This document shows positions 1 to 64,000 of a DNA stretch of 64,000 nucleotides, one piece after another; the first letter of the stretch is position 1; each line of letters starts with the position of its first letter. The notes under the pieces were generated by a model. That model was not told the DNA's origin. It did no database searches and saw only the letters and a list, made by a program, of their open reading frames with translations. Origin of the DNA: Chryseobacterium turcicum (GTDB lineage: Bacteria > Bacteroidota > Bacteroidia > Flavobacteriales > Weeksellaceae); the NCBI RefSeq assembly GCF_021010565.1, contig NZ_JAJNAY010000001.1, forward strand, positions 1,840,001 to 1,904,000. The letters are read 5' to 3'. The translations under genes were made by a program, and so were the position numbers.

Positions 1-55
1 TTGCTGTGGGTTTTTTATTTTAAATTAACAAGACAATTAAAAACTCAATATATAT

Positions 56-1624
56 ATGACAACAGCCATAATAGTAGGCGTTATTTGCTTAGTAATCGGT
101 GCAATAGCAGGGATGTTTTTCTCTAAAAGTTCACTGAATACAAAAGCTAAATTCATTGTAGATGATGCACAAAAGAACGCTGAAAACCTTATAGAAAAAG
201 CTAATGTACAAGCTGAATCCATAAAAAAAGAAAAAAACCTTCAGGCTAAAGAAAAATTCTTAGAACTAAAGTCTCAGCATGACTCAGATATTCAGTCTCG
301 CGAAAAGAAAATGCAGGATGCTGAAAAAAGAACCAAAGACAAAGAAAATAAGCTGAATGACGAGCTTAGCAAAGCCGGAAAATTAGAAAAAGATCTTGAC
401 AGACAGATTGCTGATTATGCTAAGAAAAATGAAATTTTAGAGAAAAAGCAAAGCGACTTAGAGCAGGCAACTGCTAAGAAAGTTGAAGTGCTGGAGAAAA
501 TCTCAAACTACACCGCAGAAGAAGCTAAAGCAGAATTGGTAGAAACCATGAGAGCAGAGGCTAAAACAAGAGCTCAGGCGCACGTTCAGAGCATTATGGA
601 AGAAGCTCAGCTGAATGCTAAAAGTGAAGCAAGAAAAATCGTTATTCAGACGATTCAACGAATTGGTACAGAACAGGCGATTGAAAACTCCGTTTCGGTA
701 TTTAATATTGAATCTGATGAAGTAAAAGGTAGAATTATCGGTAGAGAAGGTAGAAACATTCGTGCTTTGGAAGCAATGACGGGTGTAGAAATTATCGTTG
801 ATGATACTCCAGAAGCAATTCTTCTTTCATGTTTTGATCCTGTAAGAAGAGAGATTGCAAGATTATCACTTCACAGATTGGTTACGGACGGTAGAATTCA
901 CCCGGCAAGAATCGAAGAAGTTGTAGAAAAAACAAAAAAACAAATCGAAGAAGAAATTATCGAAGTTGGTAAAAGAACGATTATCGATTTAGGAATTCAC
1001 GGGTTACACCCAGAATTGGTGAAAATCGTGGGTAGAATGAAATACCGTTCTTCTTACGGTCAAAACCTTTTACAGCACTCAAGAGAAGTTGCCAACATTG
1101 CTGCAACAATGGCTGCTGAATTAGGATTAAACGTGAAATTAGCGAAAAGAGCAGGTCTTTTACATGATATTGGTAAAGTTCCTGAGCAGGAATCTGAGCT
1201 TCCACACGCACTTTTAGGAATGCAGTGGGCAGAAAAATATGGTGAAAATGCAGAAGTTATCAATGCTATCGGTGCTCACCATGACGAAGTAGAAATGACC
1301 TCTTTATTGTCTCCAATCATCCAGGTTGCCGATGCTATTTCAGGAGCAAGACCAGGAGCAAGAAGACAGGTTTTAGAATCTTACATCCAAAGGCTAAAAG
1401 ATCTTGAAGCTGCAGCATTAAGCTTTGAAGGAGTTTCTTCAGCATATGCAATTCAGGCTGGTAGAGAGCTAAGAGTAATGGTAGAAAGCAGTAGAATAAA
1501 CGACGAAATGTCTTCTCAGCTTTCTTATGATATTTCTGAGAAAATTCAAAACGAATTAACGTATCCAGGACAAGTAAAAGTTACGGTAATCAGAGAAACA
1601 AGAACTGTAAATATCGCGAGATAA
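56..1624 (+). CDS. rny: Ribonuclease Y
   Basis: Membrane-anchored endoribonuclease that starts mRNA decay. The 522 residues match the usual family length. A single N-terminal membrane helix (about residues 4-22) is followed by a long charged coiled coil (about 25-190), a KH RNA-binding domain with the GREGRN loop near residue 230, and an HD phosphohydrolase domain with the metal-binding pair in LLHDIGK near residues 369-370. The ATG at 56 is the only start that keeps the membrane anchor. A strong hairpin terminator follows. The gene upstream lies outside the window, so operon membership cannot be judged. Confidence 0.97.
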
Positions 1625-1644
1625 TACATCTTATTAATAATACG

Positions 1645-1676
1645 AAAGACCTTTCATTAAATTGAAAGGTCTTTTT
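1645..1676 (+). terminator. Rho-independent terminator of rny
   Basis: The arms AAAGACCTTTCA and TGAAAGGTCTTT form a near-perfect stem followed by a T run. The same hairpin sequence recurs at 2371-2402 after the second small peptide gene, which indicates that it was copied as part of a duplication. Confidence 0.9.
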
Positions 1677-1833
1677 TATGAAAATTTATTAAGATTAAAT
1701 TATTTTATGAATTCTTTTGTTTAAGTTAAGTTATTTGTAAATATTTCATAATATTTATTATTTTGTTGTCGTTTTATTGGTGAATTATATTTAAATTTGA
1801 GAATCAAACTATATTAATTGAAAAACAAATAAC

Positions 1834-2025
1834 ATGACAAACAACATTTTAAAAAACGCGAAAAAATTAAAACAAGCTGATCTTAAAAACATTGTCGGAG
1901 GAGTAAGCGGAAATCCTGATTTATCTTTTTGTGGATGCAGTTGCACAGGAGCTGTTACAGGTCCTTTATATTGTACAAAGTATTTTGCTTGCCCTCAAGT
2001 ATATACTTGTAAAGACGTATACTAA
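1834..2025 (+). CDS. Double-glycine leader, six-cysteine peptide (copy 1)
   Basis: A 63-residue secreted-peptide precursor. A basic, amphipathic leader of 23 residues ends in LKNIVGG, the double-glycine cleavage pattern recognised by peptidase-containing ABC exporters. The roughly 40-residue core carries six cysteines spaced C-x-C-x-C-x9-C-x5-C-x5-C, with aromatic residues and a PQVYTC motif near the end. The start is the ATG 35 bases after a -7-like TAAATTTG (1792-1799). Two close paralogues follow. No exporter, peptidase or modification enzyme is encoded nearby, so any maturation machinery would act in trans. It resembles the bacteriocin-like or natural-product-precursor GG families annotated in Bacteroidota. 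The function is unknown and antimicrobial activity is only a possibility. Confidence 0.85.
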   Translation: MTNNILKNAKKLKQADLKNIVGGVSGNPDLSFCGCSCTGAVTGPLYCTKYFACPQVYTCKDVY

Positions 2026-2144
2026 TTTAGATAGTAAAAAATAAAAGATCTACTTCAAAATTAAGGCAGATTTTTTATTGACTTTCTATTTATAAATTTT
2101 TTTAAATTTGAACATCAAACTATATTATTAAAAAAACAAATAAC

Positions 2145-2339
2145 ATGACAAACAACATTTTAAAAAACGCGAAAAAATTAAAGCAAGCTGATCTTAAAAA
2201 CATCGTCGGAGGAGTTAAAGGAGGAAATCCTGATTTATCTCTTTGTGGATGCGATTGCGCAGGTACCGTTACAGGTCCTGAATATTGTCCACAATATTTT
2301 GGCTGCCTACAGGTATACACTTGCAAAGACGTGTATTAA
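2145..2339 (+). CDS. Double-glycine leader, six-cysteine peptide (copy 2)
   Basis: A 64-residue paralogue of the gene 120 bp upstream. The leader is identical at the protein level, differing only at synonymous sites, and the six-cysteine spacing is the same. The core differs at scattered positions (KGG insertion after the GG site, CDCAG instead of CSCTG, PEYCPQYFGC instead of PLYCTKYFAC). An unchanged leader with a diversified core is typical of families sharing one exporter. The TAAATTTG at 2103-2110 and the AAACAAATAAC ribosome-binding region match copy 1. The gene is followed by the duplicated rny-type terminator. Confidence 0.85.
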   Translation: MTNNILKNAKKLKQADLKNIVGGVKGGNPDLSLCGCDCAGTVTGPEYCPQYFGCLQVYTCKDVY

Positions 2340-2370
2340 ATATTTAAAAATCATAAAAAAATACAGTAAA

Positions 2371-2402
2371 AAAGACCTTTCATTAAATTGAAAGGTCTTT
2401 TT
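2371..2402 (+). terminator. Terminator duplicated from rny
   Basis: The hairpin sequence is the same as at 1645-1676, including the loop, and is followed by a T run. It ends the second peptide transcript. Confidence 0.88.
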
Positions 2403-2529
2403 GTAAATTATTTTAATGCAAACTAGATTATGTATGTTAATCTGATAATATTTATTGTTTTATTATCGTTTATTGGTGAATTATGTTTAGATTTGATCAT
2501 CAAACTATATTAATTAAAAAACAAATAAC

Positions 2530-2721
2530 ATGACAAACAACATTTTAAAAAACGCAAAAAAATTAAAACAAGCTGATCTTAAAAACATCGTTGGAGGAAT
2601 TAAAGGAGGAATTCCTGATTTATCTCTTTGTGGATGTAGCTGCTCAGGATCTGTTATAGGTCCAAAATATTGTCCACAATATATTGCTTGCCCACAAGTG
2701 TATACCTGCAATGAAGTATAG
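2530..2721 (+). CDS. Double-glycine leader, six-cysteine peptide (copy 3)
   Basis: A 63-residue third member of the tandem family. The leader again ends LKNIVGG and the six cysteines keep the spacing C-x-C-x-C-x9-C-x5-C-x5-C. The core is closest to copy 2 (KGG after the cleavage site, YCPQY) but ends in NEV where the others end in KDVY. The upstream DNA (about 2430-2529) resembles that of copy 1, including the TTTATTGGTGAATTAT stretch and a -7-like TAGATTTG at 2488-2495. Each gene therefore appears to carry its own promoter and terminator rather than forming an operon. Confidence 0.85.
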   Translation: MTNNILKNAKKLKQADLKNIVGGIKGGIPDLSLCGCSCSGSVIGPKYCPQYIACPQVYTCNEV

Positions 2722-2745
2722 TAGATATAGATATTAAAATAAATG

Positions 2746-2776
2746 AATCCGTCTCACAACTGAGGCGGATTTTTTA
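2746..2776 (+). terminator. Terminator after peptide copy 3
   Basis: AATCCGTCTCA pairs with TGAGGCGGATT (one G-U pair) across a 4-base loop, followed by TTTTTATTT. Confidence 0.88.
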
Positions 2777-2809
2777 TTTATTTTCAAGTTGATAGCCATT
2801 TCCGTTGGC

Positions 2810-3277
2810 TTACAAAAACGGTTTCATTTCATCTTCAATCTGTGTTCTTAAATCCATCAATCGTTTAGCGTACTTTTCCTGTTGCTTTTCTTCTTCAGAT
2901 TCGGGAATCCATTTGGGAACAGGCAGTTTTTTTCCGTTTTCATCAACGGCTACAAATACAATGATGCAGTGTGTTTTCTTGTCAAAAGTAGGTTGTTTTA
3001 AATTCCTTGAAAAGACATTGATGGAGATATGCATACTCGAAGAACCTGTATAAATTACCTGTGCTTCCACTTTTACAATTTCGCCGATTTTAATAGGCTC
3101 ATAAAAACGGATTCCACCCACATATACTGTTACAGAATAATTTCCACTCCATGTTGTTGCACATGCATATCCGGCTTGGTCAATCCACTTCATCACGCTT
3201 CCGCCGTGTACATTTCCGCCGTAATTAACATCAGAGGGCTCTGAAATAAACTGAAAAGTAACAGGTTTGTTATCCAT
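2810..3277 (-). CDS. Acyl-CoA thioesterase (YciA/BACH type hotdog)
   Basis: A 155-residue single hotdog domain that hydrolyses acyl-CoA thioesters in the cytoplasm. The hotdog helix motif NVHGGSVMKWIDQAGYACA lies near residues 22-40, followed by the strand VYVGGIRFYEPIKIGEIV. The C-terminal 35 residues are charged and may form a helix that mediates oligomerisation. Length and motif order match the acyl-CoA thioesterase II/cytosolic BACH family. The gene stands alone between the peptide cluster and a divergent ArsC-like gene. The substrate chain length cannot be read from the sequence. Confidence 0.88.
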   Translation of the reverse strand: MDNKPVTFQFISEPSDVNYGGNVHGGSVMKWIDQAGYACATTWSGNYSVTVYVGGIRFYEPIKIGEIVKVEAQVIYTGSSSMHISINVFSRNLKQPTFDKKTHCIIVFVAVDENGKKLPVPKWIPESEEEKQQEKYAKRLMDLRTQIEDEMKPFL

Positions 3278-3358
3278 TTTTTTTTAATTTTAATAAAGGT
3301 ATTTAATAATTTTCAGAATTTTATATTTAGCCTTATTTTTGAAGATTAAATTTTAATT

Positions 3359-3712
3359 ATGAAAAAAGTTTTTCATCTTAATACCTGCGATACTTGCAGA
3401 AAGATTTTAGCACAGTTTGATTTGTCGGATTGGAAAAAAAGAGAAATAAGAAAAGAGCCGATTACCAAGGAGGAGCTTGAAGAAATGTATAAGCATACAA
3501 AGTCGTATGAAGCATTGTTCAGTAAAAAATCTACTCAGATTAAACTAAGAGAATTGGATGTGAAATCTTTACAGGAGAATGATTTTAAAGATTTGATTTT
3601 AGACCATTATACTTTCTTAAAACGTCCGGTTTTTATGACAGATAAAGAGATTTTTATTGGAAATGACAAAAAGAATGTGGAAGCTTTGCAAGAGTTTTTT
3701 GGAGTGAAGTAG
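3359..3712 (+). CDS. ArsC/Spx-family thioredoxin-fold protein
   Basis: A 117-residue protein of the arsenate reductase-like family (ArsC/YffB/Spx fold). The N-terminal CDTCRK motif (Cys10 and Cys13) sits at the redox position, and a conserved LKRPVF segment near residue 90 supplies the arginine and cis-proline region. Members with a CxxC at this place are often annotated as arsenate reductases, but many have no proven arsenate activity. No ars genes lie nearby, so a general thiol-redox role is at least as likely. A strong terminator follows. Confidence 0.85.
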   Translation: MKKVFHLNTCDTCRKILAQFDLSDWKKREIRKEPITKEELEEMYKHTKSYEALFSKKSTQIKLRELDVKSLQENDFKDLILDHYTFLKRPVFMTDKEIFIGNDKKNVEALQEFFGVK

Positions 3713-3760
3713 ATTTGCCATGAATTTGCAAACGTAAATATTTGTATCAAAATAAATTCA

Positions 3761-3797
3761 AACCTAACGGGTTTTCAAAACCGTTAGGTTTTTTTGT
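3761..3797 (+). terminator. Terminator after the ArsC-like gene
   Basis: AACCTAACGG and CCGTTAGGTT form a perfect 10-bp stem around a 10-base loop, followed by seven Ts. Confidence 0.93.
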
Positions 3798-3869
3798 GCT
3801 GTTAATTAATAAATATTTTGCGAAATTTTAAGTAAATTGTTTGTAACCAATCAACTTTTACTTTTGTTT

Positions 3870-4260
3870 CAAACAACTTGCGGGAAGCAAAATGCAATTG
3901 ACGGAAGTTAAAAACAAGTGTTTTGTCTTAAAATTACTTCTACGGAAGGTTCAAACGAACTGCGGGAAGCAAAATGCAATTGACGGAAGTTAAAAACAAG
4001 TGTTTTGTCTTAAAATTACTTCTACGGAAGGTTCAAACGAACTGCGGGAAACAAAATGCAATTGACGGAAGTTAAAAACAAGTGTTTTGTCTTAAAATTA
4101 CTTCTACGGAAGGTTCAAACGAACTGCGGGAAACAAAATGCAATTGGCGGAAGTTAAAAACAAGTGTTTTGTCTTAAAATTACTTCTACGGAAGGTTCAA
4201 ACGAACTGCAGGAAACAAACTGCAATTGACAGAAGTTATAAAACATCTGTTTTGTAACTA
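3870..4260. repeat. 82-bp tandem repeat array (about 4.5 units)
   Basis: The motif TGCGGGAA/TGCAGGAA recurs at 3879, 3961, 4043, 4125 and 4207, an exact period of 82 bp. Four units are almost identical (G/A in GGAAGC/GGAAAC; GACGG/GGCGG) and the fifth is degenerate. Each unit holds nested dyad symmetry: GAAGT pairs with ACTTC around an inner AAAAC-AAGT-GTTTT. There is no open reading frame, and no variable spacers of the kind a CRISPR array would have. The array directly precedes a structured-RNA candidate. Confidence 0.92.
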
Positions 4261-4299
4261 AATTAATTTTTGGAGAAGTTATGAATCGATAGAACGAAA

Positions 4300-4421
4300 T
4301 AATGTAGGGTTGAATGCAAGCCTAGCCTGGATAGGAGCGACATCCTTTTTCTTGACGAAAGGGAAAGCGGAGGGTGTCATGAAAAAGATACAGCGGATAG
4401 CCGGAAATAGCTCCTAAAAAA
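4300..4421 (+). ncRNA. Structured RNA candidate downstream of the repeat array
   Basis: The segment contains an outer 7-bp inverted repeat (TAGGAGC at 4332-4338 with GCTCCTA at 4410-4416). Directly inside it is an 8-bp stem (GACATCCT at 4339-4346 with AGGGTGTC at 4371-4378, one G-U pair). An alternative pairing is ATCCTTTTTC with GAAAAAGAT. A terminator follows at once. The motifs GATAGGAGCG, ACAGCGGATAGCCGG and TAGCTCC resemble, from memory, an element that recurs between genes of Flavobacteriia. It may correspond to a known conserved RNA motif such as Flavo-1, but that identity was not checked. The + strand is chosen from the position of the terminator. Confidence 0.5.
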
Positions 4422-4422
4422 T

Positions 4423-4456
4423 AACCGCTTCATCAATAATGATAAAGCGGTTTTTT
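4423..4456. terminator. Bidirectional terminator between the RNA candidate and gcvT
   Basis: AACCGCTT pairs with AAGCGGTT. There is a T run on the + side and an AT-rich run on the - side, so it can end both the RNA candidate and the gcvT transcript. Confidence 0.85.
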
Positions 4457-4475
4457 ATATTTAAAGAATATTCGA

Positions 4476-5552
4476 TTATACAAATGGAGTTTTCACCACT
4501 TTTGCAGGAATGTTTTTATTTCTTACCTGAATAAAGATTTCGGTACCTAATTTGAAGTGAGATTTATCAACATACGCTAATCCCAAACCGATTTTTTTCA
4601 TCGGAGACTGAGTACCTGAAGTTACTTTCCCGATTACATTTCCTTCGGCATCTACCACAGGATAATCATGTCTTGGAACTCCTTTATCAGTCAATTCAAA
4701 ACCAACTAATTTTCTGGTAATACCTTCTTCTTTTTGTTTTGTGAAAATTTCTTTAGAAACAAAGTCTTTGTCAAACTTAGTAATCCATCCTAATCCAGCT
4801 TCCATAGGAGAGGTTGTATCGTCGATGTCCATTCCGTAAAGACAGAATCCTTTTTCTAGTCTTAAAGTGTCTCTAGCAGCCAATCCACAAGGAATAATAC
4901 CTTCTTCAGCTCCTGCTTCAAGGATAGCATCCCACAATTTTTCTGCAGATTCGTTGTTGAAATAAATTTCAAAACCACCACTTCCTGTATATCCTGTGTT
5001 TGAAATAATCACATCACTAACGCCTGCAACAGTACCAACAGTAAAGTTGTAATAAGGAATTTCTGAAAGATTAGTTTCTGTTAATTTTTGAAGAATTTCT
5101 GTTGCTTTCGGGCCTTGAATTGCCAATAAAGACATTTCGTCTGAAGCATTGGTCATTTTTGCACCGAAGCTGTTGTATTTTGAAATATGATTCCAGTCTT
5201 TATCGATGTTTGAAGCATTTACAACGACAAAATATTTTTCATCTTCCATTTTATAAATGATAAGGTCGTCTACAATTCCTCCGTTTTCGTTCGGAAGACA
5301 AGAGTACTGAGCTTTTCCATTTTCTAAAACATCTACATTGTTGGTTCCCACAAACTGCAAAAGGTCTTTTGCGCCTGCACCTTCAATGAAAAACTGTCCC
5401 ATGTGAGATACGTCAAATAATCCTGCTTTTTCTCTTACTGCAAAGTGTTCTTCCGTTACTCCGGAATATTGTACAGGCATTTCAAATCCTGCAAAAGGTA
5501 CTATTTTCGCTCCTAAAGAAACGTGTTTGTCGTACAATGCTGTTTTTTTCAT
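4476..5552 (-). CDS. gcvT: Aminomethyltransferase, glycine cleavage system T protein
   Basis: Transfers the aminomethyl group from the lipoylated H protein to tetrahydrofolate, releasing ammonia, in glycine breakdown and one-carbon supply. At 358 residues it matches the family. Seen are the N-terminal VPFAGFEMPVQY segment, the folate-binding region FDVSHMGQF, NTGYTGSGGFEIYF, and LRLEKGFCLYG with MDIDDTTSPMEAGLGW in the C-terminal half. It is the last gene of an apparent idi-orf-gcvT run on the minus strand, 14 bp from the gene before it. No gcvH or gcvP is in the window. Confidence 0.96.
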   Translation of the reverse strand: MKKTALYDKHVSLGAKIVPFAGFEMPVQYSGVTEEHFAVREKAGLFDVSHMGQFFIEGAGAKDLLQFVGTNNVDVLENGKAQYSCLPNENGGIVDDLIIYKMEDEKYFVVVNASNIDKDWNHISKYNSFGAKMTNASDEMSLLAIQGPKATEILQKLTETNLSEIPYYNFTVGTVAGVSDVIISNTGYTGSGGFEIYFNNESAEKLWDAILEAGAEEGIIPCGLAARDTLRLEKGFCLYGMDIDDTTSPMEAGLGWITKFDKDFVSKEIFTKQKEEGITRKLVGFELTDKGVPRHDYPVVDAEGNVIGKVTSGTQSPMKKIGLGLAYVDKSHFKLGTEIFIQVRNKNIPAKVVKTPFV

Positions 5553-5566
5553 AGGTAGATTTATTT

Positions 5567-6043
5567 CTATTTTTTTATTTTAAAACTTTCAAAAGTTTCG
5601 TTAAAAACTTTCATATAGTTTCCGTTCCAGTGTTTTTGTTGGCAATTGATGCTTACAAGAAAAAAGTCTTTATCTTTCTGATACAATTTGGTAAACCAGA
5701 ATAATTTTTCTTTCTCATCAAAATATTCATACTGATATTCTGAATATCCTTTTTTACTGCCTGTAATTTTTACTTTTTTCTCGTCATCCTGAGAGTTATA
5801 CAACGCCAGAATAAATTTTTTCACTTCTGTTTTTGGCAAATCCAAATCATGGTATTCAGAAATGGTAATTGCGCCAATTTCATTGGTGGGGAAGATGTTT
5901 ACAATTCCATCATCATTCGTAGCTTTCCAGGTATCGGGCATTGTGATTGAGTAATTTTCACTTTCGTAGAGCTCAGTTCCCAATTTCTGAGCGTACGAAT
6001 ACATACTCAGGAAAAATGTGGTCATTAATACAATTTTTTTCAT
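5567..6043 (-). CDS. Exported protein of unknown function
   Basis: 158 residues. A signal peptide (about 1-19, ending SYAQ) precedes a small soluble domain beginning ELYESENYSITMPDTWKA. The spacing of aromatic and hydrophobic residues (YSITMP..W, then IGAITISEY) resembles PsbP/DcrB-like or DUF3805-like small domains, but no signature is clear enough to name. It lies 10 bp after idi and 14 bp before gcvT on the same strand and is probably cotranscribed. Neither neighbour explains a periplasmic protein, so its role is open. Confidence 0.75.
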   Translation of the reverse strand: MKKIVLMTTFFLSMYSYAQKLGTELYESENYSITMPDTWKATNDDGIVNIFPTNEIGAITISEYHDLDLPKTEVKKFILALYNSQDDEKKVKITGSKKGYSEYQYEYFDEKEKLFWFTKLYQKDKDFFLVSINCQQKHWNGNYMKVFNETFESFKIKK

Positions 6044-6053
6044 CGGTGTGTTT

Positions 6054-6563
6054 TTAAAAATGATGTTTATATTCTTCCAGAATGATTTTAAACCATTCTG
6101 TAAATTGTTCAGGGTGCTCAGAAATTTCTTTATCTAAATTTTCAAGTGAAATATAGCGCACTTCTTCCACTTCATCTTTATTTAAATTAAAATCTGAATG
6201 ATAAGTTCCGGTAAAAACATGGTCGAGCTCGTGCTCCCAAAGTCCGCCTCCAACATCTGCTTTATAGATGAAATTGAATTTTGGTGAAAGTTCCGCATCA
6301 ATTCCTAATTCTTCATTCAGTCTTCTTTTTGCTGCTTCAAGATAGGTTTCTTCAATTCTGGGATGCGAGCAAACAGCATTGGTCCATTGATGAGGAGAAT
6401 GATATTTCTCCGCAGCTCTTTTCTGTAACAACATTTCGCCGTTTTCATTAAATAAAAAAACTGAAAAAGCTCGATGAAGTAAGCCATTAATATGAGCCTG
6501 CTGTTTTTCCATCAAACCTAAAACTTCATCTTGAGGATTTACCAATACTACGAATTCTTCCAT
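6054..6563 (-). CDS. idi: Isopentenyl-diphosphate delta-isomerase, type 1
   Basis: Interconverts isopentenyl and dimethylallyl diphosphate for isoprenoid synthesis. From the ATG at 6563 the protein has 169 residues, normal for bacterial type 1 enzymes. A longer reading frame to 6653 would add 30 basic residues with no counterpart in the family, so it was not used. The catalytic cysteine lies in TNAVCSHPR, the Nudix-like helix in LEAAKRRLNEELGI, and the catalytic glutamate region in WEHELDHVF. It is the first gene of the idi-orf-gcvT run. Confidence 0.93.
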   Translation of the reverse strand: MEEFVVLVNPQDEVLGLMEKQQAHINGLLHRAFSVFLFNENGEMLLQKRAAEKYHSPHQWTNAVCSHPRIEETYLEAAKRRLNEELGIDAELSPKFNFIYKADVGGGLWEHELDHVFTGTYHSDFNLNKDEVEEVRYISLENLDKEISEHPEQFTEWFKIILEEYKHHF

Positions 6564-6803
6564 TCCTACAAATTTAAGTTTAAAACGTGATTTTGTAAAA
6601 TAAATGTTTAGTTTTTTTAAATATTTATGAAATTTTAGCTTTTTTGAACACATAAAATGGTAATGATGTTTATGAAAAATGCAACGAAGTGCTTGTTTTC
6701 ATTGCTTTTAAATTTGATTTTGTGTTAAAATTTTAACATAAACTAAGATTAATATGAGTGTTTGGATGAGAAAGTGTAACTTTGCGCTTTAAAATTTTGA
6801 ACG

Positions 6804-7208
6804 ATGGAGCTAGATTATATTGAGCATATCAGTCCGATTCTAAAAGATGGAATTAAAAATTATCTTATCGATATCGACGGAACAATTACAGAAGATGTTC
6901 CCAACGAAGAGCCGGAAAGAATGGTTACGTGTGAGCCTTTCCCCGATGCACTAGAGACCGTTAATAGATGGTATGACGAAGGCCACCAAATTTGTTTTTT
7001 TACTTCAAGAACTGAAAATTTAAAACAAATTACAATAGACTGGTTAGACAAACATGGCTTCAAATATCACAGTGTTTTGTGTGGTAAACCAAGAGGAGGA
7101 AATTATCACTGGATTGATAATCACTTGGTAAGAGCTACAAGATACAAAGGCAAATTTACCGATTTGGTAGAAAAGCAAGTAACAATAGAAGTTTTTAAAG
7201 AAGATTAA
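6804..7208 (+). CDS. HAD-superfamily phosphatase-like protein
   Basis: 134 residues with the HAD nucleophile motif LIDIDGTITED (DxDGT, near residues 23-31), motif II in CFFTSRTENL, and a basic motif III/IV region CGKPRGGNYHWIDN. It is a minimal HAD domain without an obvious cap, like proteins annotated as phosphoheptose isomerase or PNKP-like HAD in Bacteroidota, so a small phosphorylated substrate is likely but unidentified. A -7-like TAACTTTG lies at 6777-6784. It precedes a SerA-type dehydrogenase by about 100 bp in the same direction. A linked role in serine metabolism is possible but not shown. Confidence 0.8.
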   Translation: MELDYIEHISPILKDGIKNYLIDIDGTITEDVPNEEPERMVTCEPFPDALETVNRWYDEGHQICFFTSRTENLKQITIDWLDKHGFKYHSVLCGKPRGGNYHWIDNHLVRATRYKGKFTDLVEKQVTIEVFKED

Positions 7209-7305
7209 ATCATAGAGAGGATTTAAAGATTAAACGAAAGGTGAAAACCAATAATTCTTTTAATTTTTAAATCTTTTTACATTTTAAATAGATTATAAGT
7301 TAGTT

Positions 7306-8265
7306 ATGAAAGTTTTAGCAAACGATGGTTTAGATCAATCTGGGATTGATGCATTAACCGAAAAAGGCTTTGAAGTAATTACGACAAAAGTTCCTCAGGA
7401 GCTTCTTTTAGATTACATCAATGAACACAAAATCCGCACTGTTTTGGTAAGAAGTGCGACACAGGTAAGGAAAGATATCATCGACAATTGTCCGTCACTT
7501 GAAATCATCGGAAGAGGTGGAGTAGGTATGGATAATATCGATGTAGATTATGCAAGAGAAAAAGGGATTCATGTGATTAATACGCCTTCTGCTTCTTCAG
7601 AATCGGTTGCTGAATTGGTTTTTGCGCATTTATTTTCAGGAGCTCGATTTTTACAGGATTCAAATAGAAAAATGCCTTTGGTAGGAGATACTCAATTTGC
7701 ATCGCTTAAAAAAGCTTATGCTGCAGGGATTGAATTGAAAGGAAAAACCATCGGTATCGTTGGGATGGGAAGAATCGGTCAGGAAGTTGCTAAAATCGCT
7801 TTAGGTTTGGGAATGAGAGTAATCGCTGCTGATAATATGGTAGGAAAAGCCAGCATTAAAGTGACTTTTTACAATAACCAGTTTATCAATGTTGAAATTG
7901 AAACTGAACCTTTGGAGCAAGTTTTAAAGCATGCAGACTTTATTACGCTTCACGTTCCGGCTCAGAAAAATGGTTACATGATTGGTAAACCTGAATTTGA
8001 TATGATGAAAGATGGTGTTGCTATCGTAAACTGTTCAAGAGGTGGAGTGATTGATGAAGCGGCTTTAATTGAAGCTTTAGATTCAGGAAAAGTAAGATTT
8101 GCAGGGCTTGATGTTTTCATTAACGAGCCAACTCCTTCAAAAGATATTATCACACATTCTAAAATTTCTGTAACTCCGCATACTGGCGCTTCAACACTGG
8201 AAGCTCAGGATAGAATTGGATTGTCTTTGGCAGAGCAGATTTCAAGTATTTTACAGGTACACTAA
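7306..8265 (+). CDS. D-2-hydroxyacid dehydrogenase (phosphoglycerate dehydrogenase type)
   Basis: A 319-residue NAD-dependent dehydrogenase. Seen are the Rossmann motif GIVGMGRIGQEVA (about 148-160), the catalytic arginine in NCSRGGVID, the glutamate in DVFINEP and the histidine in VTPHTGAS. It resembles the short SerA form without the C-terminal ACT regulatory domain, so serine would not feed back on it through that route. 3-phosphoglycerate is the likely substrate, giving the first step of serine synthesis, but related hydroxyacid dehydrogenases cannot be excluded. serC is not in the window. Confidence 0.88.
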   Translation: MKVLANDGLDQSGIDALTEKGFEVITTKVPQELLLDYINEHKIRTVLVRSATQVRKDIIDNCPSLEIIGRGGVGMDNIDVDYAREKGIHVINTPSASSESVAELVFAHLFSGARFLQDSNRKMPLVGDTQFASLKKAYAAGIELKGKTIGIVGMGRIGQEVAKIALGLGMRVIAADNMVGKASIKVTFYNNQFINVEIETEPLEQVLKHADFITLHVPAQKNGYMIGKPEFDMMKDGVAIVNCSRGGVIDEAALIEALDSGKVRFAGLDVFINEPTPSKDIITHSKISVTPHTGASTLEAQDRIGLSLAEQISSILQVH

Positions 8266-8280
8266 ACAATAGAATAGTGT

Positions 8281-8331
8281 CATTATAATAAATCCGCTGT
8301 AACGTTGTGTTGCAGCGGATTTATTATAATG
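8281..8331. terminator. Long bidirectional terminator
   Basis: A perfect 19-bp inverted repeat (CATTATAATAAATCCGCTG and its complement) around a 13-base loop, between the convergent serA-like gene and mscL. The AT-rich outer part supplies U-rich tails on both strands. Confidence 0.93.
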
Positions 8332-8343
8332 ATAAAATATTTA

Positions 8344-8796
8344 TTATTTCTTTTTCAATTCATCACGAATTTCAACAAGCAATTGTTCTGTCGCTGTTGG
8401 TGCTGCAGGAGCTTCAGGAGCTTCAGGAGCTTCAACTTCAGCTTTTCTCATTCTGTTAATTGTTTTTACAAGCATGAAAACAACCAGAGCAAGAAGTATA
8501 AAATTGATAGCCACAGTAATGAAGTTTCCGTAAGCAAAAATGGCAGCATCCGGAGCCAGTTCTTTAGCTTTTGCAAGCGTTGAACCTGCAGGTATATTTT
8601 CTGCACCTTTTCCCATTGCAAAATAAATACTGCTGAAATCTGGTTTTCCAACGATTGCTGCAACGATAGGCATAATCAAATCATCAATTACGCTTGTTAC
8701 AATTTTTCCGAAAGCACCACCGATGATTACACCGACTGCCAAATCAAAAGCATTCCCTTTAACGGCAAATTCTTTAAATTCTTTAATAAATCCCAT
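8344..8796 (-). CDS. mscL: Large-conductance mechanosensitive channel MscL
   Basis: A 150-residue inner-membrane channel that opens under osmotic downshock. The N-terminal amphipathic helix (GFIKEFKEFAVKGN) leads into TM1 with DLAVGVIIGGAFGKIVTS (about 18-38). TM2 covers about 78-105. The C-terminal tail contains a low-complexity stretch (three EAP repeats plus AAPTA) before the usual bundle-forming helix. This comes from a 9-bp tandem repeat at about 8409-8436 and makes the protein somewhat longer than the common 130-140 residues. Confidence 0.96.
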   Translation of the reverse strand: MGFIKEFKEFAVKGNAFDLAVGVIIGGAFGKIVTSVIDDLIMPIVAAIVGKPDFSSIYFAMGKGAENIPAGSTLAKAKELAPDAAIFAYGNFITVAINFILLALVVFMLVKTINRMRKAEVEAPEAPEAPAAPTATEQLLVEIRDELKKK

Positions 8797-8920
8797 AATT
8801 TATATTTTTATTTGTTTTAAACAAAATTATCATTTAAATATAATAATCTTAAAGGTTTTGGGTATTTTTTTTGCTTTAAATTATCAAAATTTATATTTAA
8901 ATTGAAAAGAAACAATTATT

Positions 8921-10438
8921 ATGAAAATTTTTACTGTAGAAAATATCAGATTGGCTGATGAGTATACGATTCAGAATGAGCCAGTTTCATCCATTCAGTT
9001 GATGGAAAGAGCTGCTTTTAACTGTGCTGAATGGATTTTTTCAAACTGTAAACATCATACAAAATTTGCGATTTTTTGCGGAACCGGAAATAATGGCGGC
9101 GATGGTTTTGCAATTGCAAGAATGTTGTATCTGAAAGGTTTTGATGTTGATGTATTTATCAATAAAGATAATCTGAAGTTTTCAGACAATGCTTTAATAA
9201 ATTATAAAAGGCTGAAAGAGATTTCCAGAATTTCACTGAAAGATTTTCATGAAACCTCACAATATCATTTTGATGAAAAAACAATTGTAATTGATGCTCT
9301 TTTCGGAACCGGATTATCAAGAAAACCGGAAGGGATTTTCAAAAAGGTGATTGAAATTTTAAAAACAAAAAGTAATCCTAAAATATCAATTGATATCCCG
9401 TCGGGAATGTTTGCTGACCAAATTCATGATGAAAATTCAATAATATTTAAAGCAGATTATACATTGACTTTTCAGTTTTGGAAAAAGAATTTCCTTCATC
9501 CTGAAACAGGAAGTTTTGCAGGAAAAGTAATTGTTTTAGATATTAATTTATCTAAAGAATTTATTCAAAATGCCTCCACTGATAATTTTGTAATTGATGA
9601 TGAAATTGTTAGAAATATTTTTAAAGTAAGACAAGATTTTGCTCATAAAGGAACGTATGGTAAGTCAATTATTGTTGGTGGAAGTTACGGGAAGATTGGA
9701 GCGGTCGTTTTGGCTGTAAAATCTGCATTGAAAACGGGTTCAGGGTTGACCTTTGCTTTAGCTCCCAATTGTGGGTATGAAACTCTACAGACAAGTACTC
9801 CGGAAGCAATGTTTATCAATGGTGGTGAAAAAAACATTCAGCAAATTATAGCTCAAAAAGATGCTGTTTACGTAATAGGTCCCGGTTTGGGAACGGAAAA
9901 AGATATTGAAAAAGCATTGCTTGAATTTTTTGAAGATTATCATTCTCCTTTGATTTTGGATGCAGATGCTTTAAATATTATTTCTAAAAGTGAGAATTAT
10001 TTAAAATTGATTCCAAAAAAATCAATTATTACACCCCATCCTAAAGAATTTGAAAGACTTTTCGGGAAAACAGCGAACTCATTTGAAAGATTAGATTTAG
10101 CGAAAACCAAAGCGAAGGAATTAGAAATTTTTATAGTCTTAAAAGACCATCACACACAAGTTGTAACACCTGAAGGAAAAGTTTTTTACAATATTACAGG
10201 AAATTCAGGATTAGCAAAAGGAGGAAGCGGAGATATTCTGACGGGAATAATTACCTCACTTTTAGCCCAAAAATACACTGAAGAGGAAGCGGCAATTTTG
10301 GGAGTCTGGCTTCATGGGAAAGCTGCTGATTTTGCTGCTGAAAAATATTCAAAAGAAGCGATGCAGCCTACCAATGTAATTGATGAGATTGGGAATGTCT
10401 TTCTTTATTTAAACAAAAAAGCCACAACTCAGTTGTGA
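8921..10438 (+). CDS. nnr: Bifunctional NAD(P)H-hydrate epimerase/dehydratase
   Basis: Repairs hydrated NAD(P)H. The N-terminal epimerase domain (about 1-215) carries GTGNNGGDGFAIARML, and the C-terminal ADP/ATP-dependent dehydratase domain (about 225-500) carries the nucleotide-binding NSGLAKGGSGDILTG. The length of 505 residues fits the fused YjeF-type enzyme. It is divergent from mscL. The stop codon overlaps the stem of a bidirectional terminator. Confidence 0.95.
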   Translation: MKIFTVENIRLADEYTIQNEPVSSIQLMERAAFNCAEWIFSNCKHHTKFAIFCGTGNNGGDGFAIARMLYLKGFDVDVFINKDNLKFSDNALINYKRLKEISRISLKDFHETSQYHFDEKTIVIDALFGTGLSRKPEGIFKKVIEILKTKSNPKISIDIPSGMFADQIHDENSIIFKADYTLTFQFWKKNFLHPETGSFAGKVIVLDINLSKEFIQNASTDNFVIDDEIVRNIFKVRQDFAHKGTYGKSIIVGGSYGKIGAVVLAVKSALKTGSGLTFALAPNCGYETLQTSTPEAMFINGGEKNIQQIIAQKDAVYVIGPGLGTEKDIEKALLEFFEDYHSPLILDADALNIISKSENYLKLIPKKSIITPHPKEFERLFGKTANSFERLDLAKTKAKELEIFIVLKDHHTQVVTPEGKVFYNITGNSGLAKGGSGDILTGIITSLLAQKYTEEEAAILGVWLHGKAADFAAEKYSKEAMQPTNVIDEIGNVFLYLNKKATTQL

Positions 10439-10444
10439 CTTTTA
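10417..10444. terminator. Terminator shared by nnr and lgt
   Basis: CACAACT and AGTTGTG form the core of a hairpin flanked by AAAAG and CTTTT. It overlaps the nnr stop codon and sits between two convergent genes. Confidence 0.75.
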
Positions 10445-10464
10445 GTTTTTATATAATGTGAAAT

Positions 10465-11736
10465 TTATTCAGGTTTAGCATTTTCAGCTTCTGTAATTTT
10501 AAATTTCTTAGAGTAAATCATAATAATAAATCCTGCAATTATAAAAGGAATTGATAAGATTTGCCCCGTATTTAATCCTGCGAAAGAAATAAATTCGTCA
10601 CCTTGTGGCTCTTTTAAGAATTCTACAAAGAATCTGATTGCCCAAAGAATGATGAAAAATAAACCAAATAACCAACCTTGCTGGTATTTTTTGTTAGTTT
10701 TTCTGTATAAAGTCCAAAGTATAATAAACAATAAAACATACCCTACCGCTTCGAATAACTGTGTAGGATAACGTGGAACCGTTACTCCATATTCACTGCT
10801 TTGTTGTGGAAAAAGTAACGCAAAAGGTGAGTTTGGGTCAACAGGTTTTCCAATAATTTCAGAATTGAAAAAGTTACCCATTCTTACGAAAGCACCGCCT
10901 ATTGCAACCACAATCCCAAGTCTGTCATATACCCATAAAGGATTTCTTTTAATGATTTTAAATGAATAATAAAGGGTTGTTAAAATTACAGCAATCGTCG
11001 CTCCGTGACTTGCCAATCCTGAGAAACCAGTAAATTTAAAGCCATTTTTTGTGCTAATCGGTAAAAATACACTCCAAAAATCTTCTTTGAATAATTCGGG
11101 CTGATAAAAAATAACGTGGCCGATTCTAGCTCCTAAAATTGTACCGACTAATGTCCAAGTGAAAATAGGCTCTACATATTTCAGGTTTACGTTATCTATT
11201 GTATACATTTTGGTCATTAAAACATAGCCTATACCGAAAGCAAAAATAAACATCAAGCTATAAAAATGAAGCGTTAATGGTCCTAATTGAATGCCTGAAG
11301 TAGGGTCCCAGATTTTAAACGGTGTTTCTAATGATACCGTATCGGCTGAAGTAATCGGGGTCTCCGTTTTTACAATATATTTAAGGGTTCCAATATTATC
11401 TGCTGTAATAGAAACATTTTCTACCAATTTAAAGTCTTTATCAAAAAACTCATATTTTGCGCTTTTATAATTTGCCAAAATCATTGAACTGCTGATGAAA
11501 CGCTCTTTTTCAACATTAGATTTATTAAGAATCACTAATGTATTTGGGTTCTTATTTACCTGAGCAAAAGAATCGAGCGCAACAGGCTCTGCCGTTGCAA
11601 AAATCTTTACAGGAATTTCTTTGGAATTTATTTTTAAAGTTCCGTCGGATAAACCATCTTTATAGTTTTGTGAGAAAAAGCACTGAGAAATCAATGCAAA
11701 GGCAACAAGATAAGTTCGAAAGAGAATAGTACTCAT
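10465..11736 (-). CDS. lgt: Prolipoprotein diacylglyceryl transferase with N-terminal extension
   Basis: Inner-membrane enzyme that attaches diacylglycerol to the lipobox cysteine of lipoprotein precursors. The core (about residues 143-423) has the family signatures ILGARIGHVIFY, SGLASHGATIA, VRMGNFFNSEIIG (the GRxGNFxNxE signature, with V in place of G) and YPTQLFEA, in a multi-helix layout. The ATG at 11736 is chosen because it begins a good signal peptide (ending CFFSQ). The frame extends to 11793 without benefit. Unusual is an extra exported segment of about 120 residues between the signal peptide and the first core helix, with no recognised domain. The gene follows yidD by 25 bp on the same strand. 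Confidence 0.92.
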   Translation of the reverse strand: MSTILFRTYLVAFALISQCFFSQNYKDGLSDGTLKINSKEIPVKIFATAEPVALDSFAQVNKNPNTLVILNKSNVEKERFISSSMILANYKSAKYEFFDKDFKLVENVSITADNIGTLKYIVKTETPITSADTVSLETPFKIWDPTSGIQLGPLTLHFYSLMFIFAFGIGYVLMTKMYTIDNVNLKYVEPIFTWTLVGTILGARIGHVIFYQPELFKEDFWSVFLPISTKNGFKFTGFSGLASHGATIAVILTTLYYSFKIIKRNPLWVYDRLGIVVAIGGAFVRMGNFFNSEIIGKPVDPNSPFALLFPQQSSEYGVTVPRYPTQLFEAVGYVLLFIILWTLYRKTNKKYQQGWLFGLFFIILWAIRFFVEFLKEPQGDEFISFAGLNTGQILSIPFIIAGFIIMIYSKKFKITEAENAKPE

Positions 11737-11761
11737 TTTTATTTGTTTATTATTGAATATT

Positions 11762-12004
11762 TTATTTTTTTGGAGGAACTGGGTCATAGCCACTTCCGCC
11801 CCAAGGATGACATTTTGAAATTCTTTTTACACCCAGCCAAAATCCTTTAAAAATACCATGAACCTGCAAAGATTCTACCATATAATGTGAACAGGTAGGT
11901 TCATAACGGCAATTTTTGGGAAGTAAAGGCGAGATAAACCATTGGTAAAATTTAATGAGAATTACCAAAGGTGAAGTGATGATTTTGTTAAATGAAAGTT
12001 TCAA
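11762..12004 (-). CDS. yidD: Membrane protein insertion efficiency factor YidD
   Basis: A small membrane-associated protein that helps YidC-dependent insertion. Motifs are [31 protein letters not shown] and the C-terminal [13 protein letters not shown]. With the TTG at 12004 as start the protein has 80 residues, normal for the family. An upstream ATG at 12193 would add 63 unrelated residues running antisense into the rarA gene, so it was rejected. The TTG start is an inference. It lies directly upstream of lgt, both serving envelope biogenesis. Confidence 0.87.
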
Positions 12005-12153
12005 AACATTGCAAAAGTAGGGTAAAAAATTGAAATTTAGTTTAAATTTGTTTGAAGTTTCGGGTTGTAAACAGATGATTCGTCGGATAATTGAATGGGT
12101 TTGTCGATTCTGTTTATTTTTACTAATTATTTTAAATTCAAATAGATAAAATC

Positions 12154-13431
12154 TTGAGTCACAACACTCCTTTAGCAGAAAGATTAAGACCAAAAACCTT
12201 AGATGAAGTTTTAGGGCAGGAGCATCTTACCGGTGAAAAAGGTACCATCAGAAAAATGCTGGAAAATGATACCTTAAACTCCTTGATTCTTTGGGGACCT
12301 CCGGGAACCGGAAAAACTACTTTAGCGGAAATTATCTCAGAAAAATCGGGAAGAAAGTTTTTTAAACTTTCGGCAGTTTCTTCGGGTGTAAAAGATGTAC
12401 GCGATATAATAGATGATGCCAAAAAGCAAAATCTTTTTTCGGGAAAATCGCCCATTCTTTTTATTGATGAAATACACCGTTTTAATAAGTCTCAACAAGA
12501 TTCTCTTCTTCATGCTGTAGAAAAAGGTTGGGTAGTTTTAATTGGTGCAACGACAGAAAACCCAAGCTTTGAAGTGGTTTCGGCATTGCTTTCAAGAAGC
12601 CAGGTGTATATTTTGAAAGCTTTAAGCCATGAAAAGCTGGAAGAGCTTATTGATATAGCAACTGAGAGATTTAATAAAGATGAAAAATCAGATTTTATCA
12701 TTAAAGAGAAAGCAGCTTTCATACAATATTCTGGTGGTGATGGCAGAAAACTGATTAATTCTGTGGAATTGGTGCTGAATCAGTTTAAAAACTCAACGAA
12801 TAAAGAAATTACAAATGACGATGTGATGTCGGTTCTTCAGGAAACGATGGCACTTTATGATAAAAATGGGGAACAACATTATGATATCATCTCGGCTTTT
12901 ATTAAGTCGATGCGTGGTGGTGACCCAAATGGAGCGGTTTATTGGTTGGCAAGAATGATTGCTGGGGGAGAAGATATTAAATTTATCGCCAGAAGAATGT
13001 TGATTTTAGCTTCTGAGGATATTGGTTTGGCTAATCCAAATGCTTTGGTGATTGCGAATAATTGTTTTCAGGCAATTAATGTTATTGGAAATCCTGAAGC
13101 AAGAATTTTATTGAGTGAAACGGCTATTTATCTTGCAGTGTCTCCAAAAAGTAATTCAGCGTATATGGCAATTAATGATGCTTTGGCTTTTGTAAAGAAA
13201 ACCGGGAATCTTCCTGTTCCTTTACATTTAAGGAATGCTCCTACAAAGCTGATGAAAGATTTAGATTATGGTAAAGAATATAAATACGCCCATTCTTTTG
13301 AAGGAAATTTTGTGAATCAGGACTTTTTACCGGAAGAAATAAAAGATGCTAAATTTTACGAGCCTGGAAATAATGCCACCGAAAAGAAAATCTTCGAAGA
13401 GCTTAAGAAAAAATGGAACAATAAATATTAG
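12154..13431 (+). CDS. rarA: Replication-associated recombination protein A (RarA/MgsA)
   Basis: An AAA+ ATPase acting at stalled replication forks, related to clamp-loader subunits. It has 425 residues, with [20 protein letters not shown] at the N terminus, Walker [13 protein letters not shown] (about 49-60), Walker [12 protein letters not shown] (about 101-111), the sensor [10 protein letters not shown], and the C-terminal tetramerisation region with [17 protein letters not shown]. The start is a TTG at 12154, because it immediately precedes the conserved N terminus and no ATG lies nearby. Confidence 0.95.
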
Positions 13432-13438
13432 TCATAAA

Positions 13439-13472
13439 AAAAACGGATGCTTAAAAGAGCATCCGTTTTTAA
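13439..13472. terminator. Bidirectional terminator after rarA
   Basis: A perfect 12-bp stem AAAAACGGATGC/GCATCCGTTTTT around an 8-base loop, between convergent genes. Confidence 0.93.
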
Positions 13473-13485
13473 AATATAATTAGAT

Positions 13486-13923
13486 TTATAGCTTTGCTGT
13501 AGTTGTAATGAATACCGACTTTACACCGTTGTAATCTTTTACTTCAACCTGCTGAGCGATTTCAGCATATATTCTCATATTGGTATCTTTAAATTCATAG
13601 CCCTCGATGATAACAGGAGTGTCTTTAGGGATATTGTTCTGCTCATTGTATTGTGCTAAGCTTACATTATCTAAAGGTCCCACATTGTTTTTAAACTTAA
13701 CTTCAGTAAGGCCTTGTTCTGCTATGAAACTGAATTTTTTAAGTTTTTGAGGTAAATTAGCCATTTTATATGACTGTTTACTTTGTACGTATTCTTTTTG
13801 GTTTTCAAACAAAGTTGTTGTACCCACCATATCTCCTAAAACAGCAAATTTTACTTTTGTGTTTTTCTGAGCAAATAATGTTGCAGAAGCAAAGATGAAT
13901 AGAGAATATAGGATTTTTTTCAT
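13486..13923 (-). CDS. Exported protein of unknown function
   Basis: 145 residues with a clear signal peptide (about 1-18, ending TLFAQ). The mature part is hydrophilic and beta-rich, without cysteines or catalytic motifs that I can name. It contains VIIEGYEFKDTNMRIYAE and a threonine-rich C terminus. It is a single-gene transcript between the rarA terminator and the DUF2339 gene. Small exported proteins of this kind are common and mostly uncharacterised in Flavobacteriia. Confidence 0.75.
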   Translation of the reverse strand: MKKILYSLFIFASATLFAQKNTKVKFAVLGDMVGTTTLFENQKEYVQSKQSYKMANLPQKLKKFSFIAEQGLTEVKFKNNVGPLDNVSLAQYNEQNNIPKDTPVIIEGYEFKDTNMRIYAEIAQQVEVKDYNGVKSVFITTTAKL

Positions 13924-14037
13924 AGTTGATAATATAAGTGTTAAAAACGTGATAAATATACTTACTTTTTATAAAATATCAAGAAAAATTTAATATTAAT
14001 TGTAAAATATTGATGGATAATAGTTTTTGTAATGATT

Positions 14038-16236
14038 CTACATATCTTCTTCAGCAGAATTTTCATTCTTATCTACCAAATTCTTAAGCATATTTTTAAA
14101 TTTTTGAAATAAAAATGAGCTCAGCAATAAAATAATTCCTAAAATAATGAATGCGATAATTCTGGAAACATTATCCATTTGCCAAACATCATAAAGGTAT
14201 AATTTGAGAATCGTAAGGCTAAGTAAACTAAAACCTATTTTTTGAAGTTCCGAAATATTCTTTTTAAGCCCAGTGAAAATAAATCCACAAGATAAAATTG
14301 CCCATATAATAGGAAGATACAAAATACTGAAATGCTCTTGCAACTGATTGATGATTTTGGAAGAACCTGAATTTGAAAAAATATAAATTCTATACAATTC
14401 AAAGCTTACAGAAAGAATACAGGTCAATGAAACAATCCAATATCCTGTTTTTTGTTTTAAAAATTCTGATTTTGGAATGAGTTTTAGAATTAAATACAGA
14501 AGTGGTATTAAATATATTAAATGAATCCAATAGAAACGCAGCCCAATTTCTTTGGTTATGACAGCATTTACAATCTGTGAAGTCGAAATATGCGCGATAA
14601 ATAAGAGTAGTAATCCGTAAGTCAACAGGTTCTCTAATTTTTCTGAAATGCTTAATTTGTTCTTTAATATTAATACTAAAATAGTAAAAAGGATACTGTA
14701 TAAAAAGCTGTACGTAAGAACAATAACAATGTGTAGTGAAGAAAGCTGATAAATCAATTCAAATAAAATAGAAAGATAAATTACTCCAAAGCATGTTAGT
14801 GTAAAGACATTTTCGAAAAAATCTAAATCACTCTTTTCTTTAGTGTCTTTTTTTAATACCATTAAATTGAAACAACAACTCGTAATAACGACCAAACTCG
14901 TCATAAAAACCGGATTGAAAATGATGGCTAAATGTTTTTCATTGTTTAGATATCCATTCCAGGTAATCATTTGAGATAAAATAACCATCGGGAAGAGCGA
15001 ATAGAAAAAAAATTTGAAAATACGGTGATTTGTTTTCTTCCATATATATAATAGGAGAGCGGCTTCTATTGCCCAAACACTTGTGGTGAGATGGGTTTTA
15101 AAATGCAAGGCGAGTCCTAAAGTTAAAAGACTGATGCCAATTCCTGCAAATACAGAATAGTTTCTTTCAAATTTTCTCCGTTGATATTCCCTGAAAATAA
15201 AAATACCATTAAACAACGCAAAACTAAGCGGAAAAATACTTGATGGCTCGTATTGTAAGACATTAAAAATATAAACTAACCCGATAATACTGGAGAAATT
15301 AATTAAAACCAACATCAAAATATCTAACTTCGAAAGTAGAGTTGCCTTAAAATAATTCTGAAGCGCAAAAGCGTAAAAAATGAGATAAGTAACAATGTAA
15401 AATATAATACTTGTGAGTTCTGTTTTATCAGTAGTCCAGAAAAAAAGATAGATGGCAGTGAAAATAAAGGCAATCCAACCTACACTTTTCCAGTTTTTAA
15501 GATAAACGGTAATTAGCATACCGATATTTAAAAGCGATAAATAAGAGAAAAGGAAAATATAATTGCTTTGTCCGGTACTAATCATCAGTGGCGCCAGAAA
15601 ACCTCCAAACAATGAAAAAATAATCAGCGTTTCACTGTTGTAGCGATAAGAAAGGAATATCAAAAGTAGCGTTATGAAACATGTAATAAGGAATGCGGTA
15701 TTTTGTGCAAACAAATGATACTCTCTAAAGGCAATGGTTGCTGTAAAATACAGTACGGCAATTCCGCCACCCATAATGATTGAAGAAAAGGTCTTGTAGT
15801 TTTTCCTTATAAAATGAGCGGTAGCAATAAAAGTAAATCCTGCAAGAAAACCAATTCCTGCTCTTGCGTTTTCACCAATCCAGTTTTTATCGATGGCGTA
15901 TTTTACAAAATATCCTATTCCTAAAACTAGAGTGAAAATTCCGATAATCGTAAGGACGTTTTGTTTAATAAAGTCAAACAAAGGTGCAAGCCAATCTTTT
16001 TCCGGTTCTGAATCTTCTTCAATGGAGTTGACCGCCGTTTTTTCAACTTCGATTCTTTCATTTGGTAAATTTTCAGAATTGATGCTTTCTATGAAAGATT
16101 GTGCTGGCTTTTCGGTATTTGTTTTATCTTTTGATAAATCAGAAATTTTCTGTTCCAGAATTTGAATCTTTTTGTTCAGTTTTTGATAAACTAAAACAAT
16201 CAGTAGAATTAATATCGTGATTAGTGCGTAAATCAT
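14038..16236 (-). CDS. DUF2339 multi-pass membrane protein
   Basis: 732 residues. An N-terminal helix is followed by a polar, probably coiled-coil linker (about 20-85, with QKISDLSKDK). Twenty or more hydrophobic segments then fill the rest. The conserved early block KQNVLTIIGIFTLVLGIGYFV and WIGENARAGIGFLAG are typical of DUF2339. The function of the family is unknown. The gene stands alone, 65 bp downstream of a thioesterase gene on the same strand. A -7-like CAAATATA lies at 16253-16260 on the minus strand, without a good -33 box. Confidence 0.85.
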   Translation of the reverse strand: MIYALITILILLIVLVYQKLNKKIQILEQKISDLSKDKTNTEKPAQSFIESINSENLPNERIEVEKTAVNSIEEDSEPEKDWLAPLFDFIKQNVLTIIGIFTLVLGIGYFVKYAIDKNWIGENARAGIGFLAGFTFIATAHFIRKNYKTFSSIIMGGGIAVLYFTATIAFREYHLFAQNTAFLITCFITLLLIFLSYRYNSETLIIFSLFGGFLAPLMISTGQSNYIFLFSYLSLLNIGMLITVYLKNWKSVGWIAFIFTAIYLFFWTTDKTELTSIIFYIVTYLIFYAFALQNYFKATLLSKLDILMLVLINFSSIIGLVYIFNVLQYEPSSIFPLSFALFNGIFIFREYQRRKFERNYSVFAGIGISLLTLGLALHFKTHLTTSVWAIEAALLLYIWKKTNHRIFKFFFYSLFPMVILSQMITWNGYLNNEKHLAIIFNPVFMTSLVVITSCCFNLMVLKKDTKEKSDLDFFENVFTLTCFGVIYLSILFELIYQLSSLHIVIVLTYSFLYSILFTILVLILKNKLSISEKLENLLTYGLLLLFIAHISTSQIVNAVITKEIGLRFYWIHLIYLIPLLYLILKLIPKSEFLKQKTGYWIVSLTCILSVSFELYRIYIFSNSGSSKIINQLQEHFSILYLPIIWAILSCGFIFTGLKKNISELQKIGFSLLSLTILKLYLYDVWQMDNVSRIIAFIILGIILLLSSFLFQKFKNMLKNLVDKNENSAEEDM

Positions 16237-16301
16237 TCATTTGATTTACTACCAAATATAGTGATTTGAAAGTTTAACCGTTAAAAAATCTTAAAACAGA
16301 T

Positions 16302-16721
16302 TTACTCATTTTCTTCTTTCCAGTTTTCTTCAATTAATTTCATTAAAAAATCAGGACATCTAATGACTTTTTGCGTTTCTGAATTTAAAAAAAATAGGGT
16401 AGTGGAAGCTTCAGTTATTTTAATGCCTTCTTCATTATAAATTTCATATTCAAATTCAATTCTCACTCCCGGAATTTTTTTCATAATGGTATGAATTTCT
16501 AATTTTTGATCGTATAGTGCTGGTTTTAAATACTTAATTTTATAATCAGAAACCGGAAGCCAAATTCCTTGCTTTTCAATCTCATCATAAGAGACTCCGA
16601 TGCTGCGAAAAAGTTCCACGCGCCCCAGTTCAAAATACGTTGCGTAATTGCCATAATATACATATTTCATAGGATCTGTTTCTGCGTAACGTACTCGTAA
16701 TGAGTGTGTTGAGTGTATCAT
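16302..16721 (-). CDS. Acyl-CoA thioesterase, YbgC/FadM type
   Basis: 139 residues with the 4-hydroxybenzoyl-CoA thioesterase-like hotdog signature: VRYAETDPMKYVYYGNYATY (Asp near residue 16 as the catalytic acid) and the FELGRVELFR helix. Such enzymes hydrolyse short to medium acyl-CoAs and are often linked to phospholipid metabolism. It is divergent from dnaA, with 133 bp between them. Confidence 0.88.
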   Translation of the reverse strand: MIHSTHSLRVRYAETDPMKYVYYGNYATYFELGRVELFRSIGVSYDEIEKQGIWLPVSDYKIKYLKPALYDQKLEIHTIMKKIPGVRIEFEYEIYNEEGIKITEASTTLFFLNSETQKVIRCPDFLMKLIEENWKEENE

Positions 16722-16854
16722 TTTTACTGCTTAATTATACATACAAATATATTTTTAAATAACCAATATGCGAATATTTTTTTTTAAAAATAAAAAATGA
16801 GACCTTTGTCATCCTCCTAAAAAGACTCACTAAAGAATTAATCAGGGCATAATA

Positions 16855-18309
16855 ATGAACGAAAATTTAATGATGATATGGCAGAAGTGCCTTCAGTTTA
16901 TGCGTGACAATCTTAACGCAGCTGAAGACAATTCTGATCTTAAAAAACTTGAAAAATCTTTCGATTTACTATTCGACAAAATACAACCAATTTCATTGGT
17001 TGACAATAATCTTACGTTGATGGTACCGAGTGATTTTTATAAAGAATATATTGAAGATAATTATCTATCATTGCTTTCGGCTGCCTTAAAGAAAAACATT
17101 GGTAAAGGCGTTAAGCTTTGGTATTCGGTAATGGAAAATAAACCAAGCGGTTTAGAAAAACCTGTTACCATGAATATGAAAGGAAAAACTGTTCCTACTC
17201 CAAAGGTTCAGGAAACAATGCCACAAGGTTTTTCTAGAAATATCGTAAATCCTTTTGTAGTTCCGGGAATTAAAAAAGTAAATATTGATTCTAATCTTAA
17301 AGCAGATTTCTCTTTTGACAATTATGTAGAAGGAGAAAGTAATAAATTTGCGTCTACTGTGGCAAGATCTATTGCAAAAAGACCTGGAGCAACTGCTTTT
17401 AACCCTTTGTTTTTATACGGAGGTTATGGGGTTGGTAAAACACACTTAGGTCAGGCTGTAGGTTTAGAAGTAAAAAGCCAGTTTCCAGATAAAGTAGTTC
17501 TTTATTTATCTTCAGAGAAATTTATTCAGCAGTTTATTTCGGCTGCTAAAGCTCATAAACAAACAGAGTTTGCCAATTTTTATCAAATGGTAGACGTTCT
17601 GATTATTGATGATATTCAGTTCTTGTCTGGAAAATCAGCAACTCAAGATAGTTTCTTCCATATTTTCGATTATTTACATCAAAACGGAAAACAGATTATC
17701 CTTACTTCTGATAAGGCTCCTGTAGATATTATGGATATTCAGGACAGGATTGTCTCTCGTTTTAAATGGGGACTTTCTGCAGAGATTAAATCTCCGGATA
17801 TTTCTACAAGAAAGAAGATTATCGAAGATAAATTGAGCAGAGATGGTATCATTCTTACGGATGATATGCTAGAATTCCTTGCTGCAGAAGCAAAAACCAA
17901 TGTAAGAGAATTGATTGGTATCATTAATTCTGTTATCGCTTATTCTACGATTTATAAATCAGATTTAAGTTTAGAATTATTAAAAGAAACAATCAGCAAG
18001 ATTGCAGCTAATCAGAAAAAGGTCATCAATATTCCTTATATTCAGGAGGTAGTTTGCGATTATTTCGGAATAAAAAAAGAGCAGCTTTTATCTAAAACAA
18101 GAAAAAGAGAAATTGCACTTCCGAGACAGTTGGCAATGTATTTTTCAAAAGAATATACGAATGCTACTTTTAGTAAAATTGGTGAAGAAATGGGTGGTAA
18201 AGACCATTCAACGGTAATGTACGCTTGTGATACGATTAAAGATGTTTCTAAAATTGACAAGGAAATCAAAAAATACGTAAAAGATTTAACGGAAAAAATC
18301 AAAAATTAA
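16855..18309 (+). CDS. dnaA: Chromosomal replication initiator protein DnaA
   Basis: 484 residues in the four-domain layout: an N-terminal DnaB/DiaA-interaction domain, a linker (about 95-150), the AAA+ core with Walker A GGYGVGKTHLGQA (about 190-202) and Walker B VLIIDDIQFLSGK, and the C-terminal DNA-binding domain with GGKDHSTVMYACDTI. It is a lone gene: dnaN, recF and rpmH are absent. I saw no cluster of TTATNCACA boxes on either side, so the origin is not shown to be here. A good terminator follows. Confidence 0.97.
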   Translation: MNENLMMIWQKCLQFMRDNLNAAEDNSDLKKLEKSFDLLFDKIQPISLVDNNLTLMVPSDFYKEYIEDNYLSLLSAALKKNIGKGVKLWYSVMENKPSGLEKPVTMNMKGKTVPTPKVQETMPQGFSRNIVNPFVVPGIKKVNIDSNLKADFSFDNYVEGESNKFASTVARSIAKRPGATAFNPLFLYGGYGVGKTHLGQAVGLEVKSQFPDKVVLYLSSEKFIQQFISAAKAHKQTEFANFYQMVDVLIIDDIQFLSGKSATQDSFFHIFDYLHQNGKQIILTSDKAPVDIMDIQDRIVSRFKWGLSAEIKSPDISTRKKIIEDKLSRDGIILTDDMLEFLAAEAKTNVRELIGIINSVIAYSTIYKSDLSLELLKETISKIAANQKKVINIPYIQEVVCDYFGIKKEQLLSKTRKREIALPRQLAMYFSKEYTNATFSKIGEEMGGKDHSTVMYACDTIKDVSKIDKEIKKYVKDLTEKIKN

Positions 18310-18330
18310 TTCTGTACAAAATATTTATAG

Positions 18331-18360
18331 AAAGGAGAATAGGCTTATTCTCCTTTTTTA
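18331..18360 (+). terminator. Terminator of dnaA
   Basis: AAAGGAGAAT and ATTCTCCTTT form a perfect 10-bp stem with a 6-base loop and a T run. Confidence 0.93.
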
Positions 18361-18394
18361 TTTAGCTTTGTTGAATAAAAAAATTTTGAAATCT

Positions 18395-18600
18395 GTTTGA
18401 GCTAATTTAACTACAGATCTTTTTAACACATCAGCCACATGAGAGTTTTATTTTGATGTGCATATTAAGACACATAAGCTTTTGAAAATCTTTGATTTTC
18501 TCTCCTGTGCTCTAATTTTTTCAGCTTTTAAATTTAAACTAATGTAACTCCTATGTTTAATTTATAATTATTTTTTTGTGGTTCAAGCATTTTTTACAAA
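18395..18600. repeat. Intergenic palindromic element downstream of dnaA
   Basis: This gap between dnaA and the phosphatase gene holds AACACATCAGCCACATGAG (18425-18443), ACACATAAGC and the near-palindrome GAAAATCTTTGATTTTC (18484-18500). The same palindrome, in the opposite orientation, and related ACACAT/GCCACAT words occur at 38611-38749. It is noncoding and probably a decayed copy of a dispersed short element. Confidence 0.6.
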
Positions 18601-18622
18601 CTAAATTTTAAATAATATTGAA

Positions 18623-19084
18623 ATGAAAATCTTAATGGTTTGTCTCGGAAATATTTGCAGAAGTCCGCTTGCAGAAGGTATTATGCGGTCAAAACTTCCC
18701 GAAGATTTTATTGTAGATTCTGCCGGAACTATCGATATGCATCAGGGAAGCAATCCTGATAAAAGATCTATAAAAATCGCTACCAAATACGGAATTGATA
18801 TTTCAAAACAAAAATCCAGACCTATTACCATCGAAGATTTGAATGATTTCGATAAAATTTACTGTATGGATTTGAGTAATTTAAAAAATGTAATTTCTTT
18901 AACTCAAAACGAAGAACAACGAAGTAAAGTTTCATTATTAATGGAAGCTGCAGATCTTAATCATGCTTCAGGTGAAGTTCCTGATCCTTATTGGAGCGAG
19001 CTAGATGGATTTGAAAAAGTCTATCACCAGCTGGATGAAGCCTGCGAAAAAATTGCCGAAAAACTTCTCATTTCAAAAATCTAG
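18623..19084 (+). CDS. Low-molecular-weight protein-tyrosine phosphatase
   Basis: 153 residues. The P-loop CLGNICRSP (CX5R, Cys7 nucleophile) is at the N terminus and the general acid lies in EVPDPYW near residue 113. The length and motif order are those of LMW-PTPs, which dephosphorylate protein tyrosines and in bacteria often act with capsule-export tyrosine kinases. No kinase is nearby. It is followed after 32 bp by an RsmI-like methylase in the same direction. Confidence 0.94.
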   Translation: MKILMVCLGNICRSPLAEGIMRSKLPEDFIVDSAGTIDMHQGSNPDKRSIKIATKYGIDISKQKSRPITIEDLNDFDKIYCMDLSNLKNVISLTQNEEQRSKVSLLMEAADLNHASGEVPDPYWSELDGFEKVYHQLDEACEKIAEKLLISKI

Positions 19085-19116
19085 AATTAACAATTAACAA
19101 TTTATAATTAAAAAAA

Positions 19117-19815
19117 ATGCTTTTTCTACTTCCTGCTTATCTTTCAGAAAACACGTCAATCAGTCATTTTTCACCTGTGATAAAAGACTACATCATGCAG
19201 ACCGATTATTTTTTTGTTGAAAACGAAAAAACGGCAAGAAAAGTCGTAAAGTTTTTTGCACCTGAAAAAAAACAGTCTGATTTGAAACTTTTCTTGTTAG
19301 ATAAGTATACCGAAAATGCTGATATTAAAGAAGCTCAAGATAGAATGCTCAACGGTCAGGATTTTGGGTTGCTTTCTGAAGCCGGTCTTCCGTGCATTGC
19401 AGACCCTGGGAATTTAATTGTAAAATGGTGTCACGAAAAAAACATTCGAGTAATTCCTATTTCCGGGCCTTCATCTATTATTTTGGCATTAATTTCAAGT
19501 GGTTTTAATGGTCAGGAATTTACGTTTAATGGATATCTTCCGATAGAAAAAGGCGAAAAGAAAAAGAAGATTCAGGCATTAGAAAGTGAACTTGAGAAAA
19601 CGGGTTTTTCACAAATTTTTATGGAAACTCCCTATAGAAATAATGCTCTTTTCGAAGATTTGTGTAAGTTTCTTTCACCTAATACCAAGCTTTGTATCGC
19701 TGTAAACATCAATGATCCGGAACATGAATCGATTAAAACGAAAACAATAAAAGATTGGCAAAAACAAAAACCGGAACTGCATAAAATTCCTGCTGTTTTT
19801 GTCTTAGGAAAATAA
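19117..19815 (+). CDS. SAM-dependent methyltransferase, RsmI-like (tetrapyrrole methylase fold)
   Basis: 232 residues with the tetrapyrrole-methylase fold: FGLLSEAGLPCIADPG (SAM-binding region), VIPISGPSSIILALISSG and FMETPYRN. This is the pattern of RsmI, which methylates C1402 of 16S rRNA, but the protein lacks part of the usual N-terminal segment and C-terminal tail. Bacteroidota often carry such an RsmI paralogue. The substrate is therefore uncertain. It probably shares a transcript with the phosphatase gene. Confidence 0.85.
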   Translation: MLFLLPAYLSENTSISHFSPVIKDYIMQTDYFFVENEKTARKVVKFFAPEKKQSDLKLFLLDKYTENADIKEAQDRMLNGQDFGLLSEAGLPCIADPGNLIVKWCHEKNIRVIPISGPSSIILALISSGFNGQEFTFNGYLPIEKGEKKKKIQALESELEKTGFSQIFMETPYRNNALFEDLCKFLSPNTKLCIAVNINDPEHESIKTKTIKDWQKQKPELHKIPAVFVLGK

Positions 19816-19912
19816 TTGATGTTCTATAATCTCTCGCAAATCAAGCAAATTGAGCAAATTTCTATTTATTAAAAAATCTGCGTAATCAGCAAAATCTGCG
19901 AGAGAAAAAATA

Positions 19913-20824
19913 TTAATTATTATCTATAGATTTTCTCTTCCCGTTTCTCCATTTCTTCCAAATCAAAACAACAACTGGAATCAATAAAAAGAAAGGCCAA
20001 AAAGAAATTATTCCGAGAAAAAATGCCACAAAACTGTTCCAACCTTCGGTAAAAGAATCTCCAAAACGGCTTCCAAAACCTATTTTTGAAGTAGCAGAAC
20101 TTCTTACTTTTTCTTTGTACAACATCAGATTCAATGTACTGTAATTTACTCTGTCATCTATGAAACGAAGCCTGCCTTCAGCAACATCAATTTCATCTTC
20201 AAGCTCTCTGATATTTTCCTGAATTTCCAGCATATCTTTCGTGGTTTTAGCACTCCGCAACATATCACGGTATTTTTCGAGATAGATTTTTTTGTTGTCT
20301 AATTTTATGGAAACATCAGTATATTCTTCAGTTACATCATCAGAAGCTATATTTTTAGATAAAACCGAACCGATTCCATTTGAAAAAGAATTGATTAAAG
20401 CATCAAAATTTTTATGCGGAACACGGATTGTAAAAAACTGTTTTTCATCAATATCTGTATTGTTAAAACGCTCAGTTTGTATGTAGGCGTTGTTACTTTT
20501 TACGATTTCGTTGACTTGTTGATATGCTTTTTTAATATTTCCCACCTGAATTTCTAACTCCCCATTTTTAATAATTTTCTTAACGATAACATTGTTTTGT
20601 GGTGTTGAAATATTGGAGCTTGCATTAACTGCTTTTGCTGAAACTTCACTAATTGGTACTTCTTGAAGAGGTGGTGGAGGCGGTTCATTCATATCTGCCG
20701 CAGAGCTCATTATTTTATCTTCTGAGATTATCTCCACTAAATCAGACTTTACTTCTTGTTGATTGCCAGATTTGTTGCAATTGATAAGAATTAAGAGAAA
20801 TAAAGGGATAAATATTTTTTTCAT
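19913..20824 (-). CDS. DUF4349 lipoprotein
   Basis: From the ATG at 20824 the protein has 303 residues and begins with a lipoprotein signal (LLILINC, Cys17 by count). A longer frame to 20914 would bury this signal and was rejected. The sequence continues with a proline-rich linker (EPPPPPLQEVP), the DUF4349 domain (KNGELEIQVGNIKKAYQQV, then a coiled coil with ENIRELEDEIDVAEGRLRFI) and a C-terminal membrane helix (FFLGIISFWPFFLLIPVVVL). The role is unknown. It is divergent from the DUF2891 gene. Confidence 0.88.
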   Translation of the reverse strand: MKKIFIPLFLLILINCNKSGNQQEVKSDLVEIISEDKIMSSAADMNEPPPPPLQEVPISEVSAKAVNASSNISTPQNNVIVKKIIKNGELEIQVGNIKKAYQQVNEIVKSNNAYIQTERFNNTDIDEKQFFTIRVPHKNFDALINSFSNGIGSVLSKNIASDDVTEEYTDVSIKLDNKKIYLEKYRDMLRSAKTTKDMLEIQENIRELEDEIDVAEGRLRFIDDRVNYSTLNLMLYKEKVRSSATSKIGFGSRFGDSFTEGWNSFVAFFLGIISFWPFFLLIPVVVLIWKKWRNGKRKSIDNN

Positions 20825-20892
20825 AAATTGATTTTGTGAATTTGAGCAAAAACTATGCTTAAAATCTAAAATTACTTTTATATTTTTATTGA

Positions 20893-21960
20893 ATGAAAAA
20901 AAGTCTTTTAGCATTGGCGTTTTTACCGGTTTTAATTTTTGCTCAGGAAAATCCTAAACTTACGGATGAAATGGCAATGAAATTATCTGAAAAACCACTT
21001 CACTGTATCAATCAGGAATACCCGAATAAGACGGCGCATATTATTAATAATGCTAATGAAGTTACCTTGACCCCGAAAGATTTACATCCCAGTTTTTATG
21101 GCTGTTTTGATTGGCATAGCTCGGTTCATGGTCACTGGATGCTGGTTCGATTGCTAAAAACAAAACCTAATTTATCAGTTGCTAAAGACATTGAAAAGAT
21201 ACTCGACAATTCATTTACAAAAGAAAATCTGCAAGTAGAAGCCGATTATTTCACAAAATATCAGTTAACCACAACATTTGAGCGAACATATGGTTGGGCT
21301 TGGTTATTAAAATTAGATGAAGAATTAATGACCTGGAATCATCCAAAAGCTAAAATCTGGCATCAGAATCTAAAACCTTTAAAAGATAAAATTCTGACTT
21401 CGTGGAAAACCTATCTTCCAAAACAAACTTATCCCAATAGAACAGGAGTGCACCCAAACACCGCATTTGCCATGGTTTTTGCTTTAGACTGGGCAAGAGC
21501 GACAGGTGATAAAACTTTTGAAAATGAACTGATTGAAAAAGCAAAATATTTTTACTTAAACAACACCAAAACGCCTGCTTATCTCGAACCGGATGGTTCG
21601 GATTTCTTTTCTCCGAGTTTGGAAATTGCAGATTTAATGAGAAGAATTCTTCCTCAGAAAGAATTTGTAAAATGGCTAGACCAATTTTATGAAAAAAGAA
21701 GCATAGAAAATATCGAAAAAATTCCTGTGGTAAGTGATTTGAGCGATTATCAAACCGTTCATTTAGTAGGTTTATCTTTTACCAAAGCTTGGTGCATGAA
21801 AGGAATCGCAAAATCTCTACCCGATAATCATCCGTTGAAACAGAAGTTTCAAAAAACAGCAAACATCTTTTTAAATAATGGACTTCCGTTATTATTTCAA
21901 GGGAATTATGGTGGAGATCATTGGTTGGCAAGTTTTGCGGTGTATGCTTTGGAAGATTAA
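20893..21960 (+). CDS. DUF2891 exported protein
   Basis: 355 residues with a signal peptide (about 1-18, ending IFAQ). The motifs DLHPSFYGCFDWHSSVHGHW, FERTYGWAWLLKL, GVHPNTAFAM and EPDGSDFFSPSLEIADLM are typical of DUF2891, an alpha-helical, probably alpha/alpha-toroid family with conserved Trp, His and Asp residues suggesting an enzyme acting on sugars or the cell wall. The substrate is unknown. The GNYGGDHWLASFAVYAL ending indicates a complete protein. Confidence 0.88.
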   Translation: MKKSLLALAFLPVLIFAQENPKLTDEMAMKLSEKPLHCINQEYPNKTAHIINNANEVTLTPKDLHPSFYGCFDWHSSVHGHWMLVRLLKTKPNLSVAKDIEKILDNSFTKENLQVEADYFTKYQLTTTFERTYGWAWLLKLDEELMTWNHPKAKIWHQNLKPLKDKILTSWKTYLPKQTYPNRTGVHPNTAFAMVFALDWARATGDKTFENELIEKAKYFYLNNTKTPAYLEPDGSDFFSPSLEIADLMRRILPQKEFVKWLDQFYEKRSIENIEKIPVVSDLSDYQTVHLVGLSFTKAWCMKGIAKSLPDNHPLKQKFQKTANIFLNNGLPLLFQGNYGGDHWLASFAVYALED

Positions 21961-21980
21961 AAACTTTTTTAAACTTTTCA

Positions 21981-22313
21981 TTTAACCACAAGAGCTACAA
22001 AAGATTTAGATATTTTTATTAATGATTGTCCGCAATTCCTCATATTCTATATCTTTTTGTATTTCTTTGCTAAGTTTACGCCCTTGTTTAACTTTAAAAC
22101 AGTCAAATTTTAATATTCTTTGTTTGCCTTTGCGTTAAAATATCGAATATTAGTGAAAACGGATATACATATTATTATTATTATTAAAGCTTATTTTTTA
22201 AATGAAAAAAGAGCACAACAGTTTTCAAAAATCTTTGATTTTTATTCTTTTGATAGCTTTGAATATCTTAATAATATAGATTTCAAATTTCTTTTGCCTC
22301 TTATGCGGTTAAA
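21981..22313. repeat. Intergenic element with terminal inverted repeats
   Basis: This 333-bp segment starts with TTTAACCACAAGAG and ends with CTC-TTATGCGGTTAAA, which are imperfect inverted repeats. Inside are CTTTGCGTTAAAA and CAAAAATCTTTGATTTTTA, words that recur in other gaps of this window. A 67-codon frame within it looks spurious. The segment between the DUF2891 gene and the AraC gene holds no convincing gene. Confidence 0.5.
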
Positions 22314-22354
22314 CAAAAATTAGTTTAAACAGCTTTTAAATTTAAATTGATAAA

Positions 22355-23197
22355 ATGACGATTTTAGAACAATTCGGAGTTGATGTTTTTACGCAACATA
22401 ATATTTTCGAAAGAATATCTGTAGATAAGCCTTTTCGTCCCGACAATCCGGCTTTTATATTCATTAAAAGTGGTTCTATAAAGCTTCGTCAGCATTTTAA
22501 TGATCTTGAGCTTACGGCTAATACATTTATGGTGACAGATCCGCAAACGGTGTATGAAATGATTTCGGTGAGTGACGATTTTCAGTCGAGAATGGTGTCT
22601 TATAAACGGGATTTTATTTCTGCTTTATCGTTGAAATTCAATAGATTAATTACCTACCGTTATTTCCGTCAGCAAATGAATGTAGGCGTTCCTTTTTCTA
22701 AAGATGATTTAGATTTAATTTGGAAAAGTGTCAATTTCTTAAAATCTATTTTAGATTCTGAAACCGAAATGACCTACAAAAAAGAGATTGTAGAGCACCT
22801 TTTTTCAGTGTTTTGCTATCAGATTGCAGGAATTATTTCTAATGAAGACAATAGCGCAATGAATCAAATGTCGAGACAACAAGAGATTGTGTTTGTTTTT
22901 TTAACTGATTTGTCATCTCATCATTTAAACAACAGAACGGTAGAGTTTTATGCCGAACGACAGTCGATTACAACTAGACATCTTTCATCGGTCGTGAAGT
23001 CGGTAACGGGTAAGTCGGCAAGTCAGATTATCGCTTCTATTGTAATTAATGAAGCTAAGGTGTATCTAAACTCTTCAAAAATGCCTATTTCAGAGATTTC
23101 TACAATCCTTGGTTTTAGCGACCAATATTCATTTTCACACTTCTTTAAGAAGCATTTAGAGCTAAGTCCGAGTCAATACAGGCAACAATATCAATAA
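22355..23197 (+). CDS. AraC-family transcriptional regulator
   Basis: 280 residues. The N-terminal cupin-like sensor region (about 25-150) is followed by a C-terminal AraC DNA-binding domain (about 180-278) with two helix-turn-helix motifs: FYAERQSITTRHLSSVVKSV and ISTILGFSDQYSFSHFFKK, closed by LSPSQYRQ. It sits 92 bp upstream of a TolC/HlyD/MFS set in the same direction and is the likely local regulator of that efflux system. Confidence 0.93.
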   Translation: MTILEQFGVDVFTQHNIFERISVDKPFRPDNPAFIFIKSGSIKLRQHFNDLELTANTFMVTDPQTVYEMISVSDDFQSRMVSYKRDFISALSLKFNRLITYRYFRQQMNVGVPFSKDDLDLIWKSVNFLKSILDSETEMTYKKEIVEHLFSVFCYQIAGIISNEDNSAMNQMSRQQEIVFVFLTDLSSHHLNNRTVEFYAERQSITTRHLSSVVKSVTGKSASQIIASIVINEAKVYLNSSKMPISEISTILGFSDQYSFSHFFKKHLELSPSQYRQQYQ

Positions 23198-23238
23198 CTG
23201 AATCCTACATTTGAACATCTTTTTCCAAAATTCAAACA

Positions 23239-23269
23239 TTTGTTTGACTGTGTTGTTGCGCTAACTTTG
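23239..23269 (+). promoter_or_regulatory. Promoter of the tolC-like gene with possible operator
   Basis: TTTG (23239-23242), a 19-base spacer and TAACTTTG (23262-23269) match the Bacteroidota sigma-ABfr consensus. The palindrome CAAACATTTGTTTG (23233-23246) overlaps the -33 box, and a partial copy (CATTTGAACATC) lies about 25 bp upstream. These are plausible binding sites for the adjacent AraC protein. Confidence 0.72.
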
Positions 23270-23289
23270 CATCTGTAAAACAAGGTAAA

Positions 23290-24600
23290 ATGCTTAATAA
23301 CATAAAAACAGCTCTATCAGTTCTGGTAGGTCTTTTTCCTGCGCTGTTTTTTTCACAGGAAATAAAACAGATGACCGTGAATGAAGTTGCCGAATTGGCC
23401 ATTCAAAATCATCAACAACTTAAAGTTTCTGCCCAGAATATCGATATTGCCAAACAACAGACGGATATTACAAAACTTCAGAAACTACCCACAATCACAG
23501 CGTCTACAAGTCAGTTTTATTTGGGAAACGCCATTGCTATAGATAAAGATTTTTCCAATTCAATAAATGTTCCGATGCCACATTATGGTAGTTCGTATGC
23601 ATTGCAGGCAACACAATTAATTTTTAAAGGAGGCTTGGTCAATAAATCTATTGAACTGGCAGGACTTCGTGAGCAGCTTTCAGAATTAGATTTAGAGAAA
23701 AATAAACAAGACGTAAAGTTGCTGGTGATTTCTAATTATTTGGATATTTATAAAATCATAAACCAGGAATCTGTCATTCAAAACAACAAAAAACTGGCTC
23801 AGCAAAGATTAAAAAACGTCAACGATTTTTATAAACAAGGAATGATTACCAGAAACGAAGTGATTCGTGGTGAGTTGGCGATTAAAAATCTTGACCAAAA
23901 TCTTTTAACCTTAACTAATAACAGAAAGATTCTTAATTATAATCTGAATATCGCTTTAGGCTTAAGCTCAGAAACGCAGATTATTCCGATAGAAAATTTA
24001 GGAAATAAAGAAACCGGAATCGGGATGGATTATTACCTGAATCTTGCGCACGACAGCAATCCGCAAATGAAATCTGCAAAAACCAATATTACAGTTGCCG
24101 ATAAAAATATAGAAATCATTAAAACCGATAAAATGCCGACACTTTCAGGGTTTGGAGGCTATACTTTGCAAAGACCTGTTACAACAAGAAATCCTGTTTT
24201 AGATATGTATTCGGGAGGTTGGCAAGGCGGTATTTCTTTGAGTTATAATATTGATAATTTATACAAAACCAAAGAGAGAGTAAAGCTGGGTGAGATACAG
24301 AAAAATCAGGCAAATGATGCGATGACTTTGGTACAGCAAAACCTCGATATGGCGGTAAATGCTGCTTTTACAAAATATCAGGAAGCGCTTCAACAATCAG
24401 AAATCCTGAATGATGCTAAAAATTTGGCCGACGAAAACTACAACATTACGGAAGCTAAATATCTGAATCAATTGGCTGTACAAGCCGAAATGATTGATGC
24501 TCAAAACCAAAAACTACAGTCAGAATTAGATTTTGCCAACGCTGAAATTAATGTGCTTTATCAATATTATAATCTTTTAAAATCTACGGGAACGCTTTAA
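23290..24600 (+). CDS. TolC-family outer-membrane efflux protein
   Basis: 436 residues with a signal peptide (about 1-22, ending FFSQE). Two homologous halves of long helices and short strands have the usual repeats (NEVAELAIQNHQQLKVSAQ; later YYLNLAHDSNPQMKSAKTNI). It forms the outer-membrane channel of a tripartite pump. The following membrane-fusion and MFS genes would complete it. Confidence 0.92.
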   Translation: MLNNIKTALSVLVGLFPALFFSQEIKQMTVNEVAELAIQNHQQLKVSAQNIDIAKQQTDITKLQKLPTITASTSQFYLGNAIAIDKDFSNSINVPMPHYGSSYALQATQLIFKGGLVNKSIELAGLREQLSELDLEKNKQDVKLLVISNYLDIYKIINQESVIQNNKKLAQQRLKNVNDFYKQGMITRNEVIRGELAIKNLDQNLLTLTNNRKILNYNLNIALGLSSETQIIPIENLGNKETGIGMDYYLNLAHDSNPQMKSAKTNITVADKNIEIIKTDKMPTLSGFGGYTLQRPVTTRNPVLDMYSGGWQGGISLSYNIDNLYKTKERVKLGEIQKNQANDAMTLVQQNLDMAVNAAFTKYQEALQQSEILNDAKNLADENYNITEAKYLNQLAVQAEMIDAQNQKLQSELDFANAEINVLYQYYNLLKSTGTL

Positions 24601-24611
24601 GAATGCTAATG

Positions 24612-24776
24612 TTTTTAACGCAAAGTTTTTAGATTATTGAAAATATCATCAAGTGAGCAAAGATTAATCAACAAGTTGATTTTATGAAGCTTATGTATAT
24701 GCTTCGCGAAGCAAATTCATTTGCCTTTGCAAACTTGAAAATTAAACATACAGAAATAAAATCTTTGCGTTAAAAA
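24612..24776. repeat. MITE-like element with perfect 14-bp terminal inverted repeats (copy 1)
   Basis: TTTTTAACGCAAAG at 24612-24625 is the exact reverse complement of CTTTGCGTTAAAAA at 24763-24776. The interior is AT-rich and noncoding, with GAGCAAAGATTAATCAACAAG and the small palindrome GCTTCGCGAAGC. A second element with the same ends lies at 61974-62147. Confidence 0.75.
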
Positions 24777-24815
24777 AATCCAACATAAAATATATCAAAA
24801 CTGAAAATCAAGATA

Positions 24816-25919
24816 ATGGAAAACAAGGAACAAAATACACAAGATATACAACCTACCATTTCGAGCGCAGAAGCTAAGAAAAAGCAGAATAAAAAGAATA
24901 AAATAAGAGCCATCATTTCTAACATTATTGTGTTTGCAGTGATAGGATTTGGATTGTTTTGGCTGGTTCGTCAATACTTTCACATCGGAGATAAAACTTA
25001 CACCGAAGCAGCTCAAGTGGAAGAATTCATTAATCCAATCAATACAAGAGTTTCCGCATATATCAACGAAATTAGATTCATCGAGCATCAACCGGTAAAA
25101 AAAGGAGATACTTTGGTGATTTTAGACCAAAGAGAAATTCTTACCCAATTGGGTCAGGCTGAAGCGGCTTATCAAAATGCTTTGGCACAAAAAACGGCTA
25201 CAAGTTCATCGGTGAACACCGTTTCCAATAACGTAAGTGTGATGGAATCTAATATCGCTGGAGCTAAAGCCAGACTTTGGAATGCCGAACAAAATTTAAA
25301 CCGATACAAAAATCTTTTAGCTTCTGAAGCCGTAACAAGACAGCAATATGACCAAATGAAAACCGAATATGATGCCCAGAAAGCAGCGTACGAAACATTG
25401 GTCAATCAAAAGCAATCGGCTAATCTTTCAACAACCGAAGTAAAAAGCAAATTTGGAATCAACGATGCCGAAATCAAAAGAACAAAATCTGCCTTGGAAA
25501 TGGCTAAAATCAATCTTTCTTATACCGTAATTACTGCTCCTTATGATGGCGTAATGGGAAGACGATTAATCGCTGAAGGACAATTAATTCAGCCAGGGCA
25601 ACAAGTAGGAACAATCGTTTTGAATAATCAAAAATGGGTAACCGCCAACTTTTTAGAAAGCCAAATGCCCAATATCAAAATCGGACAAAAAATAAAGATG
25701 ACAGCCGATGCTTTAGGTAAAAAAGAATTTGAAGGAACCGTAACGGCGGTCTCTGCGGCAACAGGTTCCAGATATTCAAGTGTTCCGACGGATAATTCTA
25801 CTGGTAACTTTATTAAAGTTCAACAACGAATTCCGGTAAGAATTGAGTTTACAGCATCCAATAAAAAGGAAGATATTGCTAAACTTAGCGCGGGTATGAA
25901 TATGAATGTTTCTTTATAA
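24816..25919 (+). CDS. HlyD/EmrA-family membrane fusion protein
   Basis: 367 residues. A lysine-rich cytoplasmic N terminus (about 1-33) precedes one membrane helix (about 34-52). Next come a biotinyl-lipoyl-like half (VSAYINEIRFIEHQPVKKGD), a long helical hairpin rich in Ala, Gln and Asn, the second lipoyl half with VITAPYDGVMGRRL, and a beta-barrel domain (WVTANFLESQM). This is the periplasmic adaptor of an EmrAB-TolC-like pump. Confidence 0.93.
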   Translation: MENKEQNTQDIQPTISSAEAKKKQNKKNKIRAIISNIIVFAVIGFGLFWLVRQYFHIGDKTYTEAAQVEEFINPINTRVSAYINEIRFIEHQPVKKGDTLVILDQREILTQLGQAEAAYQNALAQKTATSSSVNTVSNNVSVMESNIAGAKARLWNAEQNLNRYKNLLASEAVTRQQYDQMKTEYDAQKAAYETLVNQKQSANLSTTEVKSKFGINDAEIKRTKSALEMAKINLSYTVITAPYDGVMGRRLIAEGQLIQPGQQVGTIVLNNQKWVTANFLESQMPNIKIGQKIKMTADALGKKEFEGTVTAVSAATGSRYSSVPTDNSTGNFIKVQQRIPVRIEFTASNKKEDIAKLSAGMNMNVSL

Positions 25920-25921
25920 AG

Positions 25922-26100
25922 AGACGAATGGATTATAGACGGATAGATTATAGACGAATAGAATATAGACAGATAGATAAAAGACTTTTGTGATTCTTTG
26001 TAACCACCAAAGTTCTCATCTATTTAAAACCTTATGACTGTCTGTTCTCTATTAGTCTATTAGTCTATTCTCTATTAATCCATCATCTATTAGTCTAAAA
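25922..26100. repeat. 15-bp tandem repeats with an inverted counterpart
   Basis: Four imperfect 15-bp units (AGACGRATRGATTAT type) occupy 25922-25981. A partially complementary set (AGTCTATTAGTCTATT, ATCTATTAGTCT) lies at about 26050-26097, so the two could fold on each other. Similar words (CTATCAGTCTATTATC) occur at about 33870-33900. The stretch between the adaptor and MFS genes is noncoding. Confidence 0.7.
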
Positions 26101-26103
26101 ATT

Positions 26104-27696
26104 ATGTACAATAAAGGTCTTTTCAGCGATTGGGTTCCCAAGCCTGTTCAGCTGTTACTTATAGTTTTGCTGCTTGTTGTCGTGATGCCTTTAGGAGGTG
26201 TTTACGCAGGGAATATCAGCTTTATGGTGAGCGGAACCGGTCATCTTACCGAATATTTTATGTGGGCAAATTATGCCACAACTATCGGGATGGGCGCTTG
26301 TATGCCGGTTGTTCTCAGATTCAAAATGAGATATAAAGTACGTGATAAAGTCGTGCTTTTATTGGTGCTTTTAGGGTTGTTAAGTTACATTAATGGAACC
26401 ACGATGGAACCAGCAATTATCATTGTAAGTGCTTTGGTGATTGGATTTTTAAAAATGATGATTACCATAGAACTATTCCTTCCGTTGATGGTCATAATGG
26501 GTGGAAGAGGTGTTTTCTACGGTGTATTTTATACATTCGTTTTAACTTTGACTCAGATTTCTGGTTACTATGCGGTAGAAATTTCGATGCTCTACAATTG
26601 GCAACAATTTTTTATGATTGCGGCACTTCAGTGTTTTGCGATGGCTTTAATTTGTTGGATTTTTATGCACAATAAATATTTTGCACTGAAAGTTCCGCTG
26701 CATTATATTGATTGGCTGAGTATTCTTTTATTTGTGTCGACGTTTATGTTTTCGGCTTATGTTTTTTCTTTCGGCAAACAGCAGGATTGGTTGAATTCCA
26801 CAAAAATTATCAATGCGAGTATTGCGGCTTTTGTGAGTTTTTCTTTGTTGGCGATTCGTCAGTTGACTTTGAAAAGACCCTATTTATCTTTCAAAATTTT
26901 CAAGCGAAGTAATGTTCAGAACGGATTGTTTTTACTCTTTTGCTTGGGAATGTTTTTAGGAACTACTTCCATACAAAATATCTTTTCAGTCGGTGTTTTA
27001 GGCTATGACCAATTGACGAATGCTAAACTGAATTTGATGATGATTCCCGGATTGATTCTCGCCGGAATTGTCGCTGTATATTGGTTTAAAAAAGAGAAAC
27101 CACTCAAAATGTTCATCTTCTCAGGATTTTCATCGATGATAGGCTATTGCATTATTATGTATGTTTCAATGGTCTTAGAATTCAACTATGAAAGCTGGTA
27201 TTTGCCGATGTTTCTGAAAGGTTTTGGGATGGGTTCACTCTTTATTTCTGTTTGGTATTATACTTTAGATAAACTTGAATTGGATGATATGTTGGCGGCC
27301 ATCGGATTAGTTTTGGTTTGGCGTACTTTCCTTGCGGTAGCCTTTTTCTCAGCATTATTTTCGTGGTTTCAGTATCAGTTTCAAGTCGAAAGTCTTGGTG
27401 ATTTAGCAGTTTATTTGGATGGAATGACATTGACTTCACAAAACCTTTCATCGAACTTAAAAAATATTCAGCTCAATGCGATTCTTTCTGCCAACAAGAA
27501 AATTTTCGGTTACATCATTGTTGCAGGCTTTGGAGTATTATTGTTTGTCTTAACCCATCATTTCGGGGCAGAAAAATTCAAATACCCAAGATTCATAAGA
27601 CTCATCAGCGGAAAATCGGTCATTGCCAGAAGAAGATTACAAGAGCGCAAAAGACTATTAGAAAACATAAAAGATGCGGCAGGACCTGCTGTATAA
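26104..27696 (+). CDS. MFS multidrug efflux transporter
   Basis: 530 residues with about 14 hydrophobic segments, the layout of DHA2/EmrB-type drug/proton antiporters. Sequence signatures are weak compared with EmrB, which is usual for the Bacteroidota branch. A basic cytoplasmic C terminus (RRRLQERKRLLEN) ends the protein. Its place behind tolC- and hlyD-like genes and an AraC gene indicates the inner-membrane part of a tripartite exporter. The substrate is unknown. Confidence 0.88.
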   Translation: MYNKGLFSDWVPKPVQLLLIVLLLVVVMPLGGVYAGNISFMVSGTGHLTEYFMWANYATTIGMGACMPVVLRFKMRYKVRDKVVLLLVLLGLLSYINGTTMEPAIIIVSALVIGFLKMMITIELFLPLMVIMGGRGVFYGVFYTFVLTLTQISGYYAVEISMLYNWQQFFMIAALQCFAMALICWIFMHNKYFALKVPLHYIDWLSILLFVSTFMFSAYVFSFGKQQDWLNSTKIINASIAAFVSFSLLAIRQLTLKRPYLSFKIFKRSNVQNGLFLLFCLGMFLGTTSIQNIFSVGVLGYDQLTNAKLNLMMIPGLILAGIVAVYWFKKEKPLKMFIFSGFSSMIGYCIIMYVSMVLEFNYESWYLPMFLKGFGMGSLFISVWYYTLDKLELDDMLAAIGLVLVWRTFLAVAFFSALFSWFQYQFQVESLGDLAVYLDGMTLTSQNLSSNLKNIQLNAILSANKKIFGYIIVAGFGVLLFVLTHHFGAEKFKYPRFIRLISGKSVIARRRLQERKRLLENIKDAAGPAV

Positions 27697-27811
27697 AGAA
27701 CCTTGTTTTTTCTTGCGAAGTCCCGTTTTATTAATGAAATGGGATTTTGCTTTATTATAAATTCAAATGTTTTCAGCAATTCAAATTTTCATTTAACCAA
27801 AATAAATTAAA

Positions 27812-27840
27812 ACAAACCTGAATGTCCCCATACATTCAGG
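27812..27840 (-). terminator. Terminator of the serine hydrolase gene
   Basis: On the minus strand CCTGAATGT and ACATTCAGG form a 9-bp stem followed by TTTGTTTTAATTT. Confidence 0.8.
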
Positions 27841-27873
27841 TCGTTACTTCCAATAAAATACTTTTCTATATAT

Positions 27874-28932
27874 TTATTTCAATACATTATCATAAATTGT
27901 ATTCAACAGGTTTTGTCTCATCTTCGAGTCTCTTTTATTTAAAAGGATGACAATTCCCCAGTTTTTAGTTCTGTTGTAACAGATGATTGATGATTGTCCC
28001 ATAGAATCTCCGGATTTTAGATAAATGGTGTCTTGGTCTTCGGTGTTGATGTTTAAACCTAATCCCATTTCTCGTTTTGCATCTTTGTAATATATTTTTT
28101 CCATGATTAATGCAGCGTCAGATATTGAGTTTCCTTTATTTAAAAGGGCTTTTAGGTATTTAACCATGTCAGAAGTATTAGATTTTATTAATCCTGCAGG
28201 AGCCGTAACATTCCATAAGAAAAATTCTTGAGCGCCTCCTTCAGGATTGTAGCCTGTTGTAATATTTTTCACGTTGAAATCTTTGGTTAAAGTCTGGTTC
28301 ATTTTTGCAGACTTCAATATTTTTTCTTTGATGATGTCGTCATAACTTTTACCATATATTTTCTCCAGAATTTGCCCAAGCAAAGTAAAGTTGATGGTAG
28401 AATATCTGAATTTTCCATAATCGATTAAGTCTGTACAGCTGTTAATCATTGTTTCTAATGATTGTTCTGTAACGCTGCTTACGGGTTGTTGTGCATTAAC
28501 TTCAATTAACTTTTGAAAATCGACATCTGGTAAACCCGATTGATGTGATGCTAAATCAGATATTTTGATTTTATGTTGAAGGTTTTTCTGTAAAATATAT
28601 TGTTTTGGCAGATAGCTATCGATGTAGTCATCTACGTTCAGTTTCTTTTCAATAGCTGCTTGAGCAATCATATTTCCAGTTAATATTTTGGTAATAGAAG
28701 CAATTTCGAAAATCGAATTTTTATCGACATCTCTTGTGCTTTCCTTACTCAGTTTGCCATACGATGTGTAAAATTCTTTGTCATTATTAATGAAACCAAC
28801 GCTAATACCCACGTCAGGATTTTTTAGGTAATTGTCTTTAATAATTGAATCGATTTTTTTCGTGAAATCTTGTCCAAAAGTAAAGTTGCAGATTAATAAT
28901 GCTACGGCTAAAAAGGTGAATGAAGTTTTCAT
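27874..28932 (-). CDS. Serine hydrolase, beta-lactamase/penicillin-binding protein C family
   Basis: 352 residues with a signal peptide (about 1-20). The SxxK motif is SITK (Ser79, Lys82), preceded by IFEIASI as is usual for class C-like esterases and D-peptidases. The second motif is YST (Tyr177) where YxN is normal, so the asparagine is replaced. LASHQSGLPD and PAGLIKSNTSDMVKYLKALL are also family segments. Likely periplasmic; the substrate is unknown and beta-lactam resistance should not be assumed. Confidence 0.9.
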   Translation of the reverse strand: MKTSFTFLAVALLICNFTFGQDFTKKIDSIIKDNYLKNPDVGISVGFINNDKEFYTSYGKLSKESTRDVDKNSIFEIASITKILTGNMIAQAAIEKKLNVDDYIDSYLPKQYILQKNLQHKIKISDLASHQSGLPDVDFQKLIEVNAQQPVSSVTEQSLETMINSCTDLIDYGKFRYSTINFTLLGQILEKIYGKSYDDIIKEKILKSAKMNQTLTKDFNVKNITTGYNPEGGAQEFFLWNVTAPAGLIKSNTSDMVKYLKALLNKGNSISDAALIMEKIYYKDAKREMGLGLNINTEDQDTIYLKSGDSMGQSSIICYNRTKNWGIVILLNKRDSKMRQNLLNTIYDNVLK

Positions 28933-29197
28933 TGTATTGTTATTTAATGATTAATAATTATTTCGATACAAAGATGTGGAAGCGCTACATCTTATGCGAC
29001 CGAATAAAAACAATCAAACGCATTTGGATAGAAAAAGAGTAGGAGTATCTCAGAAATAGACGTACGACTTTTTGCAAGATATTGTATATGAGGGTTTTGT
29101 GATTGTTTTCTGAAAATTGTTTGATTTACAGATTTGATGAAACTCAAACATAAATAATGAAGATATGATACAACTTTTACATTCCCAATCTTTACTA
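28933..29197. other. Gap between two divergent genes
   Basis: This AT-rich noncoding stretch precedes the promoter of the exported PEP-synthase-like gene. The word CGATACAAAGATGTGG (about 28964) could belong to the minus-strand promoter of the serine hydrolase. I see no gene or clear repeat. Confidence 0.5.
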
Positions 29198-29228
29198 TTT
29201 GCTAGATTCAGGATATTCTCTACATTTG
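29198..29228 (+). promoter_or_regulatory. Promoter of the PEP-synthase-like gene
   Basis: TTTG (29198-29201), a 19-base spacer and TACATTTG (29221-29228) match the Bacteroidota consensus exactly, 19 bp before the start codon. Confidence 0.75.
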
Positions 29229-29247
29229 TTTTTGTAATCCACACAAT

Positions 29248-31131
29248 ATGAAAAATATTTTAGCATTCTTATTTCTCACTTTTTCAATTTTCGCATATTC
29301 GCAGGACAATTATGTTCATTCAATCACTAAAAAACAGCAGTTTCTAAATCTTGCTGGAAAACCGTTGACCGATAAGTTTACCAATATGAAATCGGTAAAA
29401 GTAGTTTACGATTACAATGCGAAAAAAATGTATTTCTTTAACAGTACAAAGTATACTTATCATTATGATTTTTGTGTGCAGGTTTTAGGCTATAATCATG
29501 AAAACGGAGATTTCAATAAAGAATCTTATAACCCAACCAATAAAAGAGCGTATCTTCTTGCCAATATCAATTATCTCGCAGATTCTGATGATTGGGTAAT
29601 GGAACTGGCTGCTTCAGACGAAATGAATGCAGGTCTTATCAATTTCTTTTTTAAGGAAGTTAATAAAAATGTGTTTTTCAAAGATAAACTGAAGTTTTAT
29701 CTGAATTCTCCACATGTAATAGGTTTGAATTCTAAGAATCAGCTGAAAATTCCAACGGTTTTCTCAGATTTTATTTTTAAAAGAATTACAGAACAGTCGA
29801 TTGAAAATACTTCTAGTATTGGCATTCTAAAGAAGTACGATTTGCAGAAAAAGGAAGATTTTAATCCTAAATCAGATGAGATTATTATCATCAATACCAC
29901 TCCGGAGTTTATTCCTACCGTAAAAGGAATTATCATTACAGAACTTCAAACACCTTTAAGTCATTTGGTTTTATTGGCAAAAAATAGAAATATTCCCGTG
30001 TATGTAGATACAAAAATTTGGGAAAAGGAATCTGTAAATAATCTTTTAGGGAAGAAAGTAGAATTAATTACCAAGGAAAATTCATATTCATTAAAGGCTT
30101 CACAAAAACCAATTTTGGCTAAAAAAGCATTGAAAGAAATTGTTCTAAAAAGAGATTTATCAGTAACAGATTTAGTCGATTTAGAAACGGTAACTCCTAT
30201 GAATATTGTTCATTCAATTGGTTCAAAAGCGACCAATCTCGGACTTTTAAAACAAATTCAGAAAGAAATGAAATCGTATAAAACTCCCGAATATGCTTTT
30301 GCTATTCCGTTTTATTATTTTGACCAGCATATTAAAGACAATCATTTTCAGGAGAAAATCAATGCATTGTATGCTATTCCGAAAGATTCTGTAAAGCTTC
30401 TTGATAGAGAACTTAAAGCTTTCAGAAAAACGGTCAAAAATTCAAAAGTAAATCCTGATTTGTTGAAAAAAATAGAAGAAAAGCTCAATGCACAGAATGA
30501 TTTTAAAAACTTCAGATTCCGTTCTTCTACGAATGCAGAAGATATGGAAGGTTTTAACGGAGCGGGATTGTACGATTCTAAAACCGCAATCATTGGAGAT
30601 GCTGATAAAACCATAGAAAAAGCAATTTTAGAAGTATGGTCGAGTTTCTGGAATTTCCGAGCTTTTCAGGAGCGTGATTTGTTTGGAATCAATCATGAAA
30701 GCTGTGCAATGGGTGTTTTGGTGCACCGTTCTTTTCCGGATGAAAAAGCTAACGGAGTTTTGGTGACAAGAAATCTTTACCGTAATCAATATGCCGGAAT
30801 TACCGTGAATGTTCAGTTAGGTGAAGAATCTGTTGTAAAGCCAGAACCGGGGGTGACTTGTGATGAATTTTACTGTCACAATTTCAATTACTTGGGTTCG
30901 CTTGTAGTCGATTATCGTTCTACTTCAAGTCTCAATAGCGGAAAACCGATTCTTACCGAAGCGGAAATCAAAAAGCTGTTTGATATTTCTCCCGTTTTAG
31001 AACGCAAAATGTATCTTCTTTGGCAGAAGCGTAAAATGGTGAAAAAAAGTTATCCTCTGGATATCGAATTTAAATATTTAGGGAACGAAAAGCAATTATA
31101 TATTAAGCAGGCAAGAGCTTATATGGATTGA
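29248..31131 (+). CDS. Exported protein with PEP-utilising mobile domain and PPDK-type ATP-grasp domain
   Basis: 627 residues beginning with a signal peptide (about 1-18, ending AYSQ). After a roughly 190-residue N-terminal region, a phosphohistidine-type swivelling domain appears at about 220-280, with the histidine in TPLSHLVLLAKNRNIPVY near residue 238. A PPDK/PEP-synthase ATP-grasp domain follows: SIGSKATNLGLL near residue 325 and FRFRSSTNAEDMEGFNGAG near 423-441. In PEP synthase the order is ATP-grasp first, then mobile domain, so the order here is permuted, and the PEP-binding barrel is absent. Export of an ATP-dependent phosphotransferase is unexpected. The function is unknown. Confidence 0.82.
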   Translation: MKNILAFLFLTFSIFAYSQDNYVHSITKKQQFLNLAGKPLTDKFTNMKSVKVVYDYNAKKMYFFNSTKYTYHYDFCVQVLGYNHENGDFNKESYNPTNKRAYLLANINYLADSDDWVMELAASDEMNAGLINFFFKEVNKNVFFKDKLKFYLNSPHVIGLNSKNQLKIPTVFSDFIFKRITEQSIENTSSIGILKKYDLQKKEDFNPKSDEIIIINTTPEFIPTVKGIIITELQTPLSHLVLLAKNRNIPVYVDTKIWEKESVNNLLGKKVELITKENSYSLKASQKPILAKKALKEIVLKRDLSVTDLVDLETVTPMNIVHSIGSKATNLGLLKQIQKEMKSYKTPEYAFAIPFYYFDQHIKDNHFQEKINALYAIPKDSVKLLDRELKAFRKTVKNSKVNPDLLKKIEEKLNAQNDFKNFRFRSSTNAEDMEGFNGAGLYDSKTAIIGDADKTIEKAILEVWSSFWNFRAFQERDLFGINHESCAMGVLVHRSFPDEKANGVLVTRNLYRNQYAGITVNVQLGEESVVKPEPGVTCDEFYCHNFNYLGSLVVDYRSTSSLNSGKPILTEAEIKKLFDISPVLERKMYLLWQKRKMVKKSYPLDIEFKYLGNEKQLYIKQARAYMD

Positions 31132-31135
31132 TTTT

Positions 31136-31489
31136 TTAAATATTTTCTTCTTTATTGATAACAAACCAGTCGTTCAAAACCAGTCCATTAAAATCTGTAT
31201 CAAGTTCATAATATCCAATTGGTATTAAATTGTCAAGCCAAATATGGTCGGTATCTTCGATATAAAGTCCAACTCTTGTTTTAATAATAGAACCTCCATA
31301 TCGTCTTTCAATTTGATATTCAAACCTGTCAAATATTTTTTTTATTTCATTTTTTTTTAACCCTTCTAAAAAGTTTTTGTCGTTTTCATTATCCTTGAGT
31401 ATATGTTCAAGGCTTTCAAACGCAGTTTTTGTTAAGTCTAGATTCTTACATCTTTCTGTCAATAACACTTCAAGCTGTTGGTCTGTCAT
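31136..31489 (-). CDS. Hypothetical protein
   Basis: 117 residues, no signal peptide, cytoplasmic. An N-terminal helical half (LLTERCKNLDLTKTAFESL) is followed by a beta-rich half (YGGSIIKTRVGLYIED). I recognise no family. It is convergent with the PEP-synthase-like gene, the two stop codons lying 4 bp apart, so no terminator separates them. Confidence 0.6.
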   Translation of the reverse strand: MTDQQLEVLLTERCKNLDLTKTAFESLEHILKDNENDKNFLEGLKKNEIKKIFDRFEYQIERRYGGSIIKTRVGLYIEDTDHIWLDNLIPIGYYELDTDFNGLVLNDWFVINKEENI

Positions 31490-31578
31490 AAAATTGGCGT
31501 TAAGTCGTAGATTCAGCTGATGTCACAGATGATTATATTCAGAATCTGCTTAATCTCCTAAATCTGCGAGAGATTTAA

Positions 31579-32136
31579 TTAATGCGAAAGTTTTAAAATC
31601 ACAATATTATCATTCAAATTAATACTTTTAATATTGTAGCTGAAGTTTTTTAGTTTTGTTTTTTCAGTTAAAACTCTTTTGCGCTCTGCTTCTTCTAACT
31701 GAAGAAAATCTAAAGAAGAGATAACTTCAATCGAATTCTTCTCTGAAACGATAGGCGATTTTTTTTCGAAATAATTTAAAACTAAATAAATAACCACAAT
31801 AGAAATGTTGATTCCTAAAAGAATTTCAAGATTTTTAATAGGCAAAAGTCCATCTAAGAGGGAAAGTGTGATGGAAACAAATAGAAAAACAATTGTCTGA
31901 ATGGTAAAAGTTTCGGTTCTGAAACGTAGAATAGAAAAGATGGCAAAAAGTCCAAAACCCACACCAAGGCTGTATTCTGCTTTCGTAAAAACGAGACACA
32001 TAAAAAAAGTACAGACGCTAATTAACCCTAAAAGAGGATGCAATCTGATATTTCTGTTTTTGTTTGAAAAATAATAAAGAGTGAAAATCGATATACAAAG
32101 TATCGCTAAACGTTCAAAAAGTTCCTGTAGTTCCAA
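31579..32136 (-). CDS. DUF4956 membrane protein
   Basis: 185 residues with four to five hydrophobic segments in the first 120 residues and a cytoplasmic C-terminal domain. The motif FAIFSILRFRTETF is diagnostic of DUF4956. Family members often neighbour VTC/CotH-type genes linked to polyphosphate or spore-coat-like phosphorylation, but none is here. The role is unknown. Confidence 0.85.
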   Translation of the reverse strand: MELQELFERLAILCISIFTLYYFSNKNRNIRLHPLLGLISVCTFFMCLVFTKAEYSLGVGFGLFAIFSILRFRTETFTIQTIVFLFVSITLSLLDGLLPIKNLEILLGINISIVVIYLVLNYFEKKSPIVSEKNSIEVISSLDFLQLEEAERKRVLTEKTKLKNFSYNIKSINLNDNIVILKLSH

Positions 32137-32201
32137 AATTGTGCTTTAATTTCTGACAAATATACAATTTAGAATGAATGTTTTTTAGAAAAAATGTAAT
32201 T

Positions 32202-32317
32202 CGTCAGTTCGAGTGTTTTTCCGTATCAAAGAGAAGGAAAAATGTATCGAGAACTTGGTGGTTTTGTAGTTAAGTTCTCGATACAAAATTCTTTCAGAAT
32301 TTCTATTCGAACTGACG
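32202..32317. repeat. Palindromic intergenic element
   Basis: Nested inverted repeats: CGTCAGTTCGA (32202-32212) with TCGAACTGACG (32307-32317), and inside them GTATCGAGAACTT (32244-32256) with AAGTTCTCGATAC (32272-32284), both perfect. The words GTATCGAGAAC and GTTCGAACTGACGAGG are, from memory, very common between genes of Flavobacteriia. Noncoding and probably a mobile or REP-like sequence. Confidence 0.8.
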
Positions 32318-32337
32318 AGGTATCTTTAAAAGAAAAA

Positions 32338-32368
32338 AGGAAACATAAATTGTAAGCTCATGTTTCCT
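32338..32368 (-). terminator. Terminator of the ATPase/vWA gene pair
   Basis: AGGAAACAT and ATGTTTCCT form a 9-bp stem. On the minus strand it is followed by TTTTTTC. Confidence 0.8.
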
Positions 32369-32389
32369 AAATATTTTTATTTAAATTGT

Positions 32390-33844
32390 TTAATTTCTAA
32401 ATAACTGTCTTACATCTGCAGAATCAAAAGTATAAGTTGCACTGTTTTCTGATTTGTCTAATTTTTTGCTAATGGTTAAAGCCCAAAGAACTAATTCTTT
32501 ACAAAAGTTTTTATCTTCCTCGTTTAATTCTGAAGTGTTTTCTTCCACAAGATTCGTTAAAGGAGTAACTTTATTCAGTTTTGTGTAAAATTCATCATCT
32601 GTATCGGCATAATTTAATTCCAATTGATTTTTGTTGAACCATTTGATTAAATCGGTGTATGGAGTTTTGATACCTTCTTTTTCCAGTTTAGAAATTCGTG
32701 GAAAAATACTTTCAAATTGTACCATTACGGCTTTATCAATTAAAATTTTCGCTACGTAATCTGCACCTTCCTGTTCGCCTTCGTAAACCAACTCAATTTT
32801 TCCGGTAATTGACGGAATAATCGACATAAAATCTAATAATCGGACGTATGTTTTTTCAGCTTCGGTTTCTATCAGACGTAGTTTTGCAGCAGCAACCAGA
32901 TTTTCCATGGCACTGATGGTTAATCTTGCACTTACGCCACTTTTTGCATCAACATATTCGCTGTCACGGGCTGCAAAAGCAACTTCTTCCAAAAGATTTT
33001 TAGCTAAATCAGGAATTTGTATTTGCGCTTTATCATTTTCAGAAATTAAAGCTTCCTGCTCGGTAATTTGTTTTGCCAATGCAATCGTTTTCGGATAATG
33101 CGTGAAAATCTGTGACCCGATTCTGTCTTTTAAAGGCGTAACGATACTTCCTCTGTTGGTGTAATCTTCAGGGTTTGCGGTAAACACAAACTGAATATCC
33201 AAAGGCATTCTCAACTGAAACCCACGAATCTGAATATCGCCTTCCTGCAAAATATTAAACAAAGAAACCTGAATTCTCGCTTGTAAATCAGGCAATTCAT
33301 TCAATACAAAAATCGAACGGTTAGCTCTTGGAATCATTCCATAATGCAAAACTCTTTCGTCAGAATAAGGTAATTTTAAAGTTGCTGCTTTAATAGGGTC
33401 AATATCTCCAATTAAATCCGCAACATTCACATCGGGCGTTGCTAGTTTTTCAAAAAATCTTTCTGAGCGGTGAATCCAGGAAATTGGAGTCTCATCACCG
33501 AGTTCTGCAATCAAATCTCTTGCATATTTTGAAATCGGTTGAAACGGACTGTCATTAATTTCAGAACCTTTTACAATCGGCATATATTCGTCTAAAAGAC
33601 TCACCATACTTCTTGCAATTCGAGTTTTCGCCTGTCCACGTAAACCTAAAAGATTGATATGGTGACCCGCCAAAATCGCTTTTTTTAGTTGCGGAATTAC
33701 AGTGTCTTCATAACCCCACAACCCTTCAAATACAGCTTCTTTTGCTTTAATTTTTGCAATTAAATTAGCCTGAATTTCCTGACTGATGGTTTTATCTGTA
33801 TATCCCGAATTTTTTAATTCTTTGAATGTTGTATCGTTTTTCAT
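32390..33844 (-). CDS. MoxR/magnesium-chelatase-like AAA+ ATPase
   Basis: 484 residues. Walker A is LLGLRGQAKTRIAR (about 63-76) and the Walker B region is FVLNELPDLQARIQ, with Asn where MoxR proteins usually have Asp. FVFTANPEDYTNRGSIVTPL is the sensor 1/arginine-finger region typical of MoxR and ChlI-like ATPases. The C-terminal third is helical. It is followed on the transcript side by no gene and preceded by a vWA protein gene. Such pairs act as chaperone-like activators of metal-enzyme or membrane complexes. The client is unknown. Confidence 0.86.
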   Translation of the reverse strand: MKNDTTFKELKNSGYTDKTISQEIQANLIAKIKAKEAVFEGLWGYEDTVIPQLKKAILAGHHINLLGLRGQAKTRIARSMVSLLDEYMPIVKGSEINDSPFQPISKYARDLIAELGDETPISWIHRSERFFEKLATPDVNVADLIGDIDPIKAATLKLPYSDERVLHYGMIPRANRSIFVLNELPDLQARIQVSLFNILQEGDIQIRGFQLRMPLDIQFVFTANPEDYTNRGSIVTPLKDRIGSQIFTHYPKTIALAKQITEQEALISENDKAQIQIPDLAKNLLEEVAFAARDSEYVDAKSGVSARLTISAMENLVAAAKLRLIETEAEKTYVRLLDFMSIIPSITGKIELVYEGEQEGADYVAKILIDKAVMVQFESIFPRISKLEKEGIKTPYTDLIKWFNKNQLELNYADTDDEFYTKLNKVTPLTNLVEENTSELNEEDKNFCKELVLWALTISKKLDKSENSATYTFDSADVRQLFRN

Positions 33845-33901
33845 TTTTGTAATGATAATTTTATTAATTGTCTTTTATCTATCAGTCTATTATCTTAAAG
33901 T

Positions 33902-35044
33902 CTAAATCCTTTTAATTCTATTCTTCTCATAATCCTCAAAAATCATCTGTCCCAAACCTGAAAGTCCGGTCAGAAATGCCTTTCCTTTATTTTGAGCGGT
34001 AAATGCATTCACAAACTGACGAAGATAAGGGTCTTGGGCAATCATAAAAGTTGTGATTGGGATTTTCAATTTTCTGGCTTGTGCCGCTTTATTGAGACAT
34101 TCGGTGACAATTTTCTGGTCAAGACCTACACTGTTCATATAATATTCACCGGTTGGAAGTTTCAGGCAACTTGGCTTTCCGTCGGTAATCATAAAAATCT
34201 GCTTGTTGGTATTTCTTTTTCTGCGAAGAATATCCATCGCCAATTCCAATCCAGCAACCGTATTCGTATGATAAGGTCCGACTTGTAGATAAGGCAAATC
34301 TTTAATTTTAATCGGCCACGCTTCATTTCCAAACACAATAATATCGATGGAATCTTTTGGATATTTTCGTTTAATTAATTCTACCAAAGCCATTGCTACT
34401 TTTTTAGCGGGCGTAATTCGGTCTTCGCCATACAAAATCATTGAGTGACTGATATCAATCATCAAAACCGTACTCATCTGAGCTTTGTGTTTGGTTTCCT
34501 CTACGATGAGGTCATCTTCGGTCATTCTAAGGTCAGAAATCCCGTTGTTGATTTGGGCGTTCTTCAGACTTTCGGTCATATTTACCGTTGATAAATCATC
34601 GCCATATTGGAAATTTCGGTTTTCGCCGTCGCGTTCATCGCCAACTCCTGATTTATTGGTTCTGTGATTTCCAATGCCGCTTTTTTTCAGCTTTCCGAAG
34701 ATTTGGTCTAAAGCATATTCACGGAGCGCTGCTTCCAGTTTTGCAGTCAGGATGTTTTTGCCTTTTCCCGTTCCAGAATTTCCATCTTCAGAATCATCTT
34801 CTTTTTTGATGTAGCCACGTTTTCTTAAGTCTTCTTCAAAATCTTCAAGCGTATATTCATCAGTGAAAATATCGTATTCTTTATCGAGCATATCGAGCCA
34901 CTCAAAAGCTTCCTCAATATCCCCTGAAGTATGCGTTAAAAGGTCTTTGAAGACATCGAAAACCCTGTCAAAATGCGAAATTTCTTCGGGAATATGTTTG
35001 CTGAAAGTAAAGCCTTGATGAAAATTAAAATCTTTATTTGTCAT
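33902..35044 (-). CDS. vWA-domain protein paired with the AAA+ ATPase
   Basis: 380 residues. An acidic helical N-terminal half contains a glycine-rich linker (DSEDGNSGTGKG). The von Willebrand A domain (about 190-370) has an intact MIDAS, with DISHS near residue 198 and ITDGKPS near 292. No signal peptide or membrane helix, so it is cytoplasmic. Cotranscription with the ATPase gene 57 bp downstream is likely. The pair matches the MoxR-vWA chaperone arrangement. Confidence 0.87.
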   Translation of the reverse strand: MTNKDFNFHQGFTFSKHIPEEISHFDRVFDVFKDLLTHTSGDIEEAFEWLDMLDKEYDIFTDEYTLEDFEEDLRKRGYIKKEDDSEDGNSGTGKGKNILTAKLEAALREYALDQIFGKLKKSGIGNHRTNKSGVGDERDGENRNFQYGDDLSTVNMTESLKNAQINNGISDLRMTEDDLIVEETKHKAQMSTVLMIDISHSMILYGEDRITPAKKVAMALVELIKRKYPKDSIDIIVFGNEAWPIKIKDLPYLQVGPYHTNTVAGLELAMDILRRKRNTNKQIFMITDGKPSCLKLPTGEYYMNSVGLDQKIVTECLNKAAQARKLKIPITTFMIAQDPYLRQFVNAFTAQNKGKAFLTGLSGLGQMIFEDYEKNRIKRI

Positions 35045-35193
35045 TAGGTTGTTCTACTGTTTTTAAAAACATACAAGTTAGGGACTTTTGTATAAACAGT
35101 ATACTTTTAAAAATAGAAAATGTGGATGATGATGATTGAAAACAAATGATAGGATGAAATGTATTCGGGAAATTTATTTTGGTTTCTTTTTAC

Positions 35194-35655
35194 TTAAATT
35201 GATAAGTTTAAATTTCCAATCATAGTCCGTTCAAAAAGACTGCTGGAGATTTGTCTGTCTAATTCTCTTTTGCTGTAATTTTCTTGTTTAACGAGCTTGA
35301 GGTAGAATTCTTTTTCTTGAATCGATTTACATCTTGAAAAAATAAGCAAATTATGAGTCCAGCTAATTTCTCTCACCACTGGTGAGAGTTTTTGAAAATC
35401 TTTGTAAGTTTCATAAAACTGTTTCATTCTCCAAAGATTTTTATCAGAAAAACCCTTGATTTCAGGCTCAGTCGTTTGGATAAATACCGCTAATTCTTTA
35501 ACGATTGATTGTCCCCACTCACTTTGTTCCATTTTTTTACTGATGTATTCTCCAATATTCCAATATAAATTAATGAGTTCTGCATTCACTGTTTTTATAG
35601 CGTTAGCTCTTGATATTTTGATGAGATTGATGATGTCAGTAAATCTTGTGTCCAT
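35194..35655 (-). pseudogene. DUF1016 (YhcG-like) N-terminal domain, probably truncated
   Basis: About 153 residues from the ATG at 35655 (a further start at 35679 is possible). LINLYWNIGEYISKKMEQ, GFSDKNLWRMKQFYE and LSWTHN-like EISWTHNLLIFSRCKS are the DUF1016 N-terminal domain. Full proteins run to about 340 residues with a C-terminal PD-(D/E)XK nuclease domain. Here the frame stops just after SSLFERTMIGNLNLS, where the family normally continues. The 150 bp downstream does not restore it, so this looks like a remnant, unless a stand-alone form exists. Confidence 0.7.
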
Positions 35656-35801
35656 TTTATTTAATACCAATAAGTTCAAATATACAACTATTTCAATTCG
35701 TCATAACATCTATTATTTTATCAATTCTAAAGATGGATTTTACGATTCATTCATTTTTATTACCAAGTCTAATTATTATCTTTGTCCCATTAAAATTCAA
35801 C

Positions 35802-36506
35802 ATGAAAGACTTAATGGGACGTGCAATCTGGGATTATTTTCACAATGAAAATCCTGAAGATTTGCAAACTGAAACTTCAATTTCCGAACTCGATGAGCTT
35901 CCGGTAGAGTATCTTTTCAGAGATTTTGAAGGGATGAATAAAATCGAAAAGAAAGCTTTGAAACTATCTCAAGGGAAAGTTTTAGATATAGGGGCAGGAG
36001 CGGGTTCCCATTCGTTATATCTTCAAAATGAAAGAAATTTAGACGTTACGGCTTTAGATATTTCCCCAAAATCAATTGAAGTTTGCCAATTGAGAGGAAT
36101 TAAAAAAGCAGTTACTCAGAATATGCTTGAATTTTCAGGTGAAACTTTTGATACGATTCTTTTATTAATGAACGGAACAGGAATTTTCCAGAGCTTGAAT
36201 GTGATTGATATTTATCTTAAAAAACTCTATTCTTTATTAAATAACAACGGACAAATATTAATTGACAGTACTGATATTCTATATATGTTTGACCAAGATG
36301 ATGACGGCGGAGTTTTAATTCCTGCCAATGGATATTATGGCGAGCTTGATTATGTCGTTCATTACAAAGGCGAATCTGAAGACCCTATCAAATGGCTGTA
36401 TCTTGATTTTAATACTTTAAAAAATGCTGCTGAAAATAACGGCTTTAAAATAGAAAAAGTTTTGCAAGACGAAGATTCTTATCTGGCAAAACTGACGAAG
36501 AAATAA
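35802..36506 (+). CDS. Class I SAM-dependent methyltransferase
   Basis: 234 residues from the ATG at 35802. An upstream frame to 35646 would add 52 hydrophobic residues unlike the family, so it was rejected. Motif I is VLDIGAGAGSHSLYL (about 57-71), then VTALDISPKS and the TILLLMNGTGIF region. C-terminal FNTLKNAAENNGFKIEKVL is typical of small-molecule methyltransferases. The substrate is unknown. The N-terminal segment MKDLMGRAIWDYFHNE is common to this Bacteroidota subgroup. Confidence 0.88.
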   Translation: MKDLMGRAIWDYFHNENPEDLQTETSISELDELPVEYLFRDFEGMNKIEKKALKLSQGKVLDIGAGAGSHSLYLQNERNLDVTALDISPKSIEVCQLRGIKKAVTQNMLEFSGETFDTILLLMNGTGIFQSLNVIDIYLKKLYSLLNNNGQILIDSTDILYMFDQDDDGGVLIPANGYYGELDYVVHYKGESEDPIKWLYLDFNTLKNAAENNGFKIEKVLQDEDSYLAKLTKK

Positions 36507-36550
36507 TTTGATTTTTTTAAATTATAAATCTTTATCTTTACCATAAATTG

Positions 36551-36582
36551 AAAGTCAATTCCGATAAGGTTTTGACTTTTTT
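36551..36582 (+). terminator. Terminator of the methyltransferase gene
   Basis: AAAGTCAA pairs with TTGACTTT, followed by TTTTATTTT. Confidence 0.8.
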
Positions 36583-36724
36583 ATTTTAGATTAAATCCAA
36601 ATTGTATTTTTAAATAATTGATTTGTAGTTAATTATATTATTGTTTTTGTCAAAAATAAAGAAAGGAACTTTCCACGGAATCATTTTTGTATTTATAATG
36701 ATAATCACACTAAAATATACAATT

Positions 36725-37276
36725 ATGAATACCAACAGACTTTCACCTGCGCTGGAAAAAGCTTTAAGCGACCAAATGAATAAAGAAATTCACGCTTCAC
36801 ACACATTTTTATCCTACGGAATTTGGGCAGATGATAAAGGATACAGCGGGATTGCCAACTTTCTATACCGTCATTCGCAGGAAGAGAGAAATCATTCTAT
36901 AAAATTTATGGAATACGTTTTAAACAGAGGGGGAAAGCCTAAAGTAGATGCCATTCCGGCTCCACCTGCTGATCCTGAAACTTTATCGGCTTGTTTCGAT
37001 GGCGTTTTCAAGCATGAAGTAGACAATACAACATCCATTTATAGATTAGTTGATTTGGCTTTAAGCGAAAAAGATTGGGCAACTTGGAATTTCATGCAGT
37101 GGTTTGTTCAAGAACAGATAGAAGAAGAAACTTTAGCTTCCAATTTAATAGACAAATTAAAAATTGCGGGAGGCGACAGAGCTACAGACGAATCATTATT
37201 TAATCTGGATAGTGCGATGGCTTCGGCTCCAAACGATGTTCCTTTAGCTCAGGAAGCGACAGGGAACAACCCATAA
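36725..37276 (+). CDS. Ferritin
   Basis: 183 residues from the ATG at 36725. A longer frame from 36641 would add a hydrophobic stretch foreign to ferritins. Iron-storage four-helix protein: NKEIHASHTFLSYGIW carries the first ferroxidase glutamate, EERNHSIKFMEYV the EExxH pair, and FVQEQIEEETLA the third-site region. It resembles bacterial FtnA. The C terminus (PNDVPLAQEATGNNP) is polar and flexible. No Fur box was recognised. Confidence 0.93.
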   Translation: MNTNRLSPALEKALSDQMNKEIHASHTFLSYGIWADDKGYSGIANFLYRHSQEERNHSIKFMEYVLNRGGKPKVDAIPAPPADPETLSACFDGVFKHEVDNTTSIYRLVDLALSEKDWATWNFMQWFVQEQIEEETLASNLIDKLKIAGGDRATDESLFNLDSAMASAPNDVPLAQEATGNNP

Positions 37277-37304
37277 ACACAAATCAATTAAAATTATTTC
37301 TGAA

Positions 37305-37334
37305 AAATCTGTCAAAATGTTGGCAGATTTTTTT
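37305..37334 (+). terminator. Terminator of the ferritin gene
   Basis: AAATCTGTC pairs with GGCAGATTT (one G-U pair), followed by TTTTATT. Confidence 0.85.
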
Positions 37335-37430
37335 ATTATGAAATCCACTGTAAAATTACTATATTTGCACGCTGAAAGCGAAAGGTAATTTAACCTTAAA
37401 CTTTAAATCTTAAACTTTGAATTTTACAAT

Positions 37431-38522
37431 ATGAAATGTGGAATCGTAGGCTTACCGAATGTAGGTAAATCAACTCTTTTTAACTGCTTAAGCAATGCTA
37501 AAGCGCAGTCGGCTAACTATCCTTTCTGTACAATTGAACCCAATTTGGGAACAGTTTCTGTACCGGATCAGAGATTATTCGAGCTTGAAAAATTGGTAAA
37601 TCCTGAGAGAGTTTTGCCTGCAGTTGTAGAGATTGTAGATATCGCAGGTCTTGTAAAAGGAGCAAGTAAAGGAGAAGGTTTAGGAAACCAGTTTCTTGCC
37701 AATATTCGTGAGTGTGAGGCGATTGTTCATGTTTTAAGATGTTTTGAAAACGGAAATATTATCCACGTTGAAGGTTCGGTTGATCCTTTAAGAGATAAAG
37801 AAATTATCGATATCGAACTTCAGTTAAAAGATTTGGAAGCGGTTGGAAAAGCGGTTGAAAAAGCGAAGAAATTCCTTAAATCTGGTAAGAAAGAAGATAT
37901 TTTAACATACGAAACTCTTCAAAATCTTCAAGCATTCTTAGAAGAAGGTAAAAATGCAAGAGAGTTTGCAACAACAGATTTTGCAAAAGCTGTCGTTGAA
38001 GAAGTGAAACTTTTGACCAATATCCCTGTTCTTTACGTTTGTAATGTAGATGAAAATTCTATCAAAAACGGAAATGAATGGATTGCCAAAATTGAAGAAA
38101 TGGCAAAAAAAGAAAATGCTGAAGTGGTTGTTTTAGCAGCTCAGATTGAAGCTGATATTAACGAATTAGATACTTTCGAAGAGAGAGAAATTTTCTTGGA
38201 AGAATTAGGACTTACAGAACCTGGAGTAAACCGTTTGATTAGAAAAGCATACGATTTATTAAAACTTCAGACGTATTTTACAGCTGGGGTAAAAGAAGTA
38301 AGAGCTTGGACTATCGGACAAGGTTGGACGGCTCCTCAAGCTGCTGGTGTAATTCACACAGATTTTGAGAAAGGTTTCATCCGTGCTGAAGTTATTAAAT
38401 ATAATGATTATGTAACCTATGGTTCAGAATCAAAAGTAAAAGAAGCTGGAAAGCTTTCTGTTGAAGGGAAAGAATACATCGTTCAAGACGGTGATATTAT
38501 GCACTTCAGATTTAATGTTTAA
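37431..38522 (+). CDS. ychF: Redox-regulated ATPase YchF
   Basis: 363 residues, the normal length. An OBG-family P-loop protein that binds ATP and associates with ribosomes. It shows G1 GLPNVGKSTLFN (about 6-17), G3 DIAGLVKGASKGEGLGNQFL, the coiled-coil insertion (about 130-200) and the C-terminal TGS domain with VRAWTIGQGWTAPQAAG. A -7-like TATATTTG lies at 37360-37367. The gene is monocistronic with a terminator just after it. Confidence 0.97.
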   Translation: MKCGIVGLPNVGKSTLFNCLSNAKAQSANYPFCTIEPNLGTVSVPDQRLFELEKLVNPERVLPAVVEIVDIAGLVKGASKGEGLGNQFLANIRECEAIVHVLRCFENGNIIHVEGSVDPLRDKEIIDIELQLKDLEAVGKAVEKAKKFLKSGKKEDILTYETLQNLQAFLEEGKNAREFATTDFAKAVVEEVKLLTNIPVLYVCNVDENSIKNGNEWIAKIEEMAKKENAEVVVLAAQIEADINELDTFEEREIFLEELGLTEPGVNRLIRKAYDLLKLQTYFTAGVKEVRAWTIGQGWTAPQAAGVIHTDFEKGFIRAEVIKYNDYVTYGSESKVKEAGKLSVEGKEYIVQDGDIMHFRFNV

Positions 38523-38555
38523 AAATATTAAAAGTTAGTTATATAATATTTTAAG

Positions 38556-38587
38556 ACGCTTCCATGAATTTGGGAGCGTTTTTTTTG
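38556..38587 (+). terminator. Terminator of ychF
   Basis: ACGCTTCC pairs with GGGAGCGT (one G-U pair), followed by a run of eight Ts. Confidence 0.88.
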
Positions 38588-38610
38588 TTTTCAAATCGCT
38601 ATAAATTTTT

Positions 38611-38749
38611 AGCACATGAGCCACATAAGTTTTAGTTTGTACGCTCTGAAAACATGAGAACACATAAGAGAAAATCAAAGATTTTCATAAACTGATGTGC
38701 TCTAAATATTTTCAAAATTTAATCTAAAAACTGATGTGACTCATTTGTT
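38611..38749. repeat. Palindromic intergenic element with GCCACAT ends
   Basis: AGCACATGAGCCACATAAG with TTTTAG (38611-38635) and its imperfect reverse complement CTAAAAACTGATGTGACTCA (38724-38743) border this segment. Inside is GAAAATCAAAGATTTTC (38670-38686). The gap at 18395-18600 is related. It fills most of the stretch between ychF and the AraC gene, and no gene is seen. Confidence 0.7.
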
Positions 38750-38823
38750 TTAAAAATGTCTTTTAGGGTTAAATTCTGTTTCAAAAACTTCTTCTTATAT
38801 TTGATTTACACAAATTCCACATT

Positions 38824-39762
38824 ATGGAAAAATTGACACATGCATCCTTAGAAGATTTTTACCTTGAAATGACTCAAAGACTGGGGAAAGATATGGAAAG
38901 TATTTTTCCGAAAGGTCTTCACAAAGATATTGGTCATTTTAATGTTTTTGATATCGCACAAACAATTGCGACGGTAAAGAAAACCTGTGAAATGCCTTAC
39001 AACAGAAGGAAATATTATAAAATAAGTTTGATTCGAGGGAAAAACAGAGCAGAATATGCAGATAAGATAATTTCAATTAAGAAAAATGCTTTGCTTTTTG
39101 CAACCCCAAAAGTTCCTTATCATTATATTCCTGAAGATGACAATCAGTCTGGAAATTTTTGTGTTTTTACAACAGATTTTTTCACTAAAAACTCTTCACA
39201 GAATATCCTTGAAGATTTGCCTTTATTTCAGCCGGGTGTTATTCCTGTTTTTGAAATAGATGATGAAAAGGCTGATGAAATTGATTTACTTTTCGGAAAA
39301 ATTAAAAAAGAAATCGATTCTGATTACGAGTTTAAATATGATTTGATTCGAAATTATGTTTCAGAATTAATTCACTACGGACAAAAATTGCAGCCTGCAG
39401 AAAAGATTCATAATACTCAGAATGCTTCGTTAAGAGTGGTTTCTTTGTTTATAGAATTATTAGAAAGACAGTTTCCGATTGAATCTCCAAATCAAAGAAT
39501 CCAGTTAAAAGTGGCTAATGATTTTGCAGAACGATTGTCTATTCACGTCAATTATTTAAATAAAAACTTAAAAGAAAATACAGGGAAAACGACGACTGAA
39601 TTTATTGCAGATCGGGTAATTCAGGAAGCTAAGATTTTATTAAAACAAACCAGTTGGAATGTCTCCGAAATTTCCTATGCTTTAGGTTTTGAAGAAATTG
39701 CACACTTTTCAAATTTCTTTAAGCGTAAAACTTCATTCACCCCAATGGAATTTCGTTCCTGA
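38824..39762 (+). CDS. AraC-family transcriptional regulator
   Basis: 312 residues. The N-terminal sensor region (about 20-170) has no named domain, and the C-terminal AraC DNA-binding domain (about 215-312) has the second helix-turn-helix SEISYALGFEEIAHFSNFFK and ends SFTPMEFR. It lies 85 bp upstream of a short-chain dehydrogenase in the same direction, a common pairing in which the regulator controls its neighbour. Confidence 0.92.
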   Translation: MEKLTHASLEDFYLEMTQRLGKDMESIFPKGLHKDIGHFNVFDIAQTIATVKKTCEMPYNRRKYYKISLIRGKNRAEYADKIISIKKNALLFATPKVPYHYIPEDDNQSGNFCVFTTDFFTKNSSQNILEDLPLFQPGVIPVFEIDDEKADEIDLLFGKIKKEIDSDYEFKYDLIRNYVSELIHYGQKLQPAEKIHNTQNASLRVVSLFIELLERQFPIESPNQRIQLKVANDFAERLSIHVNYLNKNLKENTGKTTTEFIADRVIQEAKILLKQTSWNVSEISYALGFEEIAHFSNFFKRKTSFTPMEFRS

Positions 39763-39846
39763 TTTGAATTTTGCAAATTTCAGATTGATTCGGGTAACTC
39801 ATTTGGTTTGAAATTGACTCAACTTTGTATCATTAAAAAATCAATT

Positions 39847-40611
39847 ATGAATAACAGAACAAAAATTGCCCTTGTAACGGGTGGAAGTCGTGGCCTTGGT
39901 AAAAATTCAGCCTTAAAAATTGCAGAAAAAGGATTGGATGTAATTATTACTTACCATTCAAACAAAGAAGAAGCCGACAAAACGGTTGCAGAAATCCAGG
40001 CTTTGGGAAGAAAAGCAATTGCTTATCAACTGAATACGAAAGAGGTGAAATCTTTTGATGAGTTTGTAAAAAAAGTAGGCGACCATTTAGAAGAAAATAC
40101 CGGAAGCAGAAATATTGATTACCTTATTAATAATGCGGGAACAGCTTTATATTCTCCAATCTCAGATGTTACAGAAGAGCAATTGGATGATATGGTAAAT
40201 ATTCATTTTAAAGGAGTTTTCTTTTTGACTCAGAAATTCTTACCATTTATGAATGACAATGGCGGAATCGTTAATCTTTCTTCAGGTTTGGCGAGATTTG
40301 CGATGCCGGGTTCGTCTGTTTACGGTTCTATGAAAGCAGCAGTCGATCAGTTGAGTAAATATATGGCAAAAGAATTAGGCGCAAGAAAAATTAAAGTAAA
40401 TGCTGTTGCACCTGGAGCGATTGAAACCGATTTTGGCGGCGGAAGAACGAGAGATGACCAAAACGTAAATGCGCTCGTAGCTAACAATACAGCTTTGGGA
40501 AGAGCTGGTTTACCGGACGATATCGGTGGAGTAGTTGCTTTTTTATGCACCGACGATGCTTCTTGGATTACCGCACAAAGAATTGAAGTTTCTGGCGGAA
40601 TGTTCTTTTAA
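39847..40611 (+). CDS. Short-chain dehydrogenase/reductase
   Basis: 254 residues from the ATG at 39847; an upstream frame from 39808 adds 13 residues without family support. Classical SDR with the cofactor motif TGGSRGLGKN, NNAG in YLINNAGTALY, the catalytic Ser in NLSSGLARF, Tyr and Lys in SSVYGSMKAA, and the C-terminal SGGMFF typical of FabG-like oxidoreductases. The substrate is unknown. Probably NADP(H)-dependent and likely controlled by the upstream AraC protein. Confidence 0.9.
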   Translation: MNNRTKIALVTGGSRGLGKNSALKIAEKGLDVIITYHSNKEEADKTVAEIQALGRKAIAYQLNTKEVKSFDEFVKKVGDHLEENTGSRNIDYLINNAGTALYSPISDVTEEQLDDMVNIHFKGVFFLTQKFLPFMNDNGGIVNLSSGLARFAMPGSSVYGSMKAAVDQLSKYMAKELGARKIKVNAVAPGAIETDFGGGRTRDDQNVNALVANNTALGRAGLPDDIGGVVAFLCTDDASWITAQRIEVSGGMFF

Positions 40612-40617
40612 AATAAT

Positions 40618-40648
40618 AAAGGAGTAGGCGGATGTCTGCTCCTTTTTC
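40618..40648 (+). terminator. Terminator of the short-chain dehydrogenase gene
   Basis: AAAGGAGTAG pairs with CTGCTCCTTT (one G-U pair) around an 8-base loop, followed by Ts. Confidence 0.88.
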
Positions 40649-40692
40649 TTATCTTTAATAGGTGAAATCATATTAGATTCATCAATAATTTT

Positions 40693-42162
40693 ATGATGAT
40701 TAAAGATTTTTTAGACCAGTTTCCCTATATTTTATTAGGTGTTGAAATTTTATACTTGGCAGGTGTACTTTTTCTTGCAGCTAAAATTATTATAGATACC
40801 AAGACCACGAGCAAAACGCTGGCTTATCTTATGCTGATTGTTTTTCTCCCTTTTGTAGGGATTATTATCTATTTTGTATTTGGAGTAAATTATCGGAAGA
40901 ATAAATTTTACACCTTTAAAATTGAAGGAAATGAAGAAATTTTTCATAAGATTCTAAAGTACGTTAAACAAACCCATTATGTAACATTAGACAACCGGAA
41001 GGGTGAACTGGATAATTTTATAACCACCATAAATTTTCTTTATCATTCAGGGCACTCTCCTTTAACACAGTGGAATGAAGTAGAAGTTTTGGTGAATGGA
41101 GAAGAAAAGTTTGCTAAAGTGTTTGAAGTCATCCAAAAAGCAAAACATCATATCCATTTAGAATATTATATTTATGAAAATGATGATATTGGAAATAAAC
41201 TGGCTGATCTTCTTATCCTAAAAGCAAATGAAGGAGTCATCGTTCGCTTTTTGTATGATGATATGGGAAGTGGAAAAATAGGAAAAAAACTCTTGAATAG
41301 ATTAAAAGAAGCAGGCGTTGAAACCTCTCCGGTGAATAAAATTACTTTTAGAATTTTTGCCAATAGAGTCAATTATCGTGATCACAGAAAAATTATTATT
41401 GTAGACGGAAAATACGTTTTTACAGGCGGTATCAATGTTTCAGATAAGTATATTAACCCTAATCCTAAACAATATTGGAGAGATATTCATTTGTATATTA
41501 AAGGAAATGGTGCTTTTTATTTTCAGTTTTTATTCTTGAGTAACTGGACTTTTGCTACTGAAAAAATTCCTCAGATCTCGCAGGAGTATTTTGCCTACGA
41601 AAACCTTGATTCTGGAAATAAAATGGTACAGGTTGCAGCGAGTGGACCCGATACAAAACCTTCTATTATGCTGAGTACAACCTCGGCTATTCTTTCTGCT
41701 AAAGAAAAAGTCTATATTGTGACACCTTATTTTATTCCGGTAGAAACAGTTTTGAATGCTATAAAGCAGGTTGCTCTTTCTGGGCTGGATGTAAGATTGA
41801 TGGTTCCAAAATCGGGAGATTCTTTAGTTGTAAATGCGGCTGCCTATTCTTATTATGAAGAATTATTAGAAAATAATGTTCGTATTTTCTTTTACAAAAA
41901 AGGGTTTATTCATGCTAAAACAATGGTAATAGATAATAATTTCTCTTGTGTAGGTACTGCAAATATGGATGTTCGGAGTCAGGAGCTTAATTTTGAAGTA
42001 AATACACTCGTATTTGATCAAGAGGTTAACCAGAAACTACAAAATGTATTTCTCAGTGACATGGATGATTGTGATGAAATTATATTTAATGAATGGAAAA
42101 AACGATCAAAGCATAAAGTTCTTTTTGAACATTTAGCAAGATTGCTTTCTCCACTCATCTGA
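40693..42162 (+). CDS. cls: Cardiolipin synthase
   Basis: 489 residues. Joins two phosphatidylglycerol molecules to make cardiolipin at the inner membrane. Two N-terminal membrane helices (about 10-60) precede two phospholipase D domains with the HxKxxxxD motifs HRKIIIVD (near 231) and HAKTMVID (near 409). Each is followed by the glycine-rich FTGGINVSD or GTANMDVRS segment. Length and order match bacterial Cls. It ends 6 bp from the convergent aminotransferase gene. Confidence 0.95.
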   Translation: MMIKDFLDQFPYILLGVEILYLAGVLFLAAKIIIDTKTTSKTLAYLMLIVFLPFVGIIIYFVFGVNYRKNKFYTFKIEGNEEIFHKILKYVKQTHYVTLDNRKGELDNFITTINFLYHSGHSPLTQWNEVEVLVNGEEKFAKVFEVIQKAKHHIHLEYYIYENDDIGNKLADLLILKANEGVIVRFLYDDMGSGKIGKKLLNRLKEAGVETSPVNKITFRIFANRVNYRDHRKIIIVDGKYVFTGGINVSDKYINPNPKQYWRDIHLYIKGNGAFYFQFLFLSNWTFATEKIPQISQEYFAYENLDSGNKMVQVAASGPDTKPSIMLSTTSAILSAKEKVYIVTPYFIPVETVLNAIKQVALSGLDVRLMVPKSGDSLVVNAAAYSYYEELLENNVRIFFYKKGFIHAKTMVIDNNFSCVGTANMDVRSQELNFEVNTLVFDQEVNQKLQNVFLSDMDDCDEIIFNEWKKRSKHKVLFEHLARLLSPLI

Positions 42163-42168
42163 TTTAAA

Positions 42169-43317
42169 TTAAATTTTAGCTAAATTTTCAATCGCTCTTT
42201 CTAAGGTTTCATTCTTCTTTGCAAAACACAATCTTATTACATTTTCATTTAATTTACCCTTGTAAAAAGCCGAAAACGGAATACTTGCCACTTTATGATT
42301 AATCGTTAATTCTGTTGCGAAATCAAAGTCATTTTTATCTGAAATTTTATCGTATTTTAAGGCTTGAAAATAAGTTCCTTCACAATCAAGAAGTTCAAAA
42401 GAGGTATTTTGAAGTCCGGCTCTCAGGAAATCTCTTTTTTCCTGAAAAAACTGGTTCAGCTGGATGTAATGCTCGTCATTTTTCATATACTCACCCAATG
42501 CCATTTGAAGTGGAGTGTTCACGCAGAAAACATTAAATTGGTGTACTTTTCTAAATTCATCAGTCAGAGCTTTTGGTGCGGTACAATATCCAATTTTCCA
42601 ACCGGTAATGTGAAATAATTTCCCGAAAGAGGCGACTAAAAGGCTTCTTTCTTTCAGTTCCGGATATTTGCAGATGCTTAAATGTTGGTTTCCATCAAAA
42701 ACAATATTTTCATAGACTTCATCGCTTAAAATTAAAATGTTGGTGTCTTTTACGATTTTAATTAATTCCTGAATGTCATTTTCCTTTAAAATCTTTCCTG
42801 AAGGATTGTTGGGGTTATTCAGGATAATCATTTTTGTTTTTTCTGAAACCAAATTTTTCACCATACTCCAATCGATTTCATAATGTGGTGCTTTCATTTG
42901 GAAACGTTTTACAATTCCTCCAAAAAGTTCTACCGTTGGTTCGTAGCAATCGTAGGCTGGCTCAAAAATAATCACTTCATCATCTTTCTGTATAAAAGTA
43001 GCAATCGCTGTGAAAATCGCCTGAGTTCCGCCTGCTGTAATCGTAATTTCAGATTCAGGATGATAAATTGCGTTGTGGCTGTTTTCAATTTTTCTTGCAA
43101 TTTCTTCTTTTAAACCCATTATTCCGCCCAATGGAGCATATTGATTGAATCCTTTTTTGATGAAATCATTTGCTAAATTCATTAATTCAGAATCTGTTTC
43201 AAAATCAGGAAATCCTTGTGAAAGGTTAATGGCCTGATGTTGATTGGCCAATTGAGACATTTGAGAAAATATGGTGGTTCCTACATTGGGAAGTTTCGAA
43301 GAAGGAAGTTGTATCAT
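42169..43317 (-). CDS. PLP-dependent aminotransferase, methionine aminotransferase type
   Basis: 382 residues, fold type I. INLSQGFPDFE at the N terminus, NNPNNPSGK (pyridine-binding Asn), LSDEVYENIVFDG (Asp and Tyr), and the Schiff-base lysine in ASFGKLFHITGWKIGY. The C-terminal RLCFAKKNETLERAI supplies the carboxylate-binding Arg. It resembles YbdL/KAT III-type enzymes, which use methionine or kynurenine as donors. The exact donor cannot be read from the sequence. Confidence 0.92.
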   Translation of the reverse strand: MIQLPSSKLPNVGTTIFSQMSQLANQHQAINLSQGFPDFETDSELMNLANDFIKKGFNQYAPLGGIMGLKEEIARKIENSHNAIYHPESEITITAGGTQAIFTAIATFIQKDDEVIIFEPAYDCYEPTVELFGGIVKRFQMKAPHYEIDWSMVKNLVSEKTKMIILNNPNNPSGKILKENDIQELIKIVKDTNILILSDEVYENIVFDGNQHLSICKYPELKERSLLVASFGKLFHITGWKIGYCTAPKALTDEFRKVHQFNVFCVNTPLQMALGEYMKNDEHYIQLNQFFQEKRDFLRAGLQNTSFELLDCEGTYFQALKYDKISDKNDFDFATELTINHKVASIPFSAFYKGKLNENVIRLCFAKKNETLERAIENLAKI

Positions 43318-43409
43318 TTAAAATTCTTTATGAATCTAAATTAAAGCAAATTTTCAAATATTCAGATGAAATGAGAAAAAATGTGTCGCTCTATTTTTAA
43401 AGCTTAAGG

Positions 43410-43600
43410 CTGTTTAAATTTAACCGCTTATTGTTTTAATCGGGCAACAATATTTGAAATGTATATTGCTAGATACTCAAAGTTGTCAAAAGAATAAAAA
43501 TCAAAGATTTTTGAAAATTGATGCGTTTTTTTCATTTTAAAAATAAGTTTTAATCGAAATGTCTAAATCTTTGTGCCTTTTGTGGTTAAATAAAAAAAAA
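43410..43600. repeat. Decayed intergenic element upstream of parE
   Basis: The stretch begins with AATTTAACCGCTTATTG (about 43418) and ends with CTTTTGTGGTTAAAT (about 43574-43588), giving imperfect terminal inverted repeats TTTAACCGC/GTGGTTAAA. CTAAATCTTTGTGCC and ATCAAAGATTTTTGAAAA recur in the 21981-22313 element. The words TTGTTTTAATCGGGCAACAA also recur near 57280. No gene lies in 43318-43698. Confidence 0.55.
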
Positions 43601-43698
43601 TAACAATTTTTTCAGTAAAAAATATTAATAAATAGAAACTTAAAAATTCGGATATTTTTGTCCGTTTTTGTACTTTTGTATGTTTGCTGAAATAATAT

Positions 43699-45582
43699 AT
43701 GTCACAAGAAATACAACCTATCTATTCTGAAGATAATATCAGAACCCTAGATTGGCAGGAACATATTCGTTTGCGTCCCGGTATGTATATCGGAAAGCTT
43801 GGAGATGGCTCGTCTGCCGATGATGGTATTTATATTTTACTGAAAGAAATTCTTGATAACTCTATTGATGAATTTAGAATGAAATCGGGTAAAAGAATCG
43901 AAATAAAAGTAGATGACGGAAAAGTCACAATTCGAGATTTTGGTCGTGGAATTCCTTTAGGAAAGGTAGTTGACGCGGTTTCAAAAATGAATACCGGAGG
44001 TAAGTATGACAGCAAGGCCTTCAAAAAATCTGTCGGTCTGAATGGTGTGGGTACAAAAGCGGTGAATGCACTTTCAGATTATTTCCGTGTGCGTTCTTTC
44101 CGTGATGGTAAGGTGAAAGTTGCTGAGTTTTCTCGTGGAATGATTACTGAAGACCACGAAGAAAAAGAAACATCAGACAGAAATGGTACCGAAATTTCTT
44201 TTATTCCTGATGCAGATATTTTTCTTCATTTTAAATACCGAAAAGAGTATATCGCAAGAATGCTCCGCAATTATTCGTATTTGAATCCGGGATTGAAAAT
44301 TCTTTTTAATGGCGAAACGTTCTATTCTGAAAACGGATTAAAAGATCTTTTGGACGAAGAACTAGAAAGCGATGCATTGTACCCGATTGTTCATTTGAAA
44401 GATAATGATATTGAAGTTGCCATAACACACACCGATAAATCTCAGACTGAAACCTATTTTTCATTCGTAAACGGACAAAATACAACGCAGGGTGGAACGC
44501 ATTTGAATGCTTTCCGTGAAGCGTATGTGAAGACCATCAGAGAATTTTTTAATAAAAGTTTTGATGCTTCTGATGTTAGGAAATCAATTGTTGCAGCGAT
44601 TTCAATCAACGTTGAAGAACCTGTTTTTGAATCTCAGACCAAAACAAAATTAGGCTCGAATGATATGGGGCCAAATGGTCCTACTGTACGTACTTTTATC
44701 ATTGATTTCTTAAAAAATAAATTAGATAATTTTCTTCATAAAAACCCTGAAATTGCAGAAGCGATTCAGAGAAAAATTTTAATTTCTGAGAGAGAAAGAA
44801 AAGAGCTTTCGGGAATTCAAAAGCTGGCAAGAGAAAGAGCAAAAAAAGTTTCTCTTCACAATAAAAAACTTCGTGACTGCAGACAGCATTACAACGACCA
44901 AAAAGCGGAAAGAAAAGCGGAAACGCAAATTTTTATTACCGAGGGAGATTCTGCTTCTGGATCGATTACAAAATCGAGAGATGTCGATACGCAAGCTGTA
45001 TTTTCATTGAAAGGTAAACCGCTAAACTGCTATGGTTTAACCAAGAAAGTGGTATACGAAAATGAAGAATTTAACCTTTTGCAAGCTGCTTTAAATATTG
45101 AAGAAAGTCTAGAAGATTTAAGATATAACCAAGTGATTATCGCAACCGATGCCGATGTCGACGGAATGCACATCAGACTTTTGATGATTACGTTTTTCCT
45201 TCAGTTTTTCCCGGATGTGATTAAAAACGGACATTTATTTATCCTTCAGACGCCGTTATTTAGAGTTAGAAATAAAAAAGAAACAAGATATTGTTATACT
45301 GAGTTGGAGAGAGTAAAAGCGTTAAATGAATTAGGGAAAAACCCTGAAATTACCCGATTTAAAGGATTGGGAGAAATTTCACCAGATGAGTTTAAGCATT
45401 TTATAGGAAAAGATATTCGTTTGGAACCTGTAGTGATTGGAAAAGATCAAACAATAGAGCAGCTTCTAGAGTTTTACATGGGGAAAAATACCCCTGACCG
45501 ACAAGTATTCATTCTTGAAAACTTGGTAGTTGAAGATCAGGATATTAACAATAAAGAGATTTTGGATGAAGTAGGGCTTTAA
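43699..45582 (+). CDS. parE: DNA topoisomerase IV subunit B
   Basis: 627 residues. The ATPase subunit of the enzyme that decatenates daughter chromosomes. The GHKL ATPase motifs are [12 protein letters not shown] (N box) and [11 protein letters not shown], with [13 protein letters not shown] as the ATP lid. The TOPRIM domain holds [11 protein letters not shown] and [12 protein letters not shown]. The C terminus follows [13 protein letters not shown]. The pairing with the downstream parC rather than gyrA supports ParE over GyrB. A -7-like TACTTTTG lies at 43671-43678. Confidence 0.95.
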
Positions 45583-45623
45583 AAAAATAAAAAATTAATA
45601 TCCTACACCAAACTAAAATAAAT

Positions 45624-46109
45624 ATGATAAAGCTAAGTAATAAGAAAAAAACGCCCCTGTATAATTTTTTCAATATTGTATTATTGATGATATTATCAGG
45701 CGGATGTATCAGTTTTATTGTAGATAAAATAAGGTTTAATATTTTAGACGAAAAAAGTTATTTTTTAATTATTATTCCTGTTGTATTATTGATTTTCATT
45801 CATTTACACGGAAGACAGATTTTTGAATATGACAGCGAAGGGGAAGCAATTCATTTCAGGAATAGAAATATTATTCCTTTTTTAAATAAACCTCAGAGTG
45901 ATGAATTTCCGAAATATAAACTGGTAAAATATGAAGTGTTTTCTGTATTTTTTTTCAAAAGACTTTACATAACCATTTCAAGCAAAAACTCGGGGACAAC
46001 CACTTTAAAATATGAGATTTCATATTTAACGAAAAAAGAAGTCAACGATTTAAAGAGATCTCTCAATAAAATAATTAGAGCTAATAAAGAGAAAAGACAT
46101 CAAGAATAA
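45624..46109 (+). CDS. Small membrane protein between parE and parC
   Basis: 161 residues with two membrane helices (about 12-34 and 42-61) and a basic, soluble C-terminal domain (FEYDSEGEAIHFRNRNIIPF onward), resembling a PH-like or YcxB-like small domain. I name no family with confidence. It begins 42 bp after parE and ends 3 bp before parC, so it must be cotranscribed with both topoisomerase IV subunits. A functional link is unknown. Confidence 0.75.
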   Translation: MIKLSNKKKTPLYNFFNIVLLMILSGGCISFIVDKIRFNILDEKSYFLIIIPVVLLIFIHLHGRQIFEYDSEGEAIHFRNRNIIPFLNKPQSDEFPKYKLVKYEVFSVFFFKRLYITISSKNSGTTTLKYEISYLTKKEVNDLKRSLNKIIRANKEKRHQE

Positions 46110-46112
46110 GGA

Positions 46113-48689
46113 ATGATAGAAGACAACTCTCACGAAGGCGAAAGCTTAAAAAAAGTTTCAGGACTGTACAAAGACTGGTTTCTGGATTATGCATCTTATG
46201 TAATTTTAGATAGAGCCATTCCGTCTGTTTATGATGGTTTCAAGCCTGTGCAGCGTAGAATTATGCATTCTATGCGCGAATTAGAAGATGGGCGTTACAA
46301 TAAAGTAGCCAATGTTGTCGGTAACACGATGAAATATCACCCGCATGGTGACGCATCAATCACCGACGCAATGGTGGGAATTGGGCAGAGAGAATTGTTG
46401 ATTGATACTCAGGGAAACTGGGGGAATATTTACACAGGAGATTCTGCAGCGGCAGCAAGATATATTGAGGCAAGATTAACACCTTTTGCTTTGGAAGTAG
46501 TCTTTAATCCTAAAACTACAGAATGGTCTAAATCCTATGACGGTAGAAATAACGAACCTGTAGATTTACCGGTAAAATTTCCGTTGCTTTTGGCTCAAGG
46601 AGTTGAAGGAATCGGGGTTGGACTATCCACTAAAATTCTTCCACATAATTTCAATGAATTAATTACGGCTTCTGTTGCTTATTTAAAAGGGAAGAGCTTT
46701 CAGGTTTTTCCTGATTTTCTTACGGCAGGATTTCTTGATGTTTCAGAATACAACGATGGTCACAGAGGTGGAAAAGTAAGAGCGAGAGCCAAAATATCTC
46801 AGGTTGACAAGCATATTCTGATGATTTCTGAGCTTCCTTTTTCTAAAACCACAACAGATTTAATTGATTCTGTTTTAAAAGCGAATGAAAAAGGGAAGAT
46901 TAAAATCAAAAAAATTGAAGACAATACTTCAGATAAAGTAGAGATTCTAATCTATCTTCACAACGAAGTTTCTCCCGATAAAACGATTGATGCTTTGTAT
47001 GCATTTACCGACTGTCAGGTAACGATTTCGCCCAATGCTTGTGTTATTGTTGGTGACAAACCGATGTTCCTGGATGTTTCTACCATTCTTAAAATGAATA
47101 CCGATCACACGGTTTCTTTATTGAAAAAAGAACTGGAAATTGAGCTTCATGAGTTACAGGAAAGCTGGCATTTTTCATCTTTAGAACGAATCTTCATCGA
47201 AAACAGAATTTACCACGACATTGAAGAGGTAAAAAGCTGGGAAGAAGTTCTGAAAACTATTGATATAGGTTTAAAGCCTCACACGGCACATCTTCTAAGA
47301 GAGGTTACTGAAGAAGATATTTTAAGGCTGACAGAAATTAGAATTAAAAGAATTTCAAGATTCGATTTAGATAAATTTAAAGAAAATATTGCTTCATTAG
47401 AAGGGAAAATAGAGCAGGTAAGATTCCACTTGGCTAATCTTATTGCCTATGCGATTGATTATTATCTGAATATTCAGAAAAAATACGGAAAAGAAAGAGA
47501 AAGAAAAACAGAATTAAGAATTTTTGATACCATTGACGCTTCAAAAGTGGCTGTGGCGAATGAAAAATTCTACGCTAATTTTGAGGAAGGTTTCATTGGA
47601 ACTTCTCTGAAAAAAGACCAATATTTATTTGACTGTTCAGACATTGATGATATCATCACATTCAGAAAAGACGGAAGCATGAAAGTTGTAAAAGTGGAAG
47701 CGAAAACTTTCATCGGAAAAGATATTCTGCACGTTGCTATTTGGAAAAAGAATGATAAACGTACCGTCTACAACATGATTTACCGTGAAGGTAGAGATGG
47801 CCCTTATTACATGAAACGTTTTTCGGTAACTGCAGTTACAAGAAATACAGATTATGCTTTAGGTTCTGATAAAAGAGGTTCAGAAATGCTTTATTTTTCG
47901 GCAAATCGGAATGGTGAAGCCGAAGTGGTAACGGTTTTACTAAAGCCAAACCCAAGAATCAGAAAAAATAAAATGGAAATCGATTTCTCTGAATTAGCCA
48001 TCAAAGGAAGAGATTCAAAAGGAAATCTGGTCACCAAATATTCTGTAAAGAAAGTCGACCTGAAAGAAGAAGGCGTTTCTACTTTAGCGCCAAGAAAAAT
48101 ATGGTTTGATGATACCGTAAGAAGGCTTAATGCTGATGTGAGAGGAACTTTATTGGGGAATTTTAAAGGAGACGATAAGATTTTAACGATTAATGCTCAA
48201 GGCGAAGCAAAATTGGTAAGTTTTGATCTTGGAAACCGTTTTGATGACGAATATATCATTCTTGAAAAGTTTCGTCCAAATCAGCCGGTAACTTGTATTT
48301 ATTACGACGGAGAAAAGGATATGTATTTCATCAAGAGATTCTTGCTGGAAAACAATACCAATCTTCAAACCTTTATGCCTTCAGAACATCCGAAATCTTT
48401 TATTGAAAGAATTTTGGTTTCAAACAATGTTACTGCAGAAATTATTTTTGCGAAAGATAAAGGAAAAGATCGTGATCCCGAAACCATTAATATTGATGAA
48501 TTTATTACCGTAAAAGGAATTAAAGCCATCGGAAATCAGTTTACGAAATTTAAAGTTAAAAATATCAACATCACCATTCCAGAGCAGGAAGAAGAGGAGC
48601 CAGAAGTTTATGAAGAACCTGATTTTACTGCTTCAAATGATGATGGAACAATAGGAAATTTGTTCGGAAGTGATGATAACGAAAAATAA
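46113..48689 (+). CDS. parC: DNA topoisomerase IV subunit A
   Basis: 858 residues. The cleavage-rejoining subunit: the catalytic Arg-Tyr pair is R116-Y117 in AAAARYIEAR. The helix region YHPHGDASITDAMV corresponds to the quinolone-interacting segment and has Ala82 where Escherichia coli ParC has Ser80; I believe this is normal for Bacteroidota. LAQGVEGIGVGLSTKILPHN and a C-terminal beta-propeller-like DNA-wrapping region follow (about 500-830), ending in an acidic tail (EQEEEEPEVYEEPD). Directly after the small membrane protein gene. Confidence 0.95.
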   Translation: MIEDNSHEGESLKKVSGLYKDWFLDYASYVILDRAIPSVYDGFKPVQRRIMHSMRELEDGRYNKVANVVGNTMKYHPHGDASITDAMVGIGQRELLIDTQGNWGNIYTGDSAAAARYIEARLTPFALEVVFNPKTTEWSKSYDGRNNEPVDLPVKFPLLLAQGVEGIGVGLSTKILPHNFNELITASVAYLKGKSFQVFPDFLTAGFLDVSEYNDGHRGGKVRARAKISQVDKHILMISELPFSKTTTDLIDSVLKANEKGKIKIKKIEDNTSDKVEILIYLHNEVSPDKTIDALYAFTDCQVTISPNACVIVGDKPMFLDVSTILKMNTDHTVSLLKKELEIELHELQESWHFSSLERIFIENRIYHDIEEVKSWEEVLKTIDIGLKPHTAHLLREVTEEDILRLTEIRIKRISRFDLDKFKENIASLEGKIEQVRFHLANLIAYAIDYYLNIQKKYGKERERKTELRIFDTIDASKVAVANEKFYANFEEGFIGTSLKKDQYLFDCSDIDDIITFRKDGSMKVVKVEAKTFIGKDILHVAIWKKNDKRTVYNMIYREGRDGPYYMKRFSVTAVTRNTDYALGSDKRGSEMLYFSANRNGEAEVVTVLLKPNPRIRKNKMEIDFSELAIKGRDSKGNLVTKYSVKKVDLKEEGVSTLAPRKIWFDDTVRRLNADVRGTLLGNFKGDDKILTINAQGEAKLVSFDLGNRFDDEYIILEKFRPNQPVTCIYYDGEKDMYFIKRFLLENNTNLQTFMPSEHPKSFIERILVSNNVTAEIIFAKDKGKDRDPETINIDEFITVKGIKAIGNQFTKFKVKNINITIPEQEEEEPEVYEEPDFTASNDDGTIGNLFGSDDNEK

Positions 48690-48695
48690 AAAAAT

Positions 48696-49358
48696 ATGGA
48701 TACAATTGTTATCATTATAATTGCAGTTACGTGTATCATTAGCTATTTGGCTTTAAATGATATGAGAATGTTTGAGAAATATAAATTTAATGTGGGAGCA
48801 ATTCTGCATAGAAAAGAATATTTCAGACTTTTGACGGCAGGTTTTCTACATGCAGATTTTATGCATTTATTGCTTAATATGTATGTGCTTTATATGTTTT
48901 ATCCGCCAATAATGGCAGCATTTGGAGTTGTAGGTTTTTTAATCATATACATCGCCTCTATTTTGCTGGGAAATCTTTTTTCTCTGTTAATTTATAAAAA
49001 TCAAAGCTGGTATTCTGCAATCGGAGCAAGTGGCGGTGTTGCTGGAATTATTTTTGCAAGCGTTTCTCTAAATCCGGTATTTTCAAAAATTGGAATTATA
49101 TTTATTCCTTTTCTTAGTATTCCGGGCTATATTTTTGGGTTACTATACTTTGGATATTCTGTGTACAGCATGCTAAAACCAAGATCAAATGATAATGTGG
49201 GGCACGCTGCTCATTTAGGAGGAGCTTTCTTTGGATTGATTTATACCGTAATCATTTATCCTGAAGATGCAATTCATAATATGTTTTACCTATTGATTAT
49301 GTCACTTCCGCTGATTTATTTGGCGTACGAAATATTTGTAAGAAAAAGAATAGGCTAA
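48696..49358 (+). CDS. Rhomboid-family intramembrane serine protease
   Basis: 220 residues with six hydrophobic segments. The motifs are FLHADFMHLLLNMYVLY, the catalytic serine in GASGGVAG (near 112), and the catalytic histidine in GHAAHLGGAFFG (near 173). Cleaves single-pass membrane proteins within the bilayer; the substrate is unknown. It starts 6 bp after parC and probably shares its transcript. Confidence 0.92.
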   Translation: MDTIVIIIIAVTCIISYLALNDMRMFEKYKFNVGAILHRKEYFRLLTAGFLHADFMHLLLNMYVLYMFYPPIMAAFGVVGFLIIYIASILLGNLFSLLIYKNQSWYSAIGASGGVAGIIFASVSLNPVFSKIGIIFIPFLSIPGYIFGLLYFGYSVYSMLKPRSNDNVGHAAHLGGAFFGLIYTVIIYPEDAIHNMFYLLIMSLPLIYLAYEIFVRKRIG

Positions 49359-49381
49359 ATTTTTTTTAATTCTTAACCATT

Positions 49382-49416
49382 AAAACCAATGAATCTTTTC
49401 ATTGGTTTTGTTTTTT
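49382..49416 (+). terminator. Terminator of the parE-to-rhomboid operon
   Basis: AAAACCAATGAA and TTCATTGGTTTT form a perfect 12-bp stem with a 4-base loop, followed by GTTTTTTTT. Confidence 0.93.
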
Positions 49417-49540
49417 TTATTAATGTCCGTTTTTAATCATAATATTGAAAAACAAATGTATCATTTCATTATTTTAATCATTGTTTCAAAATCTCTTGTG
49501 ATTATTCAATATTGTCCTAAAGTTCTATGATTAAACTAAA

Positions 49541-49570
49541 AATCCGTCTTCACTAGATGTGAGACGGATT
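49541..49570 (-). terminator. Terminator of the pectate lyase gene
   Basis: AATCCGTCT pairs with AGACGGATT. On the minus strand it is followed by TTTTAGTTT. The stem resembles that at 2746. Confidence 0.85.
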
Positions 49571-49596
49571 TCAAATAAGTTTTTAAAAACTATTTA

Positions 49597-52095
49597 TTAT
49601 TTTTTCATTATTTTTTGATTAAATATTCCTTCTTTAGTTTTAATCTGTAAGAAATAAATGCCACTCTTTAGACTTGTCATATCAATTTTTGTCGTATTCT
49701 CATTAATTGTCTTAACAACTTGTCCAACTGAGTTTGATACAATTACCTGTTCAACAGAACTATTTTTTGGTGTAGAAATAGTAAGGATAGAATTAACAGG
49801 GTTTGGATAAATATTTAATTTTTCTAATCTGTTTTCCTGGGTTGCTAAAACTCCTGCGGTATTAAATACTGTTTTAAAATAAAATAGATTTGCAACACTT
49901 CCTTTTGTAATGCTATGTGCTCCTGGAGCAATATTAGGAATTGTTATAACCCCTGCTGTGGCAGTATAATTTACATTGTCAAACTTTACAGTTCCGCTAA
50001 AAGTAGGATCCAGAACCAATGTTAAAGTAGAAGTTTGCAAAGTGTTGTAAGCTATAGATGTCGCTGATTCTAGTTTTAAACGCTTTGTTAAAGCAGCCCC
50101 ATCATAGGTTGCAGATCCATCCGTAGAGTTTATATTTGCTGATGTAAAAGTATAGAATGTACTGTTTAATGCAGACGTAGTGAAATTATGAATTTCATTA
50201 CCTTGAGGTGTTCCCGCCGCAATTACACTGATACTGCCTGTTCCTGAAACTGATGTTCCCGCAGATCCCACAGTATTTACAGTGAAGCTTACATCGTCCG
50301 AAGGATTTCCAGAAATAATAACTGTTTTATTAGTGGTGTTTTTTACAAAACTTACTCCTGAAGCTGGTAACCCAGATATTGTGACATCAGTAGCTGTTCC
50401 ACCCCATGTAAAGGTCATCGGTGCTATTGCTGTATCGGTAATGACTGTTTGATCATTATTAGAAGGTATGCTTAATGTCTGAGTACTTACTACAGGTGAA
50501 GCAATTCCCTGAACAGAAATAAGAGAGGATGTATAATTCTGTAATAATGCCATGAGCCCTGTATTGACTGCTGAACTTGTATCATCTACTGCATTATTGA
50601 ACGTCCAACTTATATCACCTCCGGAAACTCTCCCCGAATATTGCATCGTTTTATCTCTCGCTACAACAGGGGTGTCTACAACCAAAGAATTAATATACAA
50701 TGCCGGATTTGTATCGAAATTATTATAAGTTGCACTGCCTTGTACAGCGGTGATATTACTTCCCAAAATTTCATTTCTGCTTGTTGCAAGGTAGGCATCA
50801 AATTGAGTAAGTGCTACTGAACTGTATGGTACAAAAGCTGTCTGACCGGTCATATAGTTGTTATGTGCCTTAATCATCCCTCCGTTTTCATTAGAAAATG
50901 TTCCGGTTGAGCCTCCCGCAATGTCTGTTCCTTGCTTAGAAATCAACATCGGGTATTTACAGTTTCTGAAATAATTACCCTCTACAAATACAGATGAACC
51001 TAATGTAGATCCGGCACCATATTTTGAGTTTCCATCATAATAATTGTTGTAAACGTGTGCTGAAAAAAAACGTACACGAGGATGTCTTGAGTCTGAATGA
51101 TCAAACCAATTGTGATGATATGTAATGTATAAATCGGTAGTAGTACCTTCACTTAGACCTAACAGACAACTCTTTCCGTTATCCCAAAAGTGATTGTATG
51201 AAAAGGTTACATAGGTAGATTTTTTTGAATCAAGTGCTCCATCACCTTTTGCCTGATCAGCATCAGATCCTGGTGCACCATAAAATAAATCATTATTGTG
51301 AGCCCAAATATAAGTATTGTCTTGCTGTAAACTGAGATTATCACCCTCAGAAGCATCAGTCAACATAAATCCTAAGTTACGAACTTCAATATTCGTTGCT
51401 GTTTTTATTCTGATTCCCCATCCATTGACCAGCGCATCAGAACCAACACCTTCAAAAGTGATAGAACTTGCTGCAATTTTTTTGTTTTCAATTACAATAT
51501 CTCCATTGAGCATGTAGTTAGGATCTGTAACATTCCCAATCAACCTGATAACGAGTGGACGGAAATCTAAACCTTTTTTGAATCCGTCTAAAATAGACTG
51601 TAGACCAACACAGGGATTAGAGTTAGCTCCGGTAACATTCATAGAAACTGTGTTTTTCGTATCTTGAGTAATGTATAAAACTACGGCATTTGCCTTTAAA
51701 GTTCCGTCAAGATTGTAGGCTCCTGGTACTCTTCCGTTATGGTGCGCAAACCCTGTTCTGTCGTGTGCGGTTACAATTATCGGTGCTGATATGGCTGCTG
51801 GTCCTTCTACGTTTCCAGTGACAGGAACTACTTTCATGGTGTAAACTCCCGGATTTAGCCCTAGTGCATCTGCTCTATAATACGAACCATAATTACGTAT
51901 CAGTTGGGTATCGATGATTTGGTCAGTAAAATTTGCTCCGGTATAATAAACTTTATAGCTATCGACTCCCGTTACAGGGGACCACTTAATATAGGCGGTT
52001 TCCATCCAGCCTGTCGCTTGTTTTATAGTAATGTTTTGTGCGGTTATTTTCAGAAAACTGAAAAAGCACATCAAATAAGTTAAAATTCTTTTCAT
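49597..52095 (-). CDS. Secreted pectate lyase (PL1 family) with type IX sorting domain
   Basis: 832 residues. Signal peptide (about 1-20), then a fibronectin III-like domain (about 22-110). The PL1 parallel beta-helix (about 115-450) has TNIEVRNLGFML, VTFSYNHFWDNGKSCLLG, and ITYHHNWFDHSDSRHPRVR with the catalytic-region arginine. Ig-like repeats follow (about 530-700), and the C-terminal sorting domain LNIYPNPVNSILTIS to the final FNQKIMKK marks export by the type IX system. It eliminates polygalacturonate extracellularly. No SusCD pair or other CAZyme is nearby. A long AT-rich gap precedes it. Confidence 0.92.
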   Translation of the reverse strand: MKRILTYLMCFFSFLKITAQNITIKQATGWMETAYIKWSPVTGVDSYKVYYTGANFTDQIIDTQLIRNYGSYYRADALGLNPGVYTMKVVPVTGNVEGPAAISAPIIVTAHDRTGFAHHNGRVPGAYNLDGTLKANAVVLYITQDTKNTVSMNVTGANSNPCVGLQSILDGFKKGLDFRPLVIRLIGNVTDPNYMLNGDIVIENKKIAASSITFEGVGSDALVNGWGIRIKTATNIEVRNLGFMLTDASEGDNLSLQQDNTYIWAHNNDLFYGAPGSDADQAKGDGALDSKKSTYVTFSYNHFWDNGKSCLLGLSEGTTTDLYITYHHNWFDHSDSRHPRVRFFSAHVYNNYYDGNSKYGAGSTLGSSVFVEGNYFRNCKYPMLISKQGTDIAGGSTGTFSNENGGMIKAHNNYMTGQTAFVPYSSVALTQFDAYLATSRNEILGSNITAVQGSATYNNFDTNPALYINSLVVDTPVVARDKTMQYSGRVSGGDISWTFNNAVDDTSSAVNTGLMALLQNYTSSLISVQGIASPVVSTQTLSIPSNNDQTVITDTAIAPMTFTWGGTATDVTISGLPASGVSFVKNTTNKTVIISGNPSDDVSFTVNTVGSAGTSVSGTGSISVIAAGTPQGNEIHNFTTSALNSTFYTFTSANINSTDGSATYDGAALTKRLKLESATSIAYNTLQTSTLTLVLDPTFSGTVKFDNVNYTATAGVITIPNIAPGAHSITKGSVANLFYFKTVFNTAGVLATQENRLEKLNIYPNPVNSILTISTPKNSSVEQVIVSNSVGQVVKTINENTTKIDMTSLKSGIYFLQIKTKEGIFNQKIMKK

Positions 52096-52544
52096 GACGT
52101 AATAGTTTAAGTTAATAGCATATTAATATGACAAAATGTAATCGATTGCACTAAATATATATAAATAAATAATACAATTAATTAAATTGTGAATAACCTA
52201 AAAATTACTTGTTAAAATGAATTTTAAATAAATTCTATTTTGAATTTATATTTTTTTGTTTTTAATGATTTATTTAGTGAAAAGAGATTTTTATTTTTGT
52301 TTTAAATACTATTTATCGAAAATATGTCAACTATTTTAAGTAATGGTGAGTTGGTTTTTTAATAATAAGTGTTATGTATTTAATAATAAATTGTTTTAAA
52401 AATAAGGAATAGTGTATCTGGTTTTTTTGAGTAATGTTAATTTAATGTTACGAATTTTAAGATGAAATCATAAAAATGACAAAGTTTTCAATTTTCATGA
52501 CTAATATCATGCTTTCTAGCGTTTACTTAAAATTTGCTCAGATA
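52096..52544. other. AT-rich upstream region of the pectate lyase gene
   Basis: About 450 bp without a gene. It holds several TAAT-rich and ATTAAT runs. The sequence ATATTAATAT (near 52121) is a short palindrome close to the pectate lyase start, on the side where its promoter must lie. I see no clear TAnnTTTG match with correct spacing, terminator or repeat family. Confidence 0.5.
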
Positions 52545-53393
52545 CTATTTTACGCCAAAAATAAAGCGGTCATTTCCACTCAAATCTTTGATGAGCTCAC
52601 TGTGAGAAAAATCGTTGTATAATTCTAAAGTTTCAGGTCCTAATTTCTGATTAATTTCTAAAAAGAGTAAACCATTTTTATTCAAATGTTTTTTAGAATC
52701 CTCGGCAATTTTTCGGTAGAAAATCAAAGCATCAGAAGTAGGAGAGAATAATGCTATTTTCGGCTCAAATTCCTTTACAGAATCGGCAATTTTATTCTCT
52801 TCATCAATCCCGATATAAGGCGGATTTGATATGATAACATCAAAGTTTTTATTCAAATCAAAACTTAAATAATCAGCGTGAATAAAATTGATATCCAACT
52901 TATGAAAATCTGCATTTTTTTTCGCTGTCACTAAAGCTTTTTCTGAAAAATCAACTGAGCTAACTTCACTTTCAGGAAAATACTTTTTTAAAACCAAAGG
53001 AATAATTCCGCTTCCGGTTCCGATATCAAGAATTCGGGGATTTGAGATTTGAGATTTGAGATTTGAGATTCTCTGAATGGCAATTTCCAGCAACTCTTCT
53101 GTCTCAGGACGTGGAATGAGAACATTTTCATCAATAAAAATTTTCATCCCGTAAAATTCCGTTTCACCTAAAATTTGTAAGTAAGGTTTTCCTGTTTTTA
53201 ATTCTGAAATAATTTGTTGAAATTGATTAATCTTCTCATCAGACAATTCCAAATCTGTAGACTGTCTTTGCTGAAAATGATTTAATTCTAAAATATCTTC
53301 AGCAAAAATCTGAAATATAAATACACTTTCAGAATCGGTATAAATTTCAGAAACAGATTCTGAGAAGTGTTTTTTAAGCTGTGATAATGTCAT
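52545..53393 (-). CDS. prmC: Peptide chain release factor N5-glutamine methyltransferase
   Basis: 282 residues. Methylates the GGQ glutamine of release factors RF1 and RF2. The N-terminal helical domain is followed by FYGMKIFIDENVLIPRPETE, SAM motif I ILDIGTGSGIIPLVL and the catalytic NPPY in VIISNPPYIG (near 190). The start codon overlaps the last base of yaaA upstream, so the two are coupled. A run of four ATTTGAGA words occurs at 53041-53070 inside the gene and encodes the sequence ISNLKSQISN, an in-frame small repeat. Confidence 0.93.
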   Translation of the reverse strand: MTLSQLKKHFSESVSEIYTDSESVFIFQIFAEDILELNHFQQRQSTDLELSDEKINQFQQIISELKTGKPYLQILGETEFYGMKIFIDENVLIPRPETEELLEIAIQRISNLKSQISNPRILDIGTGSGIIPLVLKKYFPESEVSSVDFSEKALVTAKKNADFHKLDINFIHADYLSFDLNKNFDVIISNPPYIGIDEENKIADSVKEFEPKIALFSPTSDALIFYRKIAEDSKKHLNKNGLLFLEINQKLGPETLELYNDFSHSELIKDLSGNDRFIFGVK

Positions 53394-54151
53394 TATCTTG
53401 TAAAAACGAGTTTTGTATTTGTTGATTTTTCCTCATTAATTCTGTACCCTTCATAGTTGAATGCTTTCACATCGTTCAATGTTTTTGCATTGTTTTCTGC
53501 GCAGAATCTTACGACAAGACCTCTTGCGTGTTTGGTGTACACTACAATGGTTTTCAGTTTTCCTTCTTTTATTTCATAAAAATCAAAATCGATTACCTCA
53601 TGATTGAGTTTTTTTCGGTCAACCACTTTTATATATTCGTTACTTGCCAAATTCAGGAGGATTTCGTTCTTTTTCATTTCAGAATTAAGCAGTTCGGTCA
53701 CTTTTTCTGTCCAGAATCCGTAAAGGTTTTTATAATTTTCAAATTCAAAATTTCTACCCATTTCAAGGCGATACAGCATTACTTTATCTGAAGGTTTCAA
53801 TAAGCCATACAGACCCGAAAGTATTCTGTAATTTTTCTGAAGATAGTCAACCGCATTTTTGTCTAACGTTTTTGCATCCAGACCACGATAAACTTCGCCA
53901 GTAAATGCAAACATTGCGGGAGCCGATTCTTTTGCTGTTGGAGTAGGCTTCCATTTTTGGTTTCTTTCCCAGTTTTCGTCTGCTAATTTTGCCGAAATTT
54001 CCATTAACTCGGAAAGATATTTTGGCGATTTATGTTTTAAGTGTGATTGTATAAGTGCAGCTTCATTAATAAATTTTGGAGTAGAAGTTCTCAATAAATC
54101 TGTTGAGTTTTCTATGTTCATTAATTTTGCAGGGGACGTTATGATTTTCAT
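53393..54151 (-). CDS. yaaA: Peroxide stress protein YaaA
   Basis: 252 residues of the YaaA (DUF328) family, which lowers free iron and damage during hydrogen peroxide stress and binds DNA. Motifs are MKIITSPAKLMN, PAMFAFTGEVYRGLDA, YRILSGLYGLLKPSDKV, YRLEMG and VVYTKHARGLVVRF. It overlaps prmC by one base and the CPBP gene by four (ATGA), so these genes are coupled. Confidence 0.94.
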   Translation of the reverse strand: MKIITSPAKLMNIENSTDLLRTSTPKFINEAALIQSHLKHKSPKYLSELMEISAKLADENWERNQKWKPTPTAKESAPAMFAFTGEVYRGLDAKTLDKNAVDYLQKNYRILSGLYGLLKPSDKVMLYRLEMGRNFEFENYKNLYGFWTEKVTELLNSEMKKNEILLNLASNEYIKVVDRKKLNHEVIDFDFYEIKEGKLKTIVVYTKHARGLVVRFCAENNAKTLNDVKAFNYEGYRINEEKSTNTKLVFTR

Positions 54152-54855
54152 AAATTAAATAAAGATAAATGTTTAGGGTCAATAAAATTCATCATCATCA
54201 TTGAGATAAAATCAATCAAAAAATGACAGATAATCAGAATTTTAATGTTTGAATATTTTTTATAAAATAGAGCAAATACAATCCCAATAAAGAAAGGGAC
54301 AACAACTTGACCGATTGTTCCGTACGTGCTGTGTAAAATACCGAATAAAAGAGCAGAACCAACCACTCCCATCATCGGGCTATTGTATATTTTCTCGATT
54401 CTTGGCTGAATATATACTCTCATTAATAATTCTTCCACAACTCCGGCCGTAAGACAAGTAAAGATAATCAGGAAGTAATTATTGCTAAATAATTTTTTTA
54501 GTTCTAAAAGTCTTTCACTGGGTTTTTCCTGAGTTACAAAAATAATAATTGCATTCAGAAAAGCACCGCCAAATACGCAAATAAAGTATAAAGCAATGAC
54601 AGCACCCAAATAAAACAAAGGGGAATACTTTTTTTCTTCCCAGACAAAAAATGACCTGTTTTCTATGAAAAAATTATAAATCAATACAACAAATAAAACC
54701 AACCAAAGAGAAAGTCTGTCGTAAAAAAATAAATCGGCGGTTAAAGCTTTATAATTAAAAAATAAATTAATTGTAGGGATTGAATACAGTATTGAAACTG
54801 CTAACAATACGAAAGTAAGTACAATGCCTAAAGAATATTTTCCGTTCAGACTCAT
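54148..54855 (-). CDS. CPBP-family intramembrane metalloprotease
   Basis: 235 residues with seven to eight membrane segments. The CPBP motifs are EELLMR in GVVEELLMRVYIQP (motif 1, EExxxR), FGILHSTYG (motif 2) and CHFLIDF (motif 3, HxxxD). Related proteins cleave prenylated CaaX-like or bacteriocin-linked substrates. Its own substrate is unknown. It lies 15 bp after the Sua5/YciO gene and overlaps yaaA by four bases. Confidence 0.9.
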   Translation of the reverse strand: MSLNGKYSLGIVLTFVLLAVSILYSIPTINLFFNYKALTADLFFYDRLSLWLVLFVVLIYNFFIENRSFFVWEEKKYSPLFYLGAVIALYFICVFGGAFLNAIIIFVTQEKPSERLLELKKLFSNNYFLIIFTCLTAGVVEELLMRVYIQPRIEKIYNSPMMGVVGSALLFGILHSTYGTIGQVVVPFFIGIVFALFYKKYSNIKILIICHFLIDFISMMMMNFIDPKHLSLFNL

Positions 54856-54870
54856 TTTTTAATAACTGTT

Positions 54871-55482
54871 CTAAATTTCTCCTTTCCCCTGACGGATAAT
54901 TTCCGGCTCTCCAGAGGTAAGGTCTACAATGGTTGAGGCAATATTGTCACCGTATCCCGAATCGATTACAATATCAACCAAGTGGTCGTATTTTTCAGCA
55001 ATCAGTTCCGGGTCTGTAGAGTACTCAAGAATTTCGTCATCATCTCTAATGGAAGTCGAAGCAATAGGATGTCCCAGTTTTTCAACAATCAACTGTGGAA
55101 TTGAATGGTCAGGCACACGAATACCAATCGTTTTATGGCCCTTATATGCTAAAGGTAAACTTTTATTGGCTTCCAAGATAAATGTGTACGGACCTGGAAG
55201 ATGACTCTTAAGAAATCTGAAAACGGATGTGTCAATAGGTCTTGTAAAGTCTGATAAATGGCTTAAATCATTACAAATAATCGAGAATTTTGACTTCTCC
55301 AGCTTCTGTTTTTTTATTTGAGCCAACTTTTCCATGGCTTTAATATCAAAAATATTACAGCCCAAAGCATAGATGGTATCAGACGGATAAATAATCAATC
55401 CGCCATTATTAAGGGTTTTAATAACCTCATTAATAAGGTTTTCCTGTGGGTTGTCCGGGTAAATTTTTAAAATTTTTGCCAT
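54871..55482 (-). CDS. Sua5/YciO-family L-threonylcarbamoyladenylate synthase
   Basis: 203 residues from the ATG at 55482 (MAKILKIYP). A TTG at 55488 in frame would add two residues but has no support. The YrdC-type domain contains GLIIYPSDTIYALGCN, KSKFSIICND, SHLPGPYTFIL and TIGIRVPDHSIPQ. The family forms threonylcarbamoyl-AMP for t6A37 in tRNA. The short length and the SDTIYALGC wording are closer to YciO than to full Sua5, so the exact role is not fixed. First gene of a four-gene run ending in prmC. Confidence 0.85.
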   Translation of the reverse strand: MAKILKIYPDNPQENLINEVIKTLNNGGLIIYPSDTIYALGCNIFDIKAMEKLAQIKKQKLEKSKFSIICNDLSHLSDFTRPIDTSVFRFLKSHLPGPYTFILEANKSLPLAYKGHKTIGIRVPDHSIPQLIVEKLGHPIASTSIRDDDEILEYSTDPELIAEKYDHLVDIVIDSGYGDNIASTIVDLTSGEPEIIRQGKGEI

Positions 55483-55540
55483 AAACAAATGTACGAATAT
55501 TTAAATAATTTTAATGAAATTGCTTTATTTAAAAGGATTG

Positions 55541-55571
55541 CTTGTAGTTTTGAAATATATTCGTATATTTG
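55541..55571 (+). promoter_or_regulatory. Promoter of the initiator tRNA array
   Basis: CTTG (55541-55544), a 19-base spacer and TATATTTG (55564-55571) lie 12 bp before the first tRNA, matching the Bacteroidota consensus. Confidence 0.8.
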
Positions 55572-55582
55572 CAATCCAATAT

Positions 55583-55655
<73 letters not shown>

Positions 55656-55694
55656 CTAAGCACAGTGTTTTCGATAAACACTATAAAGATATAT

Positions 55695-55767
<73 letters not shown>

Positions 55768-55806
55768 CTAAGTACAACGTTTTCGGTAAACGTTTTAAAA
55801 ATATAC

Positions 55807-55879
<73 letters not shown>

Positions 55880-55918
55880 CTAAGCACAGTGTTTTCGATA
55901 AACACTATAAAGATATAT

Positions 55919-55991
<73 letters not shown>

Positions 55992-56030
55992 CTAAGTACA
56001 ACGTTTTCGGTAAACGTTTTAAAAATATAC

Positions 56031-56103
<73 letters not shown>

Positions 56104-56109
56104 CCAACA

Positions 56110-56137
56110 GGAGAATCAGAAATGGTTCTCCTTTTTT
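56110..56137 (+). terminator. Terminator of the tRNA array
   Basis: GGAGAA pairs with TTCTCC, followed by TTTTTTATTTT, 4 bp after the encoded CCA. Confidence 0.88.
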
Positions 56138-56160
56138 ATTTTCAAGAATTAAATTAGATA

Positions 56161-56192
56161 AAAAAAATCCCGCTTCGAAAAGAAACGGGATA
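56161..56192 (-). terminator. Terminator of the exported-protein gene
   Basis: On the minus strand ATCCCG pairs with CGGGAT around a 13-base loop, followed by seven Ts. Confidence 0.85.
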
Positions 56193-56211
56193 TTTTTATT
56201 TTGTTTAAAGA

Positions 56212-56781
56212 TTAGTTTACCAAAGTATCAAATGGAGCTAATTTAAAATCTTCAGATTTTACCTGCTCAAAGTAAGATGCTTTTGCAGTACCTCTTAATT
56301 TACCAGCTGCTTTTGAAGCTGCTGTGAAATCGGTATCGATTTTAGTTGCAATTTCTGTAGGTTTAAAATCTTTTTTTACAGAATCATCTTCTACGCCTAA
56401 ATATCCGTTTTTCTTTGTGATATAATTGATGAAGTTATCATAATTCCCTAAAGTGTTTCTGAAATATAAAGTATGATAGTTCATGCATTTTGATGCTTTC
56501 TTAGATTTGTTGACAATACAACTTGCCATATTTCCTCTGTAAAGGTCAAATTCTAATGCAACAGCATCATATTCTTTTTTAAGAGCGGTTGTACCATTAG
56601 TAAGAATGGAATTATCATTTTGTGATTCGCTAATCTTTTTCAAATGTTCCAAAACTAAAGGAACGGTTCTTTCAATTTTTGATTTTGCTTCTGCAACAGA
56701 TCCGAAAACTGAAGATGTTTGCGCTGATGTTACATTAAATATCAACAACATTAAAACAGAAAATAGAGTATATCTTTTCAT
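56212..56781 (-). CDS. Exported helical protein of unknown function
   Basis: 189 residues. Signal peptide about 1-20 (ending TSAQ), then an all-helical mature part with two cysteines (SCIVNKSKKASKC) spaced for a possible disulfide. No named domain recognised. Monocistronic with its own terminator, convergent with the tRNA array. Confidence 0.75.
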   Translation of the reverse strand: MKRYTLFSVLMLLIFNVTSAQTSSVFGSVAEAKSKIERTVPLVLEHLKKISESQNDNSILTNGTTALKKEYDAVALEFDLYRGNMASCIVNKSKKASKCMNYHTLYFRNTLGNYDNFINYITKKNGYLGVEDDSVKKDFKPTEIATKIDTDFTAASKAAGKLRGTAKASYFEQVKSEDFKLAPFDTLVN

Positions 56782-57352
56782 TAGAAATTTTTAAAGCACT
56801 AAAATAAATATATTTTCTCATTCTTTGCATATTCATATTCATTTTATTTAATAAAATTTAACAAATCTACAATGTAAATTGTGCATTTTTGATTAAATGA
56901 TGATTTAAAGCCTTTTTAGAACTGATTTTTGCAATTAAATAAACTGATTTTAATAAATTTATATTCAGATTATTTTTATTAAAATGATTGTTGTCTGATA
57001 AAACAAGAAGCCATTTATTTGACTTCTTGTTTTATCGAGCAACGATGTATATTTATATTCATTGTTGTCCGGTAAAAAATTAGAAATACAATTAACAGCT
57101 CGCTCCTCAGGAGCTTTAATGATAAAAGAACCACTATTTTCTATTAATAGTTTGCTCCTCATGGAGCTGTATTAATCCCATCGGGATTTTCTGTTAATAG
57201 AAAAAATGAAATAATCCAAAACAAAGCTCCAGAGGAGCGACCTATCGATTTACACTATTAACATTGAGTTTGTCAATTTGTTTATTGTTTTAATCGGACA
57301 GAAATGATTTATATTGTATAAATTTATCTGTGAGTAATAATCTTAAAATATA
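56782..57352. repeat. Gap with palindromic intergenic repeats
   Basis: No gene is convincing here. GATAAAACAAGAAG and CTTCTTGTTTTATC form a perfect 14-bp hairpin (56997-57036). GTTGTCTGATAAAA and GTTGTCCGGTAAAA are direct repeats about 70 bp apart. The words GCTCCTCAGGAGC, GCTCCTCATGGAGC and GCTCCAGAGGAGC (57104-57240) are short near-palindromes seen, from memory, in many Flavobacteriia gaps. ATTGTTTTAATCGGACAG recurs as ATTGTTTTAATCGGGCAA near 43430. Confidence 0.6.
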
Positions 57353-57754
57353 ATGGAAACAAAATTTACATATCTAGTTACTAAAGATAAGGTAGAAATG
57401 ATAAATGATTTAGATTTTGCAATTCATTTAGATTATTTAGTGATTGAAGAGTTTAAAGATATGACGGGTTTTAAAATGGAAGAGGCAACAGAATCTCTTA
57501 AGAAATTTAATACTTTGGATGAGATTTTTGAAAGCAAACTAACTCAAAGTTTACATACACAAAAGATAATTTCGATTATACAAAAATTGAAAGTTGAAAA
57601 CTTTTTTTTACATCACTGTACGGATAATGAAAATTTTGGTCTCCCATTATGGTCATCTCTATTAATTGTAAAAAATAAAGAAGTTTACAAATCCTCAGAT
57701 TTATATGATGTACAAGAGATTTTAGATTATAATTACTTTGAAGATATCTTATAA
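57353..57754 (+). CDS. Hypothetical protein, paralogue of the next gene
   Basis: 133 residues, cytoplasmic, acidic, no named domain. The pattern LVTKDKVEMIND, LDYLVIEEF, TLDEIFES, IISIIQKLKVENFFLHH and LIVKNKEVYK aligns in order with the next gene, so the two are diverged duplicates. The composition is more AT-rich than its neighbours, and it follows a repeat-rich gap, compatible with transfer. It could be a toxin-immunity type protein, but no toxin gene is seen. Confidence 0.65.
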   Translation: METKFTYLVTKDKVEMINDLDFAIHLDYLVIEEFKDMTGFKMEEATESLKKFNTLDEIFESKLTQSLHTQKIISIIQKLKVENFFLHHCTDNENFGLPLWSSLLIVKNKEVYKSSDLYDVQEILDYNYFEDIL

Positions 57755-57886
57755 AGCTAACATATTATCGTTTATATTTAATCACAAATAATTGATTTAT
57801 GATTTGTGTGTTAATTAGTCATACGGCATATATTTAAAGTTAATATAATGCTTAAATTTGGGAATCTGCTACAATTCAACAAAATA

Positions 57887-58372
57887 ATGGCGCATAGAAT
57901 TACATTAATAATAACTAAAGAAAGTATCAATACAGCTATTGATATTCCTCATTTTTATGAGAATAATTATTTAGTCATTCCAACTGATGACGACGGTTGG
58001 GAAGCTCAAATGATTGAAGATATATGTAAAACTGAGAATTCTTTTGATGAAATTTTTAATGTCTTTTTTAAAGAATTTTATAAAGAAGATATAGGAAACG
58101 GCAATTTTGAAGATATTTGTAACGAACTTACTACTTTTGAAAATTTGTATATTCTGGAAATAATTGAAAAATTGAAAATCTCAGATTTTATAATTATTCA
58201 TTATTCAGAAGTGGGATTTGATATTTATCAAAATTATATTGGATTCAAAAATAAAGAATATATTGGCTATAGTAAATTTTGTACAAAATTTTGTGAAACT
58301 AGACTTACAACCGAAAATTACTGGAGATTTGAATCATGCAGAAAAAGATATTCGGAAAATCTTAACAAGTAA
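57887..58372 (+). CDS. Hypothetical protein, paralogue of the previous gene
   Basis: 161 residues from the ATG at 57887 (MAHRITLIITKES), chosen because it matches the N terminus of the paralogue. An in-frame ATG at 57848 would add 13 residues. The shared blocks are ENNYLVIPTDD, NSFDEIFNVFF, ILEIIEKLKISDFIIIHYSE and IGFKNKEYIGY. It has four cysteines, three of them near the C terminus. Unknown function; very AT-rich. Confidence 0.65.
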   Translation: MAHRITLIITKESINTAIDIPHFYENNYLVIPTDDDGWEAQMIEDICKTENSFDEIFNVFFKEFYKEDIGNGNFEDICNELTTFENLYILEIIEKLKISDFIIIHYSEVGFDIYQNYIGFKNKEYIGYSKFCTKFCETRLTTENYWRFESCRKRYSENLNK

Positions 58373-58611
58373 TAAAATCATAGACAAGCCGTCTTATTTG
58401 ATAATTTGTGGTAAGATTATACAATATGAATATTATTTAGGCTGTATCTTTTTTTAACAATTTTTAAGAATTTATATCAAATTTTAGGTTTTCTCTGATG
58501 ATTAATAAGCACATATTTTCTATTAATTAAAAATTTAACATATTTTAATATTTTTTATTCTATTGATTTTCAATCAATTATATGTTTTTGTGTTTTATCA
58601 CTAAAAAAATA

Positions 58612-58642
58612 GTTGTTCAGATTAAAAATATTTCTACATTTG
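58612..58642 (+). promoter_or_regulatory. Promoter of the blaI-blaR1-like operon
   Basis: GTTG (58612-58615), a 19-base spacer and TACATTTG (58635-58642) match the Bacteroidota promoter pattern. The gap 58373-58707 is otherwise very AT-rich and without a gene. Confidence 0.78.
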
Positions 58643-58660
58643 TATAACTAATTTATTAGT
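58635..58660. promoter_or_regulatory. BlaI/CopY-type operator overlapping the promoter
   Basis: TACATTTGTA (58635-58644) is an exact match to the TACANNTGTA operator of BlaI/MecI/CopY repressors and sits on the -7 box. The palindrome ACTAATTTATTAGT (58647-58660) follows at the expected transcription start and may be a second site. Confidence 0.7.
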
Positions 58661-58707
58661 GATATAGATTTTTTAGTAACTTTATCACAATAATTAAAAT
58701 TCAGATT

Positions 58708-59073
58708 ATGATCATTCAGACCTTAACAAAAGCAGAAGAACAGGTAATGCAGTTTTTATGGAAACTTGAAAAAGGTTTTCTAAAAGATGTTTTGGATCTC
58801 TATCCCGAGCCCAAACCGCATACCAATACGGTTTCTACAATTCTGAAAGTGTTGAAAGATAAAGAGTTTGTAGATTATAATGTATACGGAAGACAACACG
58901 AATATTTCCCTTTGGTTACAAAAGAGCAGTATTCTGGAAAAACAATGAAAAGCCTGGTGAAAAACTATTTTAAAGGCTCTTATAAAAGTGCCGTTTCTTT
59001 TTTAGTTGAAAAAAACGAAATGACCGTTGAAGATCTTGAAATGCTACTAAACGAACTCAAAAACAAAGACTAA
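58708..59073 (+). CDS. BlaI/MecI/CopY-family transcriptional repressor
   Basis: 121 residues of a winged-helix repressor. TKAEEQVMQFLWKLEKGFL is the N-terminal helix pair, and PHTNTVSTILKVLKDKEFV the recognition helix and wing. The C-terminal dimerisation part is cut by the partner protease in classical systems. It ends 1 bp before the M56 gene, so the two form one unit, probably autoregulated through the operator above. Confidence 0.93.
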   Translation: MIIQTLTKAEEQVMQFLWKLEKGFLKDVLDLYPEPKPHTNTVSTILKVLKDKEFVDYNVYGRQHEYFPLVTKEQYSGKTMKSLVKNYFKGSYKSAVSFLVEKNEMTVEDLEMLLNELKNKD

Positions 59074-59074
59074 T

Positions 59075-61024
59075 ATGGAAGTGCTCTTGTTTTACTTTGG
59101 GAAGGTGATTATCTGTTCAGGTGTAATGTTTTTGTATTATCAATTGTCTTTAAAAGACAAGACCTTTCATCATTACAACAGATTTTATCTTTTGTCGGCT
59201 ATGTTGGTTTCGATCTTGTTGCCTTTAATTAAGGTAGAAGATTTTACGATAGAGGTTAATGAGAATTTGTTTTTGTTAATCAATAAGTTACAGAATTTTA
59301 ATGCAAATAAAACTATCGACCATGACTACATTTATTTTAGAATTATTTTCTCAGCTTTGGGATTGGTTTCTCTCTATTTTTTAGGGAAATTCATGTATGG
59401 GATTTTCAGAATCCAACAACTCAAAAGTCAGTTTAAAAAAGAAAGCTTTGAAGGGGTAAATTTTTACCAGACCAATCTCTCTGAAGCTCCGTTTTCTTAT
59501 TTCAAGAATCTTTTCTGGAAAAATTCTATTGTTATCAATTCTGAAGTAGGAAAACAGATTTTGAAGCATGAAATGGTACATATCGAGCAGAAACACTCTA
59601 TTGATAAGATATTTATAGAGATTCTCACTTCTATTTTTTGGTTCAATCCATTCTTTCATATTATTAAAAAAGAAATCAATTTAATACACGAATATTTGGC
59701 TGATAAAAAAGCCGTCAAACAATCGGATACAAAAGCATTTGCGCAGATGCTTTTAGCAAGCCACTTTTCCGGAAAACAGTTGCCTGCGACCAGTCCGTTT
59801 CTAAGTTCAAACCTTAAAAAAAGACTCAAAATGTTACAAAAACCTCAAACTAAATTTGGGTATGCGCGAAGAATTTTTGCCTTACCGGTTTTATTTACTG
59901 TTGCCTTTGCTTATATGGTGAATGCAAAAAACAAAGAAATAAAAGAAGTAAACAACGAAATTGAAAAGGCTGTTGCCGAGATTAAAGTTGATACTTTATC
60001 TCCGAAAAATGAAACGAATCAAATTGTAAAGTTACAGCAAGAAAAAATTTCTAAAGCCAATGACAAATTAAAAATTCAATCTGAAAAACTTAAAACACTA
60101 AGCGATAAGTCAAAAGAAAAAACGACTGAACTTCAAAAAATAGCAAAAGAAAAAGGTGAAAAGAGCTATGAATTTGAACTAAAAGCAAAAGAGCTTAAGC
60201 AACTTTCTGGGGAAATGGATAAGGTTGTCAACACTGAGAGAGTTTTTAATGATCTGGAGTTTTCAACGGTTTCTTCCAATGGGAAAAATTACACTTTTAG
60301 ATTGAATGAAAATAGAGGAAAAGCTGTTGACGCAAGTAATGATGAAGGATATAAATTATTAGAAAAGCAAAGTGATTTAAATTTGGAGCAGATTTTTAAT
60401 TCTGAAGAGTTTAAAAGTAAATCTGGCCTAACGGAGGAAAAAATTAAATCATTGAAAAAAGCTACAGGCAACCTTATGAATCAATATAAGAAGGTTGATA
60501 AAGTTTTTATGAGTGGTAAACAAGTGTATGGAAAACCATACCCAGATTACAAAGTGACATCTTCTTTTAAAGAAGTTATAAATCTTTCAAAAAAAGACCA
60601 AAGAAAACTGGAAAAATTAGCCAAAGAAAAGGCTGAACTTTCTGCAAAACAGGCAGAAGTTGCAAGACAACAGGCAGAAATTGTAAGAGAGCAGTCAAAA
60701 AATATGGTAGGAAAGCCGTGGGTTGTTGCAGTTGATGCTCATGCACCAAAAGTAAGTTACTCAGCAAGTTCTTCTTATACAGATTTTTCAAAGCCTTCTA
60801 ATAGTAAAATTATTTCTACAGGGGGAAACTACCAAACAAACGTAAAAGATATGATTAAGGCCAATTCTGCTGGAGATATAAAATATTTCATTGATGGAAA
60901 TGCAAGTTCGAATGAAGAGTTGCAAAGTCTTGATCCAAAGAATATAGAATCGATTAATATCAATAAAACGAAAGTTTCCGGCAAAGATGCAGGGGAAATT
61001 CATATCAAAACAAAACAAAAATAA
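59075..61024 (+). CDS. M56-family BlaR1-like metalloprotease
   Basis: 649 residues. Membrane helices occur at about 1-25, 35-52, 90-112 and 268-288. The zinc motif is HEMVH (near 165-169) with the third ligand region INLIHEYLADKKAV. After the last helix comes a long Lys/Glu-rich coiled coil (about 290-400 and again 505-545). A C-terminal segment (YFIDGNASSNEELQSLDPKN onward) resembles the plug-like ending of Bacteroidota BlaR1 proteins. No penicillin-binding sensor domain is seen, so the signal is probably not a beta-lactam. Confidence 0.88.
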   Translation: MEVLLFYFGKVIICSGVMFLYYQLSLKDKTFHHYNRFYLLSAMLVSILLPLIKVEDFTIEVNENLFLLINKLQNFNANKTIDHDYIYFRIIFSALGLVSLYFLGKFMYGIFRIQQLKSQFKKESFEGVNFYQTNLSEAPFSYFKNLFWKNSIVINSEVGKQILKHEMVHIEQKHSIDKIFIEILTSIFWFNPFFHIIKKEINLIHEYLADKKAVKQSDTKAFAQMLLASHFSGKQLPATSPFLSSNLKKRLKMLQKPQTKFGYARRIFALPVLFTVAFAYMVNAKNKEIKEVNNEIEKAVAEIKVDTLSPKNETNQIVKLQQEKISKANDKLKIQSEKLKTLSDKSKEKTTELQKIAKEKGEKSYEFELKAKELKQLSGEMDKVVNTERVFNDLEFSTVSSNGKNYTFRLNENRGKAVDASNDEGYKLLEKQSDLNLEQIFNSEEFKSKSGLTEEKIKSLKKATGNLMNQYKKVDKVFMSGKQVYGKPYPDYKVTSSFKEVINLSKKDQRKLEKLAKEKAELSAKQAEVARQQAEIVREQSKNMVGKPWVVAVDAHAPKVSYSASSSYTDFSKPSNSKIISTGGNYQTNVKDMIKANSAGDIKYFIDGNASSNEELQSLDPKNIESININKTKVSGKDAGEIHIKTKQK

Positions 61025-61054
61025 TTTTAAATATTCACAAAATAAGTTTTTAGG

Positions 61055-61879
61055 ATGAAAAAACTAATAACCGTTTTCAGTTTATTGCTCATTGGAGTTT
61101 TTGCCAATGCTCAAAATAAACGTTTTACTTACGAATACCGTTTTATACCCGATTCTACCAATGCAGGCGATGTAAAAACGGAGATGATGAATCTTGATGT
61201 TGCCGATTCGGGATCTAAATTTTACAGCTACACCGCTTATCATTCAGATTCTATTATGAGAGTTGATTTGGAAAAACAATTGGCTTCAACGGGGATGATG
61301 AATGTTAAGACTGATGCCCGAAAAGGCTCGGTAAGATATTCAATATCTAAAAAATATCCGAAATATGAAGTTTTCCTCCACAATAGAATTTTGAGAGATC
61401 AGTACAAAGTTGCCGACGACCGAAAAATAGATTGGAAAATAAGCTCTGAAAAGCAAAAAATAGGAGAGTGGAATACTCAGAAAGCTGAAGCTGAATTTGG
61501 CGGAAGAAAATGGATTGCTTGGTTTGCTGCTGATATTCCAATTCAGGATGGGCCATACAAATTTCATGGGCTTCCCGGTTTAATTGTAAAGCTGGAAGAT
61601 CAGACAAAATCTCATGTTTTTAATTTGCAGGCTGTGAAGAATATTTCAGAAATCCCAAAAGATGTTTTTGGAGAAAAAGAAATTGTAGTCAATCAAAAAC
61701 AATATGATAAATTGCTTAAAGATTATGAGAATGATCCTACAAAAGGACTCAAACAAATGCAGATGGGCGGTGTTACGATGATTATGAAAGAAGGTACAGG
61801 TAATCAAATGAAAGACCAAGAAGAACGTTTGAAAGCAAGGATAAAAAAAGATAACAACAGAATAGAACTTAATAAATAG
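61055..61879 (+). CDS. GLPGLI family protein (copy 1)
   Basis: 274 residues with a signal peptide (about 1-19, ending ANAQ). It begins FTYEYRFIPDST and carries the family signature YKFHGLPGLIVKLED (near 168). The C terminus is lysine- and arginine-rich. Family members are exported proteins of unknown role, restricted to Bacteroidota as far as I know. It starts 31 bp after the M56 gene and may be part of that operon. Confidence 0.9.
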   Translation: MKKLITVFSLLLIGVFANAQNKRFTYEYRFIPDSTNAGDVKTEMMNLDVADSGSKFYSYTAYHSDSIMRVDLEKQLASTGMMNVKTDARKGSVRYSISKKYPKYEVFLHNRILRDQYKVADDRKIDWKISSEKQKIGEWNTQKAEAEFGGRKWIAWFAADIPIQDGPYKFHGLPGLIVKLEDQTKSHVFNLQAVKNISEIPKDVFGEKEIVVNQKQYDKLLKDYENDPTKGLKQMQMGGVTMIMKEGTGNQMKDQEERLKARIKKDNNRIELNK

Positions 61880-61973
61880 TTGATTGTTGTTTGTTTTATA
61901 ATTCAGTGATTTAGGCTTTAGGTGATGTGAGGTCGATTATAATTTATTGATTTTCAGCTATGGGTTATACATT

Positions 61974-62147
61974 TTTTTAACGCAAAGTTTTTATCTATAA
62001 TAATCTTGATTTTAAGGAGCAAAGAATAGCGAACAAGTCGCCTAAGCTTTGAAAACAAAAGTTTTTAGCTTCATAAAATCAATTTTATTGATTCATTCTT
62101 GGCTTCTTAATTTTTGTGATATACGATTTAAATCTTTGCGTTAAAAA
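61974..62147. repeat. MITE-like element with perfect 14-bp terminal inverted repeats (copy 2)
   Basis: TTTTTAACGCAAAG (61974-61987) and CTTTGCGTTAAAAA (62134-62147) are exact inverted repeats and are identical to the ends of the element at 24612-24776. The interior, 146 bp, resembles that copy in GGAGCAAAGAATAGCGAACAAG but is otherwise diverged. The rest of the gap 61880-62282 is AT-rich without a gene. Confidence 0.75.
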
Positions 62148-62282
62148 ATCAGATTTTCATTTTCTAACAAAGTATTGTAAAGAAAAAACAATCACTTTTG
62201 AGGTTAAAAAGCACTGGAATTTAAATCATCAACAAACAGCTTCTTACATGATACATATTTAAGAAAAATAAAATAAAATAGC

Positions 62283-63179
62283 ATGAAAAAAATCTCTTTG
62301 GTTCTTTTATTAACAGCAGGATTCTTTAGTTTCGCTCAAAACCGTTTTTTTTACGATTATAAATTTATTCCCGATTCGACAGATAAAGTAAACATGCTTA
62401 CCGAAATCATGCTTTTGGATATCGATAAAAACGGATCAAAATATTACGGTCAGGAAAAGTTTATAGCTGATTCTACTTCTCAGGCAGATGTAGAAAGGCA
62501 ACTTAAATTAAATCCTAATAACATCAGTATCAGCAGAAGAGATAAGCCGGGAATGATTACTTACAAGGTGACCAAACAATATCCTGATTTTAAAACTTAC
62601 CTTTTCACAAAGATTTCTAGCGATAGCTATAAAATTGAAGAAGATAAAAAACCGGAATGGAAAATTCTTCCAGATAAGCAGAAAATTGGTGAGTATAATG
62701 CCCAAAAAGCAACTACAAAATATGGTGGCAGAGAATGGACGGCGTGGTTTTCTACAGATTTACCTTTTCAAGACGGACCATACAAATTCTACGGACTTCC
62801 CGGTTTGATTGTAAAAATTGAAGATAAAACAGGTTCGCATTCCATGACTTTAGTCGGAAACAAAGCGATGAAGACTAATACTGAGAAAGAGATGGATATT
62901 CCTCAGGGAATTCAACTTTACGGAATGGGAGGAAAAGATATTGAAATTAATAAATCTCAATTTAAAAAAGTCTGGAAAGCCTACAAAAGCGATCCTACTA
63001 AAAATATGCGTGAGATGATGGCTAAGAATTCAGAGACCAATAAGGTTATTTTTAAAACAAAAACAGCCGATGGAAGAGAGATTTCAGATCCTAATCAGGT
63101 GTTCAGAGAAATGGAGAAAAAAGCAAAGGAAGGTTTTAAAAAGAATAACAATCCTATCGAACCGGAATTGTATCAATAA
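62283..63179 (+). CDS. GLPGLI family protein (copy 2)
   Basis: 298 residues, a close paralogue of the gene 400 bp upstream. Signal peptide about 1-18 (ending SFAQN), FFYDYKFIPDST near the start, and the signature YKFYGLPGLIVKIED (near 178). The C terminus has the same KKNNNPIE-type ending. The two were probably a tandem duplicate pair, later split by the MITE-like element. Confidence 0.9.
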   Translation: MKKISLVLLLTAGFFSFAQNRFFYDYKFIPDSTDKVNMLTEIMLLDIDKNGSKYYGQEKFIADSTSQADVERQLKLNPNNISISRRDKPGMITYKVTKQYPDFKTYLFTKISSDSYKIEEDKKPEWKILPDKQKIGEYNAQKATTKYGGREWTAWFSTDLPFQDGPYKFYGLPGLIVKIEDKTGSHSMTLVGNKAMKTNTEKEMDIPQGIQLYGMGGKDIEINKSQFKKVWKAYKSDPTKNMREMMAKNSETNKVIFKTKTADGREISDPNQVFREMEKKAKEGFKKNNNPIEPELYQ

Positions 63180-63196
63180 TATTAAAGAGGTTAAAC

Positions 63197-63231
63197 AAAA
63201 ATGCGAGGAAATTTTTCCCCGCATTTTTTAT
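63197..63231 (+). terminator. Terminator after the second GLPGLI gene
   Basis: AAAATGCGAGG pairs with CCCCGCATTTT (one mismatch), followed by Ts. Confidence 0.85.
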
Positions 63232-63248
63232 ATTAAAAATAGACCAAT

Positions 63249-64000
63249 TTACTTTTTACCAGTTAACCATTGATCCTGAAGTTTTTGTTCTGCAGAAGTA
63301 GGATTGGCTTTAAATTGTAATGTCTCTAAAGTTATTTTATCTAAAATAGCTTTTCCTTTCAAATCAATTTTGTCCATTTTATCACCGTTTTTACGAAGAA
63401 TAGTTACGGTAACATCCTGTCCGTCTTTGATTGACTGTGCATACCCAATAAATTCTTGCGCATTTTGAATGTTAATTGTTTTTCCGTCTAAGGCAACAAC
63501 TTCATCAGTAATTTTAAAACCAATATTTTTTGAGAAAGCAGAAAGTGCTGAGTTTTCATCAAACACAAATGCATTGTTTTTTTCGTTGTAACCTGTTTGT
63601 TCAGGGTTTTTAATAAACCAGAAAATTGGCGGAGTCTCCTGTTTTTTTATTTCTACACCTACTTGAGCTAAATATTCTGCATACGGAGTAGGCTGGCTTC
63701 CGGCAATATATTTATTATAAAAATCTTTTACTTGCGGATATCCGGTAATGGTTACCAATTCATCAATCAGTTTATCATCTTTGAAAGGTTTGTTCTCTCC
63801 AAATCTTTGAGATAATTTTCTGATCATATCACGATATCCCATTTCTCCGTTTGATAATTTTCTCAACTCAATATCAAGACACATTGTCAAAAGTGTTCCC
63901 TTTTCGTAAACATTTCGGTACTGATCCTTGTATTGATCTTGAAGAATATTTTTGCTCATCACCGTAAACGGCATGGTGTCGTTGTAGTTTTTAGAATTTT
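63249..64000 (-). CDS. M61-family metallopeptidase, C-terminal part
   Basis: At least 250 residues; the frame stays open to the right edge, so the 5' end is missing. It matches the C-terminal part of M61 (glycyl aminopeptidase-like) proteins: the helical segment KGTLLTMCLDIELRKLSNGE, DLIDELVTITGY-like KLIDELVTITGYP and YAEYLAQVGVEI, then a PDZ domain (IGFKITDEVVALDGKTI). The HExxH zinc site would lie upstream, outside the window. Family members are often exported. Confidence 0.85.
   Translation of the reverse strand, partial: NSKNYNDTMPFTVMSKNILQDQYKDQYRNVYEKGTLLTMCLDIELRKLSNGEMGYRDMIRKLSQRFGENKPFKDDKLIDELVTITGYPQVKDFYNKYIAGSQPTPYAEYLAQVGVEIKKQETPPIFWFIKNPEQTGYNEKNNAFVFDENSALSAFSKNIGFKITDEVVALDGKTINIQNAQEFIGYAQSIKDGQDVTVTILRKNGDKMDKIDLKGKAILDKITLETLQFKANPTSAEQKLQDQWLTGKK

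Follow-up and report, generated by a model that had tools for sequence, protein, structure and literature searches.

A tandem array of three six-cysteine peptide genes

The 64,000-nucleotide stretch of Chryseobacterium turcicum DNA analyzed here (the window; 1840001-1904000 of its contig) carries an array of three adjacent peptide genes on the plus strand, flanked by rny (56-1624) and by a 4HBT thioesterase gene on the opposite strand. Gene 1 (1834-2025) encodes 63 amino acids, with the leader at 1834-1902 and the core at 1903-2022, followed by the stop codon; gene 2 (2145-2339) encodes 64 amino acids (leader 2145-2213, core 2214-2336, stop) and gene 3 (2530-2721) encodes 63 (leader 2530-2598, core 2599-2718, stop). 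Residues 1-23 (MTNNILKNAKKLKQADLKNIVGG) are the same in all three precursors and end in GG, and each precursor has the cysteine pattern C-x-C-x-C-x9-C-x5-C-x5-C, represented in copy 1 by C33, C35, C37, C47, C53, and C59. The translated open reading frames thus confirmed the three features on which the original prediction was built, namely the identical GG-terminated 23-residue leader, the six-cysteine spacing, and the adjacency of the three genes. On average, the window paralogues are 100% identical over the leader and 69% identical over the core. The three copies are tandem duplicates, upstream region included (139-nt direct repeat, 86-91% identity). Further, their leaders show no amino acid change and a pS of 0.15-0.23 compared with 0.35-0.42 in the core (small numbers in both cases), and this low leader pS may reflect conversion of the 5' half of the genes.

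Each gene is preceded by promoter-like sequence. Putative Bacteroidota-type promoters lie on the plus strand at 1766-1799 for gene 1 (TTG at 1766, TAAATTTG at 1792) and at 2078-2110 for gene 2 (TTG at 2078, TAAATTTG at 2103); a putative -7 element, TAGATTTG, is found at 2488-2495 (+) for gene 3, with no TTG at a spacing of 17-23 nt. The TAnnTTTG element begins 42 nt 5' of the start codon in all three genes. It recurs at -65 to -28 in 112 of the 139 upstream regions of homologues (5.8 in shuffled sequences), and the extended form TTG-N17-23-TAnnTTTG, which we take to be the Bacteroidota promoter consensus, in 84 of 139 (1.0 in shuffles). The genes would each be transcribed from a promoter of their own. 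A terminator-like palindrome separates rny from the array (1645-1676, detected on the minus strand as 1674-1645) and has an exact copy at 2371-2402, within a terminator-like palindrome of the same repeat family located 3' of gene 2 (2369-2402, also detected on the minus strand); a terminator-like stem is predicted 3' of gene 3 at 2745-2772 (+). A TTTGA-N3-TCAA dyad 5' of the window copies was dropped as a general feature, because no more than 12 of the 139 upstream regions contain it (shuffled sequences, 0.2).

Outside the array, the window contains an 82-bp tandem repeat (3868-4255; 4.7 copies, 96% matches) between an ArsC-like gene and gcvT, directly followed by a Flavo-1 RNA (Rfam RF01705; 4320-4411, +; 62.7 bits), and five tandem tRNA-Met (CAT) genes with a period of 112 bp (55583-56106, +).

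Distribution, genomic site, and selection

Because a protein search matched the peptide in 159 of 173 Chryseobacterium genomes at E 1e-3 or better, with one to three copies each, the peptide family is not a chance reading of the sequence. A full-length profile run against 296 family-level genomes matched 136 genomes of the genus and, elsewhere, only two genomes from other genera of the same family (G279 and G286), both weakly (E 2-3e-5). Among the best 80 of 151 named relatives, which gave 79 loci, 78 were Chryseobacterium and one was Flavobacterium profundi; the closest named relative among these 80 was C. balustinum DSM 16775 (L147; 90% identity). The window peptides had no Pfam match and matched NCBIfam models only below their cut-offs. 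The whole peptide had no match in a plasmid collection, nor did the core in a phage collection. A literature search found the family unnamed in titles or the beginnings of abstracts, which does not prove the family to be unpublished.

The genomic site is also conserved. Of the 40 peptide-bearing genomes with a mapped rny, 39 (33 mapped directly and 6 from search coordinates) have the peptide on the rny contig, in the same orientation as rny and 164 to 4,989 nt 3' of it; the exception is G088, whose rny and peptide are on separate contigs. Within 1.5-kb flanks of 30 loci, window included, an MFS-like gene is immediately 5' of the peptide in 17 and a YeiH-like gene is 3' of it in 15, both names being our presumptive reading of the sequences rather than the outcome of a family scan. 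For 13 of the 14 peptide-less genomes, a search of the 5 kb 3' of rny gave no same-strand match (E up to 1); in G136, which is 73% complete, only about 550 nt of sequence follow rny. The copy in G153 (L095) has a stop within the core and is a decayed gene. In the 71 Chryseobacterium loci spanning 8 kb or more (from L147-L223), the peptide repeatedly takes one of two forms, extended past the last cysteine by a C-terminal tail or ending at that cysteine; a tailed copy is paired with a K-K/R-C-type copy ending at the cysteine in 12 loci, and 50 have a single copy only. This pairing may hint at a two-peptide system.

Both halves of the precursor are under purifying selection, with a pooled dN/dS of 0.16 for the core and 0.14 for the leader in 294 pairs of sequences whose pS was below 0.45 (the set excluded the Flavobacterium peptide and one that is extended at the N terminus). 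Genus-wide mean pairwise identity was 0.72 for either part (139 sequences). Residues invariant across 138 sequences of the genus are, in the core, the six cysteines, S32, G40, V42, G44, and P45 and, in the leader, L12, L17, I20, G22, and G23 (numbering of window copy 2). The exact cysteine spacing was found in 145 of 145 peptides (139 from the genus and six from another family, described below), a figure conditioned by selection because the 139 came from a set of 140 peptides picked by a pattern demanding GG and six cysteines at about this spacing. The mature part is thus no less well conserved than the export tag. Because leader and core identity are equal across the genus, the description of the cores as diversified is true only between the three window copies, and the view of a fixed leader with selection for change in the core proved mostly wrong, given also the invariant core residues and the retention of the core behind another leader in a second family.

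These data bear directly on the possibility, implied by the wording of the original prediction, that the array encodes a kin-directed bacteriocin under diversifying selection. The GG leader, the cysteine-rich core, the tandem copies with differing cores (69% identity), and an exporter of the kind used by bacteriocins would all suit such a function; however, a core dN/dS of 0.16 and the sharing of nearly the same core throughout the genus do not, and no immunity gene was recognized among the ten neighboring proteins scanned. We therefore regard this explanation as improbable. Because the peptide is nearly constant in the genus, has no recognized adjacent immunity gene, and occupies a fixed chromosomal site, an antagonist of non-kin bacteria with a conserved target, or a signal, fits better than a fast-evolving bacteriocin that kills kin.

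A distant C39 exporter and the chemistry of the core

Consistent with the original prediction, the window contains no exporter, and no tailoring enzyme was recognized among the ten neighbor proteins scanned, one of which (158 amino acids) had no family match. The locus is therefore an orphan with respect to its neighborhood but not with respect to the genome, in which a single C39 domain above the cut-off was found about 1 Mb away (G000:C1:2850206-2850562). The original prediction had been staked on a C39-type exporter existing somewhere in the genome, and a full one is present: the domain belongs to a 731-amino acid protein with C39, ABC membrane, and ATPase domains, and the gene adjoins those for HlyD, for a 507-amino acid protein with VKOR and Thioredoxin_4 domains (VKOR-Trx), and for several leader-bearing cysteine peptides. 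Direct reading of the leaders revealed a K-N-x-K-K-L-x4-L-K-x-I-x-G-G frame common to the window leader and those of the exporter cluster, and the window leader, like those of C39 substrates, ends in GG preceded by conserved hydrophobic positions. The two sets of peptides are nevertheless distinct: all four exporter-cluster peptides tested pass the NCBIfam model NF047798 (leader_Chryseo, a model of bacteriocin-like peptides), whereas none of the three window peptides matched it at E up to 10, and the cores, although cysteine-rich in both, are different.

The exporter, HlyD, and VKOR-Trx occur together in 8 of the 9 genus exporter loci read, the ninth (G004) having been included because it is without VKOR-Trx. 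Homologues of the three (E 1e-15) were found in none of 154 rny-site or peptide loci, window included, so the pairing of peptide and exporter rests on the single C39 domain, the resemblance of the leaders, and co-occurrence. Across the 173 genomes, C39 was over the cut-off in 169, the exporter was found at E 1e-100 in 169, and VKOR-Trx at E 1e-20 in 162. A close VKOR-Trx homologue (E at most 1e-190, a limit chosen, like that for the close exporter, after the values had been seen) is present in 155 of 159 genomes with the peptide compared with 1 of 14 without (Fisher p 2.6e-15, descent ignored); at the looser E 1e-20, the counts are 157 of 159 and 5 of 14. For the exporter, close homologues occur in 158 of 159 genomes with the peptide compared with 5 of 14 without, and the loose limit of E 1e-100 discriminates poorly (158 of 159 and 11 of 14). 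On a tree of rny from 54 of the 173 genomes (G129 omitted because its rny is broken), the peptide changed state eight times. Correction for descent left 4-5 supported independent pairs, in which close VKOR-Trx agrees with the peptide in 3.7 of 5 and disagrees in 0 (sign test p 0.125) and the close exporter changes in the same direction in 2.8 of 5; the test is limited because independent losses of the peptide are few. Individual genomes depart from the pattern. G069 carries two intact peptide genes but neither the exporter (E 1e-100) nor VKOR-Trx (E 1e-20). VKOR-Trx is the missing partner in G004, where peptide and exporter are both present, and it is represented by no more than a weaker match in the peptide-bearing genomes G016 and G129. 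G030, G086, G089, and G107 have the exporter at E 0 and no peptide.

We next consider how the six cysteines might be joined. A genome-wide enzyme search covering C39 and radical SAM proteins found 13 of the latter. Eleven of them pass the cut-off of MiaB, MtaB, RimO, HemW, PA0069, BioB, ThiH, RlmN, rSAM_link_UDG, HemN, or lipoyl synthase models, one is QueE-like below the cut-off, and one (L236) has no model match at 1e-30. Because no peptide maturase was recognized among the 13, we infer that a known maturase is unlikely to install thioethers and favor disulfides formed by VKOR-Trx.

The sactipeptide ruminococcin C (RumC; PDB 6t33), a thioether-bridged peptide, and the window core have the short motif C-x-C-S-G ... 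G-P-x-Y-C-x-x-Y in common. The RumC report describes five 63-amino acid precursor genes in one operon and four cysteines joined into thioethers by operon-encoded SPASM radical SAM enzymes (PMC6779426), whereas the window peptides have six cysteines and no equivalent enzyme was recognized. The core matches to 6t33 (E 4.1 and 9.2) and that of 1 of 44 members to NF035950 (RumC_sactiRiPP; E 1.2) are not significant, and membership was not accepted. The same applies to TIGR04149 (GG_sam_targ_CFB), a GG-leader domain that matched the window leader region weakly at 18.1-18.5 bits, below the curated cut-off of 25, in a genome with no peptide maturase recognized among its 13 radical SAM proteins. A thioether-bridged product, whether a RumC relative or a radical SAM-modified peptide of the TIGR04149 type, is accordingly very unlikely. 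A match to Scytovirin (whole-sequence E 0.018) was rejected as well, as it consisted of repeated short cysteine matches with a best-stretch i-Evalue of 22.

Structure prediction gave a mean pLDDT of 67.8 and a pTM of 0.37 for the precursor and 77.2 and 0.44 for the core (AlphaFold2). A fold search with the core model found nothing in the PDB at E up to 10, and a further search gave two viral matches at E 9.3. We therefore claim no fold.

The six invariant cysteines, with their two C-x-C steps, strict conservation, and near-universality, would also suit a secreted peptide that neither signals nor kills, such as a metal or redox binder at the cell surface. However, no metal-binding or metal-transport gene was recognized among the ten neighbors scanned, although one is ArsC-like, and the co-occurrence with close VKOR-Trx points to disulfides, which makes such a role rather unlikely.

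By description, not sequence, the nearest studied systems are the bacteroidetocins (class IIf, Bacteroidota), for which the source describes a GG leader and one cluster of transmembrane protein, four-cysteine peptide, thiol oxidoreductase, and double-glycine-peptidase exporter; their antibacterial activity was shown, and their disulfides were inferred by the authors (PMC6671954). By contrast, the window peptides have six cysteines and lie far from the exporter and the oxidoreductase, both of which are elsewhere in the genome. Taken together, the data suggest that the three genes probably encode precursors of a single conserved mini-protein with six cysteines, which would be secreted, disulfide-bonded, and exported in trans by the distant C39-ABC protein. 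The C39 domain of the exporter would recognize the KN-x-KKL-x4-LK-x-I-x-GG leader and cut after GG, and the core of roughly 40 residues would pass through the ABC/HlyD channel. On the periplasmic side, the VKOR-thioredoxin fusion would introduce three disulfides, and the peptide, once folded, would act outside the cell.

The same core behind a different leader in another family

A core-only profile run against 395 genomes of the order matched 39 genomes of the genus and five genomes from two genera of another family, one of which (G377) is Flavobacterium profundi (Flavobacteriaceae). The core is the same in these five genomes, whereas their six leaders are of the type LN-x-x-G-x-x-x-L-x-K-x-x-Q-K-x-x-x-G-G, with one exception that begins LS..G and one that ends in GK instead of GG. 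Between the two clades, identity is 0.36 in the leader and 0.61 in the core. Three of the five genomes (G363, G384, and G495) have leader-bearing peptides next to their C39 exporters, and most of these have the leader type of that family, e.g. MKKSILNLGKALNKAEQKNINGG; in G377, a single GG peptide was found at the exporter and its leader is Chryseobacterium-like, and none was found at the exporter of G483. At two of these exporter loci (L267 and L272, of G384 and G495), leader-bearing cysteine peptides of diverse sequence follow one another in long series, many of them with leaders resembling MKKSILNLGKALNKAEQKNINGG.

We compared the leaders with pooled leaders from exporter loci, 21 from the genus (8 of them ending in GA, GS, or GE) and 34 from the other family. 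The genus leaders were nearer to the genus pool in 100 of 101 cases by global alignment and in 101 of 101 by ungapped comparison, and the leaders of the other family were nearer to their own pool in 6 of 6 by either method. Eleven leaders initially excluded, along with apparent noise, from these pools (three of a second C39 locus of G377, L265; six from the other family ending in GS; and two atypical ones of L279) were restored, and the counts were unchanged. Since the core stands behind a different leader in these five genomes, and that leader is of the type seen at the exporter loci of three of them, we conclude that the core is conserved and that the leader follows the host. The leader may have been swapped or may have drifted along with its exporter, and any transfer may have run in either direction. 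We consider it possible, if somewhat doubtful, that the peptide is a near-core-genome secreted mini-protein with three disulfides, nearly constant throughout the genus, and that the leader serves as an exchangeable address label: on passage between families, the core would be kept and a leader of the recipient's type would take the place of the old one.

Outside the cell, the peptide may act as an antagonist or as a signal. A conserved signal, sensed within the genus as a nontoxic cue to density or kin, would be in keeping with the near-universal presence of the peptide, its one to three copies at a fixed site, the purifying selection, and the lack of a recognized immunity gene among the ten neighbors scanned. 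Known peptide pheromones usually diverge between species, however, and this core is almost constant; no receptor gene was recognized among the ten neighbors, and carriage by a few genomes of another family is a poor fit for a kin signal. A signal is thus unlikely. We tentatively propose, at somewhat less than even confidence for this step alone, that the likeliest activity is antagonism toward non-kin bacteria through a conserved target, the producing genus itself being insensitive.

A bacteriocin-like peptide would be expected to have a variable core and a gene next to that of its exporter. In the present case, the core is near constant over a genus, the gene occupies one housekeeping site distant from the presumed exporter, and the leader changes from one family to the other along with the leaders of the exporter loci. 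If the leader is indeed an address label, the constant core would be a public molecule with one conserved target and not a strain-specific weapon. Overall, the matching of leader to exporter and the function of an orphan cysteine peptide become directly testable in culturable bacteria.
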